NCBI GenBank assembly: GCA_020199775.1
Contig: JAIVJZ010000040.1
Coordinates: forward strand, 62,001-126,000
Source of the DNA: Acidobacteriota bacterium
Lineage (GTDB): Bacteria; Acidobacteriota; Blastocatellia; Pyrinomonadales; Pyrinomonadaceae
Length of the DNA: 64,000 bases
Reading direction: 5' to 3'
Shown here one piece after another: positions 1 to 64,000 of the stretch; within the stretch, counting starts at the first letter, position 1, and every line of letters starts with the position of its first letter. Below the pieces are notes generated by a model. The model had not been told where the DNA came from and made no database searches. It worked only from the letters and a program-made list of their open reading frames with translations. The position numbers and the translations under genes are program-made.

Positions 1-628
1 GCGCGCGCAGGGCGTTCGACACTTCCGTGACCGACAAGTTGTAGGCGCGCAGCCGATCCGGTTCGATGTAGACTTTGATCTCGCGCTGGCGTCCGCCGAA
101 GACGACCACCTCGCCGACGCCGTCGGCCGATTCGATGCGTTCCTGAATCTGCTTCTGGACGAGGTCGGTCAGTTCGATGGACGAGCGCGGCGCGCTGATG
201 GCGTAAACCAGCACGGGCTGCGAGTCGGGGTCGGACTTGCGGACGACGGGCGGGTCGGCCGTCTCCGGCAGGCGGTTGATGATGGTGCTGACCTTGTCGC
301 GCACCTCCTGCGTGGCGAGGTCGGGGTCTTTCTCGAGGTTGAAGTTGATCGTGACGTTCGAGCGACCCTGCGCCGAACTGGAACGCATCTCGTCAATGCC
401 GGGGACGGTGTTGACGACGCCCTCGATGATGTCCGTGATCTCGGTCTCGATCTCCTGCGGCGCGGCTCCGGGGTTTGAAGTCGAAACCGAGACGGTCGGA
501 ATATCGATCTTCGGAAAGCGGTCGACGCCGAGCGTGAAGAAAGAGAAACCGCCGATGACGGTCAGGATCAAAATGATGACGGTGGCGAAGACCGGGCGGC
601 GGACGCAAATTTCGGCTAACTTCTGCAT
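1..628 (-). CDS. RND efflux permease, N-terminal part (runs off the window)
   Basis: The reading frame runs leftward from an ATG at 628 and is open to the window edge, giving about 209 residues. The start MQKLAEICVRRPVFA, one hydrophobic segment, then GVDRFPKIDIPTVSVST and PGAAPQEIETEIT are typical of the AcrB/MexB (HAE1) inner-membrane proton-driven drug efflux pump: N-terminal helix, TM1 and the start of the porter domain. It follows the adaptor gene at 745-2106 on the same strand, so the two form an adaptor-permease operon. A heptamer hairpin fills the spacer between them. No strong ribosome-binding site is visible. Substrate cannot be inferred. Confidence 0.93.
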   Translation of the reverse strand, partial: MQKLAEICVRRPVFATVIILILTVIGGFSFFTLGVDRFPKIDIPTVSVSTSNPGAAPQEIETEITDIIEGVVNTVPGIDEMRSSSAQGRSNVTINFNLEKDPDLATQEVRDKVSTIINRLPETADPPVVRKSDPDSQPVLVYAISAPRSSIELTDLVQKQIQERIESADGVGEVVVFGGRQREIKVYIEPDRLRAYNLSVTEVSNALRA

Positions 629-640
629 GATCTTAAAATC

Positions 641-744
641 TCAGGTTTCAAGTAAAAGCGGGTTTCAAGTTTCAAGTTTCAGGTTTCAAGTTAAAGCAAG
701 AGCAACTTTCAGACTTGAAACCTGAAACCTGAAACTTGAAACTT
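641..744. repeat. Heptamer hairpin, TTTCAAG/TTTCAGG family
   Basis: Tandem 7-base units TTTCAAG/TTTCAGG on the left are mirrored by CTTGAAA/CCTGAAA on the right, with a short A-rich loop. It spans nearly the whole spacer between the adaptor stop and the permease start. Confidence 0.9.
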
Positions 745-2106
745 TTATTGCCTGACGCGCGCCCCCTCGAAAAGTTGTTGGAGGTTGCTGGTCGCCACCG
801 TCTCGTCGGCGTTGACGCCGGAAAGTATCTGAATCGAACCGCCTTCCTCCGTGCCGATCTGGACGACGCGCAGTTTCGCCGTGTCTTTATCAATGACGAA
901 GACGCGGTAGGACTGTGTGTTCTGGTCGGAGAAGACGGCGGCGCGCGGGACGTAGACGGCGTGGCTGCCGCCCTGCCGGACGATGCGCGCGGTGGCGAAC
1001 ATGCCCGCGCGCAGCGAGTTGTCGCCGTTCTCGACGGCCGCCTCGATGGTCGCGGCGCGCGAAACCGGGTCAATCGCGGGGTTGACTGCCGTCACCCGCC
1101 CGGCGAATTTCCGTTCACGGTGCGCGTCGACTTCGAGCGAGACGCCCATGCCCGGCGTGATGAAAGGCACTTCCGCCTCGGGCACTTGCAACTGCAACTT
1201 GATCGGGTTGGTGCGCAAGACCGTGGCGATGACGGCCGCGGGCGTCACGTACTCGCCGACGGCGATGGGGCGGTTGCTGATGTAACCGGCGTAGGGCGCG
1301 CGGATCGTAGCGTCGGCCACGGCCTTCTGCGCGATGGCGACCTGCGCGCGCGCGGACGAGACGGCGGACTCGGCCGTCTGGATGGCCTGATTGCTCTGGC
1401 GCGCGGTGTTGAGCGCGGATTCGAGTTGCTGGCGAGCGGCGTTGACGCGCGCGCGCGCCGTGTCGCGCTGCGTGCGGAATTGATCGTAGGTGCTGACGGC
1501 CGTGTCGCCCGTCTCGACGAGCGCGCGGTAACGCCGCTCGTTCGCTTCGGCCAGACGCAACTCGGCCTGCGCCTGTTCGAGGTTTGCGCTCGCGGCGCGC
1601 GCTTCGGGGATCGCGCTGGCGTCGAAAGCGCCGCCCGGTCGCAAGCCGAGTCGCGCCTCCGCCTGCCTGACCCCGGCGATGGCCTGTTGCACCCCGGCCT
1701 GCGCCTGTTGCAGACGCAGGCGCGCGTCCCTGTCGTTGAGCCGCGCGATCACGTTGCCCTGCCGGACGAACGCGCCGACGCCGACCGGCGTCGCTACGAC
1801 CTGACCGGAGGCTTGCGAGGCCACATCCGAAGTCTCTTCGGCGACGAGGCTCCCCGTCGATTGAATGTAAGACGGAACTTCGCGCGCCTCCGCCTTCGCC
1901 GTGGTGACGGCGACGGGCGCGGCTTCCGGCGCATTCCCCGCGCCGCCGCCCCGGTCTCCTGCGCCTTCCTCGGCGCGCGCGCCGCCCTTCGCGTCGGCCT
2001 TCGACGCGGAACGCCCGCAGGAGGTCGCGCCGAAAAGCACGACGGCGAGCAGCAGGCACAGAAGCGCGCCGGTGCGTGTGTTCGGGGAGATGAATGAAAC
2101 AGACAT
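745..2106 (-). CDS. RND efflux periplasmic adaptor (HlyD/MFP family) lipoprotein
   Basis: Encodes 453 residues. The N-terminus has a hydrophobic segment ending in a lipobox (FGATSC, about residues 25-30), so the mature protein is probably lipid-anchored in the periplasm. A lipoyl-like half-motif (TGSLVAEETSDVAS) is followed by a long Ala/Gln/Arg-rich alpha-hairpin (about 120-260), then the second lipoyl half and beta-barrel (IRAPYAGYISNRPIAVGEYV) and a membrane-proximal domain. This is the normal order and length for AcrA/MexA adaptors, which bridge the inner-membrane permease to an outer-membrane channel. It is the first gene of the operon with the permease at 1-628. No TolC-like gene lies in the window. 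Confidence 0.93.
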   Translation of the reverse strand: MSVSFISPNTRTGALLCLLLAVVLFGATSCGRSASKADAKGGARAEEGAGDRGGGAGNAPEAAPVAVTTAKAEAREVPSYIQSTGSLVAEETSDVASQASGQVVATPVGVGAFVRQGNVIARLNDRDARLRLQQAQAGVQQAIAGVRQAEARLGLRPGGAFDASAIPEARAASANLEQAQAELRLAEANERRYRALVETGDTAVSTYDQFRTQRDTARARVNAARQQLESALNTARQSNQAIQTAESAVSSARAQVAIAQKAVADATIRAPYAGYISNRPIAVGEYVTPAAVIATVLRTNPIKLQLQVPEAEVPFITPGMGVSLEVDAHRERKFAGRVTAVNPAIDPVSRAATIEAAVENGDNSLRAGMFATARIVRQGGSHAVYVPRAAVFSDQNTQSYRVFVIDKDTAKLRVVQIGTEEGGSIQILSGVNADETVATSNLQQLFEGARVRQ

Positions 2107-2350
2107 AAATTCAGACCTTAGATTAAACCTTTAGATTAAACCTTCCGAGCTTTAATAAACCCTATGAGCTTATTGGTGTAAAAACGTCTCGCCACATTTT
2201 CCGGTTACAGAATTCTCGTCGCCTGTCGAGGTTCAACGCATTTGGTGCATGAGATGTTTAAATTTACTCTCGGGCTTGCCGCGTCCTGATGGGAAACTTG
2301 AGAATAAATGAATTACAGTAGTCGAAATGTCACACGGGGAGAACGATTGT

Positions 2351-3106
2351 ATGTCTAACTGGCAGGAAGATCGAACGGAAAAGCTACGCGCTTTTTTCGG
2401 ACTCGACGCGGGACGCGAACTCGTCGCAGCCGCGTCGAAGTTCGAATTGCGCCCGGAGGTGGACGAGGGGCTGCGCCACTTCCACATCGAATGGCACGTC
2501 GTCCCGTCGGCCGAAGCCGTGCCGCTCGACGACGATTATTTCGCGCGCCTCTACCCGGCCGCCCCGCGCGACTTCATGAAGACGCGCGAGCACGGGCATA
2601 GTTACCGCGAACAAATCCTAAACGGGCACGCGCGACATCAGGGGCGCGTCATCGGCGTGGAGACGACGCTCAAGCCGCACTACCTGCCCGGCAACCGGCA
2701 GTTCTACGGCACGACCTACGGCCACGACGACGCCGCCGACCCGTTCGCCCCCTACATGGGGCGCGCCGGGATGATGAACGGCATGCGCTACGCGCACAAT
2801 TACCTGAGCCTTCGCACCTTTCTGGGCGTCGTCAACGAAGATTGGCGCGCGCGCCGCCTGCTGCCCGCGGGCTACCGCGCCACGGTCTGCCCGCCCGCCG
2901 TCTTCAACCTCGTCGGCGCGATTTTTCATCCCGAATGGAGCGAGACCGAGACGCTCGAACTCGGCTTCTACCGCGACGAGCAGGGCAACGCCACCTGCTT
3001 CGCCGTCGGCTCGAACGCGCCCGGCGACTTCTCCTACGTCAACGAAGTCGAGGGCGAAACCGAGTGGTCGCTGATGGGCTTCCGCCTCGCACTCGTGCCT
3101 GAATAA
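2351..3106 (+). CDS. Conserved-looking protein of unknown function, 251 aa
   Basis: I do not recognise this family. The chosen ATG at 2351 has GGGGAG nine bases upstream; an in-frame ATG at 2327 lacks such a site. The protein appears soluble: no signal peptide or membrane segment is visible. It is rich in aromatic residues, His and acidic residues, with the stretches HIEWHVVPSAEAVPLDDDYF, GHSYREQILNGHARHQGRV and FYGTTYGHDD. It stands alone between a divergent efflux operon and the small envelope-protein genes. Codon use matches the neighbours, so there is no sign of recent transfer. Function is left open. Confidence 0.75.
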   Translation: MSNWQEDRTEKLRAFFGLDAGRELVAAASKFELRPEVDEGLRHFHIEWHVVPSAEAVPLDDDYFARLYPAAPRDFMKTREHGHSYREQILNGHARHQGRVIGVETTLKPHYLPGNRQFYGTTYGHDDAADPFAPYMGRAGMMNGMRYAHNYLSLRTFLGVVNEDWRARRLLPAGYRATVCPPAVFNLVGAIFHPEWSETETLELGFYRDEQGNATCFAVGSNAPGDFSYVNEVEGETEWSLMGFRLALVPE

Positions 3107-3107
3107 A

Positions 3108-3190
3108 GGTTTCAAGTTTCAGGTTTCAGGTTTCAAGTTGAAAACCGAAGAACATTCAGACTTGAAACTTGTAACTTGAAACTTGAAACT
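3108..3190. repeat. Heptamer hairpin, TTTCAAG/TTTCAGG family
   Basis: It begins two bases after the stop of the gene ending at 3106. The arms are three to four 7-base units each and inverted. Here the following start codon is over 100 bases away, so this copy is 3' rather than 5' associated. Confidence 0.88.
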
Positions 3191-3314
3191 TACTTGTAAC
3201 CGCGCGCACGGATCGTTCGTCTTGCATCTTGGTTGGCCGGATTGAGGCTTCATTCTCTCCTGTGTCCGATGCGGCTTGGAAAATTCACTTATACATCATT
3301 GGAGATAAGGACAG

Positions 3315-3878
3315 ATGCAACTAACTCGTTCGAGAAAGATTATTGGCGGACTGGCATTGGCCGGGACGATGGCGCTGTCGGGGATCGTCGGATTCGCGCA
3401 GCAGGGAACAACGCAAGGGACTCAAGGCGGCGGTAAAGACCGTGGCTCGTGGGGTCGCGGCGAGCGCGGCGGACACAAGAAGGGCGGCATGCGCGGCGGC
3501 GGTTTCGGTCGCTTTGCCGAGAACCTCAATTTGACGGACGCGCAGAAAGCGCAGATCGAGCAGATCACGGCGCGGTACCGAGAGACCGCGAAGGCCGGGC
3601 GGCAACAGCGGCAGGGACGCGGCGAACGCGGCTTTGACGCCTTTGGCGGCGGCACGTTCAACGAGGCCGAGGTGCGTGCGGCGGCGCAGGCGAGAGCCAA
3701 CGCGCAGGTCGAACGCGAAGTGGCGCGCGCGCGCATGATGTCGGAACTGTACAACGTGCTGACGGCCGAGCAGAAAGCGCAACTCGCCGCCCAGCGTCAA
3801 CAGCGTGAACAGAAGCGGCAGGAGCGGCGCACGCGTCGCAACGCCGACGGCGCGGCCACCCCGGCGAGCAGAACCTGA
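3315..3878 (+). CDS. Spy/CpxP-like (LTxxQ) exported protein
   Basis: Encodes 187 residues. A signal peptide (about 1-30, ending near GFAQQG) is followed by a Gly/Arg/Lys-rich linker, then NLTDAQKAQIEQITARYRE (about 71-89) and a second LTAEQKAQLAAQRQQREQ segment near the C-terminus. Paired LT..Q helices are the hallmark of the periplasmic Spy/CpxP/ZraP family, which act as chaperones or stress sensors. The middle contains an FGGGTFNEAEVRAAAQARA helix. It is followed by two further small exported proteins in the same direction. The ATG has AAGGA-like bases just upstream. The exact role is inferred from the family only. Confidence 0.85.
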   Translation: MQLTRSRKIIGGLALAGTMALSGIVGFAQQGTTQGTQGGGKDRGSWGRGERGGHKKGGMRGGGFGRFAENLNLTDAQKAQIEQITARYRETAKAGRQQRQGRGERGFDAFGGGTFNEAEVRAAAQARANAQVEREVARARMMSELYNVLTAEQKAQLAAQRQQREQKRQERRTRRNADGAATPASRT

Positions 3879-3950
3879 GGGATGCGCCGGGACGGTTCTC
3901 TTTAACTCTAAACAAAACTCTCCCCTTCAACATTTCACTGGAGGGCAAGT

Positions 3951-4283
3951 ATGAAAAATAAACTCAAAGTAATCTTGATGATGTGCGCGCTGATGGTGGG
4001 CACGGCGTTGACGGCGGCGGCGCAAACGACTCACCGCACGCGCAACGGGCGCACGGTGACGGTCTACCCGAACAACCGCCGCGTCGTGCGCACGCAGAGC
4101 GGCCGCACAATCGTCCGCCGCCCGAACGGGCGCACCGTGGTCGTCTTGCCGAACGGCAGGCGCGTCGTGCGTAGTTCGCGCAGCCGCCAGACGTATCCGC
4201 GAGTCAACCGCGCGCGCACTTTCCGCACGCGCGACGGCCGCCTCGTCACCATCTTACCGAACGGCAGGAGAATTTATCGGTAA
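3951..4283 (+). CDS. Small exported Arg-rich repeat protein
   Basis: Encodes 110 residues behind a good GGAGG site. A signal peptide (about 1-25, cleaving after AAAQ) precedes an unusual mature part made of imperfect 10-13-residue repeats of the form NGRxVxxxPNxRRVVR. The mature protein is extremely basic (many Arg, almost no acidic residues) and has no Cys. It could bind polyanions such as LPS, exopolysaccharide or nucleic acid at the cell surface, but that is speculation. It lies between the Spy-like gene and the glycine-zipper gene and is probably co-transcribed. Confidence 0.8.
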   Translation: MKNKLKVILMMCALMVGTALTAAAQTTHRTRNGRTVTVYPNNRRVVRTQSGRTIVRRPNGRTVVVLPNGRRVVRSSRSRQTYPRVNRARTFRTRDGRLVTILPNGRRIYR

Positions 4284-4321
4284 GCTGTCAAAGAACAAGG
4301 GGTAAGCTGTAAAGAACAAGG
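4279..4321 (+). repeat. Tandem direct repeat, 21-22 bp x 2
   Basis: The unit GGTAAGCTGT(C)AAAGAACAAGG occurs twice head to tail. The first copy contains the stop codon of the Arg-rich gene, suggesting a small duplication at the gene end. Confidence 0.85.
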
Positions 4322-4333
4322 AAGGGGTGAAGT

Positions 4334-4714
4334 ATGAAAAGGATGTCGGGCGCAGCAGTGATGTGCCTCGTGCTGCTTGCGGGGGCGGCCGCTCCTGCGT
4401 GGGCGCAAACCTATCGCGGCGGCCGTGACAGAGGGCACACCGCGACGGCGCAAACGTATCGCCGCTACGACAGGCGCGCCAATTATGACCGGCGTTATTA
4501 CGAAGACGGGCGTTACAACGACCGCTCGGTCTGGGATCGGAGTCGCGACAAGCTGACGGTCGCGGGCGGGGCGGGCGCGGGCGCAGTGATCGGCGGGCTG
4601 GCCGGTGGCAAGAAGGGCGCGATCATCGGCGCGCTTGTCGGCGCGGGCGGCTCGGCGTTGTACACTTACAAGCTGCGCGACCGCGACGGCAGGCGCAGCC
4701 GCTATCGCCGCTAA
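4334..4714 (+). CDS. Exported glycine-zipper (YMGG-like) protein
   Basis: Encodes 126 residues with a GAAGGGG ribosome site. A signal peptide (about 1-25, ending AWAQ) is followed by a Tyr/Arg/Asp-rich stretch (about 35-70) and then a glycine-zipper helix (GGAGAGAVIGGLAGGKKGA, about 78-96) plus IIGALVGAGGSALYTYK. Glycine-zipper segments of this kind occur in small outer-membrane or periplasmic proteins. It is the last gene of the three-gene exported set and is followed by a terminator hairpin. Confidence 0.82.
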   Translation: MKRMSGAAVMCLVLLAGAAAPAWAQTYRGGRDRGHTATAQTYRRYDRRANYDRRYYEDGRYNDRSVWDRSRDKLTVAGGAGAGAVIGGLAGGKKGAIIGALVGAGGSALYTYKLRDRDGRRSRYRR

Positions 4715-4745
4715 GAACCACTGAGCATGTGCCGGTGCAAGACGA

Positions 4746-4786
4746 AAGGGGCAGCTCTCAGGCGAAGGGCTGTCCCTTCATTTTTT
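4746..4786 (+). terminator. Rho-independent terminator
   Basis: The stem AAGGGGCAGC pairs with GCTGTCCCTT (one wobble) and is followed by six T. It closes the small envelope-protein operon, just before the sigma-factor gene. Confidence 0.75.
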
Positions 4787-4802
4787 CACTGAGGCGAGGC
4801 GC

Positions 4803-5495
4803 GTGATTCGGTTCTCCGCACAAACCGCGAGCGGCGCGGGCGGTCGATACTTTATGGACGAGCAGGCAGACAACTCCGACCTCGGCGCGCCCGACCCGCC
4901 GGGGCACACGTCGTCGGCGGCCGCCGACGTAACGGATGTTGAACTCGTCGCCCGCGCGGGCGCGGGCGACGCCGACGCGTTCGAGGAACTGTTCAACCGG
5001 CACCGGCGTCGCGTCTCGCTCATCGCCGGTCGCTTCTTCCGCCAGCGCGAACAGATCGAGGAGATCGTGCAGGAGAGCTTCATGAAAGCCTACTTCGCGC
5101 TCCCGGACTTCGCCAACGGACAGGAAAACTCTTTCGCCTCGTGGATCGCGCGCATCGCTTTTAACGCCTGCTACGACGAGTTACGGCGGCTGAAGCGGCG
5201 ACCCGAAAGCGCGGGCGATGACATCTCGGAAGAGGAGGCGGCGTGGCTGCAAGCGCAACTGCGCGCCGATGGGGCGGGCGCGGACGTGGAGGCCGCGACC
5301 ATCGCGCGCGATCTGGCCGACAAGCTGCTCGCGCGACTCAGCCCCGAAGACCGCCTGCTGCTCGTCATGCTCGAAGTGGAAGGGATGTCGGTGGCGGAGA
5401 TCAGCGAGTCGAACAGTTGGTCGATCTCGAAGGTCAAAGTGCGCGCGCACCGTGCGCGGGCAGCCTTGCGCCGCGTGCTGGAGAGATTCGTGTAA
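4803..5495 (+). CDS. ECF-type RNA polymerase sigma factor
   Basis: Encodes 230 residues. After an acidic N-terminal extension, region 2 spans about residues 48-125 (DAFEELFNRHRRRVSLIAGR, then QIEEIVQESFMKAY and FASWIARIAFNACYDELRR) and region 4 about 175-228 (LLARLSPEDRLLLVMLEVEG, MSVAEISE, VKVRAHRARAALRR). Region 3 is absent, as in sigma-E-type factors. The GTG at 4803 is preceded by GAGGCGAGG; an ATG at 4854 is the alternative start. It is followed by a single-membrane-span protein and a CnrX/Spy-like sensor whose genes overlap, the usual arrangement for sigma / anti-sigma / periplasmic sensor. Its target promoters are not evident here. Confidence 0.93.
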   Translation: MIRFSAQTASGAGGRYFMDEQADNSDLGAPDPPGHTSSAAADVTDVELVARAGAGDADAFEELFNRHRRRVSLIAGRFFRQREQIEEIVQESFMKAYFALPDFANGQENSFASWIARIAFNACYDELRRLKRRPESAGDDISEEEAAWLQAQLRADGAGADVEAATIARDLADKLLARLSPEDRLLLVMLEVEGMSVAEISESNSWSISKVKVRAHRARAALRRVLERFV

Positions 5496-5576
5496 CCTGA
5501 CGGCGCGCGCGCGCGTTTTCATTAACGAAGCCACCGCCGCCGGAGAGCCGGCGGCCGAAGGGCAGGTAAAACTACG

Positions 5577-6017
5577 ATGATCGGCAATCACAAAAAGGAC
5601 GAACCGGGCGAGCGGCTTGAACGCTTCGGGCGAGCCGTCGTGCGCGCCTCGGCGACGGCGAACGTGGCGGAGGCGGAAGCGGCCGCCGCGTCGCCGTTCC
5701 TGTACGCACGCCTGCGCGCCCGCATCGCCGCCGAAGAGGAACGGCGCGCGGGCGGCGAGACGTGGCTCACGCTGCTCGGCGTCGTCTGGCGTTCCGTGCC
5801 CGCGATGGCGCTCGTCGCGCTCGTCGCCTTCGTCCTGTTCTGGACTTCGAGCCTCGGCACGACGACCGCTTCGCCCGGCGTCCTGAGCGACGAGGCTTTG
5901 ATGGACGCGCGCGACGCCGGAATCGAGAGCGTCGTGTTCGCCGAGCGTCGCCCGCTCTCCAGCGACGACGTGCTGGCGACGATTATTCAGGAAGACGAGC
6001 GGGAGGGTTCCAGATGA
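5577..6017 (+). CDS. Putative anti-sigma factor, single membrane span
   Basis: Encodes 146 residues with a cytoplasmic N-terminus (about 1-70), one strong membrane helix (SVPAMALVALVAFVLF, about 78-94) and a short periplasmic tail. It has no zinc-binding HxxxCxxC motif, so it is not a ZAS-type anti-sigma factor. The call rests on position directly after the ECF sigma gene and on topology, comparable to CnrY-like membrane anti-sigma proteins. Its stop codon overlaps the next start (ATGA), so translation is probably coupled. Alternative: a membrane protein of other function. Confidence 0.65.
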   Translation: MIGNHKKDEPGERLERFGRAVVRASATANVAEAEAAAASPFLYARLRARIAAEEERRAGGETWLTLLGVVWRSVPAMALVALVAFVLFWTSSLGTTTASPGVLSDEALMDARDAGIESVVFAERRPLSSDDVLATIIQEDEREGSR

Positions 6018-6427
6018 CGACACCCCCGCGCGGCTCAACCCGGCTCAAAATCCTGCTGGTGCTCGTCGGCGTCTTCCTGCTCGGCGGCGTGACCGGCGCG
6101 TCGCTCGCCAGCTTCTACCGCCTGCGCGGCGACCACGGACGCCCGGAGCGGCGCAAGGGCGGCGGCGGCAAAAGAGAGGACAAAATTTTCGAGAGCATGC
6201 GCCGCGATCTTAGTCTGACCGAACAGCAGGCGACCGAGATACGCGCCATCCTCGACCAGACGCGCAACGACTACCGCGCCCTGCGCGCCGAGGTGCGCCC
6301 ACGCTACGACTCCGTGCGCCAGAACGCACGCACCCGCATCCGTGCCCTGCTCACGCCCGAGCAACAAAAACTCTTCGACGCACGCGCCGCCGCACGCGAC
6401 GCTCGCCGCGACGACGACGAGAAATAG
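6014..6427 (+). CDS. Periplasmic sensor, CnrX/Spy-like (LTxxQ) with signal anchor
   Basis: Encodes 137 residues starting at the ATG overlapping the previous stop. An N-terminal membrane anchor (ILLVLVGVFLLGGVTGASLA, about 13-32) precedes a helical domain with LSLTEQQATEIRAIL and a second LTPEQQKLFDARAA. This resembles metal-resistance sensors such as CnrX/NccX and Spy/CpxP chaperones. No His/Met-rich metal site is obvious. Its coupling to the sigma and anti-sigma genes suggests that it senses periplasmic stress and controls release of the sigma factor. Confidence 0.8.
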   Translation: MTTPPRGSTRLKILLVLVGVFLLGGVTGASLASFYRLRGDHGRPERRKGGGGKREDKIFESMRRDLSLTEQQATEIRAILDQTRNDYRALRAEVRPRYDSVRQNARTRIRALLTPEQQKLFDARAAARDARRDDDEK

Positions 6428-6513
6428 TTAAGCCCGCTTTTGGACTAGCTTGAAAGGAGGCTCGCTTGCACTTTGACGCAGGCCGTTGTCAGGCCTCGTC
6501 TGCCTTGACGAGA

Positions 6514-7029
6514 TCACTGCGGCTTTCGAAAGCTCTCCACCAGAACGACCTCTTCCCACCCGCGGCCGGCCCTGACTCCGCCCAGCCGGATCACGAATAA
6601 GTCCACCGCCTCGCCCCGCTTCAACTCCTTTCCGAATTGTGAGATCAAATTCTTCTTGACCGCGAGCCAATGCTCAACTCCGTCCTCCGTAAAAAGCACC
6701 TCGGTCTGATACGGCGCCGTATAGTGCTCGGGGCTGCCGGCAAATCGTTGCGCCCACTGTTGAAGCACATCCTTCCTGATCGTCGGGAGTGGTCTCGTCG
6801 AACCTTTGTAAGTGACTCGCACACGAGAGGGCAGGACATCGCCGTGGAGGATCACACTCTTTTCAACGTCGTGGCGGCTCCCCGCGGCGACCTCCTTCAG
6901 CGTGCGGGGGTGGTAGTCGTCCGGCGTCCGCGCCTTCTTTGAGCCGGGAGGGCTTTGCGCGAAGAAGGACGCACCGCCACACAGCACGAACGTCAGGGCG
7001 AGGGCAAATTGCGCCGGCCGGTACTTCAT
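6514..7029 (-). CDS. Exported protein of unknown function
   Basis: Encodes 171 residues. A signal peptide (about 1-25, ALTFVLCGGASFFAQS) is followed by a mature domain without Cys, containing KSVILHGDVLPSRVRVTYKG, RKDVLQQWAQRFAG and LISQFGKELKRGEAVDLFVI. No known domain is recognised. It is a single gene on the minus strand, convergent with the sensor operon and downstream of a long secreted protein in the same direction. Confidence 0.75.
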   Translation of the reverse strand: MKYRPAQFALALTFVLCGGASFFAQSPPGSKKARTPDDYHPRTLKEVAAGSRHDVEKSVILHGDVLPSRVRVTYKGSTRPLPTIRKDVLQQWAQRFAGSPEHYTAPYQTEVLFTEDGVEHWLAVKKNLISQFGKELKRGEAVDLFVIRLGGVRAGRGWEEVVLVESFRKPQ

Positions 7030-7150
7030 GAATAATCCTTTCTATTAGACTCAATAAAGGATGCTTAACGCCCCGCATCGCCAATCCCGTTAAGGGCGCG
7101 GCGGTTGATGCCGGGGGTGTCGCTTTAGTAAGCCTTCCCGTTATGTCTCC

Positions 7151-10111
7151 TCACGGCCGTCCGAAGCGCGCACGGTATTCGACGGAGACGACGAAGCCAT
7201 TGACCATAGTGCGATAGTCTTGCGGATTGGCGTTGAGATAGTTGAGCCAGTTGTTGAACCCGCCGGTGTCCGGGTCGCGCTTCAAGTAGCCGAAATATTG
7301 CATGGTGACAAACGCGCCGTTGTACTCGGCACGCTCCACGTCCGCGTGTTCGACCACGGCGCGCAGGACGGCGGCGCGCGTGAGCCGCCCCGCATTCAGG
7401 TCGGCGACGAGCGTCTCCCGCCTCACCGCGCCCGTCAGTGTGAGGCCGACGTTTTGCAGAAGGCGTTCGACAAACGCCTCGTTGCCGAACGTGTTGGTTA
7501 TCGTGCGGAAGTCCGTGCGCTGCATCCAGGCAATGTTGAAATCATCTTTGCGGGCGTTCAACTCCGCGAGGGTCTGCGCGGAGAGGCGTGCGAGGTCGCC
7601 GACGAACTCGGCGTAAGTCGGCCGCCGCCCCAGCCCGACGCGGTAGAAGCGATAGATGAAATAGCCCTTCATGTAAAATTCCTGCGAGCGGAAGAAGGAA
7701 GAAGAGATGGTGACGCGGTCACAAACCGGGTTGTTGAAGACGTTCGGGCAGCGCGTCCAGACGCCCACCCAATCGTCCCAGCCTCTCTGCTCCGGCTCGC
7801 GCCCCAGAAAGTCCAGATAGTGCATGCGCACGAAGAAACGCGCGTCGTCAATCGGGTTGGGCGACGAAGCGGACGTGTCGTTGTCCGTAATGACCACCGG
7901 CACGGTATGCTGCGCGCCCACCTGCGCGCCCGTCGCGTTCGTTAAGACGAGGTTGAACTGCTCGTCGCCCTCGACGATGGCGTCGTCAATCGTCGTGACG
8001 CTGATCGTCTTCGTGGCCTCTCCCGGCGCAAAGCGCAGCGTTCCCGCAGCCCTCACGTAATCGGAACGATCCGAGGCAATCCCCGGACAGATTAGCGGCG
8101 CGCCCGAAGCGTCGCGGCAGCCGTCGGTGGTCACGTAATCGACGGTGGCGGCAAGCGTCAAATCGCCGAGTCGGGTGATGACGAGCGGGTCGCCGCCCTG
8201 TTCGTTTTCGCGGACGCGGAAAGCGGGGTTGCGCCACTGGACGGTGGAGCGCGCGCCCCGGTTCCAGTCGGGCGCGGTGTCGTGCGCGGGGTTGGTCGCG
8301 AGACGCTGCTGGCCGCCCCCGTCCGCCGCGTTCATCCGGTACAACTCGAAGTTCCCGTCGCGGTCGCTTGAGAAGACGAGCGTGCGCCCGTCGGGCGACC
8401 ACGTCGGCGTCTTGTCCGTCGCCGGGTGGTTGGTCAGGCGCGTCTGATTCGTGCCGTCCGGATTCATCAGATAGATTTCGGCATTGCCGTCGCGCGTCGA
8501 GGTGAACGCGATCTTCGATCCGTCGGGCGACCACGCGGGGTTGGTGTCGCGGTTTGCGCCGGTCGAAAGAAAACGTTCCCCCGTGCCGTCAACATTGACG
8601 ACGGCGATTAACGGATCGGAGAAGCCCGCGAAGCGATTAACCACGTAGGCGAGGCTCCGCCCGTCGGGCGACCAGGCGACTTCAAGATAAGTGCCGTCGA
8701 GCGGCACGAGCAACGCGCGCCCCGTGCCGTCAACGTTGACGACGGCGAGCGTGTAGGCGAGATCGGAGCCGCCGATGAAGGCGATGCGGCGGCCGTCGGG
8801 CGACCACGAAGGCTTTTCGGAAACGTCGCTGACGGGGACGAGCGAGCGAGCGCCCGTGCCGTCGGCGTTCATCACGAACAGTTGACGTTCAGGCCAGCGC
8901 ACGTAAGCGATCAGCTTGCCGTCGGGCGACCACGCGGGCGACTTCTCCCTCTGCGGGCTGTTGGTGACGTTGACCTCGCCCGTGCCGTCCGGGTTACTCG
9001 TGTAGATGTCCGTCTCTTCGCTGTTCCCTGTGTTAACGCGCAGGAAGGCGAGACGCGAGGCGGAGGCGTTCGACGGGGCGGGAGGTGCGATGGGTCGCCA
9101 GTCGGCGTCGAAACTATTGCCCGCGCCTCCGGTGATGCGAATGATCAAAGTCCCGTCCGAATACATCACGTAGACATCGCGCCGCCCGTCGCGCGTGCTC
9201 GTAAACGCGATGCGGTCGCCGCCCGCGAGCCACGTCGGCAAGGTGTCCGCCGCGGGGTTGTTGGTCAGACGCTGAACCGCGCCGCCCGTCGCGCCGACGG
9301 TGTAAATCTCCGCGTTGCCGTCGCGGTTGCTGACGAAGGCGAGCCGCGTCCCGTCGGGCGACCACGTGGGGCCGCTCGCGTCGGGCGGGTAGGGAAACGA
9401 ACTGAACGCGAGCGGCTCGGCGGCGACGCGCGTCTTGCCGCTCCCGTCGGCGTTCATTACGAACAGGTAGTAGCGCACGCCGTCTTCCGGGTTGAAGAAA
9501 CCTTCGCGCCCGACGAAGGCGAGGCGCGTGCCGTCGGGCGACCACGCGGGGTCGGCCGCTTCCGTGCTCGCGGCGAGGAGCGTGCGGTCGCCGCTGCCGT
9601 CGGCGTTCACGACGACGAGCGTGGACGTTTCGCCCATCATGCTCGACACGTAAACCAACTTCGCCCCGTCCGGCGACCACGCCGGGTCGTAGACGCGCAC
9701 ATCGGTCGTCTCGCTCCCGAAATTCGTGATCGCCCGAACGTTACCGCCGTCGGAGTTCATCACGTAGATGTTCGAGCGACCGCCGCGATCACTGGTGAAG
9801 GCGATCTTCGTGCCGTCGGGCGAGAGCGCGGGGCATGCGTCCTGTGCGGGATTATTTGTCAGATTGATCTGCGGGCTGTTGTCGCCGGCCTGCGAGTAGA
9901 TTTCCGCGTTGCCGTCGCGGTCGCTCGTGAAGACGAGCTTGGTCGCGCCGATGATGGGCGTACTCGCGGGCGCTGCTGCGCCCGACTTTTGCGGAGCGTC
10001 AGTTCCGGCGGCGTCAACGACTCCGCCCGACCCGGCAAAAGTGGCGCCGACTATTAAGGCCAGAGACGCGGAGATAAAGACGGTCGCGAAAAATCTTTTG
10101 GAGTAATTCAT
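7151..10111 (-). CDS. Large secreted protein: TolB-like PD40 propeller, Calx-beta and DUF4214 domains
   Basis: Encodes 986 residues. A signal peptide (about 1-35) is followed by about a dozen TolB/PD40 beta-propeller repeats (recurring PAWSPDG...IAFTSDRDGNAEIY, about 50-640). A Calx-beta domain follows (about 650-755, with DDAIVEGDEQFNLVLTNATG and VVITDND), then a C-terminal DUF4214-type domain (about 765-985, HYLDFLGREPEQRGWDDW and similar). The propeller repeats suggest surface protein or peptide binding; Calx-beta domains commonly bind calcium. This domain combination is frequent in Acidobacteriota secretomes. The DNA shows the propeller periodicity as recurring CGTCGGGCGACCA blocks. No partner gene is apparent. 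Confidence 0.92.
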   Translation of the reverse strand: MNYSKRFFATVFISASLALIVGATFAGSGGVVDAAGTDAPQKSGAAAPASTPIIGATKLVFTSDRDGNAEIYSQAGDNSPQINLTNNPAQDACPALSPDGTKIAFTSDRGGRSNIYVMNSDGGNVRAITNFGSETTDVRVYDPAWSPDGAKLVYVSSMMGETSTLVVVNADGSGDRTLLAASTEAADPAWSPDGTRLAFVGREGFFNPEDGVRYYLFVMNADGSGKTRVAAEPLAFSSFPYPPDASGPTWSPDGTRLAFVSNRDGNAEIYTVGATGGAVQRLTNNPAADTLPTWLAGGDRIAFTSTRDGRRDVYVMYSDGTLIIRITGGAGNSFDADWRPIAPPAPSNASASRLAFLRVNTGNSEETDIYTSNPDGTGEVNVTNSPQREKSPAWSPDGKLIAYVRWPERQLFVMNADGTGARSLVPVSDVSEKPSWSPDGRRIAFIGGSDLAYTLAVVNVDGTGRALLVPLDGTYLEVAWSPDGRSLAYVVNRFAGFSDPLIAVVNVDGTGERFLSTGANRDTNPAWSPDGSKIAFTSTRDGNAEIYLMNPDGTNQTRLTNHPATDKTPTWSPDGRTLVFSSDRDGNFELYRMNAADGGGQQRLATNPAHDTAPDWNRGARSTVQWRNPAFRVRENEQGGDPLVITRLGDLTLAATVDYVTTDGCRDASGAPLICPGIASDRSDYVRAAGTLRFAPGEATKTISVTTIDDAIVEGDEQFNLVLTNATGAQVGAQHTVPVVITDNDTSASSPNPIDDARFFVRMHYLDFLGREPEQRGWDDWVGVWTRCPNVFNNPVCDRVTISSSFFRSQEFYMKGYFIYRFYRVGLGRRPTYAEFVGDLARLSAQTLAELNARKDDFNIAWMQRTDFRTITNTFGNEAFVERLLQNVGLTLTGAVRRETLVADLNAGRLTRAAVLRAVVEHADVERAEYNGAFVTMQYFGYLKRDPDTGGFNNWLNYLNANPQDYRTMVNGFVVSVEYRARFGRP

Positions 10112-10432
10112 AAGGCTCCCGGCGGCGAGGTGTCGCCAAAGTCTGGGACGACGAAGGCGGCGGCGCGAAATATTCTTGCGCCGCGCGCGAGTGGTTAGCG
10201 GAGTCGATCATCTTGAGGAGTGCAGACGACCGTGTCTTGTCTCTCGGGCGAGATTATGTGGACGGGCGCGGGCTGATGTCAAGAATTTCGGTTCGGACGC
10301 GCGCCGCTTTATTTACTGTCAACCTGCGGCGTCATCCCCGACCGGGAAGCCTTCATACTATTCTCACTCAGCGTCGCGTTTACGATTGTTCAAGCAGGTT
10401 GCATCGGGGGCCGTCAAGATTCCACTCCCGCG
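10112..10432. other. Intergenic region, mostly unassigned
   Basis: It separates divergent genes and probably holds both promoters. A GC-rich hairpin (GCGGCGC / GCGCCGC, around 10159-10185) lies close to the secreted-protein start. From about 10277 the frame of the next gene is open with no canonical start codon and would encode a hydrophobic stretch ending in VQAGC, which looks like a lipobox. Confidence 0.6.
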
Positions 10433-10747
10433 GTGGACGCGCCCCGTGTCACGCAAGGCACATCAAATTCAGATAAGTCCCAAGAGGCCTCGGCGAGGGT
10501 GACGAAGATCGTCGCGGAGATATTAAGCCTCAAGCCCGGGGAAGTCGACGTCGATGTCCCGCTAACGAAGCAGAAGAATCCCGCCGATGAGCTTGATGTG
10601 GTGGAGATAGTCATGGGGGTCGAGGAAGCTTTTAACATTGAGATTAAGGATGAGGAACTGGGCGGCACGCTCGATGATGCGACAAAGGAACTGACTATCA
10701 GGAGACTGGTGGACATTGTCAGCAAAAAGACGTACGCAAATAAGTGA
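10433..10747 (+). CDS. Acyl-carrier-protein-like protein lacking the phosphopantetheine serine
   Basis: Encodes 104 residues from a GTG. Residues about 22-100 align by eye with acyl carrier protein: VTKIVAEILSLKPGEVDVDV, then ADELDVVEIVMGVEEAFNIE, then IKDEELG. In canonical ACP the motif is DSLD, with Ser carrying 4'-phosphopantetheine. Here the codon is GAG, giving DELD, so normal acyl loading should not be possible. Typical ACPs are about 78 residues; this one has an extra N-terminal tail. No fatty-acid or polyketide genes are adjacent. The upstream in-frame sequence encodes a possible lipoprotein signal but lacks ATG, GTG or TTG, so the true N-terminus is uncertain. Confidence 0.75.
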   Translation: MDAPRVTQGTSNSDKSQEASARVTKIVAEILSLKPGEVDVDVPLTKQKNPADELDVVEIVMGVEEAFNIEIKDEELGGTLDDATKELTIRRLVDIVSKKTYANK

Positions 10748-10874
10748 CCGCACACCCGACAACGCCACGCGCCAATCGCACTTTGTCACAGAACACCGGG
10801 CAATCGCTCACCCTCGAATTGAACCTTACAGGGCATTCCTGACATGCCAAAGCTGACCTTCTCACACAAGTCTC

Positions 10875-11018
10875 TACAGCAGTTTGCAAATGGATGCGAC
10901 TCGTCTGTGATTATGGGAGGGGGCGGGGCTTGTCCCTGCCCGCTCGCTTTCGTAGCCACGCGGGCAGCGACCAGCCCTGCCCCTCCAATGATTCCTCTCA
11001 ATTGCAAACCGCTATAAG
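10875..11018. mobile_element. MITE-like element, copy 1
   Basis: A 144-bp non-coding element is bounded by TA dinucleotides and imperfect 16-bp terminal inverted repeats, CAGCAGTTTGCAAATG on the left and the complement of TAGCGGTTTGCAATTG on the right. The interior is a long GC-rich hairpin. A closely related copy lies at 33047-33176. TA ends suggest mobilisation by an IS630/Tc1-type transposase, but no transposase is in the window. Confidence 0.8.
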
Positions 11019-11078
11019 TGCGTTCATATTTGTGTGTCTTCATTCGCGCAGCAAGTGTTCCTTTTATCCCACGAGTCT

Positions 11079-12206
11079 TCATAGTCTCCTCACGAAACAC
11101 TTCCCCGGTAGTTGTCGAATCAACTCGCGCATCTCTAGGCCGAGCAAGACCCCTGTCAACGCCGAGACGGATAAGTTGCTCGCGCCGACGAGCGTATCTA
11201 TGTGGACGCCTTCATCCGTGGAGAGTAAGTTCATCACCGCGCGCTCGCCTTCGGATAAGTCTGCGGGGAGCGCGTGCTGCGCCGCCGACGCGCCCGCTTT
11301 CTTCTTCAACGGTTCGGGCGGAAGAAGGCGCGCGGCGATGTCCGGCGGCAGTTCGGCCGCCACGTCCTGCCACTGCTGCACGAGTTTCGCGCCCGCGCCT
11401 TTGATCAGGTAGTTCGTGCCGAACGAGTTGCGCGAGGTGACGTTGCCCGGCACGGCGTATACTTCACGGTTCTGCTCCATCGCCAGACGCGCCGTGATGA
11501 GACTTCCGCTGTTCTCCGCCGCCTCCACCAGCAGCACGCCCAGACTCAACCCGCTGATGATCCGGTTGCGGTACGGAAAGTTCTCCGGGATCGGCGGCGT
11601 CCCCAGCGGAAACTGCGAGACGAGCGCGCCGCCCCGACTCAAAATTTCCTCCGCCAACTTTTTATGATCGCGCGGGTAAATCTCGTCAACGCCCGTGCCC
11701 AACACGCCGACCGTGCGCCCGCCCGCTTCGAGCGCGCCCCTGTGCGCGGCGGCGTCGATGCCGCGCGCCAGCCCCGAGACGATGGTCACGCCGCGCGCCG
11801 CCAGATCGCGCGCCAGCATCAGAGCCACGTTCTGCCCGTAGGTCGAACAACGCCGCGAGCCGACGATAGCCACGCAAGGCGCGTCCAGACACGCCTCCCA
11901 AGCGCCGCGCACGTAGAGCGTGACGGGCGGGTCGGCGATCTCACGCAGCAGCGCGGGGTAAGCGCCGTCGTCCAGAATCAACACGTCCGCGCCGAGCACG
12001 CGCACGCGCTCAAGTTCGCGCTCCGCCTCCGCGTGGCGGTCGCGCAGGACGATGCTCTCCACCGCTTCGGGGCGCAGACGCAGACGTTCCAACTCGGAGC
12101 GCAATGCCGCGAACACGGCCTCAGCCGACCCGAAGCGTTCCAGCAAACGCGCCGCCGCCCGCGGCCCGACGCCCGGCGTCATGTTCAGAGCGATCCATTC
12201 TTTCAT
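11079..12206 (-). CDS. dprA: DNA-processing protein DprA
   Basis: Encodes 375 residues, the usual DprA length. An N-terminal helix-hairpin-helix-like segment (NMTPGVGPRAAARLLERFG, about 8-26) is followed by the Rossmann-fold DprA core (about 80-290), with VAIVGSRRCSTYG, IVSGLARGIDAAAHRGALEA, GVLGTGVDEIYP and NFPYRNRIISGLS. A C-terminal winged-helix-like segment (about 305-370) completes it. DprA loads RecA on incoming single-stranded DNA during natural transformation. The ATG is preceded by ACTT, with a GTGAGCA-type heptamer hairpin in the leader. The MITE-like element sits just past its 3' end. Confidence 0.95.
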   Translation of the reverse strand: MKEWIALNMTPGVGPRAAARLLERFGSAEAVFAALRSELERLRLRPEAVESIVLRDRHAEAERELERVRVLGADVLILDDGAYPALLREIADPPVTLYVRGAWEACLDAPCVAIVGSRRCSTYGQNVALMLARDLAARGVTIVSGLARGIDAAAHRGALEAGGRTVGVLGTGVDEIYPRDHKKLAEEILSRGGALVSQFPLGTPPIPENFPYRNRIISGLSLGVLLVEAAENSGSLITARLAMEQNREVYAVPGNVTSRNSFGTNYLIKGAGAKLVQQWQDVAAELPPDIAARLLPPEPLKKKAGASAAQHALPADLSEGERAVMNLLSTDEGVHIDTLVGASNLSVSALTGVLLGLEMRELIRQLPGKCFVRRL

Positions 12207-12208
12207 AA

Positions 12209-12290
12209 GTGAGAAGTGAGCGATGAGCGGTGAGCAGCGAGCAGTAAGAAAACAGTTTTGACCGCCTACTGCTTACTGCTCACTGCTTAC
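12209..12290. repeat. Heptamer hairpin, GTGAGCA family
   Basis: Degenerate 7-base units GTGAGCA/GTGAGCG/GCAGTAA are mirrored by TGCTCAC/TGCTTAC. It lies between the dprA start (sequence CTTATG when read on the minus strand) and the tRNA-Sec gene. Confidence 0.85.
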
Positions 12291-12298
12291 ATTTTTGT

Positions 12299-12397
12299 TG
12301 GCGGAGGCGTGTGGGAATCGAACCCACCCGAGCCTGTTCTCACAGTCTCACAGACGGTTTTGAAGACCGCGCCATTCACCAGAACAGATGCGCCTCC
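12299..12397 (-). tRNA. selC: Selenocysteine tRNA, anticodon TCA
   Basis: Read on the minus strand the gene begins GGAGGCGC and ends CGCCTCCG with an encoded CCA. Features specific to tRNA-Sec are visible: anticodon loop CTTCAAA (TCA, reading UGA), a six-pair D stem (CTGTTC/GAATGG) with a four-base loop, a long variable arm, and a T arm GTGGG-TTCGATT-CCCAC. The acceptor stem has seven clear pairs plus a possible C-A mismatch at the eighth. The length of 99 nt fits. This indicates that the organism makes selenoproteins; none is identified in this window. Confidence 0.95.
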
Positions 12398-12532
12398 GTG
12401 AGGTTTAAATCGCCTGAAACCCTACGCGCGGCGGGCGTCTGCTGTCAAGCATCGTCGTCTCCAAGCGGCAAGTCCGTCTCTTTATGCGCGAACTCACTTC
12501 GCGCCTTGACTGGCAGGCCGCGCCCCGGTATC

Positions 12533-12564
12533 ATCGGTTTTCGAACGAGCGTTCGAAAACCGAT
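12533..12564. promoter_or_regulatory. Perfect 15-bp inverted repeat, candidate operator upstream of boxC
   Basis: ATCGGTTTTCGAACG, a two-base spacer AG, then its exact complement. It lies about 108 bp upstream of the boxC start and at the head of the catabolic island. The two-base spacer favours a dimeric repressor site or cruciform over a terminator. The TetR-type regulator at 15910-16611 is the natural candidate ligand. This is inference from symmetry and position. Confidence 0.6.
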
Positions 12565-12671
12565 AAGACTTTTAAGCCTTGCGCCGGGGCGAGCGGCCGT
12601 GTGGGTTCAAAACTCCCTTTTGACTTACGGCTCCGCCGCCCGGACGATTTTAGTTGGAGTGTAGTGACCTG

Positions 12672-14306
12672 ATGATTAATTTCGAGACGACGCCCGAATC
12701 ATACAAGCACTGGAAACTCGCGATAGACGGCGCGGTCGCCACCCTCTCGATGGACGTGCAGGAAGACGAGACGCTTGGAGAAGGCTACAAACTGAAGCTC
12801 AACTCCTACGACCTCGGAGTTGACATCGAACTCGCCGACGCCGTGCGGCGTTTGCGCTTCGAGCACCCGGAAGTTCGGGTGGTGGTGGTGACGAGCCTCA
12901 AGCCGCGCATCTTCTGCGCGGGCGCGAACATCTACATGCTCGGCACGTCTTCGCACGCCTTCAAAGTCAACTTCTGCAAGTTCACCAACGAGACGCGCTG
13001 CGCCATCGAAGACGCCTCGGCCAACTCCGGCCAACGCTACGTCGCCGCCTTGAACGGCACGGCTTCCGGCGGCGGCTACGAACTCGCCATCGCCTGCGAC
13101 GAAATCTATCTCGTGGACGACGGCAACTCCGCCGTCTCGCTCCCCGAAGTCCCGCTGCTCGGCGTGCTCCCCGGCACGGGCGGCCTGACGCGGCTCGTGG
13201 ACAAGCGCAAGATTCGACGCGACCGCGCAGACGTTTTCTCCACGCTCGCCGAAGGGTTGAAGGGCAAGCGCGCGAAAGAGTGGGGACTGATCGACGGCTA
13301 TTTCCCGACGAGCAAGTTTCAGGACGCGTTGGACGCGCACGTGCAAAGCCTCGTCCGGGCCGACGGCGCGAAAGGCGCGACGCCAAAAGGCATCAAGCTC
13401 AACCCGCTGCAAGTCGAGGCGATGGCCGAAGGGCGCGATTACAAGTATGTGAGCGTGAAACTGAATCGCGAGCAGCGTTACGCCGACCTGACGGTGCGCG
13501 CGCCGCAGGGCGAGCAGCCCGTGACCGTCGAAGAGATCGAGCGACTCGGAGACGCCTACTGGCCGCTCCAAGCCTACCGCGAACTCGACGACGCGCTCCT
13601 GCACCTGCGCATGAATGAACTGGAGATCGGCCTCGTCTGCACGCACACGGAAGGTAATATCGAGGACGTGCTCGCCATCGACCGCACCCTGCTCGCCAAC
13701 CGAGACCACTGGCTCGTCCGCGAGATCATCCTGCACATGGCGCGCGTGCTGCGTCGTCTCGATCTCACGGCCAAGAGTTTCTTCGCGCTCATCGAACCGG
13801 GCAGTTGCTTCGCCGGAAACTTGCTCGAACTCGCGCTCTCGGCCGACCGCACCTACATGTTGAACGACCCGGAGGCGCGCGTCGAAGTCGCCACGAGCGA
13901 GTTCAACGCGGGCGCGCTCCCGATGTCGAACGGGTTGACGCGCCTCCAATCGCGCTTCCTCGCCGCGCCCGAACAGGCCGCCGCAGTGCTCAAGCACGAA
14001 GGCGCGTTTGACGCCGAAGCCGCCGAAGCCGCCGGGCTCGTCACCTTCGCCCCGGACGATCTCGACTGGGAGGACAAGATTCGCGTGGACATCGAAGAGC
14101 GCACGTCGCTCTCGCCCGACGCGCTCACCGGCATGGAAGCGTCTCTGCGTTTCGCCGGGCCGGAAACGATGGACACCAAAATTTACGGCCGACTGACCGC
14201 GTGGCAAAACTGGATTTTCCAACGCCCCAACGCCGTCGGCCCCGAAGGCGCGCTGACGAACTACGGCAAGCCGACGCAGGCGCAGTTCGATTATAAGAGG
14301 ACTTAG
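12672..14306 (+). CDS. boxC: Benzoyl-CoA-dihydrodiol lyase BoxC
   Basis: Encodes 544 residues from ATG 12672 (an upstream TTG at 12654 is less likely), close to the roughly 555-residue BoxC of Azoarcus evansii. It is a double-length crotonase-fold enzyme: FCAGANIYML and GTASGGGYELAIACDE build the oxyanion hole of the N-terminal half, with LPEVPLLGVLPGTGG after it; a second crotonase-like half follows (about 330-540, EPGSCFAGNLLELALSADRT). In the Box route it cleaves the dihydrodiol or epoxide form of benzoyl-CoA to a semialdehyde-CoA and formate. The BoxB gene follows in the same direction. BoxA and BoxD are absent from the window. Confidence 0.93.
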   Translation: MINFETTPESYKHWKLAIDGAVATLSMDVQEDETLGEGYKLKLNSYDLGVDIELADAVRRLRFEHPEVRVVVVTSLKPRIFCAGANIYMLGTSSHAFKVNFCKFTNETRCAIEDASANSGQRYVAALNGTASGGGYELAIACDEIYLVDDGNSAVSLPEVPLLGVLPGTGGLTRLVDKRKIRRDRADVFSTLAEGLKGKRAKEWGLIDGYFPTSKFQDALDAHVQSLVRADGAKGATPKGIKLNPLQVEAMAEGRDYKYVSVKLNREQRYADLTVRAPQGEQPVTVEEIERLGDAYWPLQAYRELDDALLHLRMNELEIGLVCTHTEGNIEDVLAIDRTLLANRDHWLVREIILHMARVLRRLDLTAKSFFALIEPGSCFAGNLLELALSADRTYMLNDPEARVEVATSEFNAGALPMSNGLTRLQSRFLAAPEQAAAVLKHEGAFDAEAAEAAGLVTFAPDDLDWEDKIRVDIEERTSLSPDALTGMEASLRFAGPETMDTKIYGRLTAWQNWIFQRPNAVGPEGALTNYGKPTQAQFDYKRT

Positions 14307-14388
14307 TTTCAAGTTTCAGGTTTCAAGTTTCAGGACTGAAGTTCAACGGTTCTTTAACTTGAAACCTGCAACCTGAAACTTGAAACTC
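14307..14388. repeat. Heptamer hairpin, TTTCAAG/TTTCAGG family
   Basis: It starts at the base after the boxC stop and fills the spacer to boxB. The loop (CTGAAGTTCAACGGTTCTTT) is closely shared with the copy at 17930-18003, so these are related elements and not chance repeats. Unusually, boxB keeps an AAAGGGA site after it. Confidence 0.9.
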
Positions 14389-14401
14389 CAAAGGGATTAT
14401 T

Positions 14402-15814
14402 ATGAGCATGAATTTATACGAACGTATCCCGAACAACGTGAATCTGGCGGGCGACAAGCGGCTCCAGCGCGCGCTTGAGAAGTGGCTGCCGAATTACCTC
14501 GACTGGTGGCGCGAGATGGGGCCGGACGGCTTTCAGGATAAGGAAGTCTATCTCCGCACGGCCATCAGCGTCGATGCCGACGGTTGGGCAAATTTCGACT
14601 ACGTGAAGATGCCCGATTACCGTTGGGGCATCTTTCTGAAACCGGCCGACGCGAACGCGAAGGTCGGCTTCGGCGACAATCTGGGCATGCCCGTCTATCA
14701 GGAAGTGCCCGGCGAGTTTCGCAACGCGCTGCGCCGCATCATCGTCACGCAGGGCGACACCGAACCCGCCTCCGTCGAACAGCAGCGCGAACTCGGCAAG
14801 ACCTGCCCGTCGCTCTACGACCTGCGCAACCTCTTTCAGGTGAACGTCGAAGAGGGACGCCACCTCTGGGCGATGGTCTACCTGCTCCAACGCTACTTCG
14901 GGCAGGACGGGCGCGACGAGGCCGACGAACTGCTGCAACGCCGCAGCGGCAACCCCGACAAGCCGCGTATCCTCGAAGCCTTCAACCAGCCCTGCGACGA
15001 CTGGCTCAACTTTTTCTGCTTCACGATGTTCACCGACCGCGACGGCAAGTTTCAACTCGCCGCGCTCGCCGAGTCGGGCTTCGAGCCGCTGGCGCGCACC
15101 TGCCAGTTCATGCTGACGGAAGAGGCGCATCACCTCTTCGTCGGCGAGACGGGCGTCGGCCGCGTGGTCAAGCGCACCGCGCAGTTGATGCGCGAAAACC
15201 CGGAGGCGGACGTGCGCCAACTCGGCGGCGTCCCGCTCGACATCCTGCAACGCTACATCAACTTCTGGTTCTCCTACTCGCTCGATCTCTTCGGCGGCGA
15301 GATCAGTTCCAACTCCGCGGACTTCTTCGCCGCCGGTCTCAAAGGCCGCTACAAGGAGCAGGAAAACTACGCGGAGCACACGGCCGCGAACGAACACTTC
15401 ATGCTCACAATCGTCGAAGACGGACGGCTCAAACAGCGCGAAGTGCCCTTGCGTAACGCGCTCAACGAAGTGCTGCGCGGCGAGTACGTCCGCGACTGCG
15501 AACGCGCGTTGACGCGCTGGAACAAGTTTATCCGCGACGAGGGCGTCGGCGGCGAACTGTACCTGCCGAGCACGCGCTTCCACCGCCACGTCGGCGAGTT
15601 CGCCGGGCACACGTTCGACGTGCAGGGCAATCTCATCACCGCGGAAGAGTTCGTGCGACGCCGCGCCGAATGGCTCCCTTCTCTGGCCGACCGCGAGTTC
15701 GTCCGCAGCCTCATGCACCCCGTCACCGAACCGGGCAAGATCGCCAACTGGATCGCGCCGCCCGCCGCCGGGATCAAGGGCAAGCCGTTCGAGTTCGAAT
15801 ACGTGAGACTCTAA
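14402..15814 (+). CDS. boxB: Benzoyl-CoA 2,3-epoxidase, oxygenase subunit BoxB
   Basis: Encodes 470 residues, the length expected for BoxB, the di-iron enzyme that epoxidises benzoyl-CoA with O2 and electrons from BoxA. Carboxylate and His ligands can be placed by comparison with the known A. evansii set (E120, E150, H153, D211, E240, H243): here E121, E151 and H154 in VEEGRHLW, D212 in TDRDG, and E241 and H244 in TEEAHHLF, all shifted by one. It lies 95 bp after boxC behind a heptamer hairpin. The reductase BoxA is not in the window, so the electron donor is unknown. The substrate may be benzoyl-CoA or a substituted aryl-CoA given the neighbours. Confidence 0.94.
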   Translation: MSMNLYERIPNNVNLAGDKRLQRALEKWLPNYLDWWREMGPDGFQDKEVYLRTAISVDADGWANFDYVKMPDYRWGIFLKPADANAKVGFGDNLGMPVYQEVPGEFRNALRRIIVTQGDTEPASVEQQRELGKTCPSLYDLRNLFQVNVEEGRHLWAMVYLLQRYFGQDGRDEADELLQRRSGNPDKPRILEAFNQPCDDWLNFFCFTMFTDRDGKFQLAALAESGFEPLARTCQFMLTEEAHHLFVGETGVGRVVKRTAQLMRENPEADVRQLGGVPLDILQRYINFWFSYSLDLFGGEISSNSADFFAAGLKGRYKEQENYAEHTAANEHFMLTIVEDGRLKQREVPLRNALNEVLRGEYVRDCERALTRWNKFIRDEGVGGELYLPSTRFHRHVGEFAGHTFDVQGNLITAEEFVRRRAEWLPSLADREFVRSLMHPVTEPGKIANWIAPPAAGIKGKPFEFEYVRL

Positions 15815-15823
15815 AGCAAAGTA

Positions 15824-15908
15824 GGAACGCGGAACGATGAACGATGAACAGAAGGCAAAAGCTATTGCTTTCATTCATCGTTCATCGTTCATCCTTCATC
15901 GTTTCATT
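15824..15908. repeat. Heptamer hairpin, AACGATG family
   Basis: Units GAACGAT/GAACGATG on the left are mirrored by ATCGTTC on the right. It fills the spacer from boxB to the TetR-gene ATG. An in-frame ATG at 15844 lies inside the repeat and is not taken as the start. Confidence 0.88.
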
Positions 15909-15909
15909 T

Positions 15910-16611
15910 ATGGCCGCTAACCTTTCGACAGACTTCACGCGCTACGATCAGAAGCTGGAGTTCATCCTGCGCACGTCGGCGCGCATCTTCGCGGAGAAGG
16001 GCTATCACCCGACCTCGATGCGCGACATCTCGCGCGCCACCGAAGTGAGCCTCGCCGGGCTGTACTACTACTGCAAGTCGAAAGAAGAACTGCTCTTTCT
16101 CATTCAGGACAACTGTTTCGGGCGCGTCCACGAACGCCTCCTCGAACGCCTGCGGGAGACGGGCGACCCGGTCGCAAAGTTGCGGCTCGTCATCGAGAAC
16201 CACCTCTCGTTCTTCGCCGCCAACATGGCCGAGATGAAAGTGCTCTCGCACGAGGCCGATTCGCTCGCCGGAGAGATGAGCGAACACGTCAAGGGGCGCA
16301 AACAGCAGTACACGCGCCTCGTCCGCCGCATCCTCTCCGAGGTGCAACAGGCGCGGGCGGGCGCGGGCGATGGCGGCCTCGCGCCGAAACTCGACCTCAC
16401 CGTCGCCACCTATGCCCTCTTCGGCATGATGAACTGGATTTACAACTGGTACGACCCGCGCGGCAAACTCTCCGTCGCAGACCTCGTCGATAATTTCGCG
16501 CGCCTCTTCCTCTCCGGCTTCCTTGCCGGAAACCTCGGCGACGAACTACAGTTCACCCCGAAGACCGCCAAGACGGAACGCCTCAGCGTCTGGCGCGCGC
16601 CGCAATCTTGA
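15910..16611 (+). CDS. TetR-family transcriptional regulator
   Basis: Encodes 233 residues from ATG 15910; the longer in-frame extension would be translated heptamer repeat. The N-terminal helix-turn-helix (ILRTSARIFAEKGYHPTSM, then RDISRATEVSLAGLYYYCKS, about 18-58) is typical TetR. The C-terminal ligand domain ends with FGMMNWIYNWYDPRGKLSV, a pattern I associate with KstR2/FadR-like acyl-CoA-responsive TetR regulators. Embedded in the aryl-CoA island, it probably represses it and is released by an aryl- or acyl-CoA intermediate. The perfect palindrome at 12533-12564 is a candidate operator. Confidence 0.9.
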   Translation: MAANLSTDFTRYDQKLEFILRTSARIFAEKGYHPTSMRDISRATEVSLAGLYYYCKSKEELLFLIQDNCFGRVHERLLERLRETGDPVAKLRLVIENHLSFFAANMAEMKVLSHEADSLAGEMSEHVKGRKQQYTRLVRRILSEVQQARAGAGDGGLAPKLDLTVATYALFGMMNWIYNWYDPRGKLSVADLVDNFARLFLSGFLAGNLGDELQFTPKTAKTERLSVWRAPQS

Positions 16612-16632
16612 CAGTCAGGAAGGGATCAGGCG

Positions 16633-16866
16633 ATGACACGCACATTAACCGCAACCATCCGGCGCGAGAGTGATGGATTCGTCGCGCTCTGTCCTGAGTT
16701 GGACATCGCCAGTCAGGGCGATTCGATTGAAGAGGCGCGCGCCAATTTGAAAGAGGCGGTCGAGTTGTTCCTTGAGAGCGCGCACCCTAACGAGGTGAAC
16801 GAACGACTCAACGCTGAAGTTTACGTTACGACTCTGGAGGTCTCTTTTGGGGAGGCTACAGCGTAG
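16633..16866 (+). CDS. hicB: HicB-family antitoxin
   Basis: Encodes 77 residues with the HicB partial RNase-H-like fold: TATIRRESDGFVALCPELDI and ASQGDSIEEARANLKEAVEL. It is the short form, without an obvious C-terminal DNA-binding domain. The next gene, encoding HicA, overlaps its 3' end by 20 bp. HicB neutralises the HicA mRNA interferase. The pair sits inside the catabolic island between the regulator and the first crotonase gene. Confidence 0.88.
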   Translation: MTRTLTATIRRESDGFVALCPELDIASQGDSIEEARANLKEAVELFLESAHPNEVNERLNAEVYVTTLEVSFGEATA

Positions 16867-17071
16867 GCTGTCAGGCCGCGATGTCTGCGCCATCCTGACC
16901 CGATATGGCTTTGCAGAGGTACGCCGGAAAGGAAGTCACGCGGTCATGCAAAAGGCGACTGACGATTCGACGATTACCGTCCCAGTCCCTTTGCATTCGG
17001 AGTTACGTCTCGGAACATTACAAGCTATCATCCGGCAATCAGGTGTTCCGCGCATTGAATTCGAGTCATAA
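16847..17071 (+). CDS. hicA: HicA-family mRNA interferase toxin
   Basis: Encodes up to 74 residues from a TTG overlapping hicB. The double-stranded-RNA-binding-like fold is visible in SGRDVCAILTRYGFAEVR and RKGSHAVMQK, where the His of GSH is the catalytic residue, followed by ITVPVPLHSELRLGTLQAII. The order antitoxin then toxin is the reverse of E. coli hicAB but common in other HicBA loci. The start is uncertain because the overlap leaves few alternatives. Confidence 0.87.
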   Translation: MGRLQRRLSGRDVCAILTRYGFAEVRRKGSHAVMQKATDDSTITVPVPLHSELRLGTLQAIIRQSGVPRIEFES

Positions 17072-17094
17072 TTTATTAAACGGAGCGAATCGAA

Positions 17095-17928
17095 ATGGCT
17101 GAAGCGGAAGCGAAGGTGCAAGAGACGGAAGCGGGCGGCAAACTCGTGCGGTACGCGGCGGAGGGCGGCGTCGCCGTCTTGACGCTGAACGATCCCCCGG
17201 CGAACACGTACAGCTACGAGATGATGGGCGAACTCGACCGCGCCATCCTCGCGGCGCGCATGGACGAGAGCGTCCAGACAATCGTCATCACGGGGAGCGG
17301 CGAGAAGTTTTTCTGCGCGGGCGCGAACATCGCGATGCTCCAGAGCGTGACGCCCACGTTCAAATACTATTTCTGCCTCCATGCCAACGAGACTTTATCG
17401 CGCCTGGAGCAGACGCCGAAACTCGTCATCGCGGCCATCAACGGCCACTGCGTCGGCGGCGGCCTCGAAGTCGCGATGGCGGCGGACATTCGCGTCGCGC
17501 GCAAGGGCGCGGGCAAGATGGGCTTGCCGGAAGTCTCGCTCGGCGTCCTGCCGGGCACGGGCGGCACGCAGCGGCTCGTGCGCATGGTCGGCAAGTCGCG
17601 CGCGATTGAGTTGATGACGACGGGCGAGCTTTTTGATTTCGAGCGCGGCGCGGAACTCGGCCTCGTCAATCGCGTCTACGAAGCGGAGACGGGCGAGGCG
17701 TTCATGCGTCAGGTGCTGGAATACGCCGCGCGCTTCACCACCCCGCACAAGGCCGCGCACGCCGTCGGCCGCATCAAGCGCGCCGTGCAGACGGGCGCGG
17801 AGATTCCCTTCGAGTCCGCGCTCGCGCTCGAACGCGAACTCCAGCAACAACTCTTCCAATCCGAAGACGCGCGCGAAGGGCTCGACGCCTACACGGCCAA
17901 GCGCAAGCCACAGTTCAAAGGGAGATAA
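17095..17928 (+). CDS. Enoyl-CoA hydratase (crotonase family)
   Basis: Encodes 277 residues. The oxyanion-hole motif FFCAGANIAML and the segment GHCVGGGLEVAMAADIRVA precede GLPEVSLGVLPGTGGTQRL. Both catalytic glutamates of classical hydratases are kept (the E of GGGLE and the E of LPEV). Part of the N-terminal half resembles BoxC (FCAGANI, then FCxxxNET). It likely hydrates an unsaturated ring or ring-opened CoA ester in the aryl-CoA pathway. The ATG has GGAG about nine bases upstream, so unlike the next four genes it has a recognisable ribosome site. Confidence 0.92.
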   Translation: MAEAEAKVQETEAGGKLVRYAAEGGVAVLTLNDPPANTYSYEMMGELDRAILAARMDESVQTIVITGSGEKFFCAGANIAMLQSVTPTFKYYFCLHANETLSRLEQTPKLVIAAINGHCVGGGLEVAMAADIRVARKGAGKMGLPEVSLGVLPGTGGTQRLVRMVGKSRAIELMTTGELFDFERGAELGLVNRVYEAETGEAFMRQVLEYAARFTTPHKAAHAVGRIKRAVQTGAEIPFESALALERELQQQLFQSEDAREGLDAYTAKRKPQFKGR

Positions 17929-17929
17929 G

Positions 17930-18003
17930 TTTCAGGTTTCAAGTTTCAGGACTGAGACTCAACGGTTCTTTAACTTGAAACCTGAAACCTGAAACTTGAA
18001 ACT
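17930..18003. repeat. Heptamer hairpin, TTTCAAG/TTTCAGG family
   Basis: It begins right after the previous stop and ends against CTCTTATG of the next gene. The loop matches the copy at 14307-14388 almost exactly. Confidence 0.9.
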
Positions 18004-18006
18004 CTT

Positions 18007-18792
18007 ATGGAGCAATTCATCAAAGTCCACGCGCGCGAACGCATCCTGACGATCACGCTGGATCGCGCCGAGAAGTTGAACGCTTTCGCGGGACACATGC
18101 GGCGCGATCTGGGCGAGACGCTGGAGCGCGCGGCGAGCGACGACGGCGTGCGCGTGATCGTCATCACGGGCGCGGGGCGCGCGTTCTGCGCGGGCGGCGA
18201 CGTGGCGGCCATGGACGAGATGATGGGGCGCGAGGACGCGGACGAGTTCGCGCGCATGCTCGGCGCGGGGCGTCGCGTGGTGACGGCCATTCGCGAGATG
18301 GTGAAACCCGTGGTCGCTTCGATTAACGGCACGGCATCGGGCGCGGGCTTCAATCTCGCCCTCGCGTGCGACCTGCGCATCGCGGCCGCGTCGGCAAAGT
18401 TCAGCCAGTCGTTCGTGAAGATGGGGCTGCACCCGGATTGGGGCGGGACATATTTTCTGCCGCGCATCGTGCCGCCGAATATCGCCTGCGAGATGTTCTT
18501 CCTCGGCGACGCGATTGACTCGGCGCGCGCGCTCGCGCTCGGACTCGTCAATCGCGTCGTGCCCGACGACGAACTCGCGGCCGAGACGCAGAGACTCGCC
18601 GAACGCCTGCGCGACGCGCCGCCCGAATCCGTCGCCGCCGCCAAGCACGCCGTCTACCTGAGCCCCCACGCCGAACTCGACGAGATGTTGCAGTATGAGA
18701 CCGAAGCGCAACTCCGCTGCTTCCAAACCGGCGAGGCGCGCGAGCGCGTGCGCGCCTTTGTGGAGAAACGCACGCCGCGCCCCGGACGATAA
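18007..18792 (+). CDS. Enoyl-CoA hydratase/isomerase family protein (PaaG-like)
   Basis: Encodes 261 residues of the crotonase fold (FCAGGDVAAMD, GTASGAGFNLALACDLRIA, MGLHPDWGGTYFLPR). Both hydratase glutamates are replaced (Asn in GFNLA; no Glu before MGL). An Asp is retained in HPDWGG, as in PaaG-type ring or double-bond isomerases. A role as isomerase in aryl-CoA degradation is therefore more likely than simple hydration. Translation appears to start at CTTATG with a heptamer hairpin immediately upstream and no Shine-Dalgarno sequence. Confidence 0.9.
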   Translation: MEQFIKVHARERILTITLDRAEKLNAFAGHMRRDLGETLERAASDDGVRVIVITGAGRAFCAGGDVAAMDEMMGREDADEFARMLGAGRRVVTAIREMVKPVVASINGTASGAGFNLALACDLRIAAASAKFSQSFVKMGLHPDWGGTYFLPRIVPPNIACEMFFLGDAIDSARALALGLVNRVVPDDELAAETQRLAERLRDAPPESVAAAKHAVYLSPHAELDEMLQYETEAQLRCFQTGEARERVRAFVEKRTPRPGR

Positions 18793-18794
18793 GG

Positions 18795-18885
18795 AGTTTC
18801 AGGTTTCAGGTTTCAGGTTTCAAGTTAAAGAACCGAAGAACCTCAGTCCTGCAACTTGAAACTTGAAACCTGAAACTTGAAACCT
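18795..18885. repeat. Heptamer hairpin, TTTCAAG/TTTCAGG family
   Basis: The inner loop is the reverse-complement type of the copies at 14307 and 17930, so the element is inserted in the opposite orientation. It spans the spacer between the isomerase stop and the SDR start. Confidence 0.9.
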
Positions 18886-18891
18886 GTGACC

Positions 18892-19674
18892 ATGCGCCTC
18901 GAAGGCAAAATCGCACTTGTGACGGGCGGCGGCCGTGGCATCGGTCGCGCCGTCGCTTTCGCGTTCGCGCGCGAGGGCGCGAGCGTGGCAGTCGTGGCGC
19001 GCACGGCCGGCGAAGTGGAGCGCGTGGCCGCCGGAGTGAGGGGCGAGTGCGGCGTGCGGGCGATGCACGCGACGTGCGACGTGTCGGACGTGGAAAGCGT
19101 GGCGCGCGCGTTCGCCGTCGTCGCGGAGACGTTCGGGCGGGGCGCGGACATTCTCGTCAACAACGCAGGGATAGCCGAGAGCGCGCCCGTCACGCGAACC
19201 GACGACGCGCACTGGCGTCGGCACCTCGCCGTCAACCTCGACGGCACTTTCTACTGCACGCGCGCCGCGCTGCCCGCGATGATCGAACGCGGCTGGGGGC
19301 GCATCATCAACGTCGCGTCCATCGCGGGCAAGACGGGCGCGCCCTACATCGCGGCCTACGCGGCGTCGAAGCACGGCGTGCTCGGCCTGACGCGTTCCGT
19401 CGCGCTCGAAGTCGCGTTGAAGGGCGTGACGGTCAACGCCATCTGCCCCGGCTACGTCGATACGGACATGACGACGCACGCCGTCGAACAGATCGAAGCG
19501 AAGACCGGGCGCACGGCCGCCGACGCGCTCGACCGGATCAAGAGCATGAGCCCGCAAAATCGTCTCGTCACGCCGGAAGAGGTCGCCGCGCTCGCGCTGC
19601 TGCTCGCCTCCGAAGACGGGCGCGGCATCACCGGGCAGGCCATCAACGTTGACGGCGGCAGCGTGTTGTTTTAG
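18892..19674 (+). CDS. Short-chain dehydrogenase (3-hydroxyacyl-CoA dehydrogenase-like)
   Basis: Encodes 260 residues from ATG 18892; the upstream TTG would translate repeat sequence. It is a classical SDR: TGGGRGIGRA cofactor motif (about 11-20), NNAG, catalytic Ser in NVASIAGK, YAASK (Tyr/Lys), and a C-terminal GQAINVDGG. In this context it probably oxidises a 3-hydroxyacyl-CoA intermediate with NAD+, between the hydratases and the thiolytic steps. Substrate cannot be read from sequence. Confidence 0.9.
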   Translation: MRLEGKIALVTGGGRGIGRAVAFAFAREGASVAVVARTAGEVERVAAGVRGECGVRAMHATCDVSDVESVARAFAVVAETFGRGADILVNNAGIAESAPVTRTDDAHWRRHLAVNLDGTFYCTRAALPAMIERGWGRIINVASIAGKTGAPYIAAYAASKHGVLGLTRSVALEVALKGVTVNAICPGYVDTDMTTHAVEQIEAKTGRTAADALDRIKSMSPQNRLVTPEEVAALALLLASEDGRGITGQAINVDGGSVLF

Positions 19675-19677
19675 TAG

Positions 19678-19782
19678 CCATCAGCGGTCAGCCGTCAGCT
19701 TTCAGCAAAGACCTCGATTGAAAGATTATCGCGCCGATTGGTTATTATTTGCTGATGGCTGACCGCTGACCGCTGACCGCTA
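19678..19782. repeat. Heptamer hairpin, GTCAGCC/ACCGCTG family
   Basis: CAGCGGTCAGCCGTCAGC-type units on the left are mirrored by GCTGACC units on the right. It fills the SDR-RidA spacer and ends five bases before the RidA start. Confidence 0.88.
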
Positions 19783-19788
19783 ATTGCT

Positions 19789-20202
19789 ATGAGCTTAAAA
19801 TTCATCAACCCCGAATCGCTCGGACGCCCGCGCGGCTACGCCAACGGCGTGCTCGCACAGCCCGGCGGCGCGTGGCTGTTCATCGCCGGGCAGATCGCGT
19901 GGGACGAAGGACAGAAGATCGTCAGCGCGGATTTTGTCGCGCAGTTCGAGCGCGCGCTGGCGAACGTCCTCTCGGTCGTCCGCGAGGCGGGCGGCACGCC
20001 CGAACAGATCGCGCGCCTCGTCGTCTACGTCACGGACAAAGAGGAATACCGCGCGCGCCGGAGCGAGATCGGAGCGTGCTGGCGCAAGCTCATGGGGCGG
20101 CACTTTCCCGCCATGGCGCTCGTCGAAGTCAAAGCCTTACTCGAAGACGACGCGAAAGTGGAGATTGAAGGCATCGCCATGTTGGTAAATCGTGAATCGT
20201 GA
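19789..20202 (+). CDS. RidA/YjgF-family protein without the catalytic arginine
   Basis: Encodes 137 residues with the Rid fold signature (WLFIAGQIAWDE, NVLSVVREAGGTPEQIARLV, VYVTDKEEY, FPAMALVEVKALL, VEIEGIAML). Classical RidA has Arg105 in the PARS segment and hydrolyses enamines and imines. Here that position is Met (PAMA), so it belongs to a divergent Rid subgroup. Rid-like proteins also accompany the 2-aminobenzoate cluster of A. evansii as I recall it. A role in deaminating the enamine 2-amino-5-oxocyclohexenecarboxyl-CoA is attractive but unproven. Its last residues (NRES) are encoded by the AATCGTG repeat. Confidence 0.88.
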   Translation: MSLKFINPESLGRPRGYANGVLAQPGGAWLFIAGQIAWDEGQKIVSADFVAQFERALANVLSVVREAGGTPEQIARLVVYVTDKEEYRARRSEIGACWRKLMGRHFPAMALVEVKALLEDDAKVEIEGIAMLVNRES

Positions 20203-20261
20203 ATCGTAAATAGTTAAACCCTGATTTCTTCTATTCACGATTTACGATTTACTATTCACGT
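20188..20261. repeat. Heptamer hairpin, AATCGTG/AATCGTA family
   Basis: The left arm overlaps the last codons and stop of the RidA-like gene; the right arm (ATTCACG/TTTACGA) ends at GTCTTATG of the next gene. Confidence 0.9.
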
Positions 20262-20264
20262 CTT

Positions 20265-21068
20265 ATGATTTCTCCGAAAAATTTTCTCTACGAAGTGGGC
20301 GACGAGGGCGTCGCCACGATCACGCTCAATCGTCCCGAACGGCTGAACGCGCTGACGTTTGAAGTCTACCGCGAGTTGACGGATGCGTTCGCCGCGTTGC
20401 AGGACGAACGCGCGGTGCGCGCCGTCGTCATCACGGGCGCGGGGCGCGCGTTCTGTTCGGGCGGCGACGTGCGCGACATCATCGCCGACCTCCAAAAACT
20501 CGACATCGCGGGACAACTCGAATTCACGCGGCTCACCTGCGAACTCATACGCAACCTGCGGAATTTGCGTAAGCCCGTCATCGCGAGTTTGAACGGCGCG
20601 GCGGCGGGCGCGGGCGCGGTCATCGCGCTCGCCTGCGACCTGCGCATCGCGGCGGAAGAGGCGCGCATCGCGTTTCTCTTCGTGCGCGTCGGGCTGTCGG
20701 GCGCGGACATGGGCGCGGCCTATTTGTTGCCCCGCTGCGTCGGTCTGGCGAAGGCGACGGAGTTGCTCTACACGGGCGATTTCGTCTCCGCGCGCGAGGC
20801 CGAACGCATCGGACTCTACAACCGCGTCGTCGCGGCCACGGAACTGGAAGCGGAGACGCGCGCCCTCGCCCTGCGACTCGCGCGCGGTCCCTCGTTCGCG
20901 CTCGGCATGACCAAAGAGATGCTCAACCGCGAGATGCACGTTGACCTCGACACCGCGCTCGAATGGGAGGCGCAGGCGCAATCCGTCTGCATGCAACACC
21001 CGGACTTCCGCGAAGCCCACGAAGCCTTCAACGCCAAGCGCGAGCCGGTGTTCAACAAACAAACGTAA
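20265..21068 (+). CDS. Enoyl-CoA hydratase/isomerase family protein
   Basis: Encodes 267 residues of the crotonase fold (FCSGGDVRDI, AAAGAGAVIALACDLRIA, VGLSGADMGAAYLLPR). Both hydratase glutamates are missing, while an Asp lies in the GADMG loop, again pointing to an isomerase or ring-processing activity. It is the third crotonase of the island and shares most with the PaaG-like protein at 18007-18792. A heptamer hairpin adjoins the start codon with no ribosome site. Confidence 0.9.
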   Translation: MISPKNFLYEVGDEGVATITLNRPERLNALTFEVYRELTDAFAALQDERAVRAVVITGAGRAFCSGGDVRDIIADLQKLDIAGQLEFTRLTCELIRNLRNLRKPVIASLNGAAAGAGAVIALACDLRIAAEEARIAFLFVRVGLSGADMGAAYLLPRCVGLAKATELLYTGDFVSAREAERIGLYNRVVAATELEAETRALALRLARGPSFALGMTKEMLNREMHVDLDTALEWEAQAQSVCMQHPDFREAHEAFNAKREPVFNKQT

Positions 21069-21146
21069 ATCGTGAATCGTAAATCGTAAATAGAAAGAAC
21101 CCGGCTTTTATCTATTTACGATTTACGATTCACGATTTACGATTCG
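21066..21146. repeat. Heptamer hairpin, AATCGTA/AATCGTG family
   Basis: It starts inside the previous stop codon and ends at CGCTTATG of the acyl-CoA dehydrogenase gene. The arms carry three to four units each. Confidence 0.9.
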
Positions 21147-21149
21147 CTT

Positions 21150-22340
21150 ATGGATCGCTTTATCGAAGAGACGCCGTTTTTCACCGCCGAGCATTTACGG
21201 CTGGCGGCGAGTGTCGCCAGTTTCGTGTGGCGGGAGATCGAGCCGCGCGCCGGGGCCGACGAGGGCGAGACGGATCAGGGGAAGTCGGACGAGCGGTTTC
21301 GCGAGTTGGTCGCGTTGTTGGCGCAGGCCGAACTGCTGCGTTACGCGGTGGCGCGACCGCAGGCCGCTGCGTTCGACGTGCGCGCGCTCTGCCTGATCCG
21401 CGAGGAATTGTCTTACTCGTCGCCGCTGGCCGATCTCGCCTTCGTGATGCAGGGACTCGGCACGCACGCGATCAGCCTCGCCGCGCCCGCGCACGTGCGC
21501 GACTTCTGGCTGGCGCGCGCCGCCGAGGGTCGCGCCATCGCCGCCTTCGCGCTGACGGAACCGGAAGTCGGCTCGGACGTGTCCGCCATCCAAACCACCG
21601 CCCGACGCGACGGCGACGGCTACCTGCTCGACGGCCGCAAGCGTTTCATCTCCAACGCCGGGCTGGCCGACTTCTACACGGTCTTCGCGCGCACGGGCAG
21701 CCGCGCCGACGGGCGCGCGGAGATTTCCGCCTTCGTCGTCGGCGCGCGCATGCAGGGTTTCAACGTGCGCGAGCGCACGCGTCTCATCTCGCCGCACCCG
21801 ATTGGCGAAATCGAGTTTGAGCACTTGCGCGTGCCCGCGGAGGATCGCGTGGGGGCGGAGGGCGACGGCTACGGCCTCGCGATGCAAACGCTCGGCACGT
21901 TTCGCGCGTCGGTCGGCGCGGCCGCCTGCGGCATGGCGCGGCGCGCGCTCGACGAAGCCGTCGCTTACGCCCGACGCCGCAAGCAGTTCGGCCGACCGCT
22001 CGCCGCGCACCAGTTGATCCAAGAGAAGCTCGCCGACATGTCCGCCGAACTCGACGCCGCGCGCCTGCTCGTCTACCGCGCCGCCTACCTGCGCGACACC
22101 TACGGCGCGGACGACTCATACGTCACCACGCTCGCGCGCGCCTCAAGCACCGCCAAGCTCTACGCCACCGAAGCCGCGCAGCGCATCATCGATCAAGCCC
22201 TCCAAATTCACGGCGGCGCGGGGCTGGTTCACGGCCACATCATCGAGCGCCTCTACCGCGACGTTCGCGCGCTCCGCATCTACGAAGGCACGTCCGAGAT
22301 ACAGAAGTTAGTTATCGCGCGAGAACTGCTAAAGGAATAG
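21150..22340 (+). CDS. Acyl-CoA dehydrogenase
   Basis: Encodes 396 residues with the full three-domain architecture: N-terminal helices, a beta domain with FALTEPEVGSDVSAIQT (about 130-146) and RKRFISNAGLADFY, and the C-terminal helical domain (VAYARRRKQFGRPLAAHQLI). The catalytic base is Glu of IYEGTSEIQ (about residue 379). It would introduce a double bond into a (cyclic) acyl-CoA, with electrons passed to ETF. It is part of the beta-oxidation-like set and starts at CTTATG after a hairpin. Confidence 0.94.
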   Translation: MDRFIEETPFFTAEHLRLAASVASFVWREIEPRAGADEGETDQGKSDERFRELVALLAQAELLRYAVARPQAAAFDVRALCLIREELSYSSPLADLAFVMQGLGTHAISLAAPAHVRDFWLARAAEGRAIAAFALTEPEVGSDVSAIQTTARRDGDGYLLDGRKRFISNAGLADFYTVFARTGSRADGRAEISAFVVGARMQGFNVRERTRLISPHPIGEIEFEHLRVPAEDRVGAEGDGYGLAMQTLGTFRASVGAAACGMARRALDEAVAYARRRKQFGRPLAAHQLIQEKLADMSAELDAARLLVYRAAYLRDTYGADDSYVTTLARASSTAKLYATEAAQRIIDQALQIHGGAGLVHGHIIERLYRDVRALRIYEGTSEIQKLVIARELLKE

Positions 22341-22417
22341 CCGTCAGCCATCAGCTATCAGCGTTCAGCCAAGCAGGTTGGATTTGCTGACGGCTGATAG
22401 CTGACGGCTGACAGCTA
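22340..22417. repeat. Heptamer hairpin, GTCAGCC/ATCAGCT family
   Basis: CCGTCAGCCATCAGC units are mirrored by GCTGACGGCTGATAGC units. It fills the spacer from the dehydrogenase stop to the monooxygenase start. Confidence 0.9.
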
Positions 22418-22420
22418 TTT

Positions 22421-23560
22421 ATGAGAATCGTTTGCATCGGCGGCGGCCCCGCCGGGTTGTACTTCGCGCTGTTGATGAAGAAGCACGACCCGTCGCACGA
22501 GGTCTCGGTGTTGGAGCGCAACGCGCCCGGCGACACGTTCGGGTGGGGCGTGGTCTTCTCGGACAAGACGCTCTCCTACCTGCGCGACACCGACGAGGAG
22601 ACTTACCGCGAGATCACGCAAAGCTTCGCAACGTGGGACAACGTGGACGTGGTGCATCGCGACGAGCGCGTCACGATTCGCGGCAACAAGTTTTCCGGCA
22701 TCGCGCGTCTCAAGCTGCTGAACATCTTGCAGGAGCGTTGCCGCGCGCTCGGCGTCGACCTGCGCTTCCGGGCGGAGGTGTCGAACCTCGACGAGTTCGC
22801 CGGTTATGATTTGATCGTCGGCGCGGACGGCGTGAACAGCACGGTGCGCGAGCGTTTCCGCGAGGCGTTCCGGCCGTCGCTCGGCGTGCGGCGCAACAAG
22901 TACATCTGGTACGGCACGCATCAACTCTTTCACGGCCTGACGCTCACCTTCCGCGAGTCCGAGGCGGGCGTCTTCGCCGCGCACTCCTACAAGTTCGACG
23001 CCGGGACGAGCACCTTCATCGTCGAATGCGACCCGGAGACGTGGGCGCGCGCCGGGTTCGAGGAAATGCCGGACGAGGCGACGCGGGCGTATCTCGGGGA
23101 GGTGTTCGGGAGAGACCTCGGCGGGCACGCGTTGTTGTCGAACAACTCGAAGTGGATCAATTTCCTGCTGGTGAAAAACCGGCGCTGGCATCACGAAAAC
23201 GTCGTGCTGCTCGGCGACGCGCTGCACACGGCGCACTTCTCCATCGGCTCGGGCACGAAGCTCGCCCTCGAAGACGCCATCGCGCTCTATCGCTGTTTCG
23301 CCGCTGGCGGGAGCGCGGTGGGCGCGCTCGCGGAGTTCGAGCGCGTGCGCAAGCCCGTCATCGAAGAGTATCAACAGGCGGCCTACGAAAGTCTCGTCTG
23401 GTTCGAGCGCGCGCGCGACTACCTGCACCTCGCGCCCCTGCCCTTCGCCTATTCGTTGATGACGCGCAGCAAGAAGATCGATTACGAGAATCTCAAGCGG
23501 CGCGACCCGGCCTTCATCGCGGCTTACGATGAATACAAAAGGGGAAGGGGTAAAGGGTAA
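22421..23560 (+). CDS. FAD-dependent aryl-CoA monooxygenase (ACMR/salicylyl-CoA 5-hydroxylase N-terminal-type)
   Basis: Encodes 379 residues of a group A flavin hydroxylase: GGGPAG (7-12) binds FAD-ADP, GADG (134-137) is the DG motif and GDALHT (265-270) the GD motif. The opening CIGGGPAGLYFALLMKKHDP and FGWGVVFSD closely resemble the N-terminal half of salicylyl-CoA 5-hydroxylase and of 2-aminobenzoyl-CoA monooxygenase/reductase (fused proteins of roughly 770 residues). Here the C-terminal reductase half is not fused; a separate OYE-type gene lies convergently downstream. Likely reaction: 5-hydroxylation of anthraniloyl- or salicylyl-CoA. The last residues (KRGRGKG) are encoded by the GGGGTAA-type repeat. 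Confidence 0.88.
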   Translation: MRIVCIGGGPAGLYFALLMKKHDPSHEVSVLERNAPGDTFGWGVVFSDKTLSYLRDTDEETYREITQSFATWDNVDVVHRDERVTIRGNKFSGIARLKLLNILQERCRALGVDLRFRAEVSNLDEFAGYDLIVGADGVNSTVRERFREAFRPSLGVRRNKYIWYGTHQLFHGLTLTFRESEAGVFAAHSYKFDAGTSTFIVECDPETWARAGFEEMPDEATRAYLGEVFGRDLGGHALLSNNSKWINFLLVKNRRWHHENVVLLGDALHTAHFSIGSGTKLALEDAIALYRCFAAGGSAVGALAEFERVRKPVIEEYQQAAYESLVWFERARDYLHLAPLPFAYSLMTRSKKIDYENLKRRDPAFIAAYDEYKRGRGKG

Positions 23561-23683
23561 AGGGGAAAGGTAAAAACCGTTCGTTGCGGGAGTTTCGCTT
23601 CTACCCTTCCCCTTTACCCCTTCCCCTTTGCCCCTTCCCCTTCTTTCATCCCTTCCCCTTCTTCCGTCCCTTCCGCATTCCAA
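23537..23683. repeat. Heptamer-type hairpin, GGGGTAA/TTACCCC family, between convergent genes
   Basis: GGGGAAGGGGTAAAGGG units on the left are mirrored by CCCTTCCCCTTTACC units on the right. It overlaps the coding 3' ends of both convergent genes, so both proteins carry repeat-encoded tails. It probably also acts as a bidirectional transcription barrier. Confidence 0.88.
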
Positions 23684-25146
23684 CCGGGCGGCAACAGTCT
23701 GCGGCGGCCGTCATGGCTGAGCGAGACGTTCGGCTCGTCGAGTTGCACGCGATCCCAGAGCTTACACGTCACTTGTTTGTGCGATTGGTCTAAGCCCTCG
23801 CAGTAGTTCGTGTAGGTGCAGCGGCGCACCTCCGCGCCCCGGCCGAGGCTCGCTTTGAGAAACCAGTCGGGGTCGGCGAGCGTCTGTCGCGCCGCGCCGA
23901 CGATGTCGGCATCATTGCGCCGCAAAATCTCTTCGGCCTGCTTGAAGGTGGCGATGCCCCCGGCGACGACGACGGGCGTGCGGAAGCCCTGCTCGTTGAC
24001 GGCGCGCTTGACGGCCGTGGCGAGCGAAACGTTGCGCCCGAACGGGCCGCGCTCGTCCGAACGCACCGTCGGCATACATTCATAGCCGCTCTCGCCCGTG
24101 TATGGGTAGACTGCGTGCCCGACCTTCGGCTGGGCCGCGTCTTCAAACTTCCCGCCTTTCGAAAGCGAGAGAAAGTCGAAGCCCGCCCGCGCAAACTCCC
24201 CCGCGAAATAGATCGCGTCCGCGAGACGACTACCGCCCGCGATCACTTCGTCGCCGAGGAAGCGCACGCCGACCGTGTAAGTATCCCCGACGCGCTCGCG
24301 CACCGCCCGGTAAACTTCCAGCGGCAAGCGCACGCGCGACTGGCGCGCGCCGCCGTAGCCGTCCGCGCGCGTGTTGCGCGCGGAGAGGAAAGAGGCCATC
24401 GTGTAGGCGTGCGCGTAGTGGAGTTCGACGCCGTCGAAACCGGCCTCGCGTGCGCGCCCCGCCGCGTCCGCGAAGATGCCGGGCAGGACGCGCGGCAACT
24501 CTTCGACGTGTGGGAGGTGCGTGTCCGTGACGCGCTCGCGGTAGCCGCGCGTGAGCGTCTCCAGTTCGCGCTCGTCCAAAACTTTTTCGACCAACTCGGC
24601 GGGCGCGTCCGCGAGAAACGCGCGCATGGCCGGTTCGGACGCAGCGAGCCAGCCGTCGTCTCCGGTCGCCGCGACGAGCGCGCGGCGATGGCGTTCGTCG
24701 AGGCGCAGGAAGCGCGCGAAGTATTTCGCCGGTTCGGGGCGACGCTTGACGGAGAGGAAATCTATGATCTGAATAAAGAGACGCGTGTGGCCGTCGCTCG
24801 CGCGGCGGACGGTTTCGACGAGTTCGCTGAGCCCCGGCAGAAAGCGGTCGTGGCCGATGCGCAGGAGCGGCCCCGAAGGGATGTCGCGCACGCCCGTCGC
24901 CTCGACGACGATTGCGCCCGGCCGCCCTTGAGCGAAACGCCCGTACCATTCGAGATTCTCACGCGTCACGAAACCGTCCGCGGTCGCCCGCCACGGAACC
25001 ATCGCCGGAACCCACGTCCGCTGTTCGAGCGTGAGCGAGTTAATCTGAATCGGTTGAAAGAGAAGCGACCCGGCAGCCTCGGCGCGGGTCGGCCAGCGCG
25101 TCTCTGGGATGGTGTGCCGGATCGGGTTTGCGGGATGCCACGTCAT
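23614..25146 (-). CDS. Old-Yellow-Enzyme-family NADH:flavin oxidoreductase
   Basis: Encodes 510 residues. The OYE TIM barrel is recognisable from LLFQPIQINSLTLEQRTWVP and MVPWRATADGFVT through GFDGVELHYAHAYTMASFLS and NTRADGYGG, to VVAGGIATFKQAEEIL and DIVGAARQTLADPDW. A C-terminal Cys segment, RRCTYTNYCEG...VTCKLWDR, recalls the iron-sulfur site of 2,4-dienoyl-CoA reductase relatives, but only three Cys are seen. An inserted helical segment (about 115-205) makes it longer than the OYE half of ACMR. It may reduce the monooxygenase product. The C-terminal Glu/Gly/Lys tail is translated repeat sequence. Confidence 0.85.
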   Translation of the reverse strand: MTWHPANPIRHTIPETRWPTRAEAAGSLLFQPIQINSLTLEQRTWVPAMVPWRATADGFVTRENLEWYGRFAQGRPGAIVVEATGVRDIPSGPLLRIGHDRFLPGLSELVETVRRASDGHTRLFIQIIDFLSVKRRPEPAKYFARFLRLDERHRRALVAATGDDGWLAASEPAMRAFLADAPAELVEKVLDERELETLTRGYRERVTDTHLPHVEELPRVLPGIFADAAGRAREAGFDGVELHYAHAYTMASFLSARNTRADGYGGARQSRVRLPLEVYRAVRERVGDTYTVGVRFLGDEVIAGGSRLADAIYFAGEFARAGFDFLSLSKGGKFEDAAQPKVGHAVYPYTGESGYECMPTVRSDERGPFGRNVSLATAVKRAVNEQGFRTPVVVAGGIATFKQAEEILRRNDADIVGAARQTLADPDWFLKASLGRGAEVRRCTYTNYCEGLDQSHKQVTCKLWDRVQLDEPNVSLSHDGRRRLLPPGWNAEGTEEGEGMKEGEGAKGKG

Positions 25147-25264
25147 GTCGAGTCTCAGGCGAGCAGTGTAGCAGTTACGGCCGAGCCTGTGGAAACACGC
25201 CGACGCGCTAGACGTTAGCCCCCCCGGCGCATATCATTGAACGCATGCAGGAGGAATCAAACTT

Positions 25265-26452
25265 TTGACTGACGAGCTACTGAAATGGCGCGCCGAGTTT
25301 CCGATTCTGGATAAGACGACTTATCTGATCTCGCACAGCCTCGGCGCGATGCCGCGCGCGACTTTCGACAACCTACAGACTTACGCCGAGATGTGGGCGA
25401 CGCGCGGCGTGCGCGCGTGGGGCGAGGGTTGGTGGGAGATGCCGCTCGCCGTCGGCGACGAGGTGGCGCGCATCATCGGCGCGCCGCCCTCTTCGGTCGT
25501 CATGCACCAGAACGTCTCCATCTGCCAGTCGCTCATCCTCTCCTGCTTCGACCCCGACGCGCGGCGGAACAAGATCGTCTATTCCGATCTCGAATTCCCT
25601 TCGGTCATGTACGTCTACGAGGCGCACGCGCGCGCCGGGGCTTTCCGCGTCGAGCGCGTCGCGTCGGACGACCGGATGACCGTCTCGCTCGAACGCATGC
25701 TCGCGGCGATAGACGAAGAGACGCTCCTCGTCCCCATCTCGCACGTCCTCTTCAAGAGCGCGTTCCTGCAAGACGCGCGCGCCATCACCGAGCGCGCGCA
25801 CGAGGTCGGCGCGCTCGTCGTCCTCGACACCTACCAGTCGGCGGGAACGGTTCCCTTCTCCGTCACAGACCTCGACGTGGACTTCTGCACGGGCGGCTCG
25901 GTCAAGTGGCTCTGCGGCGGCCCCGGCGCGGGCTACCTCTACGTCCACCCGCGCCGGCACTCCGAACTCCAACCCAAAGTCACCGGCTGGATGGCGCACG
26001 AGCACCCTTTCGCCTTCGAGGGCGGCATGGCCTACGCGCCGGGGATCGCGCGCTTCCTGCACGGCTCGCCCGCCATCCCCGCGCTCTACGCGGCGCGCGG
26101 CGGTTATGAAATCATCAACCGGATCGGCGTCGAGCAGATTCGCGCCAAGAGCACGCGGCAGACGACGAAGCTCATCGAGATCGCCGAAGCCGCGGGCTTA
26201 AACGTCACCAGCCCGCGCGACGCGTCGCAGCGCGGCGGAACCGTCACCGTCAACGTCGAACACGCCGCCGCCGTCACGCGCGAACTGATCCGCCGCGAGA
26301 TCATCGTTGACTTCCGCCCCGGCGCGGGCATCCGCATCTCGCCGCACTTTTACACGAAGGACGAAGAACTGGACATCGTCGTCCGCGAGATTCGCCGCAT
26401 CCTCGACACACGGGCCTACGAAGCGCACGAGGCCAACGGCGCAGCCTATTAA
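25265..26452 (+). CDS. kynU: Kynureninase-like PLP enzyme (class V aminotransferase fold)
   Basis: Encodes 395 residues from a TTG with a strong GGAGGAA site eight bases upstream. The PLP fold shows Asp188 in VVLDTYQSAG and the Schiff-base Lys214 in SVKWLCGGPGAGYLYV, close to the kynureninase pattern. GWMAHEHPFAF resembles the kynureninase active-site segment. Kynureninase cleaves L-kynurenine to anthranilate and alanine. The next gene encodes tryptophan 2,3-dioxygenase and a CoA ligase follows, which supports this over a generic desulfurase or lyase. The length is slightly below the usual 410-465 residues. Confidence 0.85.
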   Translation: MTDELLKWRAEFPILDKTTYLISHSLGAMPRATFDNLQTYAEMWATRGVRAWGEGWWEMPLAVGDEVARIIGAPPSSVVMHQNVSICQSLILSCFDPDARRNKIVYSDLEFPSVMYVYEAHARAGAFRVERVASDDRMTVSLERMLAAIDEETLLVPISHVLFKSAFLQDARAITERAHEVGALVVLDTYQSAGTVPFSVTDLDVDFCTGGSVKWLCGGPGAGYLYVHPRRHSELQPKVTGWMAHEHPFAFEGGMAYAPGIARFLHGSPAIPALYAARGGYEIINRIGVEQIRAKSTRQTTKLIEIAEAAGLNVTSPRDASQRGGTVTVNVEHAAAVTRELIRREIIVDFRPGAGIRISPHFYTKDEELDIVVREIRRILDTRAYEAHEANGAAY

Positions 26453-26529
26453 GAAAGGATGAACGATGAACGCGGAAGGATGAATTAAAAGTTTTCATTC
26501 CGCGTTCATCGTTCATCGTTCATCGTTTG
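26453..26529. repeat. Heptamer hairpin, AACGATG family
   Basis: GGATGAACGATGAACG units are mirrored by CGTTCATCGTTCATC units. It spans the spacer from the kynU stop to the GCTTATG start of the dioxygenase gene. Confidence 0.9.
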
Positions 26530-26532
26530 CTT

Positions 26533-27393
26533 ATGTCAAAGAACTACGGCGAGAATCCGCCGCTCTCATACAACAAATACTTACGCGTGGCCGACTTGAT
26601 CGCGTTGCAGGAATGTCTCTCCGACCCGGCGCATCACGACGAACTACTGTTCATCACCATCCACCAAACTTACGAACTCTGGTTCAAACAGATACTTCAC
26701 GAGATCGACGCGAGCATCGTTTTGATGAACGAGGATCGCGCCTTCGTCGCGGCGCGCGCGCTGGCGCGGGTCGTCGAAATCGAGAAGGTGCTCGTCAACC
26801 AGATTCACATTCTTGAGACGATGACGCCGATCAGCTTTCTCGGCTTCCGCGACGAACTCAACCCCGCGAGCGGTTTCCAGTCCATGCAATTTCGCGAGAT
26901 CGAATTCGCCTCCGGCCTCAAAGCCCGGGGCCCGCTCGACAATTTCCGCGCGGACGAATTCGCGCACGCGCGCCTGCTCGCGCGCTTTCACGCCCCGACG
27001 CTCGCCGAAGCCTTCTACGCGCTGCTGCGCCGCCGCGGCCTCGACGCCCCCGAAGACTCCGCCGCGCTCGACGAAGCCGAGCGCACGCGTTGTTACGGGT
27101 TGCGCACGCGCGCCGTCCTCGAAGTGCTCACGCATTTCGAGGAGCGTCCCGAAGAGTTCGGGCTGGCCGAGATGCTCATCGCGCACGACGAATACTTCTC
27201 GCTGTGGCGTTCGCACCACGTCAAGATGGTCGAGCGCATGGTCGGGACGAAACGCGGCACGGGCGGCTCGGAGGGCGTCGGCTATCTCCGCACCACGCTC
27301 GACCAACGCTTCTTCCCCGAACTCTGGGAGGCGCGCACACACCTCGACACGAAACACACAGGTTCGGGCTGCCCCTTCGCCGGACACCACTAG
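26533..27393 (+). CDS. kynA: Tryptophan 2,3-dioxygenase
   Basis: Encodes 286 residues from ATG 26533, the normal length for bacterial TDO. The signature FITIHQTYELWFKQILHEID contains the substrate-pocket His44. The heme-proximal region is seen as WRSHHVKMVERMVG (His about 228-229) followed by KRGTGGSEGVGYL, which shapes the tryptophan site. It oxidises L-tryptophan to N-formylkynurenine. With kynU upstream it completes two of the three steps to anthranilate; no formamidase gene is in the window. Confidence 0.96.
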   Translation: MSKNYGENPPLSYNKYLRVADLIALQECLSDPAHHDELLFITIHQTYELWFKQILHEIDASIVLMNEDRAFVAARALARVVEIEKVLVNQIHILETMTPISFLGFRDELNPASGFQSMQFREIEFASGLKARGPLDNFRADEFAHARLLARFHAPTLAEAFYALLRRRGLDAPEDSAALDEAERTRCYGLRTRAVLEVLTHFEERPEEFGLAEMLIAHDEYFSLWRSHHVKMVERMVGTKRGTGGSEGVGYLRTTLDQRFFPELWEARTHLDTKHTGSGCPFAGHH

Positions 27394-27395
27394 GC

Positions 27396-28199
27396 ATGGA
27401 CGAATTCCTGGAAAACAACCGCTCGCTCTGGAACGGCTGGACGCGTCTGCACAAGCCTTCGCGCTTCTACGATGTCGAAGGGTTCAAAGCGGGCAGGTCT
27501 TCTCTCAAGCCGCTGGAACTCGCGGAGGTCGGCGACGTGGCGGGCAAGTCGCTCCTTCACCTGCAATGCCACTTCGGCATGGACACGCTCTCGTGGGCGC
27601 GGCGCGGCGCGCGAGTTGTGGGCGCGGACTTCTCCGACGAGGCGGTCGCATTCGCGCGCTCGCTCGCGTCGGACATGGACATCCCGGCCGCATTCGTCCG
27701 CTCGAACGTCTACGATCTGCCCGCCGCGCTCGAAGACCGGTTCGACATCGTTTACACCTCCTACGGCGTGCTCTCTTGGCTACCGGAACTCGACCCGTGG
27801 GGCGAAGTCGTCGCACACTTCCTCAAGCCCGGCGGTTTCTTCTACATCGCCGAATATCATCCTTTCGTCTTCATGCTCGGCGACGATAATCGCACCTTCG
27901 AGTTTCCCTACTTCCACGCGCCCGACCCCATCAAGGCGCACTCGACCGGCTCTTACGCCGTGCCCGAAGCGACGGACTTCTCGCACACCGAGTACAACTG
28001 GTCGCACAGTCTGGCCGACGTGGTGAACGCCGTCATCCGCGCCGGGCTGCGCGTCGAGTTCCTGCACGAGTTTCCCTACTGGCACATCAATCCCTACGCC
28101 GCGGAACAGCCCGACGAGGGCAAGACGCGGCTCGACGGCTGGCCGGTCGAAGTCCCGCACATGTTCTCTCTGCGTGCGCGGCGTGAGAACGATGATTGA
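27396..28199 (+). CDS. Class I SAM-dependent methyltransferase
   Basis: Encodes 267 residues. The start ATG is two bases after the dioxygenase stop, so it is co-transcribed. The SAM-binding Rossmann core shows SLLHLQCHFGMDTLSWARRG (motif I region), VVGADFSDEAVAFARSLA and DIVYTSYGVLSWLPEL, then LKPGGFFYIAEYHPF. The C-terminal part is rich in Trp, His and Tyr. Its substrate is unknown; linkage to kynA suggests a kynurenine or anthranilate-related metabolite or a control role. An apparent upstream extension of the frame overlaps kynA and is rejected. Confidence 0.88.
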   Translation: MDEFLENNRSLWNGWTRLHKPSRFYDVEGFKAGRSSLKPLELAEVGDVAGKSLLHLQCHFGMDTLSWARRGARVVGADFSDEAVAFARSLASDMDIPAAFVRSNVYDLPAALEDRFDIVYTSYGVLSWLPELDPWGEVVAHFLKPGGFFYIAEYHPFVFMLGDDNRTFEFPYFHAPDPIKAHSTGSYAVPEATDFSHTEYNWSHSLADVVNAVIRAGLRVEFLHEFPYWHINPYAAEQPDEGKTRLDGWPVEVPHMFSLRARRENDD

Positions 28200-28215
28200 A
28201 AGTTTTTCCTCGTAG

Positions 28216-28244
28216 TTACGCACGTTATATTTTGCATCTATAAT
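28216..28244 (+). promoter_or_regulatory. Candidate sigma-70 promoter for the CoA ligase gene
   Basis: TATAAT at 28239-28244 lies 17 bp after a weak TTACGC hexamer at 28216-28221, in an AT-rich stretch unusual for this genome and 37 bp before the ligase ATG. Only the -10 box is convincing. Confidence 0.45.
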
Positions 28245-28280
28245 TTGCCATCCCGAATTGAAGATTCGACTGCGCCGCTT

Positions 28281-29831
28281 ATGAACATCGAATTTCCCGA
28301 ACGCTTCAACATGGCCGACTACTTCCTCTACCACAACGTGGAGGCGGGACGCGACGGCAAAGTGTGCCTGTATTTCGAGGACGAGCAATACACCTACGGC
28401 GACGCGGCGCGGCTGTCGAATCGCGCGGGCAACGCCCTCGTGCGGGAGTGCGGCCTGCGCGTGGAAGACCGCGTGCTCATCGTGCTGCCGGACTGCCCGG
28501 AGTTTGCGTGGACTTGGTTCGGGGCGAGCCGCGCGGGCGCGGTTATCACGATGGTCAACCCGCTCCTGCCCGTCGCCGATTACGTCTATTACCTCGAATA
28601 CACGCGAGCGCGCACGGCCGTCATCCACGAGTCGCTGTTGGAGACGTTCGCGGAAGCGGCGCGCGGCGCGAAACATCTGCGCAAGGTGCTCGTCGTCGGG
28701 CGCGAGCGCGGCGAATTCGAGTCGTTCGCGGAGGCGACGGCGGCGATGCCCGACGAACTCGCGCCCGCCGATACGCACCGCGACGACATCGCGATCTGGC
28801 TGTTCACTTCCGGCTCGACCGGCCACCCGAAAGGCGCGGTGCATTTGCACCACGACCTGCCGTTCAACACGGAGTGTTACGCGAAGCGCGTGCTCGGCAT
28901 CAACGAAAATGATCTCACGGTGTCGGTGCCGAAATTGTTCTTCGGCTACGCGACGGGGACGAATTTGTTGTTCCCGTTCGCCGTGGGCGGCGCGACCGCC
29001 CTCTTCGCGGAGCGTTCGACGCCGGAGAAATTGTTCGAGGTGATCGAACGCTTCCGCCCCACGGTGTTGACGAGCGTGCCCACGATGATCAACGGCATGC
29101 TCAACGTCGAAGGCGCGGCGCGCGAGCGCGACCTGTCTTCCCTGCGCTTCTGCCTATCGGCGGGCGAGGCTCTGCCCGTCGAATTATACGAGCGTTGGAT
29201 GAAAACTTTCGGCGTGGAGATTCTCGACGGCATCGGCTCGGCCGAGATGTTCCACATCTACATCACGAACCGTCCGGGCGACGTGCGCCCCGGCAGTCTG
29301 GGGCGCATCGTCGAGGGCTACGAGGCGCAGGTGATCGACGCGGAGGGGCGCGAAGTGGCGACGGGCGAGATGGGGACGCTGCGCGTGCGCGGCGACTCGG
29401 CGGCCTTGTGCTACTGGCAGGCGCACGAGAAATCGAAGGAGACTTTCGCGGGCGACTACTGCACGACCGGCGACCAATTCCACGTGGACGAAGAAGGCTA
29501 CTACTGGTATCACGGGCGCACGGACGACATGTTGAAAGTGTCGGGCGTCTACGTCGCGCCCGTCGAGATCGAGGCTTGCCTGCTGCAACACGAGGCGGTC
29601 GTCGAATGCGCCGTCGTCGGCCACGACGCGGGCGACCGCCTCGTCAAGCCGAAGGCCTTCATCGTGCCGCGCGAGGGGTTCGCGCCGACCGACGAGTTGG
29701 CCGCATCGATCAAAGAATTCGTCAAGTCGCACCTCGCGCTCTACAAGTACCCGCGCTGGATCGAGTTCGTCACCTCGCTCCCGAAAAATGATCGCGGCAA
29801 GATCGACCGCAAGAAACTTAAGGACGGGTAA
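28281..29831 (+). CDS. Benzoate/2-aminobenzoate-type CoA ligase
   Basis: Encodes 516 residues from ATG 28281 (again CTTATG). ANL-superfamily motifs: TSGSTGHPKGAVHLHHD (P-loop-like A3, about 175-192), FFGYATGTNLLFPFAVGG as in benzoate-CoA ligases, YCTTGDQFHVDEEGYYWYHG, RTDDMLKVSGVYVAP, and the A10 Lys in NDRGKIDRKKL. It activates an aromatic acid to the CoA thioester with ATP. Given kynA and kynU immediately upstream, anthranilate is the expected substrate, though benzoate would feed BoxB/BoxC. It is the only CoA ligase of the island. Confidence 0.92.
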   Translation: MNIEFPERFNMADYFLYHNVEAGRDGKVCLYFEDEQYTYGDAARLSNRAGNALVRECGLRVEDRVLIVLPDCPEFAWTWFGASRAGAVITMVNPLLPVADYVYYLEYTRARTAVIHESLLETFAEAARGAKHLRKVLVVGRERGEFESFAEATAAMPDELAPADTHRDDIAIWLFTSGSTGHPKGAVHLHHDLPFNTECYAKRVLGINENDLTVSVPKLFFGYATGTNLLFPFAVGGATALFAERSTPEKLFEVIERFRPTVLTSVPTMINGMLNVEGAARERDLSSLRFCLSAGEALPVELYERWMKTFGVEILDGIGSAEMFHIYITNRPGDVRPGSLGRIVEGYEAQVIDAEGREVATGEMGTLRVRGDSAALCYWQAHEKSKETFAGDYCTTGDQFHVDEEGYYWYHGRTDDMLKVSGVYVAPVEIEACLLQHEAVVECAVVGHDAGDRLVKPKAFIVPREGFAPTDELAASIKEFVKSHLALYKYPRWIEFVTSLPKNDRGKIDRKKLKDG

Positions 29832-29837
29832 GGCCCG

Positions 29838-30545
29838 ATGTTCAAACCGCAGCAGCGGTTTACCGCGCGCGTCGTTACGCTGGCCCTCGCCGCCGCCTTC
29901 GCGACGTTGATCGCCGTCGCCGCGCAGAAGAACGCGGGGCGCGCCGCGCGACTACTGCTCGCGCCGGAAGTCGTCTCCATCGCCGCGGCGCGTTCTCTGC
30001 CGCCGGGCGCAACGGTCACGGTGGACGGCTCCGTCACCGTCCCCTCCGGCGCGTTCAAATCGGGCACGTCCGACGAGGGCTTCGCCATGCAAGACGGGGG
30101 CGGCGGCATTTACGTTCGCACCGCCGCGAATCTCGGCCTGCGCGTCGGCCGGCGGGTACGCGTCAACGGACGGCTCGCCGACAGCAACGGGCAACTCGTC
30201 CTCGCGCCCTCGCGCGCGAGCGACGTGCGGCCGCGCGGGCGCGGGACGAACATTCGAGCGGAATCCGTCTCGACCGGACGGATCGATGAAGCGACCGAAG
30301 GCCGTCTCGTGCAGGTGACGGCCACGATCACGAAGCCCGTCGTCAACGATCTGCCTTACGGCTATCGCGTCTTTATCGACGATGGCTCCGGCGAAGTTCA
30401 GGCGTTCGTCTATGTCTCGACCGGCATTGACGTGAGCGGCCTCCACCCCGGCCGGCGCATCGGCGTGACGGGCTTCAGCGGCCAGTACAATGATCACTAC
30501 GAAATCATTCCCCGCTTCCGGTCGGACATCCGCCGCACACGGTAA
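29838..30545 (+). CDS. Exported OB-fold domain protein
   Basis: Encodes 235 residues, starting seven bases after the ligase stop. A signal peptide or anchor (about 10-30, ALAAAFATLIAVAAQ) is followed by two OB-fold-like units: TVTVDGSVTVPSGAF, GFAMQDGGGGIYV and RVRVNGRLADSNGQLVLAP, then VQVTATITKP, VFIDDGSGEVQAFVY and RIGVTGFSGQYNDHYEI. The pattern matches exported OB-fold domains often attached to surface nucleases and phosphatases. Why it lies within a catabolic operon is unclear. Confidence 0.78.
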   Translation: MFKPQQRFTARVVTLALAAAFATLIAVAAQKNAGRAARLLLAPEVVSIAAARSLPPGATVTVDGSVTVPSGAFKSGTSDEGFAMQDGGGGIYVRTAANLGLRVGRRVRVNGRLADSNGQLVLAPSRASDVRPRGRGTNIRAESVSTGRIDEATEGRLVQVTATITKPVVNDLPYGYRVFIDDGSGEVQAFVYVSTGIDVSGLHPGRRIGVTGFSGQYNDHYEIIPRFRSDIRRTR

Positions 30546-30560
30546 CACCCGAATCAGAAA

Positions 30561-30588
30561 GACGGGCGACTTCAATTCGTCGCCCGTC
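30561..30588 (+). other. GC-rich hairpin after the OB-fold gene
   Basis: GACGGGCGAC pairs exactly with GTCGCCCGTC over an eight-base loop. No T-run follows, so termination is uncertain; it may be a pause or processing site. Confidence 0.55.
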
Positions 30589-30589
30589 A

Positions 30590-30650
30590 CTCGTTGAAGT
30601 CGCACTCGTCAAATTCGTCGTTAAACTCGTCACTCGTTATTCGTACTATC
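30590..30650. repeat. Heptamer tandem repeat, ACTCGTC family (no second arm)
   Basis: Degenerate units ACTCGTC/ATTCGTC/ACTCGTT repeat in one direction only, then CCCTTATG opens the thioesterase gene. It looks like half of the hairpins seen elsewhere. Confidence 0.7.
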
Positions 30651-30654
30651 CCTT

Positions 30655-31068
30655 ATGCCTTTCTCCACACGCATCACGGTGCGCTTCGGCGACACAGACC
30701 CGGCCGGGTTGGTCTATTACCCGAACATCTTCCATTACTTTCACATCGCCCTCGAAGAGTTTTTCAGCGCACGCTGCCGGATCGGCTACGCGCAATTGGT
30801 CGCCGACGAGCGCATCGGCTTTCCCACCGTCAAGACGGAGACAGAGTTCTTCGCGCCGCTCGTCTACGGCGACGAAGTGGACGTGGAAATCTACGTCACG
30901 CGCACGGGCGACAGTTCCGCCACCTTCGTCTACGCCGCGCGCCGCGCCGCCGACGCGACGCTGTGCGCGCGCTCGACGCAGGTTCACGTGGCGATGAATC
31001 TCGACACGCGCCGCCCCGTCCACATCCCCGAAAAATACCGCCTCGCCTTCGCCCAAAGCGCGAGTTGA
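30655..31068 (+). CDS. 4-hydroxybenzoyl-CoA-type thioesterase
   Basis: Encodes 137 residues of a hot-dog-fold thioesterase. The catalytic motif DTDPAGLVYYPNIFHYF (about 16-32) contains the Asp of the 4-HBT family, and FPTVKTETEFFAPLVYGDEV is the usual second element. It hydrolyses an aryl- or acyl-CoA, perhaps releasing CoA from a dead-end intermediate. Thioesterases commonly accompany Box and 2-aminobenzoyl-CoA clusters. It is the last gene of the island, followed by hairpins and a terminator. Confidence 0.92.
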   Translation: MPFSTRITVRFGDTDPAGLVYYPNIFHYFHIALEEFFSARCRIGYAQLVADERIGFPTVKTETEFFAPLVYGDEVDVEIYVTRTGDSSATFVYAARRAADATLCARSTQVHVAMNLDTRRPVHIPEKYRLAFAQSAS

Positions 31069-31522
31069 AAAGGCGCGCCGGGCGGTCTCGATATTCAACG
31101 CAATAATTTTCCGCCAAAGTTTTGCGGAAAAACCGGCCGACTCGGCATTTACTTCAGGTGCGACGGAGAAGCGTTCGAGTTTCCCTGTCGCCTGCCCACC
31201 TCAGAGCAGCAACAACAGCATCGACAAGAGGCATAACGATTCGACGGTTCGACCCGGCCACTCTCTTGCACCCTTAGTCTCTCTTGCACCCTCGGTCTCG
31301 CTTTCTCTCCCCATTGCGACGGCGCGGATTGGATCATTCCAGCCCGCGCCGTCGCTTTTTTGCGCGCGTGCGCTTGCGGAAGTCTCGATGCGGCTTTTGA
31401 CCTTGAACCTCGTCTGCCCTAAGATTCATAAGCGCAAAGATTAACTTCGCGCTTTCCGGCTTACACGTCAGCCCGCGACCGTGAGATGCGGGCAGGTTGT
31501 TTTCGCGAAAGGATTCCGCCGC
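31069..31522. other. Intergenic region after the catabolic island
   Basis: It contains a TTTTCCGC/GCGGAAAA hairpin near 31107-31132, a direct repeat of CTCTCTTGCACCCT near 31262-31292, and the terminator at 31316-31361. The promoter of the TPR gene should lie in the last 150 bases but no clear boxes are seen. Confidence 0.6.
31316..31361 (+). terminator. Rho-independent terminator
   Basis: GCGACGGCGCGG pairs with CCGCGCCGTCGC (12 bp), followed immediately by six T. It marks the end of the catabolic operon. Confidence 0.85.
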
Positions 31523-32749
31523 ATGCGTTTTTCTCGAGTCACACGTCTTGCCTGTGCTTGTGCGCTGGTCTTCTCTACTCTGACCCCGCTGCGCGCGTCG
31601 GGCTTTAGCGACGCCACGCGCGTCGCCTTGATGCACGAACCGCTCACGGACGATCAACCGGAAGCGCGTGTCGGGTTGACGACTGAAACTGCGACGACGC
31701 AGGAGGCGCAAGCGGCGACGCCGACAACAACGACGAAGAAACGCTCGAACCTTTTCGTCCGCATCATCTCCGCGCCTTTTCGCGGCCTCGCCAAACTTTT
31801 CGGCAGCAGTGATAAAGGCGACAAGACCGCGCGCGCGAAAGCGAAGCAAAAGAAGGAGACGCAAATTGCGGCCGCGAAGCAAACGCCGGGCGGACGGCCG
31901 GACGCCGCACGCGTCGAACCGCCGCCCGCCACAGCTTCGCAACCCGAAGCGTTGGCCGAAGCCGCCGCGCGCTCCGCGCGTGCGGGCGAGAAGGTGTTGA
32001 GCGTGCCGCCGACTTTCGCCGCGCCCCCCTCGGCATCAACCCCGGCCGACATCCCCGCGCCGCCGCCACCGTCCGGCGCGGCGAAAGAGTTCGACTACGA
32101 ACCGCGCCCGTTCACCCCGTTCATCGAAGGCGTGCCGGGCGACCCGCTCTCGCAGGGGCGCGCGCTGCTGGCGAACGGCTACACTAACGAGGCCGTCGCG
32201 GAGTTGTCCGTGGCCGCCGTCACCGGCCCCGACCTCGTCGAGGCGAACAACCTGCTCGGCCTCGCCTACGACCGGCGCGGGCAGCACAAACAGGCGCGCG
32301 AGTTTTACGAACGCGCCCTCTCGGTCGAACCGCGGAACGCGCAGGTGTTGAACAACCTCGGCCATTCGCTCTATCTCGACGACCGTTACGCCGACGCGCT
32401 CGCGCGCCTCAAAGACGCCGCGCGGCTCGCCCCCGCCGACGCGCGCGTCGCGGGCAATCTCGCGCTCGTCTACGGTCGGCTCGGCAAGTACGACGAAGCC
32501 TTCAAACAGTTCAAGCGCGCGGGCAGCGAATTTTACGCGCGCACCAACACCGCCGTGCTCCTCGCCAACGCGGGGCGCGACCGCGACGCGATCAAACACT
32601 ACGAAGCCGCGCGCAAACTCGACCCCGCCGCTTCGGACGTGCTGCGCCAACTCATCACGCTCTACGTCCGCACAGGCCAACGCGACAAGGCCGAGGCCGC
32701 CCAGCGCGCGCTCGACAAGACGGCTGACAAGGCTTCGGCCGTGAGTTAA
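31523..32749 (+). CDS. Exported TPR-repeat protein
   Basis: Encodes 408 residues from ATG 31523, which has AAAGGA nine bases upstream (a GTG at 31481 is disfavoured). A signal peptide (about 1-22) precedes a long low-complexity linker rich in Ala, Thr, Lys and Pro (about 45-195). Five or so TPR units follow (about 205-405), with motifs such as EANNLLGLAYDRRGQHKQAR, EFYERALSVEPRNAQVLNNL and YGRLGKYDEAFKQFKRAG. TPR domains mediate protein-protein contacts. No partner is encoded next to it. Confidence 0.9.
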   Translation: MRFSRVTRLACACALVFSTLTPLRASGFSDATRVALMHEPLTDDQPEARVGLTTETATTQEAQAATPTTTTKKRSNLFVRIISAPFRGLAKLFGSSDKGDKTARAKAKQKKETQIAAAKQTPGGRPDAARVEPPPATASQPEALAEAAARSARAGEKVLSVPPTFAAPPSASTPADIPAPPPPSGAAKEFDYEPRPFTPFIEGVPGDPLSQGRALLANGYTNEAVAELSVAAVTGPDLVEANNLLGLAYDRRGQHKQAREFYERALSVEPRNAQVLNNLGHSLYLDDRYADALARLKDAARLAPADARVAGNLALVYGRLGKYDEAFKQFKRAGSEFYARTNTAVLLANAGRDRDAIKHYEAARKLDPAASDVLRQLITLYVRTGQRDKAEAAQRALDKTADKASAVS

Positions 32750-32785
32750 GAGCCGCGAAAGCAGCCACGACACCACGAAGCAGAA

Positions 32786-33215
32786 GACTTCTCAGAACCG
32801 TCACGCGTGACGGCGACTCGAAACGTGTGACGGTCACACCAAAACACAAAACGGTGCGCCGAAACACACGACGGTCACACCGAAAACTCTAACGGTCGTT
32901 CCAAAATCACTGACGGCCACCTCAAAACACGAAACGGCACGCCAAAACACGTAGCGGCGGAGTTAAATCACGTGACGATGGAGTTGAAACGCGTGACGGC
33001 GGGGTAAAAACGCGTGGCGACGGAATCATCACGCGCAACGGAGCATTACAGCAGTTTGCAAATGGATGCGACTCGTCTGTGATTATGGGAGGGGCCGGGC
33101 TTGTCCCTGCCCGCTCGCTTTCGTAGCCACGCGGGCAGGGACAAGCTTCATCGCACTCAATTGCAAACCGCTATAAAACACGCGGCGGCGGAGTTAGAAC
33201 ACGAGACGGCGACAC
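32786..33215. repeat. Degenerate 21-bp tandem repeat array, interrupted
   Basis: About a dozen imperfect 21-bp units of the form AAAACACGnnACGGcgnnnnn occur between the TPR gene and the response-regulator gene. The MITE-like element at 33047-33176 interrupts the array; two further units follow it. The units are too divergent and have no regular spacers, so this is not CRISPR. No long open frame covers it. Confidence 0.75.
33047..33176. mobile_element. MITE-like element, copy 2, inserted in the 21-bp array
   Basis: A 130-bp element with the same TA-bounded terminal repeats and interior as 10875-11018. The interior arms CTTGTCCCTGCCCGC and GCGGGCAGGGACAAG are exact inverses, forming a 15-bp stem. 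The array on both sides keeps its 21-bp unit, consistent with insertion. Confidence 0.83.
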
Positions 33216-33259
33216 CGGAGCAAGCGACTTTGGAGTTGTTACGTCTACAGGAGCGCGCT

Positions 33260-34675
33260 TCAACTGCGCCGCGTCAAATTGTAATCGCGCAGGCGGCGGT
33301 AGAGGGTGGAGGGCGAGATGCCGAGGATTTCGGCGGTCTTGCCGCGATGCCAGTTGGTCTGTTCGAGCGCGGAGACGATCTGTTGACGCTCGACTTCTCT
33401 GAGCGGCGGCTGCACGACCGAGCTTGCCCCTTCGACCGGCGCGCCGCCCGCCCCTCCTGCCGTCGTGCCCACATAGGCCGTAACGAACGCGGTCGCCGCC
33501 GGGTTGACGATTTCGGGCGGCAGTTCGCTCGTCGTAATGCGCCCGTCGTTGGCGAGCAGCACGGCGCGCTCAAGGCAGTTGCGTAACTGGCGCACGTTGC
33601 CCGGCCACGGGTACGCGGCGAGCGCGGCAAACGCTTCGGGAGTGATCTCCGGCGGGTTCGGGCCGCCGAGTTGACGGACGAGATGCTGCGCGAGCGGCTC
33701 GATGTCTTCGGGGCGTTCGCGCAAAGGCGTGAGGTTGATCTGAAATCCGTTGATGCGGTAGAGCAGGTCGGCGCGGAAGCTGCCGTCGGAGACGGCCTGC
33801 GGCATGTCGCGGTTCGTCGCGGCGATGATGCGCACGTTGACCTGAACTTTGCGCACCGCGCCGACGCGGTAGAAGGTCTGCGTCTCGATGGCGCGCAGCA
33901 GTTTCGACTGCAAGGGCGCGGGCAGTTCCGTCACCTCGTCCAGAAAGAGCGTGCCGTTGTCGGCGAGTTCGAAGAGTCCGAGCTTGCGCCCCTTCGCGCC
34001 GGAGAACGCGCCCGCCTCGTAGCCGAACAGTTCCGATTCGAGGAGCGATTCCTGAAAGGCGGCGCAGTTGAGGTCGATGAACGAGGCGTCTTTGCGCTGC
34101 GACAGACGGTGAATGGCGTGCGCGATCAACTCCTTGCCCGTGCCCGACTCGCCCGTGATCAGGACGGAGGCGTCCGAGGGCGCGACGCGCTCGACGAGGC
34201 GCAGAGCCTCGCGCATCGCGTCCGAGACGTGGACGATCTCCGGCATCCCCGACTGTCGCGCGAGTTGCGCGCGCAGGCGTTGATTGTCCACGCGCAGCCG
34301 CCGCTTCTCGGCCGCGCGTTTGACGAGCGTGTCGAGTTCGTTGATGTGATAGGGCTTGGAGAGGTAATCATACGCGCCGAGTTTCATCGCCTCGATGGCC
34401 GTCTCGACGGTGGCGTGCCCGGTCAGCATGATCACTTCGGGCGGGTTCGGCCGCTGGTGGACGCGGCGCAAAAGTTCGAGGCCGTCCATGCGCGGCATGT
34501 TGATGTCGCACAACAGCACATCGACGTTGCTCTCTTCCAGCAGGCGCAGCGCGGCCTCGCCGTCGGGCGCGACGCGTACCTCGTGCCCCTGCCTTTGAAG
34601 TTCTTTTTGCAACACCAGCCGGAGGTTCGCTTCATCCTCGGCCACCAGAATTCTGCTCGGCTGCTCGTTACTCAA
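33260..34675 (-). CDS. NtrC-family sigma-54-dependent response regulator
   Basis: Encodes 471 residues. The start is a TTG overlapping the kinase stop (TTGA) with GGAGG nine bases upstream; the longer frame to 34906 is rejected. Receiver domain: about 8-120 with phospho-acceptor Asp57 in CDINMPRMDG. AAA+ domain: about 145-380 with Walker A GESGTGKE, GAFSGA (the sigma-54 contact loop, normally GAFTGA) and LFLDEVTELP. C-terminal Fis-type helix-turn-helix: GKTAEILGISPSTLYRRLRDY. It is the partner of the hybrid kinase upstream; translation is coupled. Confidence 0.94.
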   Translation of the reverse strand: MSNEQPSRILVAEDEANLRLVLQKELQRQGHEVRVAPDGEAALRLLEESNVDVLLCDINMPRMDGLELLRRVHQRPNPPEVIMLTGHATVETAIEAMKLGAYDYLSKPYHINELDTLVKRAAEKRRLRVDNQRLRAQLARQSGMPEIVHVSDAMREALRLVERVAPSDASVLITGESGTGKELIAHAIHRLSQRKDASFIDLNCAAFQESLLESELFGYEAGAFSGAKGRKLGLFELADNGTLFLDEVTELPAPLQSKLLRAIETQTFYRVGAVRKVQVNVRIIAATNRDMPQAVSDGSFRADLLYRINGFQINLTPLRERPEDIEPLAQHLVRQLGGPNPPEITPEAFAALAAYPWPGNVRQLRNCLERAVLLANDGRITTSELPPEIVNPAATAFVTAYVGTTAGGAGGAPVEGASSVVQPPLREVERQQIVSALEQTNWHRGKTAEILGISPSTLYRRLRDYNLTRRS

Positions 34676-36780
34676 CTCACTCGGCCTCCGTCCAATCGCT
34701 CCTCGCTCAGCGAGGGCAAGACAAGCGTGAAAGTCGTCCCGCGCCCGATCACCGAATCCACCGCGACGCGCCCCCCGTGCTCCGTCACAATACCATAACA
34801 GACGGCCAGCCCAAGACCCGTTCCCTGCCCGACCTCCTTCGTCGTGAAGAACGGATCGAAGATGCGCGCCAGATTCTCCTGCGGAATCCCGACGCCCGTG
34901 TCGCACACCTCGACGCGCACGCCCGCGCCTTCGTTCCGCGTGCGCAACAGCAGCGTCCCGCCCTGCGGCATCGCGTCAATCGCGTTCTCGGCGAGGATGA
35001 TCACGGCCTGCTGCAACTGCCCCGCGTCGCCCGACACGGCGGCCACGTCCGTGGCGTCCACCACGATCTCGACGTTGCGGCTGCGCTTCTGGTGACGCAG
35101 CAGGCGCGCGGCCGCTTCCAGCACCTCGCCCAACTCGACGGGCGCGTGCTGCCCCGCACGGTTGCGGCTGAAATCCAGCAGCCCGTTCGTGATCGTCTTA
35201 CAACGAAATGCCTCGCTGCGAATCAGCGACAGGTATTCGCGCAGGTCTTCGATCTCCGTCGATTGGCCGAACGCGCCTTCGGCGACGCGCGTCTCCAAAG
35301 CCTCGGCGCACGCGGCGATGGTGGCGAGCGGGTTGTTGATCTCGTGGACGACCCCGGCGGCGAGTCGCCCGACGGCCGCGAGTTTTTCCGTCCGCGCGAC
35401 GGCGCGATTCGCCTCGACGCGCGTCGTGATGTCTTCGCCGACCGTGATGACGTGTGAAACTTCGTCGCCCCCGACGCGCATCGGCACTTTACTGACGAGC
35501 CAGTGTTTCGCCGTGCCGTCCGGGGCGATTGATTCCTGCTCGATGCGCTCCATCCGTCCGGTCTCGAAGGCGCGGCCGAATTCGCGTTCCAGTATGTCGC
35601 GTCGCTGGCGCGTCAGCACGTCGAAGATGTTGCGCCCCAGAGCCTCGCCGCGCGGGATGCCCTGCCCGCCGAGTTCGCGGTTGCGATTCCAGGCGACGAT
35701 GCGATGATTGCGATCCACGGCGTAGAGCGAGACGGGCAGCGTGTCGATGATGGCTTCGGTGAAACGTCTCTGCGCTTCGGCTTCGGCGGTGCGGCGTTCG
35801 ACTTCCTTCGCCAGACTGGCCGAGGACGAGCGCGCCGCCTCGTACAGCGACGAGATGCGCGCGGCCAGCGCGGCCTGCTGCGCCGCCGCATCTATCAAAC
35901 GGCTCTCGGTTTCGCCGCAATCCTCCGCGCGGTCGAACGCGACGACGAGCGCGCCGAGAGCGCGCCCCTCGAAGCGCAACGGCGCGACATACTCGATGCG
36001 GTGCGCCTCGTCGCGCAGGAAAAACTCCGCCGGGTCTTCCAGCCTGCCGGAAGTCGCGGGGTCGGTGGCGAGCCAACGCCTGAGCTTCGTCTGGTCGATC
36101 AAAGCCCCGCCTTCGGCGCTGCCCTCGCGGTCGAAGACGCAGGCCGCCGCCTCGCTTAACGTCACTGCCGACGTTGTGCCGCCCTCCGCGCGCGCCTGCT
36201 CGCCGTCGCCGGGTTGAGGCAACTCCAACATGGCCGCGCACAGCGCGGCGTTGGCCGCTTCGTAGGTCGCGCCCGCCACGCGCCGGACGACTTGCAGGGG
36301 TTCGAGCGCGACGAGCAGGCCGCGCCCGAGGTCGGCCAGAAAACCGAGTTCGCGATTGCTGCCGACGAGCGCGCGTTCGCGTTGCGCCGCCTCGATCTGC
36401 GTGCCGACGCGCGACAGGAGTTCGCGGCGCGTCGCCGGTTTGACGATGAAATCGTCCGCCCCGGCGGCGAACGCGCTGACCTTGCGTTCCTCGTCGTCGT
36501 GCGCCGAGATGACGATGATCGGCAGCCGCCGCGTGGCCTCCTGCGCGCGCAACAGGCGGCACAGGGCGAGACCGTCGATGCCGGGCAGTTCGATGTCGAG
36601 GAGAATCAGATCACACGGCTCGCGGTGGAGCAGGCGCAGCGCGGTCGGCGCGTCGGCGGCGACTTTCACCTGATGCTGCGCGCTCTCGAACGTGTTCTGC
36701 AAAAAGTCGCGCGCCCGTTCGTCGTCGTCAACGATGAGCAGGGTGAAACTTTTCGCTGTTTGGATGGAAGAACCCGACAT
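34672..36780 (-). CDS. Hybrid sensor histidine kinase (REC-GAF-PAS-HisKA-HATPase)
   Basis: Encodes 702 residues, cytoplasmic (no membrane segment seen). An N-terminal receiver domain (about 12-130, acceptor Asp62 in [10 protein letters not shown]) is followed by a GAF-like domain (about 160-315), a PAS domain (about 340-460, [20 protein letters not shown]) and the kinase core with H-box [14 protein letters not shown]. The ATP-binding domain has [23 protein letters not shown] and [13 protein letters not shown]. The receiver at the N-terminus suggests input from another kinase. It overlaps the NtrC-type regulator gene, forming one signalling unit. Confidence 0.94.
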
Positions 36781-37103
36781 GCTTTCGTAAGGGATGTGCC
36801 GACCCTCTTCCGGCGTCGCCCGGCGAACAGTTGCAGACCCGACAGAAGCAATCCCGGCGGCGGGGTGCGCTAAAGCGAAGAGTCTCCGACGAAGCGCATT
36901 CCAGCCAACGACGCTTGCCGCAGCCTTGAGCCTCTCTAACGATTGAAAGCGATGACGGGCGGGTATGTCAAGATAGCATTCAGCCGTCAGCCGTCAGCCG
37001 TCAGCTATCAGCGGGCAGTTATTACCGGGAGACTATGCTCCGCTCTACGCAATAAGCTCCGTCCTCAGTTTCGGCTGATGGCTGACGGCTGACGGCTGAC
37101 GGC
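36781..37103. other. Intergenic region upstream of the kinase gene
   Basis: It holds a heptamer hairpin (36979-37103) and about 200 bp that should contain the kinase promoter, given that the HD-GYP gene ends at 37104 on the same strand. No clear promoter boxes are seen. Confidence 0.5.
36979..37103. repeat. Heptamer hairpin, GTCAGCC family, long loop
   Basis: Four CCGTCAG units on the left are mirrored by CTGACGG units on the right across a loop of about 60 bases. It ends at the stop codon of the HD-GYP gene and is not next to a start codon. Confidence 0.88.
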
Positions 37104-39656
37104 TCAGTTAATCGCCGCCGTGGCGAGTTCGTCGGTTGGGGTTTCGACGATTGAGAGAGACGCGGGGGGATTGCGGCGGGGGCGGCGTTTGTGGTCGGCT
37201 TTGGCGGAGTACATGGCCTGATCGGCGGCGATTAGCAGTTGGTTCAGCGTCTCGCCGTCCACGCCGAAACGCGCCGCGCCGACGCTGATGCCGACGCGGG
37301 CGCGTTTATCGGGCGGGACGCGCAGGGAGAGTTGGCCGATGGCGCGCTCGATGCGCCCGCACAGGTCGTCGGCCTGCGCGCGGGGGAGGTCTTGCACGAC
37401 GGCCACGAACTCGTCGCCCGCGTAGCGCGCGAGGAAATCATACTCGCGGAGTTGGGCGTTCAGGACGCGCGCCACCTCGCGCAGCATTTGATCGCCGGTG
37501 CTGTGGCCGTAAGTGTCGTTGACCAGTTTGAACTCGTCGAGGTCGAGCATGACGACCTGAAAGGACGTGCCGTTGCGGCGCGCGCGGGCTTCCTCTTCCG
37601 CGAAGCGCAGTTGCAGGGCGCGCGCGTTGGGCAGGTTCGTGAGCGGGTCGGTGAGCGCGTTGGATTCGGCCTCGGCGTGGTGGAGGGCGTTGGAGAAGGC
37701 GTCGGAGGCGAGGCGGGCGACGGTGTCGAGCAGGTGCAGATGGTCGTCCGTGTAATGATCCGGCCGGAGCGAATAGACGGCGAGCACGCCGAGCAGGCGT
37801 TCGTCTTTGACGAGCGGCAGCGCGATCATGGAGCGATAACTTTGCGCCTCCGGCAGCGCGAAGCCGGAGAAGTCCAGCATCGGGTCGAACCCGGCGGCGG
37901 GGCGGCGGTTGGCGATGACGAACCCGATCACGCCCTCGCCCGGCGCGACGCAGTGGCCACGCAGGAGTTCGGCGTTCAGCCCGCTGACGTGCGCCACGGT
38001 CGCGTAGTTTTTCAACTCGTCGAAGAGGTAGACGACGCAGGTGTCGAACGGAACGATGTGCCCGACCTTGTTGACGAGAATCTGGCTGCGGTCTTCGATC
38101 TGAAGCGACGCGCCGAAGGTGCTCGCGATTTCGTAGAGCGCGTAGACCTCGCGGTGCGCGCTCTTGATCTGTTCGAGATAGGCGGGCACGGCGAAGTGTT
38201 TCGGGTTGAACGGCGGCGCGGCGGAAGCGATGGCGGCGGCGGCGGCGGGGGCGTTCGCGCCGCTCGCTTCGACGAGGGCGCGCGGCTCCGCTTCGCGGCT
38301 CGTGAAACCGTGCTGGTCGAGTCCGAGTTCGGCGATCTCCGCCTCGAACTGCGGCAGGTGTTTGAGAAACAGTTCGACGACTTTCGGATCGAAGTGCGTG
38401 CCCGCGCCGCGCAAGAGCATCAGGCCCGCCTCCTCGCACGTCAGGCCGCGCCGGTACGGGCGATCCTCGCGCACCGAGTCGAAGCAATCGACGACGGCGA
38501 AGATGCGCGCCGTCCACGGTATCTCTTCGCCGCGCAGGCCGTCCGGGTAGCCGAGGCCGTCCCAGCGCTCGTGGTGGGAGCGCACGATGGGGACAATCGG
38601 GTAGGGGTAATCGATGCGTTCGAGTATCTGCGCGCCGACGACCGTGTGCACCTTCATGCGCTCGAACTCGGCCGTCGTCAGCTTGCCGGGCTTGTTCAGG
38701 ATGTGATCGGGCACGGCGAGTTTGCCGATGTCGTGCAGCATCGCGCCCGCCCTGAGAGCCTCGATCTCGCTGTGCGTGAGGTTGAGTATTTCGCCGAGCC
38801 GCGCGGCGTAGAGTTGGACGCGCCGCACGTGGCAGTGGGTCGTCTGATCCTTGGCGTCAATCGCCGTGGCGAGGGCTTCGATGGTGGCGAGGTGCAGGCG
38901 CGAGAGTTCCGCCGTCTCGCGCGACTTCTCGTTCATGCGCTCGAAATAGATTTTGTACGTGGCGAAGGTCGCGCCGATGACGGGGACGCTCAGGAGCACG
39001 TAGATGAGGCCGAAGTTTTGCATCGCCAGATAGAGCAGCGCGGTGACGATGGCGGCGGCGAAGAACGTGAAGCAAGTCCAGAGATAGCCGTCGCGCCAGA
39101 ACTTCCAGATCGAACTGTGCCCTTTCAACGCGTGCAGCGTGGCGATGAGCATGCCGTTGAAGAAATATTGCAGGAGCGCCATCACGACGAGCGGCACGAG
39201 CAGTTGTTCGAACGTCACCCGCGACATGCCGACGGGCTGGCGCGCGATGCCCGCGTAAGAGTCGAGCAGGAAATAAAACGCCGTGGCCGAGACGAGCACC
39301 GTCAGCGACATCGTGGCAGGCGCGGCCAGCCAACTCGTCGCGCGCCGCGAGGTGCGCAGCGAACTGATGAGCGCGTCCGTCGCGCCGAGCACGAGGGCGG
39401 CGGGCACGCCGAGCAGGATCGCCCCGAGGAAGATGAAGGCGTCGCCCGCCGTGATGCTGGCCGAGGTGTTGGGGATGCGAATGGGGAGAGAACTCGAGAG
39501 GACGACGAAACTGGCGAGCGCGAGGAACTGCAAACCCTGCGCCGGGGTGAACGAGAGACACTGCGAGAGCGCCCACGCGACGATGAGCCCGCCTGCCGAG
39601 ACGAGCGCGACCCAGTAGACTTTGGCCGCGCGACTGTAGCCCGACATGTCAATCAT
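37104..39656 (-). CDS. Membrane c-di-GMP protein: HD-GYP, GAF and GGDEF domains
   Basis: Encodes 850 residues from ATG 39656 (TTG 39662 and ATG 39647 are alternatives). About six N-terminal membrane helices (15-240) are followed by an HD-GYP phosphodiesterase domain (HDIGKLAVPDHILNKPGKL, then HHERWDGLGYPDGLRGEEIP, about 310-440), a GAF domain (about 510-660) and a GGDEF cyclase domain (DLDEFKLVNDTYGHSTGDQM, signature RYAGDEFV). AGDEF instead of GGDEF is tolerated in active cyclases. It may make and degrade c-di-GMP under ligand control. A PilZ effector is encoded at 43605-44030. Confidence 0.93.
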   Translation of the reverse strand: MIDMSGYSRAAKVYWVALVSAGGLIVAWALSQCLSFTPAQGLQFLALASFVVLSSSLPIRIPNTSASITAGDAFIFLGAILLGVPAALVLGATDALISSLRTSRRATSWLAAPATMSLTVLVSATAFYFLLDSYAGIARQPVGMSRVTFEQLLVPLVVMALLQYFFNGMLIATLHALKGHSSIWKFWRDGYLWTCFTFFAAAIVTALLYLAMQNFGLIYVLLSVPVIGATFATYKIYFERMNEKSRETAELSRLHLATIEALATAIDAKDQTTHCHVRRVQLYAARLGEILNLTHSEIEALRAGAMLHDIGKLAVPDHILNKPGKLTTAEFERMKVHTVVGAQILERIDYPYPIVPIVRSHHERWDGLGYPDGLRGEEIPWTARIFAVVDCFDSVREDRPYRRGLTCEEAGLMLLRGAGTHFDPKVVELFLKHLPQFEAEIAELGLDQHGFTSREAEPRALVEASGANAPAAAAAIASAAPPFNPKHFAVPAYLEQIKSAHREVYALYEIASTFGASLQIEDRSQILVNKVGHIVPFDTCVVYLFDELKNYATVAHVSGLNAELLRGHCVAPGEGVIGFVIANRRPAAGFDPMLDFSGFALPEAQSYRSMIALPLVKDERLLGVLAVYSLRPDHYTDDHLHLLDTVARLASDAFSNALHHAEAESNALTDPLTNLPNARALQLRFAEEEARARRNGTSFQVVMLDLDEFKLVNDTYGHSTGDQMLREVARVLNAQLREYDFLARYAGDEFVAVVQDLPRAQADDLCGRIERAIGQLSLRVPPDKRARVGISVGAARFGVDGETLNQLLIAADQAMYSAKADHKRRPRRNPPASLSIVETPTDELATAAIN

Positions 39657-39758
39657 TCTCAACCCGTCCTCTCGTCCGCAAAGTTTCGCGACCGCTTTTC
39701 ATCTTCAAGCTTCATGATTCATCCCCCGCCCCGATTTCTCGCCTATGCTAAAAAGTCC

Positions 39759-39807
39759 GTCGCCGGAGACGATTGACGGGAGCAAATCGTCTTTCGTCTC
39801 CGGCGAC
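39759..39807. other. Strong 14-bp hairpin
   Basis: GTCGCCGGAGACGA pairs exactly with TCGTCTCCGGCGAC over a 21-base loop. No T-run follows on either strand, so it is not a standard terminator. Confidence 0.7.
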
Positions 39808-39948
39808 GGCGTGGGCGAGCGGCGAGTGCGTGGCACTCACTCGCCGCGCTTGGGGTGAGAATCCTAGTCCGTCTTTCGTCGCGCCGCGCGTTTGTCGAAA
39901 CTGCCTCGACAGAACTCGCGTCCCGCGACCCGTCCGGTTATCAAAATT

Positions 39949-40012
39949 GGTGCGGCCTTTCGGACTCCGTGCGGTGAGTCCGAAGAAGCGGGTTAACGCT
40001 TCCAGCCGCACC
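39949..40012. ncRNA. Candidate structured RNA: perfect three-way junction
   Basis: Closing stem GGTGCGGC/GCCGCACC encloses two perfect hairpins, CGGACTC/GAGTCCG and GAAGCG/CGCTTC, with 2-4-base junction strands. No known riboswitch or ribozyme core is recognised. Either strand could be transcribed. The call rests on base pairing alone. Confidence 0.4.
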
Positions 40013-40287
40013 CTCCCTTAAACAAGCGGCGTGCCGCGCGCTGCCTGCCGCGAACACGGCGCAAAACTCGCCAAAGCGCGTCGTCCGGCAACTCGTCTCA
40101 AAAACCGGAAGCCGATCCCACACGATTTCCCGTCAACCTGACGCGTCATGCTGACTTCACAGTCGCGTCTTGACCGAGGCGTTGCCCGGCTCAAAACAGA
40201 TAGACGCGCACTTCCAGTTTTTTCATTCATGGGAATATTCTCGCGCGTTGACAACCTTCGCCCGGCTGGCGCACTCTGAGAAAACCG

Positions 40288-40368
40288 TAAATCGTGAATC
40301 GTCAATCGTGAATAGATAAGGACGGGCTTTCTCTATTCACGATTGACGATTCACGTTTGACTATATTC
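40288..40368. repeat. Heptamer hairpin, AATCGTG family
   Basis: AATCGTGAATCGTCAATCGTG is mirrored by CACGATTGACGATTCACG. It ends at ATTCTTATG of the MFS gene. Confidence 0.9.
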
Positions 40369-40370
40369 TT

Positions 40371-41714
40371 ATGTCCGTCGGCTATCTCGAATTGCTGCGT
40401 GAGAATCGCGGCTTCCGGCAATTGTGGCTCGGCCAGGTGGTGAGTCAACTCGGCGATTGGTTCGACACCATCGCCGTGATGACGCTCGTGTTGAACTTGA
40501 CGGGTTCGGGGCGCGATGTCGGCTTGATCATGGTGGCGCGTTTTCTGCCGAGCGTCGTCGTCGGGCCGCTCTCCGGCGTCGTCGCGGACAGGTTCAACCG
40601 GCGCACGATCATGATCGTCTCGGACGTGCTGCGCGCCGTCGTCGTGCTCGGTTTTCTGTTCGTGCGCCGCCCCGATCAAATCTGGCTCATCTACACGCTG
40701 ACCGTCCTGCAACTCACCTTTTCGACCTTCTTCGAACCGGCGAAGTCGGCGGCCATCCCTTCAATCGTCGCGGAACGCGAACTCGTCTCGGCGAACGCCA
40801 TCGCCTCGGTCACGTGGTCGGCGATGCTCACGCTCGGCGCGGTGGCGGGCGGGCTGGTCACGGGCTGGTTCGGCACGGACGCCGCGTTCGTCGTAGACTC
40901 GGCGACGTATCTCGTCTCGGCCGCGCTCGTCTGGAGCGTGCGCTTTCCGCGCCGCCCGCCGCGCGAGAAGACCCCTCTCACCCTCGCTAAAGCCCTCGGC
41001 ATCACAGACACGCTCGAAGGCATCCGTTACGTGCGCACGCGGCCGCGCGTGCTCGCGCTCATGGCGGTGAAACCGGCGTGGGGTTTGGGCGGCGGCATCC
41101 TCGTGCTGCTCGCGGTCTTCGGCGAGAAGATTTTCCCCGTCGGGCGAAACGCGGCCACCGGCATCGGCGTGCTCTACGCGGCGCGCGGCATCGGCACGGC
41201 CATCGGCCCCGTCTTCGCGCGCCGCCTCGTGGGCGAATCGCGCACACGCATGCAGACCGTCATCGGCCTCTCGTTCCTCGTCGGCGGAATCTTCTACGCG
41301 GCCTTCGGCGGCGCGACCAACTACGCGCTCGCGCTCGTCATGCTGCTCGTCGCGCACATGGGCGGCAGCATCCTCTGGGTCTTCTCCACGGTGCTACTGC
41401 AACAGGGCGTCGAAGACAACTTCCGCGGGCGCGTCTTCGCCGCCGAACTCGCGCTGCTCACGCTGACGATGGCGGCTTCCAACTACGCCGTCGGCGAACT
41501 GCTCGACCGCTTCAACTATTCGCCGCGCGTCGTCACCGTCGGCATCGGCGTCCTCTTCCTCCTGCCCGGCCTGCTCTGGTTCGCCACCGCGCGCTGGTGG
41601 AACAGGGAACGCAGCGGATCGCCGCGCGCGCCGGCGCACGCGGGCGAGCCTTCCGCCGCGAGCGACGCCGCGCTGCGCGACGCCGCCGCGAAGATTCACC
41701 TCTCAAGCGATTAA
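40371..41714 (+). CDS. MFS transporter
   Basis: Encodes 447 residues with about 11-12 membrane helices. The opening FRQLWLGQVVSQLGDWFDTI and the loop-2 signature GVVADRFNRRTIM are typical of the enterobactin-exporter/macrolide-efflux-like (MFS_3) group of major facilitators. A cytoplasmic tail follows (about 410-447). A substrate cannot be assigned. It is preceded by a heptamer hairpin and followed by an SDR gene about 48 bp downstream, so the two may be co-transcribed. Confidence 0.9.
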   Translation: MSVGYLELLRENRGFRQLWLGQVVSQLGDWFDTIAVMTLVLNLTGSGRDVGLIMVARFLPSVVVGPLSGVVADRFNRRTIMIVSDVLRAVVVLGFLFVRRPDQIWLIYTLTVLQLTFSTFFEPAKSAAIPSIVAERELVSANAIASVTWSAMLTLGAVAGGLVTGWFGTDAAFVVDSATYLVSAALVWSVRFPRRPPREKTPLTLAKALGITDTLEGIRYVRTRPRVLALMAVKPAWGLGGGILVLLAVFGEKIFPVGRNAATGIGVLYAARGIGTAIGPVFARRLVGESRTRMQTVIGLSFLVGGIFYAAFGGATNYALALVMLLVAHMGGSILWVFSTVLLQQGVEDNFRGRVFAAELALLTLTMAASNYAVGELLDRFNYSPRVVTVGIGVLFLLPGLLWFATARWWNRERSGSPRAPAHAGEPSAASDAALRDAAAKIHLSSD

Positions 41715-41762
41715 CAAGCGGGCGGGCGTCAATTATCATCGCAGCACATGGAGGCTTAAACG

Positions 41763-42554
41763 ATGGACTTCGGATTGGGCGGGCGCGTCGCGCTCGTGGC
41801 CGCGGCGAGCAAGGGGATCGGCTTCGCGGCGGCGCGCGAGTTGGCGCGCGAAGGGGCGCGCGTGTTTTTGTGTTCGCGCGACGAGGAGCGCGCGCGCGAG
41901 GCCGCGCGGAGGGTCGCGGAAGAGACCGGGACAGAGTGCACAGGCGTGCGCGCCGACGTGACGAACGAAGAGGACGCGCGGGCGTTCGTCGAACTGGCGC
42001 GCGAGCGTGCGGGACGCGTGGACATCCTCGTCACGAACGCGGGCGGCCCGCCTGCGGCGACCTTCGAGAGCGCGGACTTGGAGATGTATCGACGCGCGTT
42101 TGAACTGAACGCGCTCTCGGCGGTGAGACTCGCGCAGTTGGTCGTGCCCTCGATGCGCGCGGCGCGTTGGGGTCGCGTGGTCAACGTCACTTCGATCTCG
42201 GTCAAACAGCCGATTGAGGGACTGCTGCTGTCGAACACCGTGCGCGCGGGTTTGACCGGGTGGGCGAAGACGCTCTCGGCGGAAGTCGCCGCCGAAGGGG
42301 TGACGGTCAACAACGTCGCGCCCGGCTACACTTTGACGGAGCGGCAGGACGAACTCGCCGCCGCGCGCGCGGGGCAGAGCGGCAAGTCGAAGGAAGAGTT
42401 GATCGAGATGTGGGCGGCGCAAGTCCCGATGCGACGGCTCGCCGCGGCCGAGGAGATCGCGGCGGCGATTGCCTTCCTCGCCTCGGAGCGTGCGTCTTAC
42501 ATTACGGGCGTCACCTTGCAGGTGGACGGCGGCTGGGTGCGCGGGCTGTTTTAG
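41763..42554 (+). CDS. Short-chain dehydrogenase/reductase
   Basis: Encodes 263 residues. The cofactor motif is AAASKGIGFAAA (in place of the common TGxxxGIG), then TNAGGPP (NNAG variant), the active-site Ser in NVTSISVKQP, and the region where YxxxK is expected reads LLLSNTVRAGLTGWAKTL. This lacks a clear Tyr, as in some 3-oxoacyl-ACP-reductase-like SDRs described as divergent. It ends with GVTLQVDGGWVRGLF. Catalytic competence is therefore uncertain. Confidence 0.85.
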   Translation: MDFGLGGRVALVAAASKGIGFAAARELAREGARVFLCSRDEERAREAARRVAEETGTECTGVRADVTNEEDARAFVELARERAGRVDILVTNAGGPPAATFESADLEMYRRAFELNALSAVRLAQLVVPSMRAARWGRVVNVTSISVKQPIEGLLLSNTVRAGLTGWAKTLSAEVAAEGVTVNNVAPGYTLTERQDELAAARAGQSGKSKEELIEMWAAQVPMRRLAAAEEIAAAIAFLASERASYITGVTLQVDGGWVRGLF

Positions 42555-42556
42555 AC

Positions 42557-43225
42557 ATGGGCGAACGGGGGATGATGAAGGAGAATAACATCGTCGAAGC
42601 GCGGCGGGCGCGGGCGCGTGTCAACGTCGCCGCGCTCGATCACAAAGAGTGGGAGCGTGCGCGCCCGGTCAGGCTCGCGCGTTACTGGTCGGGCGAGCCC
42701 GCGCCGTTCGCGCGTCAGGCGGAAGCGCGTCTGTTGTGGGACGACGAGGCGTTGTCGGCGCGCTTCGTGTGCGAGCAGCGTGAAACGCTCGTCGCGAGCG
42801 CAACGCCTGAGCGCGGGTGGAAAACTATGGGGCTGTGGGATCGCGACGTGTGCGAGATGTTCGTCGCGCCGTCAGCGTCCGACCCTTCGCGTTATTTTGA
42901 ATTTGAAGTCGCGCCGACGGGCGAATGGCTCGACCTCGCCGTGCGCGTGGGTGTCTTCGGGCGCGAGACGGATTGGGGCTTTTATTCGGGGATGACGGCG
43001 GCGGCGCGCATCTCCGTCGATTCCGTCATCGTGGCGATGCGCGTGCCGTGGGACGCCTTCGGCATCACGGCCGCGCCGGGTGTGGGCGAGCGTTGGCGCG
43101 TGAATCTGTTTCGCTGCGTTGGCGCGGGCGAGACGCGCGGCTACGTCGCGTGGCAGCCGACGCGCACGCCTGAGCCGGATTTTCACGTGCCGGAGAAGTT
43201 CGGCCAGCTACACTTCGTTGACTAG
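42557..43225 (+). CDS. Carbohydrate-binding family 9-like protein
   Basis: Encodes 222 residues from ATG 42557, two bases after the SDR stop (ATG 42572 is possible). It has no signal peptide. A beta-rich domain with ARLLWDDEALSARFVCEQRE, DRDVCEMFVAPSASDPSRYF, FEFEVAPTGEWLDLAV and VPWDAFGITAAPGVGERWRV matches the CBM9/DOMON-like fold commonly annotated as carbohydrate-binding family 9-like. Ligand unknown. Likely co-translated with the SDR. Confidence 0.82.
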   Translation: MGERGMMKENNIVEARRARARVNVAALDHKEWERARPVRLARYWSGEPAPFARQAEARLLWDDEALSARFVCEQRETLVASATPERGWKTMGLWDRDVCEMFVAPSASDPSRYFEFEVAPTGEWLDLAVRVGVFGRETDWGFYSGMTAAARISVDSVIVAMRVPWDAFGITAAPGVGERWRVNLFRCVGAGETRGYVAWQPTRTPEPDFHVPEKFGQLHFVD

Positions 43226-43243
43226 CGCGTCTCGCATCACAGC

Positions 43244-43531
43244 CTAGACTTGTCCGCCGCGCCCTTCGATGTAGCGTTCGACTAAAACCTCCAAGCGATC
43301 AAGTCGCTCGTCCGTGCGGGAAACGGCGGCGCGAAGCGACGCGTTGATCTCGCCCTGCGCTTCGACGTGGCGCGTCACGATCTGGATGAACTCTGTTTGC
43401 GTCTCCGCTTGAAGTTGCACGACCCGGCCGATCTCTGAGACTTGCGCGGCCAGTTCGTCGAGCCTCACTTGATGGTTGGCCTGACTCTGTAGGAGAAACT
43501 CGATCGCACGTTCCATCTCTTCGCCCGTCAT
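43244..43531 (-). CDS. Small coiled-coil protein of unknown function
   Basis: Encodes 95 residues, nearly all helical with heptad-like spacing (HQVRLDELAAQVSEIGRVV, RTDERLDRLEVLVERYIEG). It has no signal peptide, membrane span or Cys. Similar short coiled-coil proteins are common and mostly uncharacterised. It stands alone, convergent to the CBM9-like gene. Confidence 0.72.
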   Translation of the reverse strand: MTGEEMERAIEFLLQSQANHQVRLDELAAQVSEIGRVVQLQAETQTEFIQIVTRHVEAQGEINASLRAAVSRTDERLDRLEVLVERYIEGRGGQV

Positions 43532-43604
43532 AATTCATTAGCTCCTAACCGTCTCCAACGTGGGCTGCCCTTGTGAACACGGTAAAATAACGGAGCGAGG
43601 CGAG

Positions 43605-44030
43605 TCAAGATAGTTGGCGCAGGTAGTCTTCGAAGAGAGCGCGATCATCGTCGCTCATCTCGCTGATGCGGACGCCGACGAGGTAACCGGAGGCCACGCC
43701 TTCGTGTTCGAGTTGTTCGTAGCGCACGGGCGCGACGCGCATCTCCAACGGGCCGGAGGGAAGTTCGAGCATGAGGTGCAGCATCTGATCGGGCGCGGTG
43801 AGGTAGCGGTCGTTGATCCTGATGGCGGGGACGACGAGGCCGAGGCCACTCTCGCTGATGTCGGAAGTGTCGCCTTCGAGATAGGGCGCGTGTTCGAGTT
43901 GCTCGCGGCTCAATTTCGGATCGAAGATGGAGACGCTGAAGTGTATGCTCCGGCGATAACGCCGCGCGCGCCGGCGGTTGCCGACGTAAATGCGCATACG
44001 CGCGACCATGGAACGCATCAGTTCCGGCAT
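43605..44030 (-). CDS. PilZ-domain protein
   Basis: Encodes 141 residues. The c-di-GMP-binding signature can be seen as RRYRRSIHF (RxxxR, about 24-32) and DTSDISESGLGLVVP (D/NxSxxG), followed by a beta-barrel (LMLELPSGPLEMRVAPVRYE). It is an effector for c-di-GMP, fitting the HD-GYP/GGDEF protein encoded at 37104-39656. On its own strand the start is ACTTATG behind a repeat hairpin. Confidence 0.87.
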   Translation of the reverse strand: MPELMRSMVARMRIYVGNRRRARRYRRSIHFSVSIFDPKLSREQLEHAPYLEGDTSDISESGLGLVVPAIRINDRYLTAPDQMLHLMLELPSGPLEMRVAPVRYEQLEHEGVASGYLVGVRISEMSDDDRALFEDYLRQLS

Positions 44031-44040
44031 AAGTTTTCGT

Positions 44041-44133
44041 GAAGGGGAGAGGGGAAGGGGTAAAGGTAAAAGGGTAACAGCGGAAGCGCGGCAGTTTAAT
44101 CTTTTCCTTTACCCTTTACCCCTTCCCCTTTCT
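44041..44133. repeat. Heptamer-type hairpin, GGGGTAA/TTACCCC family
   Basis: GGGGAGAGGGGAAGGGGTAAAGG is mirrored by CCTTTACCCTTTACCCC. It lies between the PilZ start and the stop of the upstream gene, both on the minus strand. Confidence 0.87.
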
Positions 44134-44141
44134 TCTTTGAC

Positions 44142-44981
44142 TCACTTCTTCACCTGCGGGTTAAGCGGCTTGCCGCCCGTGTCCTTCTTCTGAATGCCGG
44201 TCTGATCCATGTAGTAAGAGAGCAGCCCGGTGCGCCCGTAGCGGGTGGGTTCGGCACGGACACTATAACTCTTTCCGTCACGGCCGACGGCGATCTGGAA
44301 AGTGTAGCCGAGCGTCTGCGAGCTTTCGACCTCTTCGCGCAGCGCGGGTTTGCCGGCGATGAGCGCGGGCATCTCCGCGTACCGCCCACCGTTTTGCGCG
44401 CTGTAGCCCGCCTCCGCGTTCGCCAACTTCAGGAGCAGAGCCTCGACCTCTTTGTGGTGCGTCTCGATGCGGGCTTTGAGGAAGAACTCCTTGCCGTCGC
44501 GTTTGACGATGGCCTGATTCTCGGCGTCGCCGAAAATCCACGCGCCGTCCGCCCCGCGCATCAACGTGATCGCTTCCAACTGCGAACTCTCGCCGCCGAT
44601 GCGCGCAAAGACCGTCGCCGTGTCGCCGCTGATCTGTTCGCCGCCGAACTCGATCCTCTCCGGCACAGCCCCGGCCAGTTTCTCAAACTCCGGCTGCAAC
44701 TCGGCGTACTCCTCCGCGCTCAAGCCTTCGAGCGCGGGCTTGTAGATCGACAGCGCGAAGGCATCGCGGAAACGCCGCTCGCGCAGCGCCTTGTAAAACT
44801 CGCTGACGGTCTGAATCGGCGTGCGCGCCTGCCGCGCGGCGGTGTTTGCGGTCTGCTGCTGCTGCTGCGCGCGCGCCGACAGGCTCACGCCGGGACTGAC
44901 GACGGCAAACAGGAGCAGTAACGCCGGGACGAACAACCGGGCGAAACGGGCGCGCATGCGGCGAGGCATGAACTCTTGCAT
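44142..44981 (-). CDS. Exported protein with pilin-like C-terminal segment
   Basis: Encodes 279 residues from ATG 44981, which has GAAGGAA eight bases upstream (the frame extends to 45095). A signal peptide (about 14-37, LFVPALLLLFAVVSPGVSLS) is followed by a poly-Gln stretch, a helical domain (TVSEFYKALRERRFRDAFAL, about 55-75, like DUF4878-type lumenal domains) and a C-terminal part, AEAGYSAQNGGRYAEMPAL...GYTFQIAVGRDGKSYSV. The last part resembles the globular half of type IV pseudopilins. Role unknown. Confidence 0.75.
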   Translation of the reverse strand: MQEFMPRRMRARFARLFVPALLLLFAVVSPGVSLSARAQQQQQTANTAARQARTPIQTVSEFYKALRERRFRDAFALSIYKPALEGLSAEEYAELQPEFEKLAGAVPERIEFGGEQISGDTATVFARIGGESSQLEAITLMRGADGAWIFGDAENQAIVKRDGKEFFLKARIETHHKEVEALLLKLANAEAGYSAQNGGRYAEMPALIAGKPALREEVESSQTLGYTFQIAVGRDGKSYSVRAEPTRYGRTGLLSYYMDQTGIQKKDTGGKPLNPQVKK

Positions 44982-45100
44982 GTTGGATATTTCCTTCGGA
45001 CGGATGAAATGTGCGCGGCGCACGCGTGCGACGTAGCAATCGCGGGGAGCGCGCCACACTGATAGAGGATAGAACAGCGGGAAACGTTGCCGCAACTAAA

Positions 45101-45205
45101 TGAAGGGATGAGGGCTGAAGGGTGAGGGAGGAAAGAAGAAGCACTCAAGCGGTTGAATGCTTTCTTTATTCATCCCTCACCCTTCAGCCCTCATCCCTTC
45201 CAACT
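45101..45205. repeat. Heptamer-type hairpin, TGAGGGC/TGAAGGG family
   Basis: GAAGGGATGAGGGCTGAAGG is mirrored by CCTTCAGCCCTCATCCC. The right arm touches the stop codon of the OPT transporter gene. The inner loop resembles that of the copy at 53290-53381. Confidence 0.85.
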
Positions 45206-47590
45206 TCATCCCCTAGCCCGTCGCGAGGCGAGCACCCATTCACGCCCGACGGCGTAGAGCAGGGCGACGAGGATCAGGAACGGGATCAGCGCCAGCGCGT
45301 CCGACGCCGCGCCCGCGTTGAACGGATTGTTCGCGCCCCAAGCGGCCATGCTCTGGTTGAAGCCGGTGAAGTAGGGCACGCCCGCCAGAAACGCGATGAT
45401 GATGCCCGCAATCGCGCCGCCCGCGATATAGCCGGAAGCCAGCAGCACGCCGGGACTCTTATCGCCCTCGGCGACGAGTTCGTCTTCCGACATGTTGCGC
45501 CCCGCGAGTTTGCGGCGCAGGTAACGGTCAACCCCGTAGCGCACCAGCCCGCCGACGAAGATCGGCGACGAAGACGAGAGCGGCAGGTAAACCCCGACGG
45601 CGAAGGCGAGCGACGGGATGCCGGCCATCTCCAACACCACCGCGATCATCACGCCGAGCAAGACCAGCCCCCACGGCAACTCTCGATTGAGAATCCCCTT
45701 GATGATATATGACATCAGCGTCGCCTTCGGCGCGGCGAACTTGTCCACCTCGATGCCGCTTGCGCGCGCCTTGAACGTCCCGTTGATGCCGGGGTCTGCG
45801 AAGTAGACCGGCGCACCCGTGTCATCCACCAGATACTTGCCCGCGCGCGAGCCTTTCTCGTCTATCTTGTGCCAGACGCGGTAAGAGTTGGTGTCGCCGA
45901 TGCCCTGATCCGCCGGAATAGTCTCGCGCTCCGTCAGCGTATTCGGATCGACGCGCACGTCGGCGGGCAGTTGCAACTGTCCGGCCTGCACGTAGACGGT
46001 CGAGGCGTTGTTCAAACTCAAGAGGATCGGGCCGAGGACGAGCGCGGACGCGCCCGCGCCGATCAGGATCGCGATCTGCTGCCGCCACGGCGTGCCGCCG
46101 ACGAGGAAGCCCGTCTTCAAGTCCTGCGAAGTTGTGCCGCCGTTCGAGGCGGCGATGCAGACGATGGCCCCGATGGAGAGCGCGGTCACGTAAGAGGTCG
46201 GCCCCGTCCAGCCGATGATGAGAAAGACAAAACAAGTCAGGAGCAGCGTCGCCACCGTCATGCCCGAAATCGGGTTTGAAGACGAACCGATCTCGCCCGT
46301 CAGCCGCGACGACACGGTGACGAACAGGAACCCGAAGCCGACGATCATGAGCGCGCCGAGGATGTTCCCCTGCAAGTGCAGTTGCGGGAAGATCATGATC
46401 ATGGCGACGAGCGCGATGATCCCGGCGAGCACAAACTTCATCGAGAGGTCTTGATCCGTGCGCGGCGAGGCCACGGTCTGCGCCTGCCCGCCGCGCAGGT
46501 CGGCGAGGCCGCCCTTCAGCCCGTGCCAGATGGTCGGGAGCGAGCGCACGAGCGAGATGATGCCGCCCGCCGCCACCGCGCCCGCGCCGATGTAGAGGAC
46601 GTAGGCGTTGCGTATGTCGTCCGGCCCCATCTCGCCGATTGGGGTCGTGCCCGGCGGGACGATCGCCGCGCCGAGGAAGTTGCCGAAGAAAGAGATCATC
46701 GGGATCAGCACGAGGTAGGCGAGCACGCCGCCCGCCGCCATGATCGCCGCGATGCGCGGCCCGATGATGTAGCCGACGCCGAGGAGCGCGGGCGACGATT
46801 CGAGCGAGACGGAGGCGTTCCTGAACGGCTCGCCGAACACTTTAGTCGGGTACTCTTTCCAACCGAAAAACGCCTTCATCACCGTCGTGTAGATGAGGCC
46901 GACGCCGAACCCCGCGAAGATGGTCTTCGCGCCGTTGTCTGCGACCTCGCCCGCCTGCCCTTCGGCGGCGCGCGCGCGCTCGGCCTTCGCCGCGTCCGAA
47001 GCCATCGCGCGCGATTCGTCCGACGCGCCCGCCTTCAACACTTCGGCGCACGCCGTGCCTTCCGGGTACTTCAACAGACCGTGCTGCTGCACGATCAGCG
47101 CGCGCCGCAAGGGGATCATCATCAAAATGCCGAGCAGGCCGCCGAGCATGGCGACGAGCAGCACGCGCGTCAGTTCGAGGTCGAAGCCGAGGATCATGAT
47201 CGCGGGCATCGTCACGCCCACGCCGAACGCGATACTCTCGCCCGCCGACCCGGCCGTCTGCACGATGTTGTTCTCAAGGATCGTCGCGTTGCGCGCGCCG
47301 AACTTCGAGAAGATGCGGAAGAGCGTGATCGAGATGACCGCCACCGGAATCGACGCGCTCACCGTCAGGCCGACCTTCAACACGAGATACAGCGACGACG
47401 CGCCGAAGACCATCCCGAGCAGCGTGCCGACGACGACGGCGCGCACCGTCAATTCGGGCATGATCGTGTCGGCCGCGATGTAGGGATGAAACGCGGCGAG
47501 ATGAGGATTGTCCGGCTTCATGCCGACCTTGTCGGGGTATTCATTCGTCGCCGCGATGCTCGGTCGCGGAGCCACATCTTCAGTCGCCAT
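45206..47590 (-). CDS. OPT-family oligopeptide transporter
   Basis: Encodes 794 residues from ATG 47590 (an in-frame extension to 47671 lacks support). About 14-16 membrane helices run through the protein. The start of the OPT domain reads PELTVRAVVVGTLLGMVFGA, with NATILENNIVQTAGSAGESI, PEGTACAEVLKAG and GGTTSQDLKTGFLVGGTPW, which are characteristic of the bacterial OPT/YSL group. These import peptides or metal chelates. The central loop (about 230-260) is charged. GGAGG lies about 12 bases before the start. It is not linked to peptidase genes except the M14 gene diverging to the right. Confidence 0.93.
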   Translation of the reverse strand: MATEDVAPRPSIAATNEYPDKVGMKPDNPHLAAFHPYIAADTIMPELTVRAVVVGTLLGMVFGASSLYLVLKVGLTVSASIPVAVISITLFRIFSKFGARNATILENNIVQTAGSAGESIAFGVGVTMPAIMILGFDLELTRVLLVAMLGGLLGILMMIPLRRALIVQQHGLLKYPEGTACAEVLKAGASDESRAMASDAAKAERARAAEGQAGEVADNGAKTIFAGFGVGLIYTTVMKAFFGWKEYPTKVFGEPFRNASVSLESSPALLGVGYIIGPRIAAIMAAGGVLAYLVLIPMISFFGNFLGAAIVPPGTTPIGEMGPDDIRNAYVLYIGAGAVAAGGIISLVRSLPTIWHGLKGGLADLRGGQAQTVASPRTDQDLSMKFVLAGIIALVAMIMIFPQLHLQGNILGALMIVGFGFLFVTVSSRLTGEIGSSSNPISGMTVATLLLTCFVFLIIGWTGPTSYVTALSIGAIVCIAASNGGTTSQDLKTGFLVGGTPWRQQIAILIGAGASALVLGPILLSLNNASTVYVQAGQLQLPADVRVDPNTLTERETIPADQGIGDTNSYRVWHKIDEKGSRAGKYLVDDTGAPVYFADPGINGTFKARASGIEVDKFAAPKATLMSYIIKGILNRELPWGLVLLGVMIAVVLEMAGIPSLAFAVGVYLPLSSSSPIFVGGLVRYGVDRYLRRKLAGRNMSEDELVAEGDKSPGVLLASGYIAGGAIAGIIIAFLAGVPYFTGFNQSMAAWGANNPFNAGAASDALALIPFLILVALLYAVGREWVLASRRARG

Positions 47591-47819
47591 TCTGGATGAC
47601 CTCCGAATTATTTTACTGTCGTTATCAGGGGAGCGCGTTGGGGTTCTTGCGGCCGTTACTTTACTCCGCACGGCCAGTCAGGGCAAGCCCCAAGTTAAGG
47701 ATGAATAAATGGTTGCCGCCCGTTGTCCGCGCCCTTCCCCCGTTATGCTAAACTCGGCGGCGCACCGACATCGACGCAAGTTTTCGCGGACACTGCCAAA
47801 TCCGGAGTTGTAACACGAC

Positions 47820-50225
47820 ATGCGCTCTCGCCTCTTCGCACACGCGCTCGCCATCGCCCTGCTCGCCGCGCCCCTGTTATCACAATCGACCCCGGCGCAG
47901 CGGCGCACGCGGCGCGAACAAGCCAAAACGTCTCTACCGCGCGCGCCTGTTTTTGCGCCCGGCCCGAGCCTGTTTCCCGTGGCCGTGCCCGCGCCCGAAG
48001 AGGTCATCGGCTTTCGCATCGGCGACGACCGCAAGCTGGCCGGTTGGGCGAGCATCGTCGAATACTTTCGCCGCCTCGACGCGGCGAGCGACCGCGTGCG
48101 GTTCGAGGAATTGGGCAAGACGACGCTCGGCGCGCCGTTCGTCATGGCGACCATCAGCGCGCCGGAAAATCTCGCCCGGCTCTCCGAGTTCAAAGAGATT
48201 CAGCGTCAGCTGGCAGACCCGCGCACGTTCGCCAAAGGCGGCGCGGGGGCGGACGCCCGCGCGCGCGCCCTGATCGCGCAGGGCAAAACAATCGTCCTCA
48301 TCACCTGCGGCATCCATTCGACGGAAGTCGGCTCAACCCTTTCGAGCATGCTCATCGCGCACCGCCTCGCGTCGTCCGACGACCCCGTCGTGCGGCAGGT
48401 CTTGCAGAACACCGTCGTGCTGCTCGTCCCGTCTCTGAACCCGGACGGCGTTGACATCGTGAAGAACTGGTACGACCGGACGCTCGGCACGCCCTACGAA
48501 GGAACGAGCCCGCCCACGCTCTATCACAAGTACGTCGGCCACGATAACAACCGCGACTGGTACGCCTTCACGCAGGTCGAGACGCAACTCACCGTAGACA
48601 AAATTCATAACGCGTGGCATCCCCAGATCGTCCACGACATACACCAGCAGGGCGAATACGGCGCACGCCTCTTCCTGCCGCCATACATGCAGCCCGTCGA
48701 GCCGAACGTGCCGCGCAAAATCATCGAAGGCTACACCGAACTCGGCAACGCGATGGCCGCCGAGATGCGCGCCGCCGGATTTCAAGGCATCACGACCAAC
48801 TCGACCTACGACGCGTGGACGCCCGCGCGCGCCTACTCGCACTACCACGGCGGCGTCCGCATCCTTTCCGAAACCGCCTCGGCCAAGATCGCGACGCCGC
48901 TCACCGTCGAACCCAAACAACTGCGCTCGCGCGAGGGTTACGACCCGCAGAAGGAGTCGGCCAACTTCGGCCCCGTCTGGCGCGGCGGCGAGTGGCGTCT
49001 CCGGGACATCACGAACTATATGACGGCGGGCGCGTTCGCGCTTCTGCGCCACGCCGCCGAGAACCGCGAAAGCTGGCTCACGCGCTTCTACGAAGTCGGC
49101 AGGGAAGCCGTCCGCGAACGTCCGAGCGGCGAGCTTTTCGCTTACGTCATCCCGCACACGCAGTCGGCCGCGCGGATGCAGAACGATCAGAAGTTGATTC
49201 GCATCTTGCAGCGCGGCGGCGTCGAAGTTGATTACGCCGGGGCGTTCACGTCGGGCGGCGTAAAGTACGCGAGCGGCACGGCGGTCATCAGGATGGATCA
49301 GCCTTACGGCGGCTTCGCCAAAGCCCTCCTCGAAACGCAACGCTACCCAGACCTGCGCGACGAGACGGGACGCCCCATCTCGCCCTACGACGTGACGGCG
49401 CACACGCTCTCGATGCTGATGGGCGTCGAAGCCCGCCCCGTGAGCGCGCCTTTCAAATACCCGAAACTCAGCGCGCGCATCTTCAAAGACGCCGCGCCCC
49501 CGCCGCGCGTCAACCGCCGCCTCGCGCTCTATCGTTCGCACGTCCCCTCGATGGACGAAGGCTGGACGCGCTGGACGCTCGAACAGAACAACATCTCTTA
49601 TGCCCCGCTCGAAGACCGCGAAGCCCGCGCCGGACGCTTGCGCGCGAAGTACGACGTGATTCTCATACCGGATCACTCGCCGCGCGCTCTGCTCGAAGGC
49701 TATCGCAAGGGCACGATGCCCGAAGAGTTGACCGGCGGCCTCGGCGCGGAAGGCGTGCGCGCGCTCGCCGATTTTGTCGAAGCGGGCGGCACGCTCATCT
49801 TTCTCAACCGCGCTTCCGACTTCGCCATCACGGAACTCAAACTCCCCGTGCGCGACGTGACCGAGGGGCTTAAGGAGACCGAGTTCTATGTGCCCGGCTC
49901 GATCCTGCGCACCGAACTGGACACGACGCACCCGGTCGCCAAAGATATGCCGCGCGAGTCAATCGCGTGGGCGGAAGACTCGCCCGTCTTCGAGTTGACG
50001 GACGCGGCGCGCGTGCGCGTCGTCGCGCGCTACCCGGCGACGGCCGACCCTTTGCTTTCCGGCTGGCTGCTCGGCGCGGAGCGGATCAAGGGCAAGGCCG
50101 CGCTCGTCGAGATCACGCAGGGCAAAGGCCGCGTCTATCTCTTCGGCTTCCGCCCGCAATACCGCGCGCAGTCGTCCGCCACTTACCCGCTGCTCTTCAA
50201 CGCCATCAGGGGGGCGGGACAATAG
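47820..50225 (+). CDS. Exported M14-family zinc carboxypeptidase-like protein
   Basis: Encodes 801 residues. A signal peptide (about 1-25) precedes an M14 peptidase domain (about 65-370). The first zinc motif is HSTE in TCGIHSTEVGST, the third ligand is probably His in HDIHQQGEYGARLF, and SLNPDGVDIVKNWYD and GHDNNRDWYAF are M14 signatures. The C-terminal 400 residues contain an amidotransferase-like fold (LIPDHSPRALLEGY, GGTLIFLNRASDF) often found in large M14 proteins of this type. It probably digests peptides in the periplasm or outside the cell. Confidence 0.92.
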   Translation: MRSRLFAHALAIALLAAPLLSQSTPAQRRTRREQAKTSLPRAPVFAPGPSLFPVAVPAPEEVIGFRIGDDRKLAGWASIVEYFRRLDAASDRVRFEELGKTTLGAPFVMATISAPENLARLSEFKEIQRQLADPRTFAKGGAGADARARALIAQGKTIVLITCGIHSTEVGSTLSSMLIAHRLASSDDPVVRQVLQNTVVLLVPSLNPDGVDIVKNWYDRTLGTPYEGTSPPTLYHKYVGHDNNRDWYAFTQVETQLTVDKIHNAWHPQIVHDIHQQGEYGARLFLPPYMQPVEPNVPRKIIEGYTELGNAMAAEMRAAGFQGITTNSTYDAWTPARAYSHYHGGVRILSETASAKIATPLTVEPKQLRSREGYDPQKESANFGPVWRGGEWRLRDITNYMTAGAFALLRHAAENRESWLTRFYEVGREAVRERPSGELFAYVIPHTQSAARMQNDQKLIRILQRGGVEVDYAGAFTSGGVKYASGTAVIRMDQPYGGFAKALLETQRYPDLRDETGRPISPYDVTAHTLSMLMGVEARPVSAPFKYPKLSARIFKDAAPPPRVNRRLALYRSHVPSMDEGWTRWTLEQNNISYAPLEDREARAGRLRAKYDVILIPDHSPRALLEGYRKGTMPEELTGGLGAEGVRALADFVEAGGTLIFLNRASDFAITELKLPVRDVTEGLKETEFYVPGSILRTELDTTHPVAKDMPRESIAWAEDSPVFELTDAARVRVVARYPATADPLLSGWLLGAERIKGKAALVEITQGKGRVYLFGFRPQYRAQSSATYPLLFNAIRGAGQ

Positions 50226-50235
50226 AGGATTTGCA

Positions 50236-50285
50236 AAAATGAGAGAGGCGGCGCAAACGGAATGTTTGCGCCGCCTCTCTCATTT
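50236..50285. terminator. Bidirectional terminator, 22-bp perfect stem
   Basis: AAATGAGAGAGGCGGCGCAAAC pairs with its exact complement over a five-base loop; A-rich and T-rich flanks occur on both sides. It separates convergent M14 and UbiB-family genes (stops at 50225 and 50302). Confidence 0.85.
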
Positions 50286-50301
50286 CGTACCGACCTGTTT
50301 C

Positions 50302-52101
50302 TTACCTGTCCAGATACGACTTCGCGGCCATCTTCGCGAGCTTCCACATCTTGCCCCATTCGATGCGCCCGTCTTCGTTGTCGCGCCCCATGAATTTGTC
50401 GAGGATCAGTTTGCGAAACTGTTTGCCCTCGCGCCTGAGCATAAACTCTTTGGCATAGGGCTTCGCCGTCTCGAAGAAACTGAAACCGGGGTCGGTGACG
50501 AGGCCGATACCTTCGAGGGTCATCAGCGCGCGCATGACGTAGGTGAAGTTCGACGGCAGGCGGAACGGGTATTCGTACATCACTTCCGCCAACTCGTAGG
50601 TCAACTCCTTGAAGTTCACTTCGCCGAGCCTCAGATTCAGGTAGTGCTCGAAAAGCCCCTCGACGACGGGGCGCACGAGTTCCGGGTCAACGCCGGGTTT
50701 GAGAAAGTTGAGGTTGATCAAATCCTGCGCGAGGCCGTGCACGTCGCGCGCGACGACGTGAAAGAAGGCGTCGATCATCTGCGATTGCAGGCGCGGCGTG
50801 ATGCGGCCGGTCATGCCGAAGTCGAAGAAGGCGAGCCGCCCGTCGTCCATCACGAGCAAGTTGCCGGGGTGCGGGTCGGCGTGAAAGAAACCGTCTTCGA
50901 GTAGCTGTTTCAAGTAGGTGCGAATCAGCAGGCGGTTGACCTTCACGGCCGAGATGCGGCGCGCGCGTAACGCTTCGATTTCGACCACCTTCGTGCCCCG
51001 GATGAACTCCATCGTCAGGACGCGCTCGCTCGAATGCGTGAAGTATATGCGCGGGACGTGGACGACGCGCCACGTCTTGAAATTCTCGCGGAAGCGTTCG
51101 GCGTTCCGCGCCTCCTGCGCGTAGTCCATCTCCTCGTGGATCGTCTCGTCAAACTCGTCGAGCATCCCCTGCCAGTCGGCGTTCTCGTTGAACGAAGGGT
51201 AGCGCGCGAGGCGCGCGACGATGCGGCGCAGCACGGCGATGTCGAGGCTGACCGTCTCCGCGAGCGCGGGGCGTTGCACTTTGACCGCCACCTCTTCGCC
51301 CGTGTGCAGCCGCGCGCGGTAAACCTGACCGAGCGAAGCGGCGGCCACCGGCGCGGCGTCGATCTCGGCGTAAGCCTCTTGGAGCGTGCGGCCGAGTTCC
51401 GCTTCGATGCGCGCGTAAGCCTCCGTCGTCGGGAACGGCGGCACTTGATCTTGCAGCAGCGATAGTTCCTTGACGTAAGCGAGCGGCAGCAGGTCGCCGC
51501 GCGTGCCGAGCGACTGCCCGATCTTGATAAAGGTGGGCCCCAGTTTGATGAGGCGCGTCTTCAACCACACGGCCTGTTCGCGCAGCCGCGCCTCCTTGCT
51601 GCTCGATTCGTCCGCCCCGCGAAAGACAAGATGACGCACCAAGCGAATGAGGCGGTCAAGACCACGGCTGAAAACGTCGCGCGCCTGCGCACGCCGGAGC
51701 AGCACGGAACGCCCGCTTGCTCGCGCCTCTTCGAGTCGCCGCGCGCTCATGCGCCGGTTGTACTTCGCGCGCGCCTCGTAATTTTCCAGAAACAGGTAGA
51801 AGCCGAGCGTGCCGAGCACGCGCGCGACCTGTAGAGTGCGCCACCACCCGCGCCAGCCGCTCGCCAGCAGCGCCGCTTCCTCCGCGCGCGCCTCCGCTTC
51901 GACGGCGCGCGCGACACGCTCTTTGGTGTCGCCGCCGACAGCGGCGTTGGCGGCGGGCTGCTCTCCCGCGCGCGCGGAAGGAACGAGGCTCATGGCCGAA
52001 GCCACGCGCCCGTTGCCGTTCTTACGTGCGCCGCCGTTTTGGGCGTGCCCGTTGCCGTTCGACGGAACTAAAGAGTTCGATTTTTTCTCAGTCGTTGCCA
52101 T
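50302..52101 (-). CDS. AarF/ABC1/UbiB-family kinase-like protein
   Basis: Encodes 599 residues. An N-terminal low-complexity Asn/Gly stretch is followed by the UbiB signature [19 protein letters not shown] (KxGQ motif), the Ala-rich nucleotide loop [20 protein letters not shown], then [25 protein letters not shown] and DFGM (the kinase DFG equivalent). A possible C-terminal membrane segment is not obvious. The family supports ubiquinone or menaquinone biosynthesis, probably by ATP-dependent extraction of lipid intermediates. ATG 52101 is used; a GTG lies six bases upstream. Confidence 0.92.
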
Positions 52102-52321
52102 TTTCACTCTGATGATAAATCACACTTGTCGCAATCCTGTGACAGTCGGGTTCATTCCTTGTACGTTGGATGGCTGAGATTAGATGCGTTTTAAATTTGT
52201 TCTGCCCGCCGCGCGCCTGCTCTAGCGGATCATATATTTGACGGGTTCGCGAGTGAGTTGGGGCGGTAGAAAGGGCGAATGATCGGAGGGCGTTTTTGTT
52301 GTCAAACGGCTCGCGCCTGCT

Positions 52322-53281
52322 TCAAATGATTGCCAGCGAACCGCGCACGCCCGGGTGCGCGAAATAGCGCGCGGCGCGCGCGACATCCCTGTCAATCTGC
52401 GTCTTCAAATCGGCGACCCCTGTGAACTTTAGCTCGTCGCGCAGGCGGTGCAGGAAGCGCACGCGCACCACGTCGCCGTAGAGGTCGCCGCCCCAATTCA
52501 TCACGTAAGTCTCGACGGAAGGCGCGGCCTCGCGCGCGCCCGCAAAGGTCGGGCGCGTGCCGATGTTCGTGACGCTGCGCCGCCACGCGCCGTCAATCAA
52601 AGTGGCCGTCACGTAGACGCCGCCGCGCGGGATGACGCGATTCTGCGGGTGCAGGTTGGCCGTCGGGAAGCCGAGCGTGCGCCCGCGCTCGTCGCCCCTG
52701 ACGACGCGCCCCTCGACGCCGTAAGGCCGCCCCAGCATGCGTCGCGCCAGATTCACGCGCCCGGCAGCCAGCATCTCGCGAATCCGGCTCGAACTGATCC
52801 TTGCGCCCCGCAGGCGCACCTCCGCCACCTCGTCGGCGTGAAATCCGAGACGCCCGCTCGCCGCCTTCAACAACTCGATGTTGCCCTCGCGCTCGCGCCC
52901 GAACGCGAAGCCGCGACCCAGATACACTTCCCTCGCCTGCAAACGCTCACGCACCACGTCGCGCAGGAACGTTTCGGCGCGCACCTGCGCGAACTCCCCG
53001 TCGAAACGGATGACGATTGCCTGCTCGATGCCGAGCACGCGGAAGGCTTCGAGCTTCTGGTCGAAGGTCTGCAACAGGGGGGGCGCGGATTCGGGGTGCA
53101 GCACGGCGCGCGGGTGCGGGTCGAAGGTGATGACGGTCGGCACGCTCTTAGTCGCACGCGCGCGCTCGACCACCGTTCGCATGATCAACTGGTGGCCGAG
53201 ATGAAGGCCGTCAAAGACGCCGAGCGTCAGCACGGTCGGCCTCGCGATCTCCGCGTTGTCAGTTCCGTGAAAGAGGCGCAT
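52322..53281 (-). CDS. ribF: Bifunctional riboflavin kinase / FAD synthetase
   Basis: Encodes 319 residues from ATG 53281. N-terminal FAD synthetase (about 1-185): [17 protein letters not shown] is the HxGH nucleotidyltransferase motif, [12 protein letters not shown] follows, then [13 protein letters not shown]-terminal riboflavin kinase (about 190-315): [20 protein letters not shown] and GVYVTATL, plus [13 protein letters not shown]. It converts riboflavin to FMN and FAD, needed by the flavoenzymes of the island. The start is TTCTTATG behind an AACGATG hairpin; no FMN riboswitch is seen. Confidence 0.95.
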
Positions 53282-53289
53282 AAGAAAAG

Positions 53290-53381
53290 TATGAACGCGG
53301 AACGATGAACGATGAATGAAAGCATTAACTTGGTTGAGTGCTTTCATTCATCGTTCATCGTTCCACGTTCATCGTTCATCA
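53290..53381. repeat. Heptamer hairpin, AACGATG family
   Basis: It lies between the ribF start and the MBL-hydrolase stop, both on the minus strand. The last MBL codons (Asp-Glu-Arg-stop) are themselves repeat units. Confidence 0.9.
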
Positions 53382-54139
53382 CTTATCTCCAATCCGTCGT
53401 AGCCGAACTCGACGCCGCTTGGGAGCAGCGCGGAGTCGCGTGCGTGTTTGATGTCGTGCGCGATGTGGGTCAAGTAGGCGCGGCGCGGTTTGAGTTCTTC
53501 GATGTAGGCGAGGGAGCGTTCGAGCGAGAGGTGCGTCGGGTGCGCGGTGAGCCGCAGGCAGTCGAGCACGAGCACGTCGAGGCCGCGCAGGGCTTCGAGC
53601 GTGGCGGGCGGAATCTCGCTGAGATCGGTGGCGTAGGCGAAGTCGTTGCAGCGGTAGGCGACGACGGGCAGCCGCCCGTGAATGACTTCGACGGGCGTCA
53701 CTCGAAAATCCCGACTGAGGCAAAACGGCGCGCCGTCAACGACCGTGTGCGCGACGACTTGCGGAAGACCGCCGCCGAAGTGCGACGGCTCGAAGACGTA
53801 TTGAAAGATGCGACGAATGTCGCGCCACGCGCGTTCGTTGGCGTAGACGCCGAGCGCGCCGTGGCGAAAGTTGAGCGGGCGAATATCGTCGAGGCCGAAG
53901 ATGTGGTCGGCGTGGCAATGCGTGATGAGCACGGCGTCGAGCCGTTTCAATTTCTGCCGGAGAGCCTGCTGGCGAAAGTCGGAGGAGGTGTCGATCAGCA
54001 CGCTCTGCCCGTCGTGCTCGACGAGGACGGAGACGCGCAAACGCCGGTCGCGCGGGTCGTCGGACGTGCACGTCTCGCACTCGCAGCCGATGGACGGCAC
54101 GCCCGTCGAAGTGCCTGTGCCGAGTAGGGTGAACTTCAT
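53369..54139 (-). CDS. MBL-fold metallohydrolase (PhnP-like)
   Basis: Encodes 256 residues. The GTGTSTGVPSIGCECETCTS opening with paired Cys resembles the PhnP/tRNase Z-type beta-lactamase-fold phosphodiesterases, where the Cys bind a structural zinc. The metal site motif is ITHCHADHIFGLDD (HxHxDH). Further conserved elements are YCN-like YRCNDFAYATDLSE and the C-terminal HIAHD. Likely a phosphodiesterase on a cyclic phosphate; the substrate is unknown. Transcribed toward ribF, with the repeat hairpin between them. Confidence 0.88.
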   Translation of the reverse strand: MKFTLLGTGTSTGVPSIGCECETCTSDDPRDRRLRVSVLVEHDGQSVLIDTSSDFRQQALRQKLKRLDAVLITHCHADHIFGLDDIRPLNFRHGALGVYANERAWRDIRRIFQYVFEPSHFGGGLPQVVAHTVVDGAPFCLSRDFRVTPVEVIHGRLPVVAYRCNDFAYATDLSEIPPATLEALRGLDVLVLDCLRLTAHPTHLSLERSLAYIEELKPRRAYLTHIAHDIKHARDSALLPSGVEFGYDGLEISDER

Positions 54140-54238
54140 AAGGTTTCAAGTTTCAGGTTTCAGGTTTCAAGTTAAAGAACCGGAGAACTAAAGAACCTCA
54201 AACCTCAGTCCTGAAACTTGAAACCTGCAACTTGAAAC
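54140..54238. repeat. Heptamer hairpin, TTTCAAG/TTTCAGG family
   Basis: It spans the spacer exactly from the MBL start (CCTTATG on the minus strand) to the stop codon of the DUF1844 gene. The loop matches the copy at 18795-18885. Confidence 0.9.
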
Positions 54239-54853
54239 TTACCTACCGCCCGTGATGTCGTTGCCGGTGAAGCCGCGCGGGCGTGCGGGCGGGCGTTGCG
54301 TCGAGGTCAAGGAGATGTATTGCATGCGTAATTCGGCGAGCAGCCCTTCGAGAATTTGCCCCTCCTGCGTGCTGAGGTTGCCGTGCGTCTTCTGTTGAAT
54401 CGTGCCGAGCAGATCGATGCAGTGCTTGGCGAGCGGCAGGTCGAGTTCGCCGGGGGCGAGGCCGGGGTGCTCGGTCATGCCCATCGCCGCCGCCGCGGGC
54501 GAGGCGATGAACATGACGAGATTGGCGAAGGCCGTCGGGTCTTCCGCTTCCTCCGCCGCTCCTGTAGCGGCAGCGTCCGGCGCGTCGTGCATCGCCGTAG
54601 CCGGGCGCGACTCGCTCGCGGTTTCGGCGGGTGGCGGCGACGACGACCGCTCACGTCGCGCCGTTTCGGCCGCGGGCGTAGACGCAACGGCAGCGGAGTC
54701 CGCTCCGGCGGCGGCGACGGTTTCCGTTCCGGTCGCGGCGGGCGCGTTGTCGTCGGTTGTGGTATCGGCCTTGCGCTCGATGTCGCGGGGCGTGCCGTCG
54801 GGGTTAAACAGACGCCGGTCTGTAACTTTGAAATGTGGTTTTTCTTCGCTCAT
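54239..54853 (-). CDS. DUF1844-domain protein
   Basis: Encodes 204 residues from ATG 54853 (the frame continues to 55102 but lacks a site). The N-terminus KPHFKVTDRRLFNPDGTPR is characteristic of DUF1844 proteins. A low-complexity Ala/Thr/Glu linker (about 30-110) follows, then the DUF1844 core: FANLVMFIASPAAAAMGMTE, LPLAKHCIDLLGTIQQKTHG and NLSTQEGQILEGLLAELRMQ. Function unknown; such genes are common in Acidobacteriota and Deltaproteobacteria. It diverges from mazG. Confidence 0.88.
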   Translation of the reverse strand: MSEEKPHFKVTDRRLFNPDGTPRDIERKADTTTDDNAPAATGTETVAAAGADSAAVASTPAAETARRERSSSPPPAETASESRPATAMHDAPDAAATGAAEEAEDPTAFANLVMFIASPAAAAMGMTEHPGLAPGELDLPLAKHCIDLLGTIQQKTHGNLSTQEGQILEGLLAELRMQYISLTSTQRPPARPRGFTGNDITGGR

Positions 54854-55104
54854 CTCGTCGCTCGAATTCGAGGCGGCGACCCGCGCACGGGAGCCGCGCA
54901 TCCGTGAGTTAAATTTTGTGATCTTTGAGTTGCCGGAAGATGGTAGCACCGAGCGCGACGCGGCCGCAAGAAAGGGGTTGACGCCGGGGCGCGGAAAGTT
55001 TCTTCCGACCGGCTTGGAACATCCGGCTTTAAGTTTTAGACTTGAACCATCAACGCCCGTGACAACACACTTTGCATGCTCGACTCTGACCTTCGGATAC
55101 ATTT

Positions 55105-55959
55105 ATGCCCGTTACATTCACCGATCTCGTCGCGCTGATGGCGCGCTTGCGCTCGCCCGAGGGCTGTCCCTGGGATCGCGAACAGACCTACGCCACGCTC
55201 GCGCCGATGCTGCTGGAGGAAGCCTACGAAGCTTTCGAGGCCGTCGAAGAGGCGCGCGAGGGTCGCCCCGAGGAGTTGCGCGGCGAACTCGGCGACCTCC
55301 TGTTTCAGATCGTCTTCTACGCACAGGTCGCCTCGGAGCGCGGCGAGTTTACGATTGACGACGTGGTCGAAGCGATTCACACGAAGATGGTGCGCCGCCA
55401 CCCGCACGTCTTCGCGGGCGAGAGCGCGGCCGACTCGGCCGAGGTCTTGCGCAACTGGGAAGCGATCAAGGCCGAAGAGAAACGCGCGGCGGGCAAGAGC
55501 GAGGCGGCGAAAGATGCGTCGCTTCTGGACGGCGTCTCGGCCAGAGCGCCCGCGCTCATGGAGGCGCACCAACTGACGACCAAGGCCGCGCGCGTCGGCT
55601 TCGACTGGCAGAACGTCGAACAGATTTTCGACAAGCTCCACGAAGAGGTGGACGAACTCAAGGCCGCCATCGAAGAGAGCCGCGCGGGCGACGGCGGCGG
55701 CGGCGGCGACGTGGCCGCGAACGAAGCACGGCAGGCGCGCGTGCGCGAAGAGTTGGGCGACCTGCTCTTCGTCGTGACGAACATCGCGCGCCACCTGACG
55801 GTCGAACCCGAAGCCGCGTTGAAGTTGACCAACCGTAAGTTCCGCCGCCGCTTCCGCCACATCGAACGCGGCCTCGAAGCGCGCGGCCGGACGCTCGACG
55901 CCGCCACGCTCGACGAGATGGAAACGCTCTGGCTCGAAGCGAAAAGCAGTGACAAGTGA
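55105..55959 (+). CDS. mazG: Nucleoside triphosphate pyrophosphohydrolase MazG
   Basis: Encodes 284 residues with two MazG domains. N-terminal: [20 protein letters not shown], then [38 protein letters not shown]-terminal: [14 protein letters not shown] and [20 protein letters not shown]. The EExxE...ExxD pattern binds magnesium. MazG hydrolyses NTPs, including damaged ones, and can lower ppGpp-type signals. A Gly-rich insert (DGGGGGGD, about 194-201) is unusual. The start is ATG at 55105. Confidence 0.94.
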
Positions 55960-56059
55960 AGTTTGAATCAATAAAATACCCGGCGCGCGGGCGCGCCTGC
56001 CCCTGCGTGGAATGGCCGGCAATTGTTACTCCACTCGAAAGGCGACGGGAGGTTTCGGC

Positions 56060-56761
56060 ATGGCGTTGGTGCAATTCGTGAGCAATTACGATGACCTGTC
56101 AACGGATCGGGGTTATCAGTTCAAGTTTCATTGTGACAAGTGCGGGAACGGTTACATGTCGCGGTTTCAGGCGTCGGCCATCGGTACGGCCGGGTCTCTG
56201 CTGCGCGCGGCGGGCGATTTGTTCGGCGGCTGGGCCAGCACGGCCGGTAACTCGGCTTACGACATCCAGCGTTCCGTCGGCGGCAAGGCGCACGACGACG
56301 CGCTCGCCAAAGCGGTCGAAGAGGGCAAGCAGCATTTTCATCAATGCTCGCGCTGCGGCAGGTGGGTGTGTCCCGAAGTCTGCTGGAACGCGAACGCCGA
56401 GCAGTGCGAAGAGTGCGCGCCGGACTTTCAGGAAGAACTCGCCTCTTCGCACGCCAACGCGAAGGCCGAAGCCGCGCGCGAACAACTCCACGAACGCGCC
56501 CGACAGACCGACTACGCCTCGAAAATCGACATGGGCGGTGACTCGCATGTGAAAGCCCCGGCGCGAACTGCCGCCGCCTCTTCGGCGCAGACGCGCGCGT
56601 GCGTCTCTTGCGGCGTGGACGTGGGCAAGGCAAAGTTCTGCCCCGAATGCGGCACGCCGGCGACGCCGCCGCGCGCCACGTGTCAGGGCTGCGGCCATCA
56701 ACCCGAAGCCCCCACCAAGTTCTGCCCCGAGTGCGGCGCGAAGATGCCGCTCATCGGATAG
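56060..56761 (+). CDS. Zinc-ribbon protein
   Basis: Encodes 233 residues from ATG 56060 with GGGAGG seven bases upstream; the longer frame from 56012 is rejected. It has several Cys pairs: CDKCGNGY near the start, CSRCGRWVC and CEECAP (about 95-125), and two C-terminal zinc ribbons, CVSCGVDVGKAKFCPECG and CQGCGHQPEAPTKFCPECG. A hydrophobic stretch is absent. Such proteins bind zinc and often nucleic acid or partner proteins; nothing more specific can be said. Confidence 0.85.
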   Translation: MALVQFVSNYDDLSTDRGYQFKFHCDKCGNGYMSRFQASAIGTAGSLLRAAGDLFGGWASTAGNSAYDIQRSVGGKAHDDALAKAVEEGKQHFHQCSRCGRWVCPEVCWNANAEQCEECAPDFQEELASSHANAKAEAAREQLHERARQTDYASKIDMGGDSHVKAPARTAAASSAQTRACVSCGVDVGKAKFCPECGTPATPPRATCQGCGHQPEAPTKFCPECGAKMPLIG

Positions 56762-56788
56762 GCGCGCTCCGTACACGCCAACAAAAAG

Positions 56789-56818
56789 AAGGCCGGTTCG
56801 CTCTAGCGAACCGGCCTT
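56789..56818. terminator. Bidirectional terminator
   Basis: AAGGCCGGTTCGCT pairs with AGCGAACCGGCCTT over two bases (effectively a CTCTAG loop), flanked by A5 on the left and T-rich sequence on the right. It lies between convergent stops at 56761 and 56856. Confidence 0.85.
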
Positions 56819-56855
56819 CCTTGTTTACGGCTCAGACGATGTTTCGTCGAATTCG

Positions 56856-58274
56856 TTAGTCGTTCAATTGGATGCTACGCAGAATCTGATTGAACGCGTT
56901 CTGGTAGTTGCGCTGGTCGTACTGCGGCGTGACGTAGTTCATGTAAAAGATGCTGCCGTCGCGCAACAGCGTCGTGACGACCGTCACCACTTCGTTCTGC
57001 CCCGTGGCGGGCGAGCGACCCGAGAGCGTCGTCGCCAGCCCCGCGCGCCCCGAAACGGTCGTGCGGCTATAGCCGCTGCGCGCCTGCAAGTACGGGTTGC
57101 CCTGCAAGACTTCGTTGATGTACTGATCCGTCGCCTGCCTTAAGTTCCGGCTCTGCGACTGATCGATGCCGAGGATGACGCCGTGCGTGACGCCGTTTTG
57201 ATCAACCGCGCCTTCGGGCGCGAGCGTCACCGAGTTCTGCCCCGCGTAATCGCGCCAGTTGTCGGGCACGCTCAGGCGAAACAGTTGGCTGTTGATCTCC
57301 CGGTAGCGCGTCGAAGGATAAGCGACCTGACCGCGCCGCGTGTTGGTCGGGTAGTTCTGCCCGCCCGTCTGCCCACCCTGACCCTGCGCGATCTCGCCCA
57401 TCGAAGGCGCGCGCCCCTGCCCGCGCAGGCGCGCCTGCACGAGTTGGAAGTCGCGCGTGTTGCCGACGGGGCTGCGCACCGCGCCGAGCAGTTGCGCTTC
57501 CTGATTGATGCGCGCGTAACGGTTTTCGGGGTTCGGGTGGCTGCTCAAAAATTCCGGGCCGCCGCGCGCGCCCTGCTGCTGGATGGTCTGAAACATGCGC
57601 GCCAGATCGCGCGGGTCGTAACCGGCGCGCGCCATGATCTGCGCGCCGAGGATGTCGGCCTGCGTCTCATACTCGCGTCCGAACTTCAGGAAGTAGACGC
57701 CGACGGCCGTCTGCGACCCTTGGCCGATGACGCTCCCCAAGCCGCCGCCGATGACCGCACCGGCAATCGCGCCGATGCCGCCGAGGATGGAATACTTCTG
57801 CGCCTTCGTGGCCTGCGCCGTGCCGTGGCGCAGCGCGATGTGGCTGATCTCGTGCGCCATCACGCCCGCCATCTCGCCTTCCGAACGCGCCGCTTCGATC
57901 ATGCCGCGGTTGAGGTACATCGGGCCGCCGGGCAAAGCAAACGCGTTGATGTCGCGCGCGTTGACGACCTGAAAGCTGTAGCGGAATTCCGGGTGATTGA
58001 ACTCGCTCGGTATCGCACTGACCAGACGCTGGCCGATGCGCTCGACGTAGTCCTGCACCTCGCGGTCGTTGAGGAGCGGCAACTGCCGCTCGGCCTCGCG
58101 CGCGGCCTGCTGTCCGGCCTGCACGTCGTCGCGCACGCTGTAACTGTTCTTCGGCGCGACGATGCGTGTTCCCTGTGCGAGCGCGGACAGGGGCATAGCG
58201 GCTATAGTCAAGACCATCAGCCACGCGAAAAATCCGCGCGCGCGATTTTGATTACGGTGGTTAATATTTTTCAT
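56856..58274 (-). CDS. Exported M48-family metallopeptidase
   Basis: Encodes 472 residues. A signal peptide (about 14-34) precedes a Peptidase M48 domain (about 55-265) with the zinc motif HEISHIALRHG (HExxH) and the third ligand Glu in FGREYETQADILGAQ, preceded by NAFALPGGPMYLNRG and followed by FLSSHPNPENR, both typical of BepA/LoiP-like proteases. The C-terminal 170 residues (about 300-472) form a second domain ending in RNYQNAFNQILRSIQLND. It probably acts in outer-membrane quality control. It is a single-gene unit. Confidence 0.93.
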   Translation of the reverse strand: MKNINHRNQNRARGFFAWLMVLTIAAMPLSALAQGTRIVAPKNSYSVRDDVQAGQQAAREAERQLPLLNDREVQDYVERIGQRLVSAIPSEFNHPEFRYSFQVVNARDINAFALPGGPMYLNRGMIEAARSEGEMAGVMAHEISHIALRHGTAQATKAQKYSILGGIGAIAGAVIGGGLGSVIGQGSQTAVGVYFLKFGREYETQADILGAQIMARAGYDPRDLARMFQTIQQQGARGGPEFLSSHPNPENRYARINQEAQLLGAVRSPVGNTRDFQLVQARLRGQGRAPSMGEIAQGQGGQTGGQNYPTNTRRGQVAYPSTRYREINSQLFRLSVPDNWRDYAGQNSVTLAPEGAVDQNGVTHGVILGIDQSQSRNLRQATDQYINEVLQGNPYLQARSGYSRTTVSGRAGLATTLSGRSPATGQNEVVTVVTTLLRDGSIFYMNYVTPQYDQRNYQNAFNQILRSIQLND

Positions 58275-58585
58275 GCTCTCTCCTTCGATAACATGCGAAC
58301 TCGCTGTCGGGCGTTCGCGTTCTAATCTTCCAGATGCAAACTAAAAGAGCGGCGCATCCTCTCGACCTGCCGAGGGGTTTCGCGCCGCTCTTCTACGAAA
58401 AGCATCTCCCCCCGAAACCTGACAAGTTCTTCGACGCCAAATTCACTTGCGCCGAGTTTTGCAACGGGAGAGCGTTGATTCTTAAACGCCGGAAACTTGT
58501 TCGCGCGCCTCGCACGCGCCGTGTATTATTCCGACGCCACTTTGATGAATTCGGTCACTCGCAGGTTGGCCTCTTTCAACCGCCC
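58275..58585. other. Intergenic region
   Basis: It lies between two minus-strand genes. It holds the terminator of the DUF885 gene (58345-58392) and should contain the promoter of the M48 gene. No other structure is seen. Confidence 0.5.
58345..58392 (-). terminator. Terminator hairpin on the minus strand
   Basis: AAGAGCGGCGC pairs with GCGCCGCTCTT over a 26-base loop; on the minus strand it is followed by TTTAGTTT. It lies about 190 bp after the DUF885 gene stop. Confidence 0.6.
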
Positions 58586-60925
58586 TTAACCCCTGCGTCC
58601 TCGCCCGCGCCGCCCGCGCGGTTTGACGATAATCTTGCGATTTTGTTGCGTTTCCGGCTTAGTCTCGCTCTGCCCGTCGCCCGTCAACGTGACGCTCGCG
58701 CCCTGCGGCGGGCGCGGTATCGAAACGACGACAAACGGCGAAGTGATGATTTGCGTTGTAACGTCTCCGAACGCCGGACGCCGCTCGCGGACATTCACTG
58801 CAAGCACAGTGCCATTACGCCTGACCTCTGCGATCTCGATGTTGTAACCTCCCGTCGACTTCTGCCCCTGATAGACGACGATGCATGCGCGCGAATTGAA
58901 ATTGATCTCGGGCTGCGGGCGTCCGCCGCCGACCATCGCCCACGCGCGACGCCAGTCGTTTTCATTCGTGATCAACTCGACCGTGCGCCCGCCCTCGTGC
59001 CTGCTGATCGCGCCCGTCGCCAGCACGGAAAAATCGACGACGTTCGTGCGATCCTCCGTCTCGACATTTGCGGGCGCGGCGGCGGCGGCGGACGGCGCGG
59101 TCGCGTCGCCGAGCAGAGCCATGCGTAAAATCTTGATGGGCGGGCTGCCGTAACTGAGCAGCCGGTCGTGAAACTCGCCGAGCCTGAACGCCGCGCCCGC
59201 GCGCGCGCGGTACTCTTCGCGCAACTTCAAAATCTCCATCTTGCCGAGCGTGTAGATGAGATAGGTCGGGTCGAGCGTGCCGCGGCGGGCTTCGCGTTCG
59301 GCGTTGGTGCGCTCCATGTAGCCCTCGCGCATAAAGAACTCGACGCCGCCCTCGTAACTCAGCCCTTGCGTGTGCATCTTGAGGCCGACGAGATAGCGGC
59401 ACAGGCGCGAGAGCGCGGCCTGCAACTGCGCGAGCCGCAACTTCGGGTTGTTGCCGCCGAAGCCTTCGTCCAACATCATCTGCTCCGCGTAGTGCGCCCA
59501 GCCTTCGATGAAGCTGCCCGCGCCGAGCGCGGCGCGCACGCGCGAAGGCGAGCGACGCGCGGCGAGCAGTTGATAGTAGTGGCCGGGGTAGACTTCGTGG
59601 ATCGAGACGATGGGGAGCGAGTAGCGGTTGTAAAAACTCAGGTGCTCCTCTTTGCGCCGCGCGTCCCACGCCGGGTCGGGCGGCGTCACGTAGTAATAAG
59701 CCTCGGTCGCGACGCGCTCGAACGCGCCCGGCGTGTCCATCGAAGCGAAACTCGTCGAGCGCGCATATTCGGGCGTCTCCGCCACCTGCAAATTTTCGCT
59801 CGCGGGTAGCGTCAGAATTCCCTGTGTGCGGACGAAGGCGCGGATACGGTTCAACTCGGCGCGCGTCTCCCCGGCGAGGCCGTCCGCGCTTGGATGTTCA
59901 CGTCCGAGCGAACGGATGACGCTCATCAAGTCGCGCCCCGGCGCAATCTCTTCGGCCACCGCGCGCATCTCGTTCTGCGTGCGGCGCAACTCGCGCTCGC
60001 CCTCGCGAATCAACTGTGCGAGCGGCGTCGCAACCATCTCCTCGTAGAGAAGTTTGCGCCGGTAATTCTCCGCGCCGATGGCATAGTCGCCGTCCGAGCG
60101 CGGCAGCAGTTCGGCGCGCAGCCAATCCCTGAACGAAACGAGCGCGCGGACGACCGCGTCGTTCGTCGTTTCAAACTCCGTGCGCCGCGCCGCCGGAAGA
60201 CCCCCGCCGCCCGCGCGCTCGAACATCTGCGGCACGACCGTCTTGAAGTAATCAATGCTCCCGCCGACCTGCGCGATGGCCGTCTCCGTGTAGATGCGCG
60301 GCGGGTTTTGCAGATTCGCGCGGGCGTCCGCGAGCAGCCGCGCGATCTGCCGCTCGCGCGCGACGAGCGCGTCCAGCCGCGCCGCGATGGGCGCGTAGTT
60401 GCGCTTCAAAATGTTGTCCACGCCCGACGCGAGCAGTTGATTATAGACGTTCGGGTTGCGCTGCCACATGCGCACGTCTTCGAGTTCGAGCAACTCGGCG
60501 CGCGCGTGCGATTGCAGCACGAGATAATCGTAACGCGCTTCAGGCGACAGCCTCCATTCCGGCACGCGCGCGAGCGCGGCGAGCGTGGAGCGCAAACGCC
60601 TCACCTCGCGCGCCACCGAATCCGCGTCGCGCGCTTCGAGCAGACTATCGAACTCGTGCACGCCGAGCGCGGTGGCCTCAGACGGGTAGAAAGCGAAGCG
60701 GCCGCGCAAATACTCCGTGGCGATCTGCGCCACGCGCGCGTCCTGCTGCGCCGCCGCCGAGGCATTCGCGCGCGCCGCCACCGGCGGCCGGGAGACGCGG
60801 CGCGGGCGGCGATTCCGCTGCGCCAAAATTTCGACGGGCGGCGCGAGGTGAGACGCGACGAGCGCAACAGCGACGGACAGCACGAGCCGCGCACGGAGTT
60901 TGAGAAGCAAGACCAAGAGATGCAC
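58586..60925 (-). CDS. Exported DUF885 protein fused to a PrcB-like C-terminal domain
   Basis: Encodes 779 residues. After a signal peptide (about 10-36) comes a DUF885 domain (about 60-590). The metallopeptidase-like motif is SIHEVYPGHYYQLL (HExxxxH), with FIEGWAHYAEQMMLDEGFGG after it. The C-terminal 150 residues (about 615-765, including WRRAWAMVGGGRPQPEINF, ACIVVYQGQKSTGGYNIEI, VVSIPRPPQGASV) match the PrcB C-terminal domain pattern seen in exported proteins. The fusion is unusual. GTG 60925 or TTG 60916 may be the start. Confidence 0.88.
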   Translation of the reverse strand: MHLLVLLLKLRARLVLSVAVALVASHLAPPVEILAQRNRRPRRVSRPPVAARANASAAAQQDARVAQIATEYLRGRFAFYPSEATALGVHEFDSLLEARDADSVAREVRRLRSTLAALARVPEWRLSPEARYDYLVLQSHARAELLELEDVRMWQRNPNVYNQLLASGVDNILKRNYAPIAARLDALVARERQIARLLADARANLQNPPRIYTETAIAQVGGSIDYFKTVVPQMFERAGGGGLPAARRTEFETTNDAVVRALVSFRDWLRAELLPRSDGDYAIGAENYRRKLLYEEMVATPLAQLIREGERELRRTQNEMRAVAEEIAPGRDLMSVIRSLGREHPSADGLAGETRAELNRIRAFVRTQGILTLPASENLQVAETPEYARSTSFASMDTPGAFERVATEAYYYVTPPDPAWDARRKEEHLSFYNRYSLPIVSIHEVYPGHYYQLLAARRSPSRVRAALGAGSFIEGWAHYAEQMMLDEGFGGNNPKLRLAQLQAALSRLCRYLVGLKMHTQGLSYEGGVEFFMREGYMERTNAEREARRGTLDPTYLIYTLGKMEILKLREEYRARAGAAFRLGEFHDRLLSYGSPPIKILRMALLGDATAPSAAAAAPANVETEDRTNVVDFSVLATGAISRHEGGRTVELITNENDWRRAWAMVGGGRPQPEINFNSRACIVVYQGQKSTGGYNIEIAEVRRNGTVLAVNVRERRPAFGDVTTQIITSPFVVVSIPRPPQGASVTLTGDGQSETKPETQQNRKIIVKPRGRRGRGRRG

Positions 60926-61192
60926 CTCGGAATATTGAATTGACGACGGTTAAATTACGCGTCCGAGTGGAGAGACACGCGCGAGATTATCACAAAACGG
61001 GCAGTCGGGAGCGGCAAAAGAAAAGCGTGGGTTCGAGAGACAGCGAGACTTTTCGTCTCGCCGCGGCGGAAGGCCGGTCAGTTGAAGTTATTCGCGGAAG
61101 CTATTCGCGGATATGATCGCGCCGCGCGATTAACGGCGCGCAGACTGCGTGCGCGGTTCGCGGAACGCGCGCGCGCTCATCGCACGCGCCAT

Positions 61193-61927
61193 CTATTTTC
61201 GCGGCTCGATGCGTTCGTAGAGCCAACTCGTGGCTTCGTCGAGCGGGGGGAGGTGATGCGTCTCGCCTTTCCAAACGCGGATGATCGAGACGACGAGAAA
61301 GATGTTGGCGGCGATAGAGAAGAAGGTGCGGCCGAGGCCGACGCCCGATAGGTCGCCGAGGAATCCGAGGATCAACGAGACGATCAAGATTGCAAGTTGC
61401 AGAGCCAGACCTTGCGCCGCGTGGAAACGCACGCGCGCCTCCGTGCGCGGCACGAGCAACAGTTCGAGGGCTGCGCCGACGATGCCGATGTAAAAAGGCA
61501 CGTAGGGCAGGACGACCGCGAAGTTTTCCGGGATGCCAAGTCCGGCCACGGGGCGCGACGTGGGCGGCGCGGGTCTCTGCGGCAGGTGCGGCGCGCCCGC
61601 TATCGGCGCGGTGCGGCCTAAGTTAGCGGGCGGAGGTTGCTGGTAAGTCGGTTGCTGATAAATGGGTTGCTGGTACGCCGGCTGCTGGTAAGTCGGCTGT
61701 TGATACGCCGGTGGCGGCGTCTGAGCCGGCGGGACGAAGATCGACGGGTAAGGTTGTGCCAGATGATCGTCAATGCGGCGCGTGGGCGCGTCGGCGTCCG
61801 GGTTCAGGCGCGCCTGTTCGTTCGGGGTGCGCGCCGTTTCGCGCGCCGCGCCGCCGAACTCTTCTGTCCGGCGGACGAAATCAGGATCGAGCGGGTCTGT
61901 ATCGTACTTGCTTCTCTTCTCCGACAT
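61193..61927 (-). CDS. Membrane protein with YQQPx repeats (DUF4870-like)
   Basis: Encodes 244 residues. The N-terminal half is disordered, with five tandem Tyr-Gln-Gln-Pro-x repeats (about 74-98) encoded by 15-bp DNA repeats. The C-terminal half has three to four membrane helices (VVLPYVPFYIGIVGAALELL, VRFHAAQGLALQLAILIVSL, FFSIAANIFLVVSIIRVWKG), the pattern of DUF4870-type small membrane proteins, in which RFHAxQ is conserved. Function unknown. It is followed to the left by a 267-bp spacer with nothing recognisable. Confidence 0.85.
   Translation of the reverse strand: MSEKRSKYDTDPLDPDFVRRTEEFGGAARETARTPNEQARLNPDADAPTRRIDDHLAQPYPSIFVPPAQTPPPAYQQPTYQQPAYQQPIYQQPTYQQPPPANLGRTAPIAGAPHLPQRPAPPTSRPVAGLGIPENFAVVLPYVPFYIGIVGAALELLLVPRTEARVRFHAAQGLALQLAILIVSLILGFLGDLSGVGLGRTFFSIAANIFLVVSIIRVWKGETHHLPPLDEATSWLYERIEPRK
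61629..61712. repeat. 15-bp coding tandem repeat
   Basis: About five imperfect 15-bp units encode the Tyr-Gln-Gln-Pro-x repeats of the DUF4870-like protein. Confidence 0.8.
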
Positions 61928-61969
61928 AGCCTCTATTACGAAGCGCGCGCGCCGCGGGTTCGCCCCGAT

Positions 61970-62446
61970 TCAACTTTCGATGACCGTGTATTCTACCCTC
62001 TCCCAAAGTTTTTCGCTCCTAAAAATACGAAACGCGTGCAGGCTCGCGGCGGAGTCTGCCCCGGCGTCCGCCCCGCTCTCTTCGATGCCGACGATGAAGT
62101 AGACGGCCGACGGGTGGTAGGCCAGACGCACGTCCGACTCGGAAGGCACGGGCGCGGCCTCGCGCGGGTGCGAGTGATAGACGCCGAGCAGTTGTTCGCC
62201 GCGCGCGCGCATCGTGCGTTGCGCCTCGCACAAACCCTGCGGGTCGCCGTCATAGGCCACGCGCGGGTCGGGCGCGATGTTGCGCAGACGATAGACGGAC
62301 ACCCCGACGCCTTCGCGGTCGCCGCCGACGAGACCGCAACACTCTTCGGGGCGAGCCGCACGCGCGTGCGCGAGCATCTCTTCCAATTGCGCCCGCCTGA
62401 TCGTGACGATAAGCCGCTCCCCTTCCGCCTGTGCCCTGCTTCGCAA
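61970..62446 (-). CDS. JAMM/MPN-family (Mov34) metallopeptidase-like protein
   Basis: Encodes 158 residues. The JAMM zinc motif is GVYHSHPREAAPVPSESDVR (HxHPxxxxxxSxxD), preceded by PEECCGLVGG with the conserved Glu. Prokaryotic members cleave small modifiers or act with ThiS/MoaD-like proteins in sulfur-carrier processing. Starts at TTG 62446, five bases after the stop of the amidohydrolase gene, so it is co-transcribed. No sulfur-carrier gene is nearby. Confidence 0.9.
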   Translation of the reverse strand: MRSRAQAEGERLIVTIRRAQLEEMLAHARAARPEECCGLVGGDREGVGVSVYRLRNIAPDPRVAYDGDPQGLCEAQRTMRARGEQLLGVYHSHPREAAPVPSESDVRLAYHPSAVYFIVGIEESGADAGADSAASLHAFRIFRSEKLWERVEYTVIES

Positions 62447-62450
62447 AACC

Positions 62451-63830
62451 TTACTTCGACGGGCGCGCGCCTGCCCCCGCGCGCGTCGCCGTCAACTCGT
62501 CTTTGACGACCGCGCCGCCCTTCATCACGAAGCGCACGCGCTCAAGTTCGGTGATCTCTTTCAGCGGATCGCCCGCGACGGCGATGAGGTCTGCGAACTT
62601 GCCCACCTCGATGCTGCCGAACAGGGCGCGCTCGCCCGCGAACAACTCGGCGTTGTTGATCGTCGCGGCGCGGATGATCTCAAGCGGCGTCATGCCGGAC
62701 TCGGCGTAGGCGCGAAACATGAGTTTGCTCGTCTGCCCACGCGTCTGCCCCGGCTCGGCGTAGTAGGAATCGGAACCGGCGGAGATGCGCACGCCCAGTT
62801 TGACGGCGCGCGCCAGTCGCTCGCGGCTGCCGCTCGTAAATCCCTTGATATTTTTCAACGCGGCCTCGCGCTGCTCCTGCGTCAACGTCTGCGGCGGCAG
62901 GTAAAACTCCGAGGGGAAGTCGGTCGGGACGAGGAAGATTTTCTTCTCGGCCATCATTCTCAGCACGTCGTCGGGGATGGTGTAGGCGTGCTCGATGGAA
63001 TCGACGCCCGCCTCGGCGGCGATGCGCGTCGCGGCGTCGCCGATGGCGTGCGCCGACACCTTGCGGTTCACACGGTGCGCCTCTTCGACGATCACCTTCA
63101 TCTCTTCGAGCGACAGGACGCGCGCCCCCGTGTTGACGATCACCTTGATCAAATCCGCGCCGTCGTAGAAAGCCTGCCGCACGGCGCGGCGCGCTTCCTC
63201 GACGCCGCTCACCACCACGTATTCCTGCTCGATGACCTTTTGCATCTCTGCGGAGACGCCGCCGAACTGGCCGCCCGCCGCCGACAGGGCGCGCGTCGAA
63301 GCGAACAAGCGCGGCCCCGTGACCCAGCCCGAACGGATCGCGTCGCGCAGCGCGACATCGCCGTTCCAGCCGGAGTTGCCGAGGTCGCGCACCGACGTGA
63401 AACCCGCCTCAAGCATCTCGCGCGCCTGCAACGCGCCGAGCAACGCGCGGCGGGTCGTGCCGAGTTGCGTGACGGTCAGGATCATGTTCGGGTCGTCGCC
63501 GCCGATCTGTTTGTCGTAGTTCTGCAACAGGTGCGTGTGGCTGTCCGTGAGGCCGGGCAGCAGCATCGCGCCGCCGAGGTCTATCACTTCCGCGCCCGAC
63601 GGGATTGCCAGCCCGCTTCCGGCCGACTGGATGCGGCCGTTCTCGATGAGCACGACGGCGTTTGCGACGACCGCGCCGCCGCGCACGTCGAGCATCCGTG
63701 CGGCGCGCACGGCGATGCGCTTCGACGCGCTCGCCGCCGGAGCCTGCGCCCGCGCCGTAGTAGTAACGGCGGATAACAACAAGACCGACAGCAGCACGAG
63801 CGTTTGAAAGACGGGGCGTTTCAAATTCAT
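62451..63830 (-). CDS. Exported amidohydrolase-family protein
   Basis: Encodes 459 residues. A signal peptide (about 8-28) is followed by an amidohydrolase domain: metal-binding LLPGLTDSHTHLLQNY (HxH), GADLIKVIVNTGA (a carboxylated-Lys candidate), VSAHAIGDAATRIAAEAGVD, IEHAY and ISAGSDSYYAEPG (metal Asp). The architecture resembles imidazolonepropionase-like and prolidase-type exported amidohydrolases. The substrate may be a dipeptide or cyclic amide. Transcribed upstream of the JAMM gene. Confidence 0.92.
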   Translation of the reverse strand: MNLKRPVFQTLVLLSVLLLSAVTTTARAQAPAASASKRIAVRAARMLDVRGGAVVANAVVLIENGRIQSAGSGLAIPSGAEVIDLGGAMLLPGLTDSHTHLLQNYDKQIGGDDPNMILTVTQLGTTRRALLGALQAREMLEAGFTSVRDLGNSGWNGDVALRDAIRSGWVTGPRLFASTRALSAAGGQFGGVSAEMQKVIEQEYVVVSGVEEARRAVRQAFYDGADLIKVIVNTGARVLSLEEMKVIVEEAHRVNRKVSAHAIGDAATRIAAEAGVDSIEHAYTIPDDVLRMMAEKKIFLVPTDFPSEFYLPPQTLTQEQREAALKNIKGFTSGSRERLARAVKLGVRISAGSDSYYAEPGQTRGQTSKLMFRAYAESGMTPLEIIRAATINNAELFAGERALFGSIEVGKFADLIAVAGDPLKEITELERVRFVMKGGAVVKDELTATRAGAGARPSK

Positions 63831-63862
63831 CTCGACCTTGGCTTCTCCTTCACAGCGGCGCG

Positions 63863-64000
63863 TTATGCTTCTTTAACGCGGATGTGCAAATCTTTGAGCA
63901 TCTGCGGGTCAACTTCGCCGGGCGCGTCAATCATCAAGTCGGCGGCCGAGGCGGTCTTCGGAAAGGCCATCACGTCGCGTATGTTCTCGGTGTTGGCTAA
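63863..64000 (-). CDS. aspS: Aspartyl-tRNA synthetase, C-terminal end (runs off the window)
   Basis: Only the last 45 codons are present. The sequence ENIRDVMAFPKTASAADLM followed by DAPGEVDP and LHIRV matches the very conserved C-terminus of bacterial AspRS (AFPKT...D.M..AP). It attaches Asp to tRNA-Asp. The amidohydrolase gene starts 33 bp downstream on the same strand, so the two may share a transcript. Confidence 0.93.
   Translation of the reverse strand, partial: LANTENIRDVMAFPKTASAADLMIDAPGEVDPQMLKDLHIRVKEA

Follow-up and report, generated by a model that had tools for sequence, protein, structure and literature searches.

Introduction

What kind of element sits, bounded by TA on either side, within a degenerate tandem array at this locus, and how did it come to be there? 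The window considered here is the whole 64,000-nucleotide stretch that was analysed (G000:C40:62001-126000), G000 being the window genome, a 5.9-Mb assembly that is ~92% complete and probably belongs to the Pyrinomonadaceae, to judge by those relatives of its IS630 transposase that carry names. A preliminary description had reported two TA-bounded copies of a short element with 16-bp terminal inverted repeats and a hairpin interior, and had read them as a non-autonomous IS630/Tc1-type transposon (a MITE) that moved within the lineage. It had proposed a search for further copies, for an IS630 transposase with matching ends and for empty sites in relatives, and had named a functional RNA as the alternative.

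Two copies of one element

That a TA-bounded element is present twice in the window is confirmed, beyond chance; the borders previously given, 10875-11018 and 33047-33176, are corrected to 10875-11016 and 33047-33175. The parts of the two copies, and the array into which the second is set, are as follows.

33047-33175, plus strand: copy 2 of the MITE, 129 bp from TA to TA, within the 21-bp array
33047-33072, plus strand: left IS630-type end (type A) of copy 2, 26 bp, among ranks 1-4 of 2152 TA starts
33150-33175, minus strand: right IS630-type end (type B) of copy 2, 26 bp, among ranks 1-4 of 2152 TA starts
33088-33113, plus strand: left REP of the REPIN core of copy 2, an imperfect palindrome with a GGAG tag, fitting the REP pattern with 0 mismatches (G000:C40:95088-95113)
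33115-33130, plus strand: loop separating the REP arms of copy 2, 16 bp, nearly invariant among 15 aligned elements (diversity 0.008)
33131-33145, minus strand: remnant of the right REP arm of copy 2, after which ~20 bp are missing relative to full-length copies
10875-11016, plus strand: copy 1 of the MITE, 142 bp from TA to TA
10917-10942, plus strand: left REP of copy 1, 2 mismatches to the REP pattern (G000:C40:72917-72942)
10961-10986, minus strand: right REP of copy 1, 1 mismatch to the REP pattern (G000:C40:72961-72986)
32829-33046, strand not assigned: degenerate tandem array of ~21-bp units, the target of copy 2 (TRF rows 32829-33024; by eye about two more units to the right of 33175, to ~33220)

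The two copies are identical at 123 of 128 aligned non-gap positions, with gaps mainly in the right half, and the right hairpin arm of copy 2 is partly deleted, having ~20 bp fewer than in full-length copies. A 16-bp terminal inverted repeat is a fair description of the best part of the ends; the repeat is in fact imperfect, matching at 13 of the first 15 bp and at 20 of 26. As DNA both copies fold better than all 200 shuffles (z of -5.7 for copy 2 and -4.5 for copy 1), as does a full-length copy (z of -11.3). Copy 2 does split the 21-bp array, which resumes on its right by eye, and the two together stand between convergent genes. Copy 1 has on one side an ORF weakly resembling an acyl carrier (10433-10747) and on the other dprA (11079-12206, minus strand), whose 3' end faces it.

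Ends of the IS630 type

The ends were scored with a matrix built from 87 distinct ends of 50 IS630 elements, namely those among 80 loci collected by transposase homology in which an inverted repeat with TA borders spans 950-1110 bp. By this measure the four window ends take ranks 1-4 among the 2152 TA starts in the window, at 17.8-19.2 bits, the next start scoring 10.0. A first matrix, of 18 elements chosen partly for similar-looking ends, was circular; a little circularity remains in the present result, for which the homology query was three transposases picked after the resemblance of the ends had been seen. Removal of the ten loci named as Pyrinomonadaceae or Acidobacteria, which reduces the matrix to 42 IS630 elements, leaves the four ends at ranks 1-4 (14.9-17.1 bits, next 9.3), and a matrix from 58 loci taken without an end filter (4 + 54 of the 80) gives a similar result. 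By sequence, then, both 33047-33175 and 10875-11016 have ends of the IS630/Tc1 type. The sites at which such elements lie carry a further signature: in each of the 23 copies that have both ends, C or T precedes the TA and G or A follows it (Y-TA-R), the neighboring Y and R bases alone being an independent result, as the pattern by which the 23 were found demanded the TA.

Among the 56 of the 80 loci examined, the nearest end seen is that of an IS630 in a Pyrinomonadaceae MAG, which ends in TAGAGCGGTTTGCAATTG and agrees with the right (type B) end at 17 of 18 positions. Within G000 the sole PF13358 match is an IS630 with ORFA and ORFB (L031), whose two ends are matched at 22 and 23 of 28 positions by the type E end of a third G000 MITE family. 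The ends of L031 are related to those of the window element but not identical, and the Pfam search of this ~92%-complete assembly found no IS630 with exactly matching A/B ends.

Ends of this type also occur around other contents. MITEs with little or no inner structure carry them in G021 (L094) and G038 (L095), and in G042 they surround a different palindrome. At two cyanobacterial loci (L212 and L214) ends of this kind enclose a hairpin core in a short element, and by eye one of the two has a GTAG tag.

Copy number and mobility

Further copies were indeed found. With copy 2 as query, G000 yields 81 matching pieces at E <= 0.001 (in some cases both strands of a single palindrome). The end motif TAYAGCRGTTTGCAAW is present there 36 times, as compared with 0 when the pattern is read backwards. 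The genome holds dozens of relatives of the element, and many of the full-length ones, members of a 149-bp family, measure 148-152 bp. Outside G000, a search of 119 genomes finds TAYAGCRGTTTGCAAW at six places in four of them (G017, G021, G038 and G042), five being MITE-sized two-ended elements and the other (L093) having a degraded second end ~140 bp away. The motif is absent from the congeners G039 and G040, and the full-length element has no match among the 7 candidates scored in each of these genomes, whose assemblies are 83% and 89% complete.

Empty sites in relatives were read from joined flanks, of which 21 were made and five aligned (L129, L133, L002, L140 and L004). For L004, which belongs to the window's own A/B family, they align through the junction in both congeners, the site being an unoccupied TA in G039 and TG in G040; for L129, of the sibling C/D family, both congeners likewise have an empty site, reading TC in G039 and TA in G040. 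Alignment is one-sided or not clear for L133, L002 and L140, and for the remaining 16 the match table shows one-sided, repeat or no matches. One element, L130, lies inside a tandem repeat, and its joined junction string recurs once, unchanged, one unit leftward.

For copy 2 itself, the syntenic place in G040 is a longer 21-bp array without the MITE. The joined flanks of copy 2, with one TA kept, match this degenerate array at 0.71-0.75 as the best of six variants; 30 of 42 positions agree, as compared with a best of 33 and a mean of 20.4 for 2000 random 42-mers of the window, array included. These values lend an empty site for copy 2 moderate support at most, the array being too degenerate to prove one. 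The left side of copy 1 is non-syntenic with G040, and hence no empty site can be read there. Taken together, copy number, absence from the congeners, the Y-TA-R context, the ends and the empty sites support the earlier reading of a non-autonomous element of the IS630/Tc1 type that has moved in this lineage.

As a separate observation, three MITE copies in G000 (L123, L004 and L012) are inserted into a hairpin loop. Joined flanks form a stem with a net of at least 6 pairs in 3 of 23 elements, as against 2 of 111 other Y-TA-R sites at the same loci, and the unoccupied L004 site in G039 resembles a terminator hairpin.

The REPIN core

A REPIN is a mobile hairpin that normally relies on a different enzyme, the RAYT. 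The core of the present element consists of two inverted REPs, each a GTAG or GGAG tag with an imperfect palindrome, of which copy 2 keeps one whole and part of the other. The inner part of the element, GKAGGGGCNGGGMTKGTCCCTGCCCG together with its inverted partner, fits a 26-bp REP pattern that is found at 79 half-sites in G000 with <=3 mismatches; the backwards-read pattern gives 0. Among 119 genomes in the family, 24 have a close form of it (one mismatch allowed), G000 included. The core is also found free-standing in other genomes.

It is in one of these relatives that the link to a RAYT is seen. At G036:C65 (L379) a RAYT gene is flanked left and right by the same REP in inverted copies; the gene scores 120.8 bits against NCBIfam NF047646 (REP-associated tyrosine transposase, cut-off 80) and only 38.5 bits against the general model PF01797. 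Because the same REP flanks a RAYT gene in this relative, we read the hairpin interior of the window element as an inverted REP pair, a REPIN; the RAYT-REP link is drawn from this one locus, in another genome of the family. The preliminary description had seen the hairpin and had missed its REPIN identity along with a second MITE family with the same core and the end-swapped elements discussed below.

In G000 the general model PF01797 matches two genes, one IS200-type (L091) and one with 5 stops that is IS200-type by eye (L092), and finds no RAYT, the same model giving the G036 RAYT 38.5 bits. Ten Y1_Tnp loci in G027, G006 and G042 were considered as RAYT partners and rejected: all are IS200-type by NCBIfam, 0 of 10 has the REP nearby, and they are uninformative on RAYT-REP pairing. 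One locus, L349, has a different repeat beside it.

REPINs next to IS630-type ends

The REP pattern by itself gave the 79 half-sites of G000, and manual grouping turned these into 50 clusters. No more than 100 bp separates 42 of the clusters from an IS630-type end, which is present on both sides in 28 and on one side in 14. The other eight score no such end, two of them having damaged ends by eye (L137 and L142) and two lying at contig ends. Elsewhere, 1 of 73 clusters examined (80-bp limit) has an IS630-type end, at a borderline score of 5.4; these 73, in 21 genomes, come from loci found by core similarity and from hand-chosen positions in the REP list. A MITE in G106 (L065) has, by eye, similar ends and this REP core, and a G028 locus (L364) has one similar end without TA.

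In G028, with 29 REP half-sites and no Y1_Tnp match, 0 of 26 clusters examined lie in IS630-type ends by the matrix, and almost every REP examined stands free: being short of a RAYT does not by itself lead to capture. One REPIN each in G028 (L375) and G024 (L077) is found within other inverted repeats. These two, and L135 in G000, adjoin another terminal repeat, GAGCGCCTAACAAAA and variants, with TTA on both sides of L375; we presume that these ends may be IS5-like.

In the reading that we consider very probable, the element is an IS630/Tc1-ended non-autonomous transposon with a REPIN as passenger, mobilized in trans by an IS630 transposase, and with the REP arms as points of exchange. IS630-type MITEs would have captured REPINs, and a trans-acting IS630 transposase would then have spread the MITE-REPIN composites by binding both ends, excising the element and inserting it at a TA, which would be duplicated. 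The REPIN would play no part in this reaction and simply ride along. The core does look like a passenger of the MITE frame, because ends of the same type hold another palindrome in G042, or little structure in G021 and G038. The further step, from being carried to being mobilized by an IS630 transposase, is one that we infer. Since the REP arms are common to several MITE families, recombination or template switching could join halves of different elements there, and deletion within the palindrome could yield shortened copies such as 33047-33175.

It might be supposed instead that RAYTs repeatedly targeted MITE copies already in place, and the occurrence of REPINs in at least three G000 MITE families with differing loops, as well as in the G106 MITE seen by eye, would fit such independent insertions. 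The junctions, however, lie at the same place in 15 aligned A/B elements, one loop sequence is common to 24 elements, and the general model PF01797 finds no RAYT in G000. Identical junctions and a single loop argue that capture came first and that the composite was amplified afterwards, which makes repeated insertion unlikely.

Mixed elements are also seen. Two loop markers define 36 composites, of which 24 carry loop 1 and 12 carry loop 2, a count of loops with <=2 mismatches in the loci examined and not a full census. Their outer ends make 17 of them A-B (one, L017, with a reversed loop) and 6 of them D-C. In L028, L140, L132/L045, L141 and L025 the ends or inner parts are of more than one type, and in L015 an inverted copy of one half of the loop stands in place of the other.

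Nucleotide diversity was taken from 15 of the 24 loop-1 elements, the second family and L015 being omitted, as were elements that are truncated, rearranged or end-altered (L013, L017, L018, L019, L022, L025, L028, L029 and L030). It is 0.022 over the 37 outermost bp at the A end, 0.035 in the B end and 0.008 in the loop, and 0.166 and 0.117 in the two arms. Diversity in the arms so far above that of the ends and loop is not what a simple recent burst predicts. The four-gamete test, applied to the 153 informative site pairs of these 15 elements, fails for 48. Exchange between REP arms would explain both features, as would replication errors in the palindrome.

Another possibility is that the element is a plain IS630-type MITE whose hairpin is incidental and unrelated to REP or RAYT. 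The structure-poor MITEs L094 and L095 show that same-type ends have no need of the core, and the tie to a RAYT comes from a single locus. Against this, the core fits the 26-bp REP pattern, with its 79 half-sites in G000 and none backwards, stands free in other genomes and flanks the G036 gene on both sides, so that we regard an incidental hairpin as quite improbable. Least probable is a conserved functional RNA, or a terminator or regulatory hairpin, under selection: strong RNA folding on both strands (z of -6.4 and -10.0), the place of copy 2 between convergent genes and the nearly invariant loop would suit it, but the element has no Rfam match at the gathering threshold (the window's one match is a tRNA-Sec elsewhere), a terminator scan of 32700-33400 gave two sites, neither within it, and the two congeners lack the end motif, have no match to the element among the candidates scored and do have empty sites for L004 and L129, which disfavor the functional RNA named as the alternative at the outset.

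Relation to known systems

Correia and RUP elements are named in PMC2817692 as IS630-derived MITEs. Like the IS630/Tc1/mariner MITEs generally, the present element is short and non-coding, with terminal inverted repeats, a TA target and many dispersed copies; here the core is a REPIN, and several end families have that core and swap ends. ISY100 and the ~1-kb IS630 subgroup share the TA target duplication, which for ISY100 is reported from in vitro insertion, in an account by which its 24-bp ends probably suffice for transposition and 24-30 bp per end appear enough (PMC2170065). If short ends are enough, any interior could be carried. ISY100 differs in being autonomous, with a single transposase ORF, whereas L031 has ORFA and ORFB.

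The GTAG REPINs that accompany RAYTs (PMC3116915; PMC2817692; PMC3733652) also consist of two inverted, tagged imperfect palindromes and a spacer, although the tag here is often GGAG. They differ in that most G000 REPs adjoin IS630-type ends, with no RAYT found by PF01797. The nearest parallel is in Anabaena variabilis, for which the relevant remark in PMC3733652 describes many GTAG-15 dimers within long palindromes, TATAGGA...TCCTATA, with TA at both ends; these palindromes were not found without REPs and were read as REP insertion targets. As here, REP dimers lie inside TA-bounded palindromes, but the end sequences differ and are described as targets, not as transposon ends. Our searches of the open-licence literature turned up no account of a REPIN within an IS630 MITE, the closest precedent being this remark (PMC3733652). 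Three things are new here: the nested REPIN, the end-swapped elements and the nearness of most G000 REPs to ends of the IS630 type.

Dependence on different enzymes is the reason why REPINs are classed apart from MITEs. That 42 of 50 REP clusters in one genome adjoin ends of the IS630 type suggests that a member of one class can travel as a passenger of the other. It also gives the palindromes that surround the Anabaena variabilis REP dimers, hitherto unexplained, a reading that can be tested. The composites lend themselves, in addition, as a naturally occurring series, to work on the way in which exchange between transposons is promoted by palindromic arms. A broader proposal, which we put forward tentatively and at somewhat less than even chances, is that the transposase class itself changed: REPINs that lack their own tyrosine transposase would have been adopted by MITEs of the DDE type (IS630-like and perhaps IS5-like), their arms serving as a common adaptor that shuffles MITE ends, perhaps several times and in cyanobacteria too. 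It is rated no higher because the REPs of G028 stand free without a Y1_Tnp match, and because the absence of a RAYT is read from a general model.

Other features of the window

Several further features were seen in passing. Beyond the longer array of G040 (L280, 426-990) lie a second type of 21-bp array, the gene of a CRP-type regulator and a second small ORF; the regulator gene and this ORF are absent at that position from G000. The segment 6427-11071, at whose right edge copy 1 lies, is non-syntenic with the G040 stretch read and encodes a 986-aa beta-propeller/Calx-beta/DUF4214 protein.

The window also has intergenic inverted arrays of 7-bp units (GTTTCAA/TTGAAAC; TCGTGAA/TTCACGA; variants), each of ~70-100 bp, in two groups.

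662-743, 3107-3191, 14305-14388, 17922-18004, 18792-18886 and 54141-54240: inverted 7-bp arrays, first group
20185-20271, 21064-21144 and 40278-40361: inverted 7-bp arrays, second group

Stretches matching these arrays are also scattered through the two congeners; the array at 662 keeps its place in G040. Finally, the window encodes a selenocysteine tRNA (tRNA-Sec) at 12303-12397 on the minus strand, with an Rfam score of 67.8 bits.
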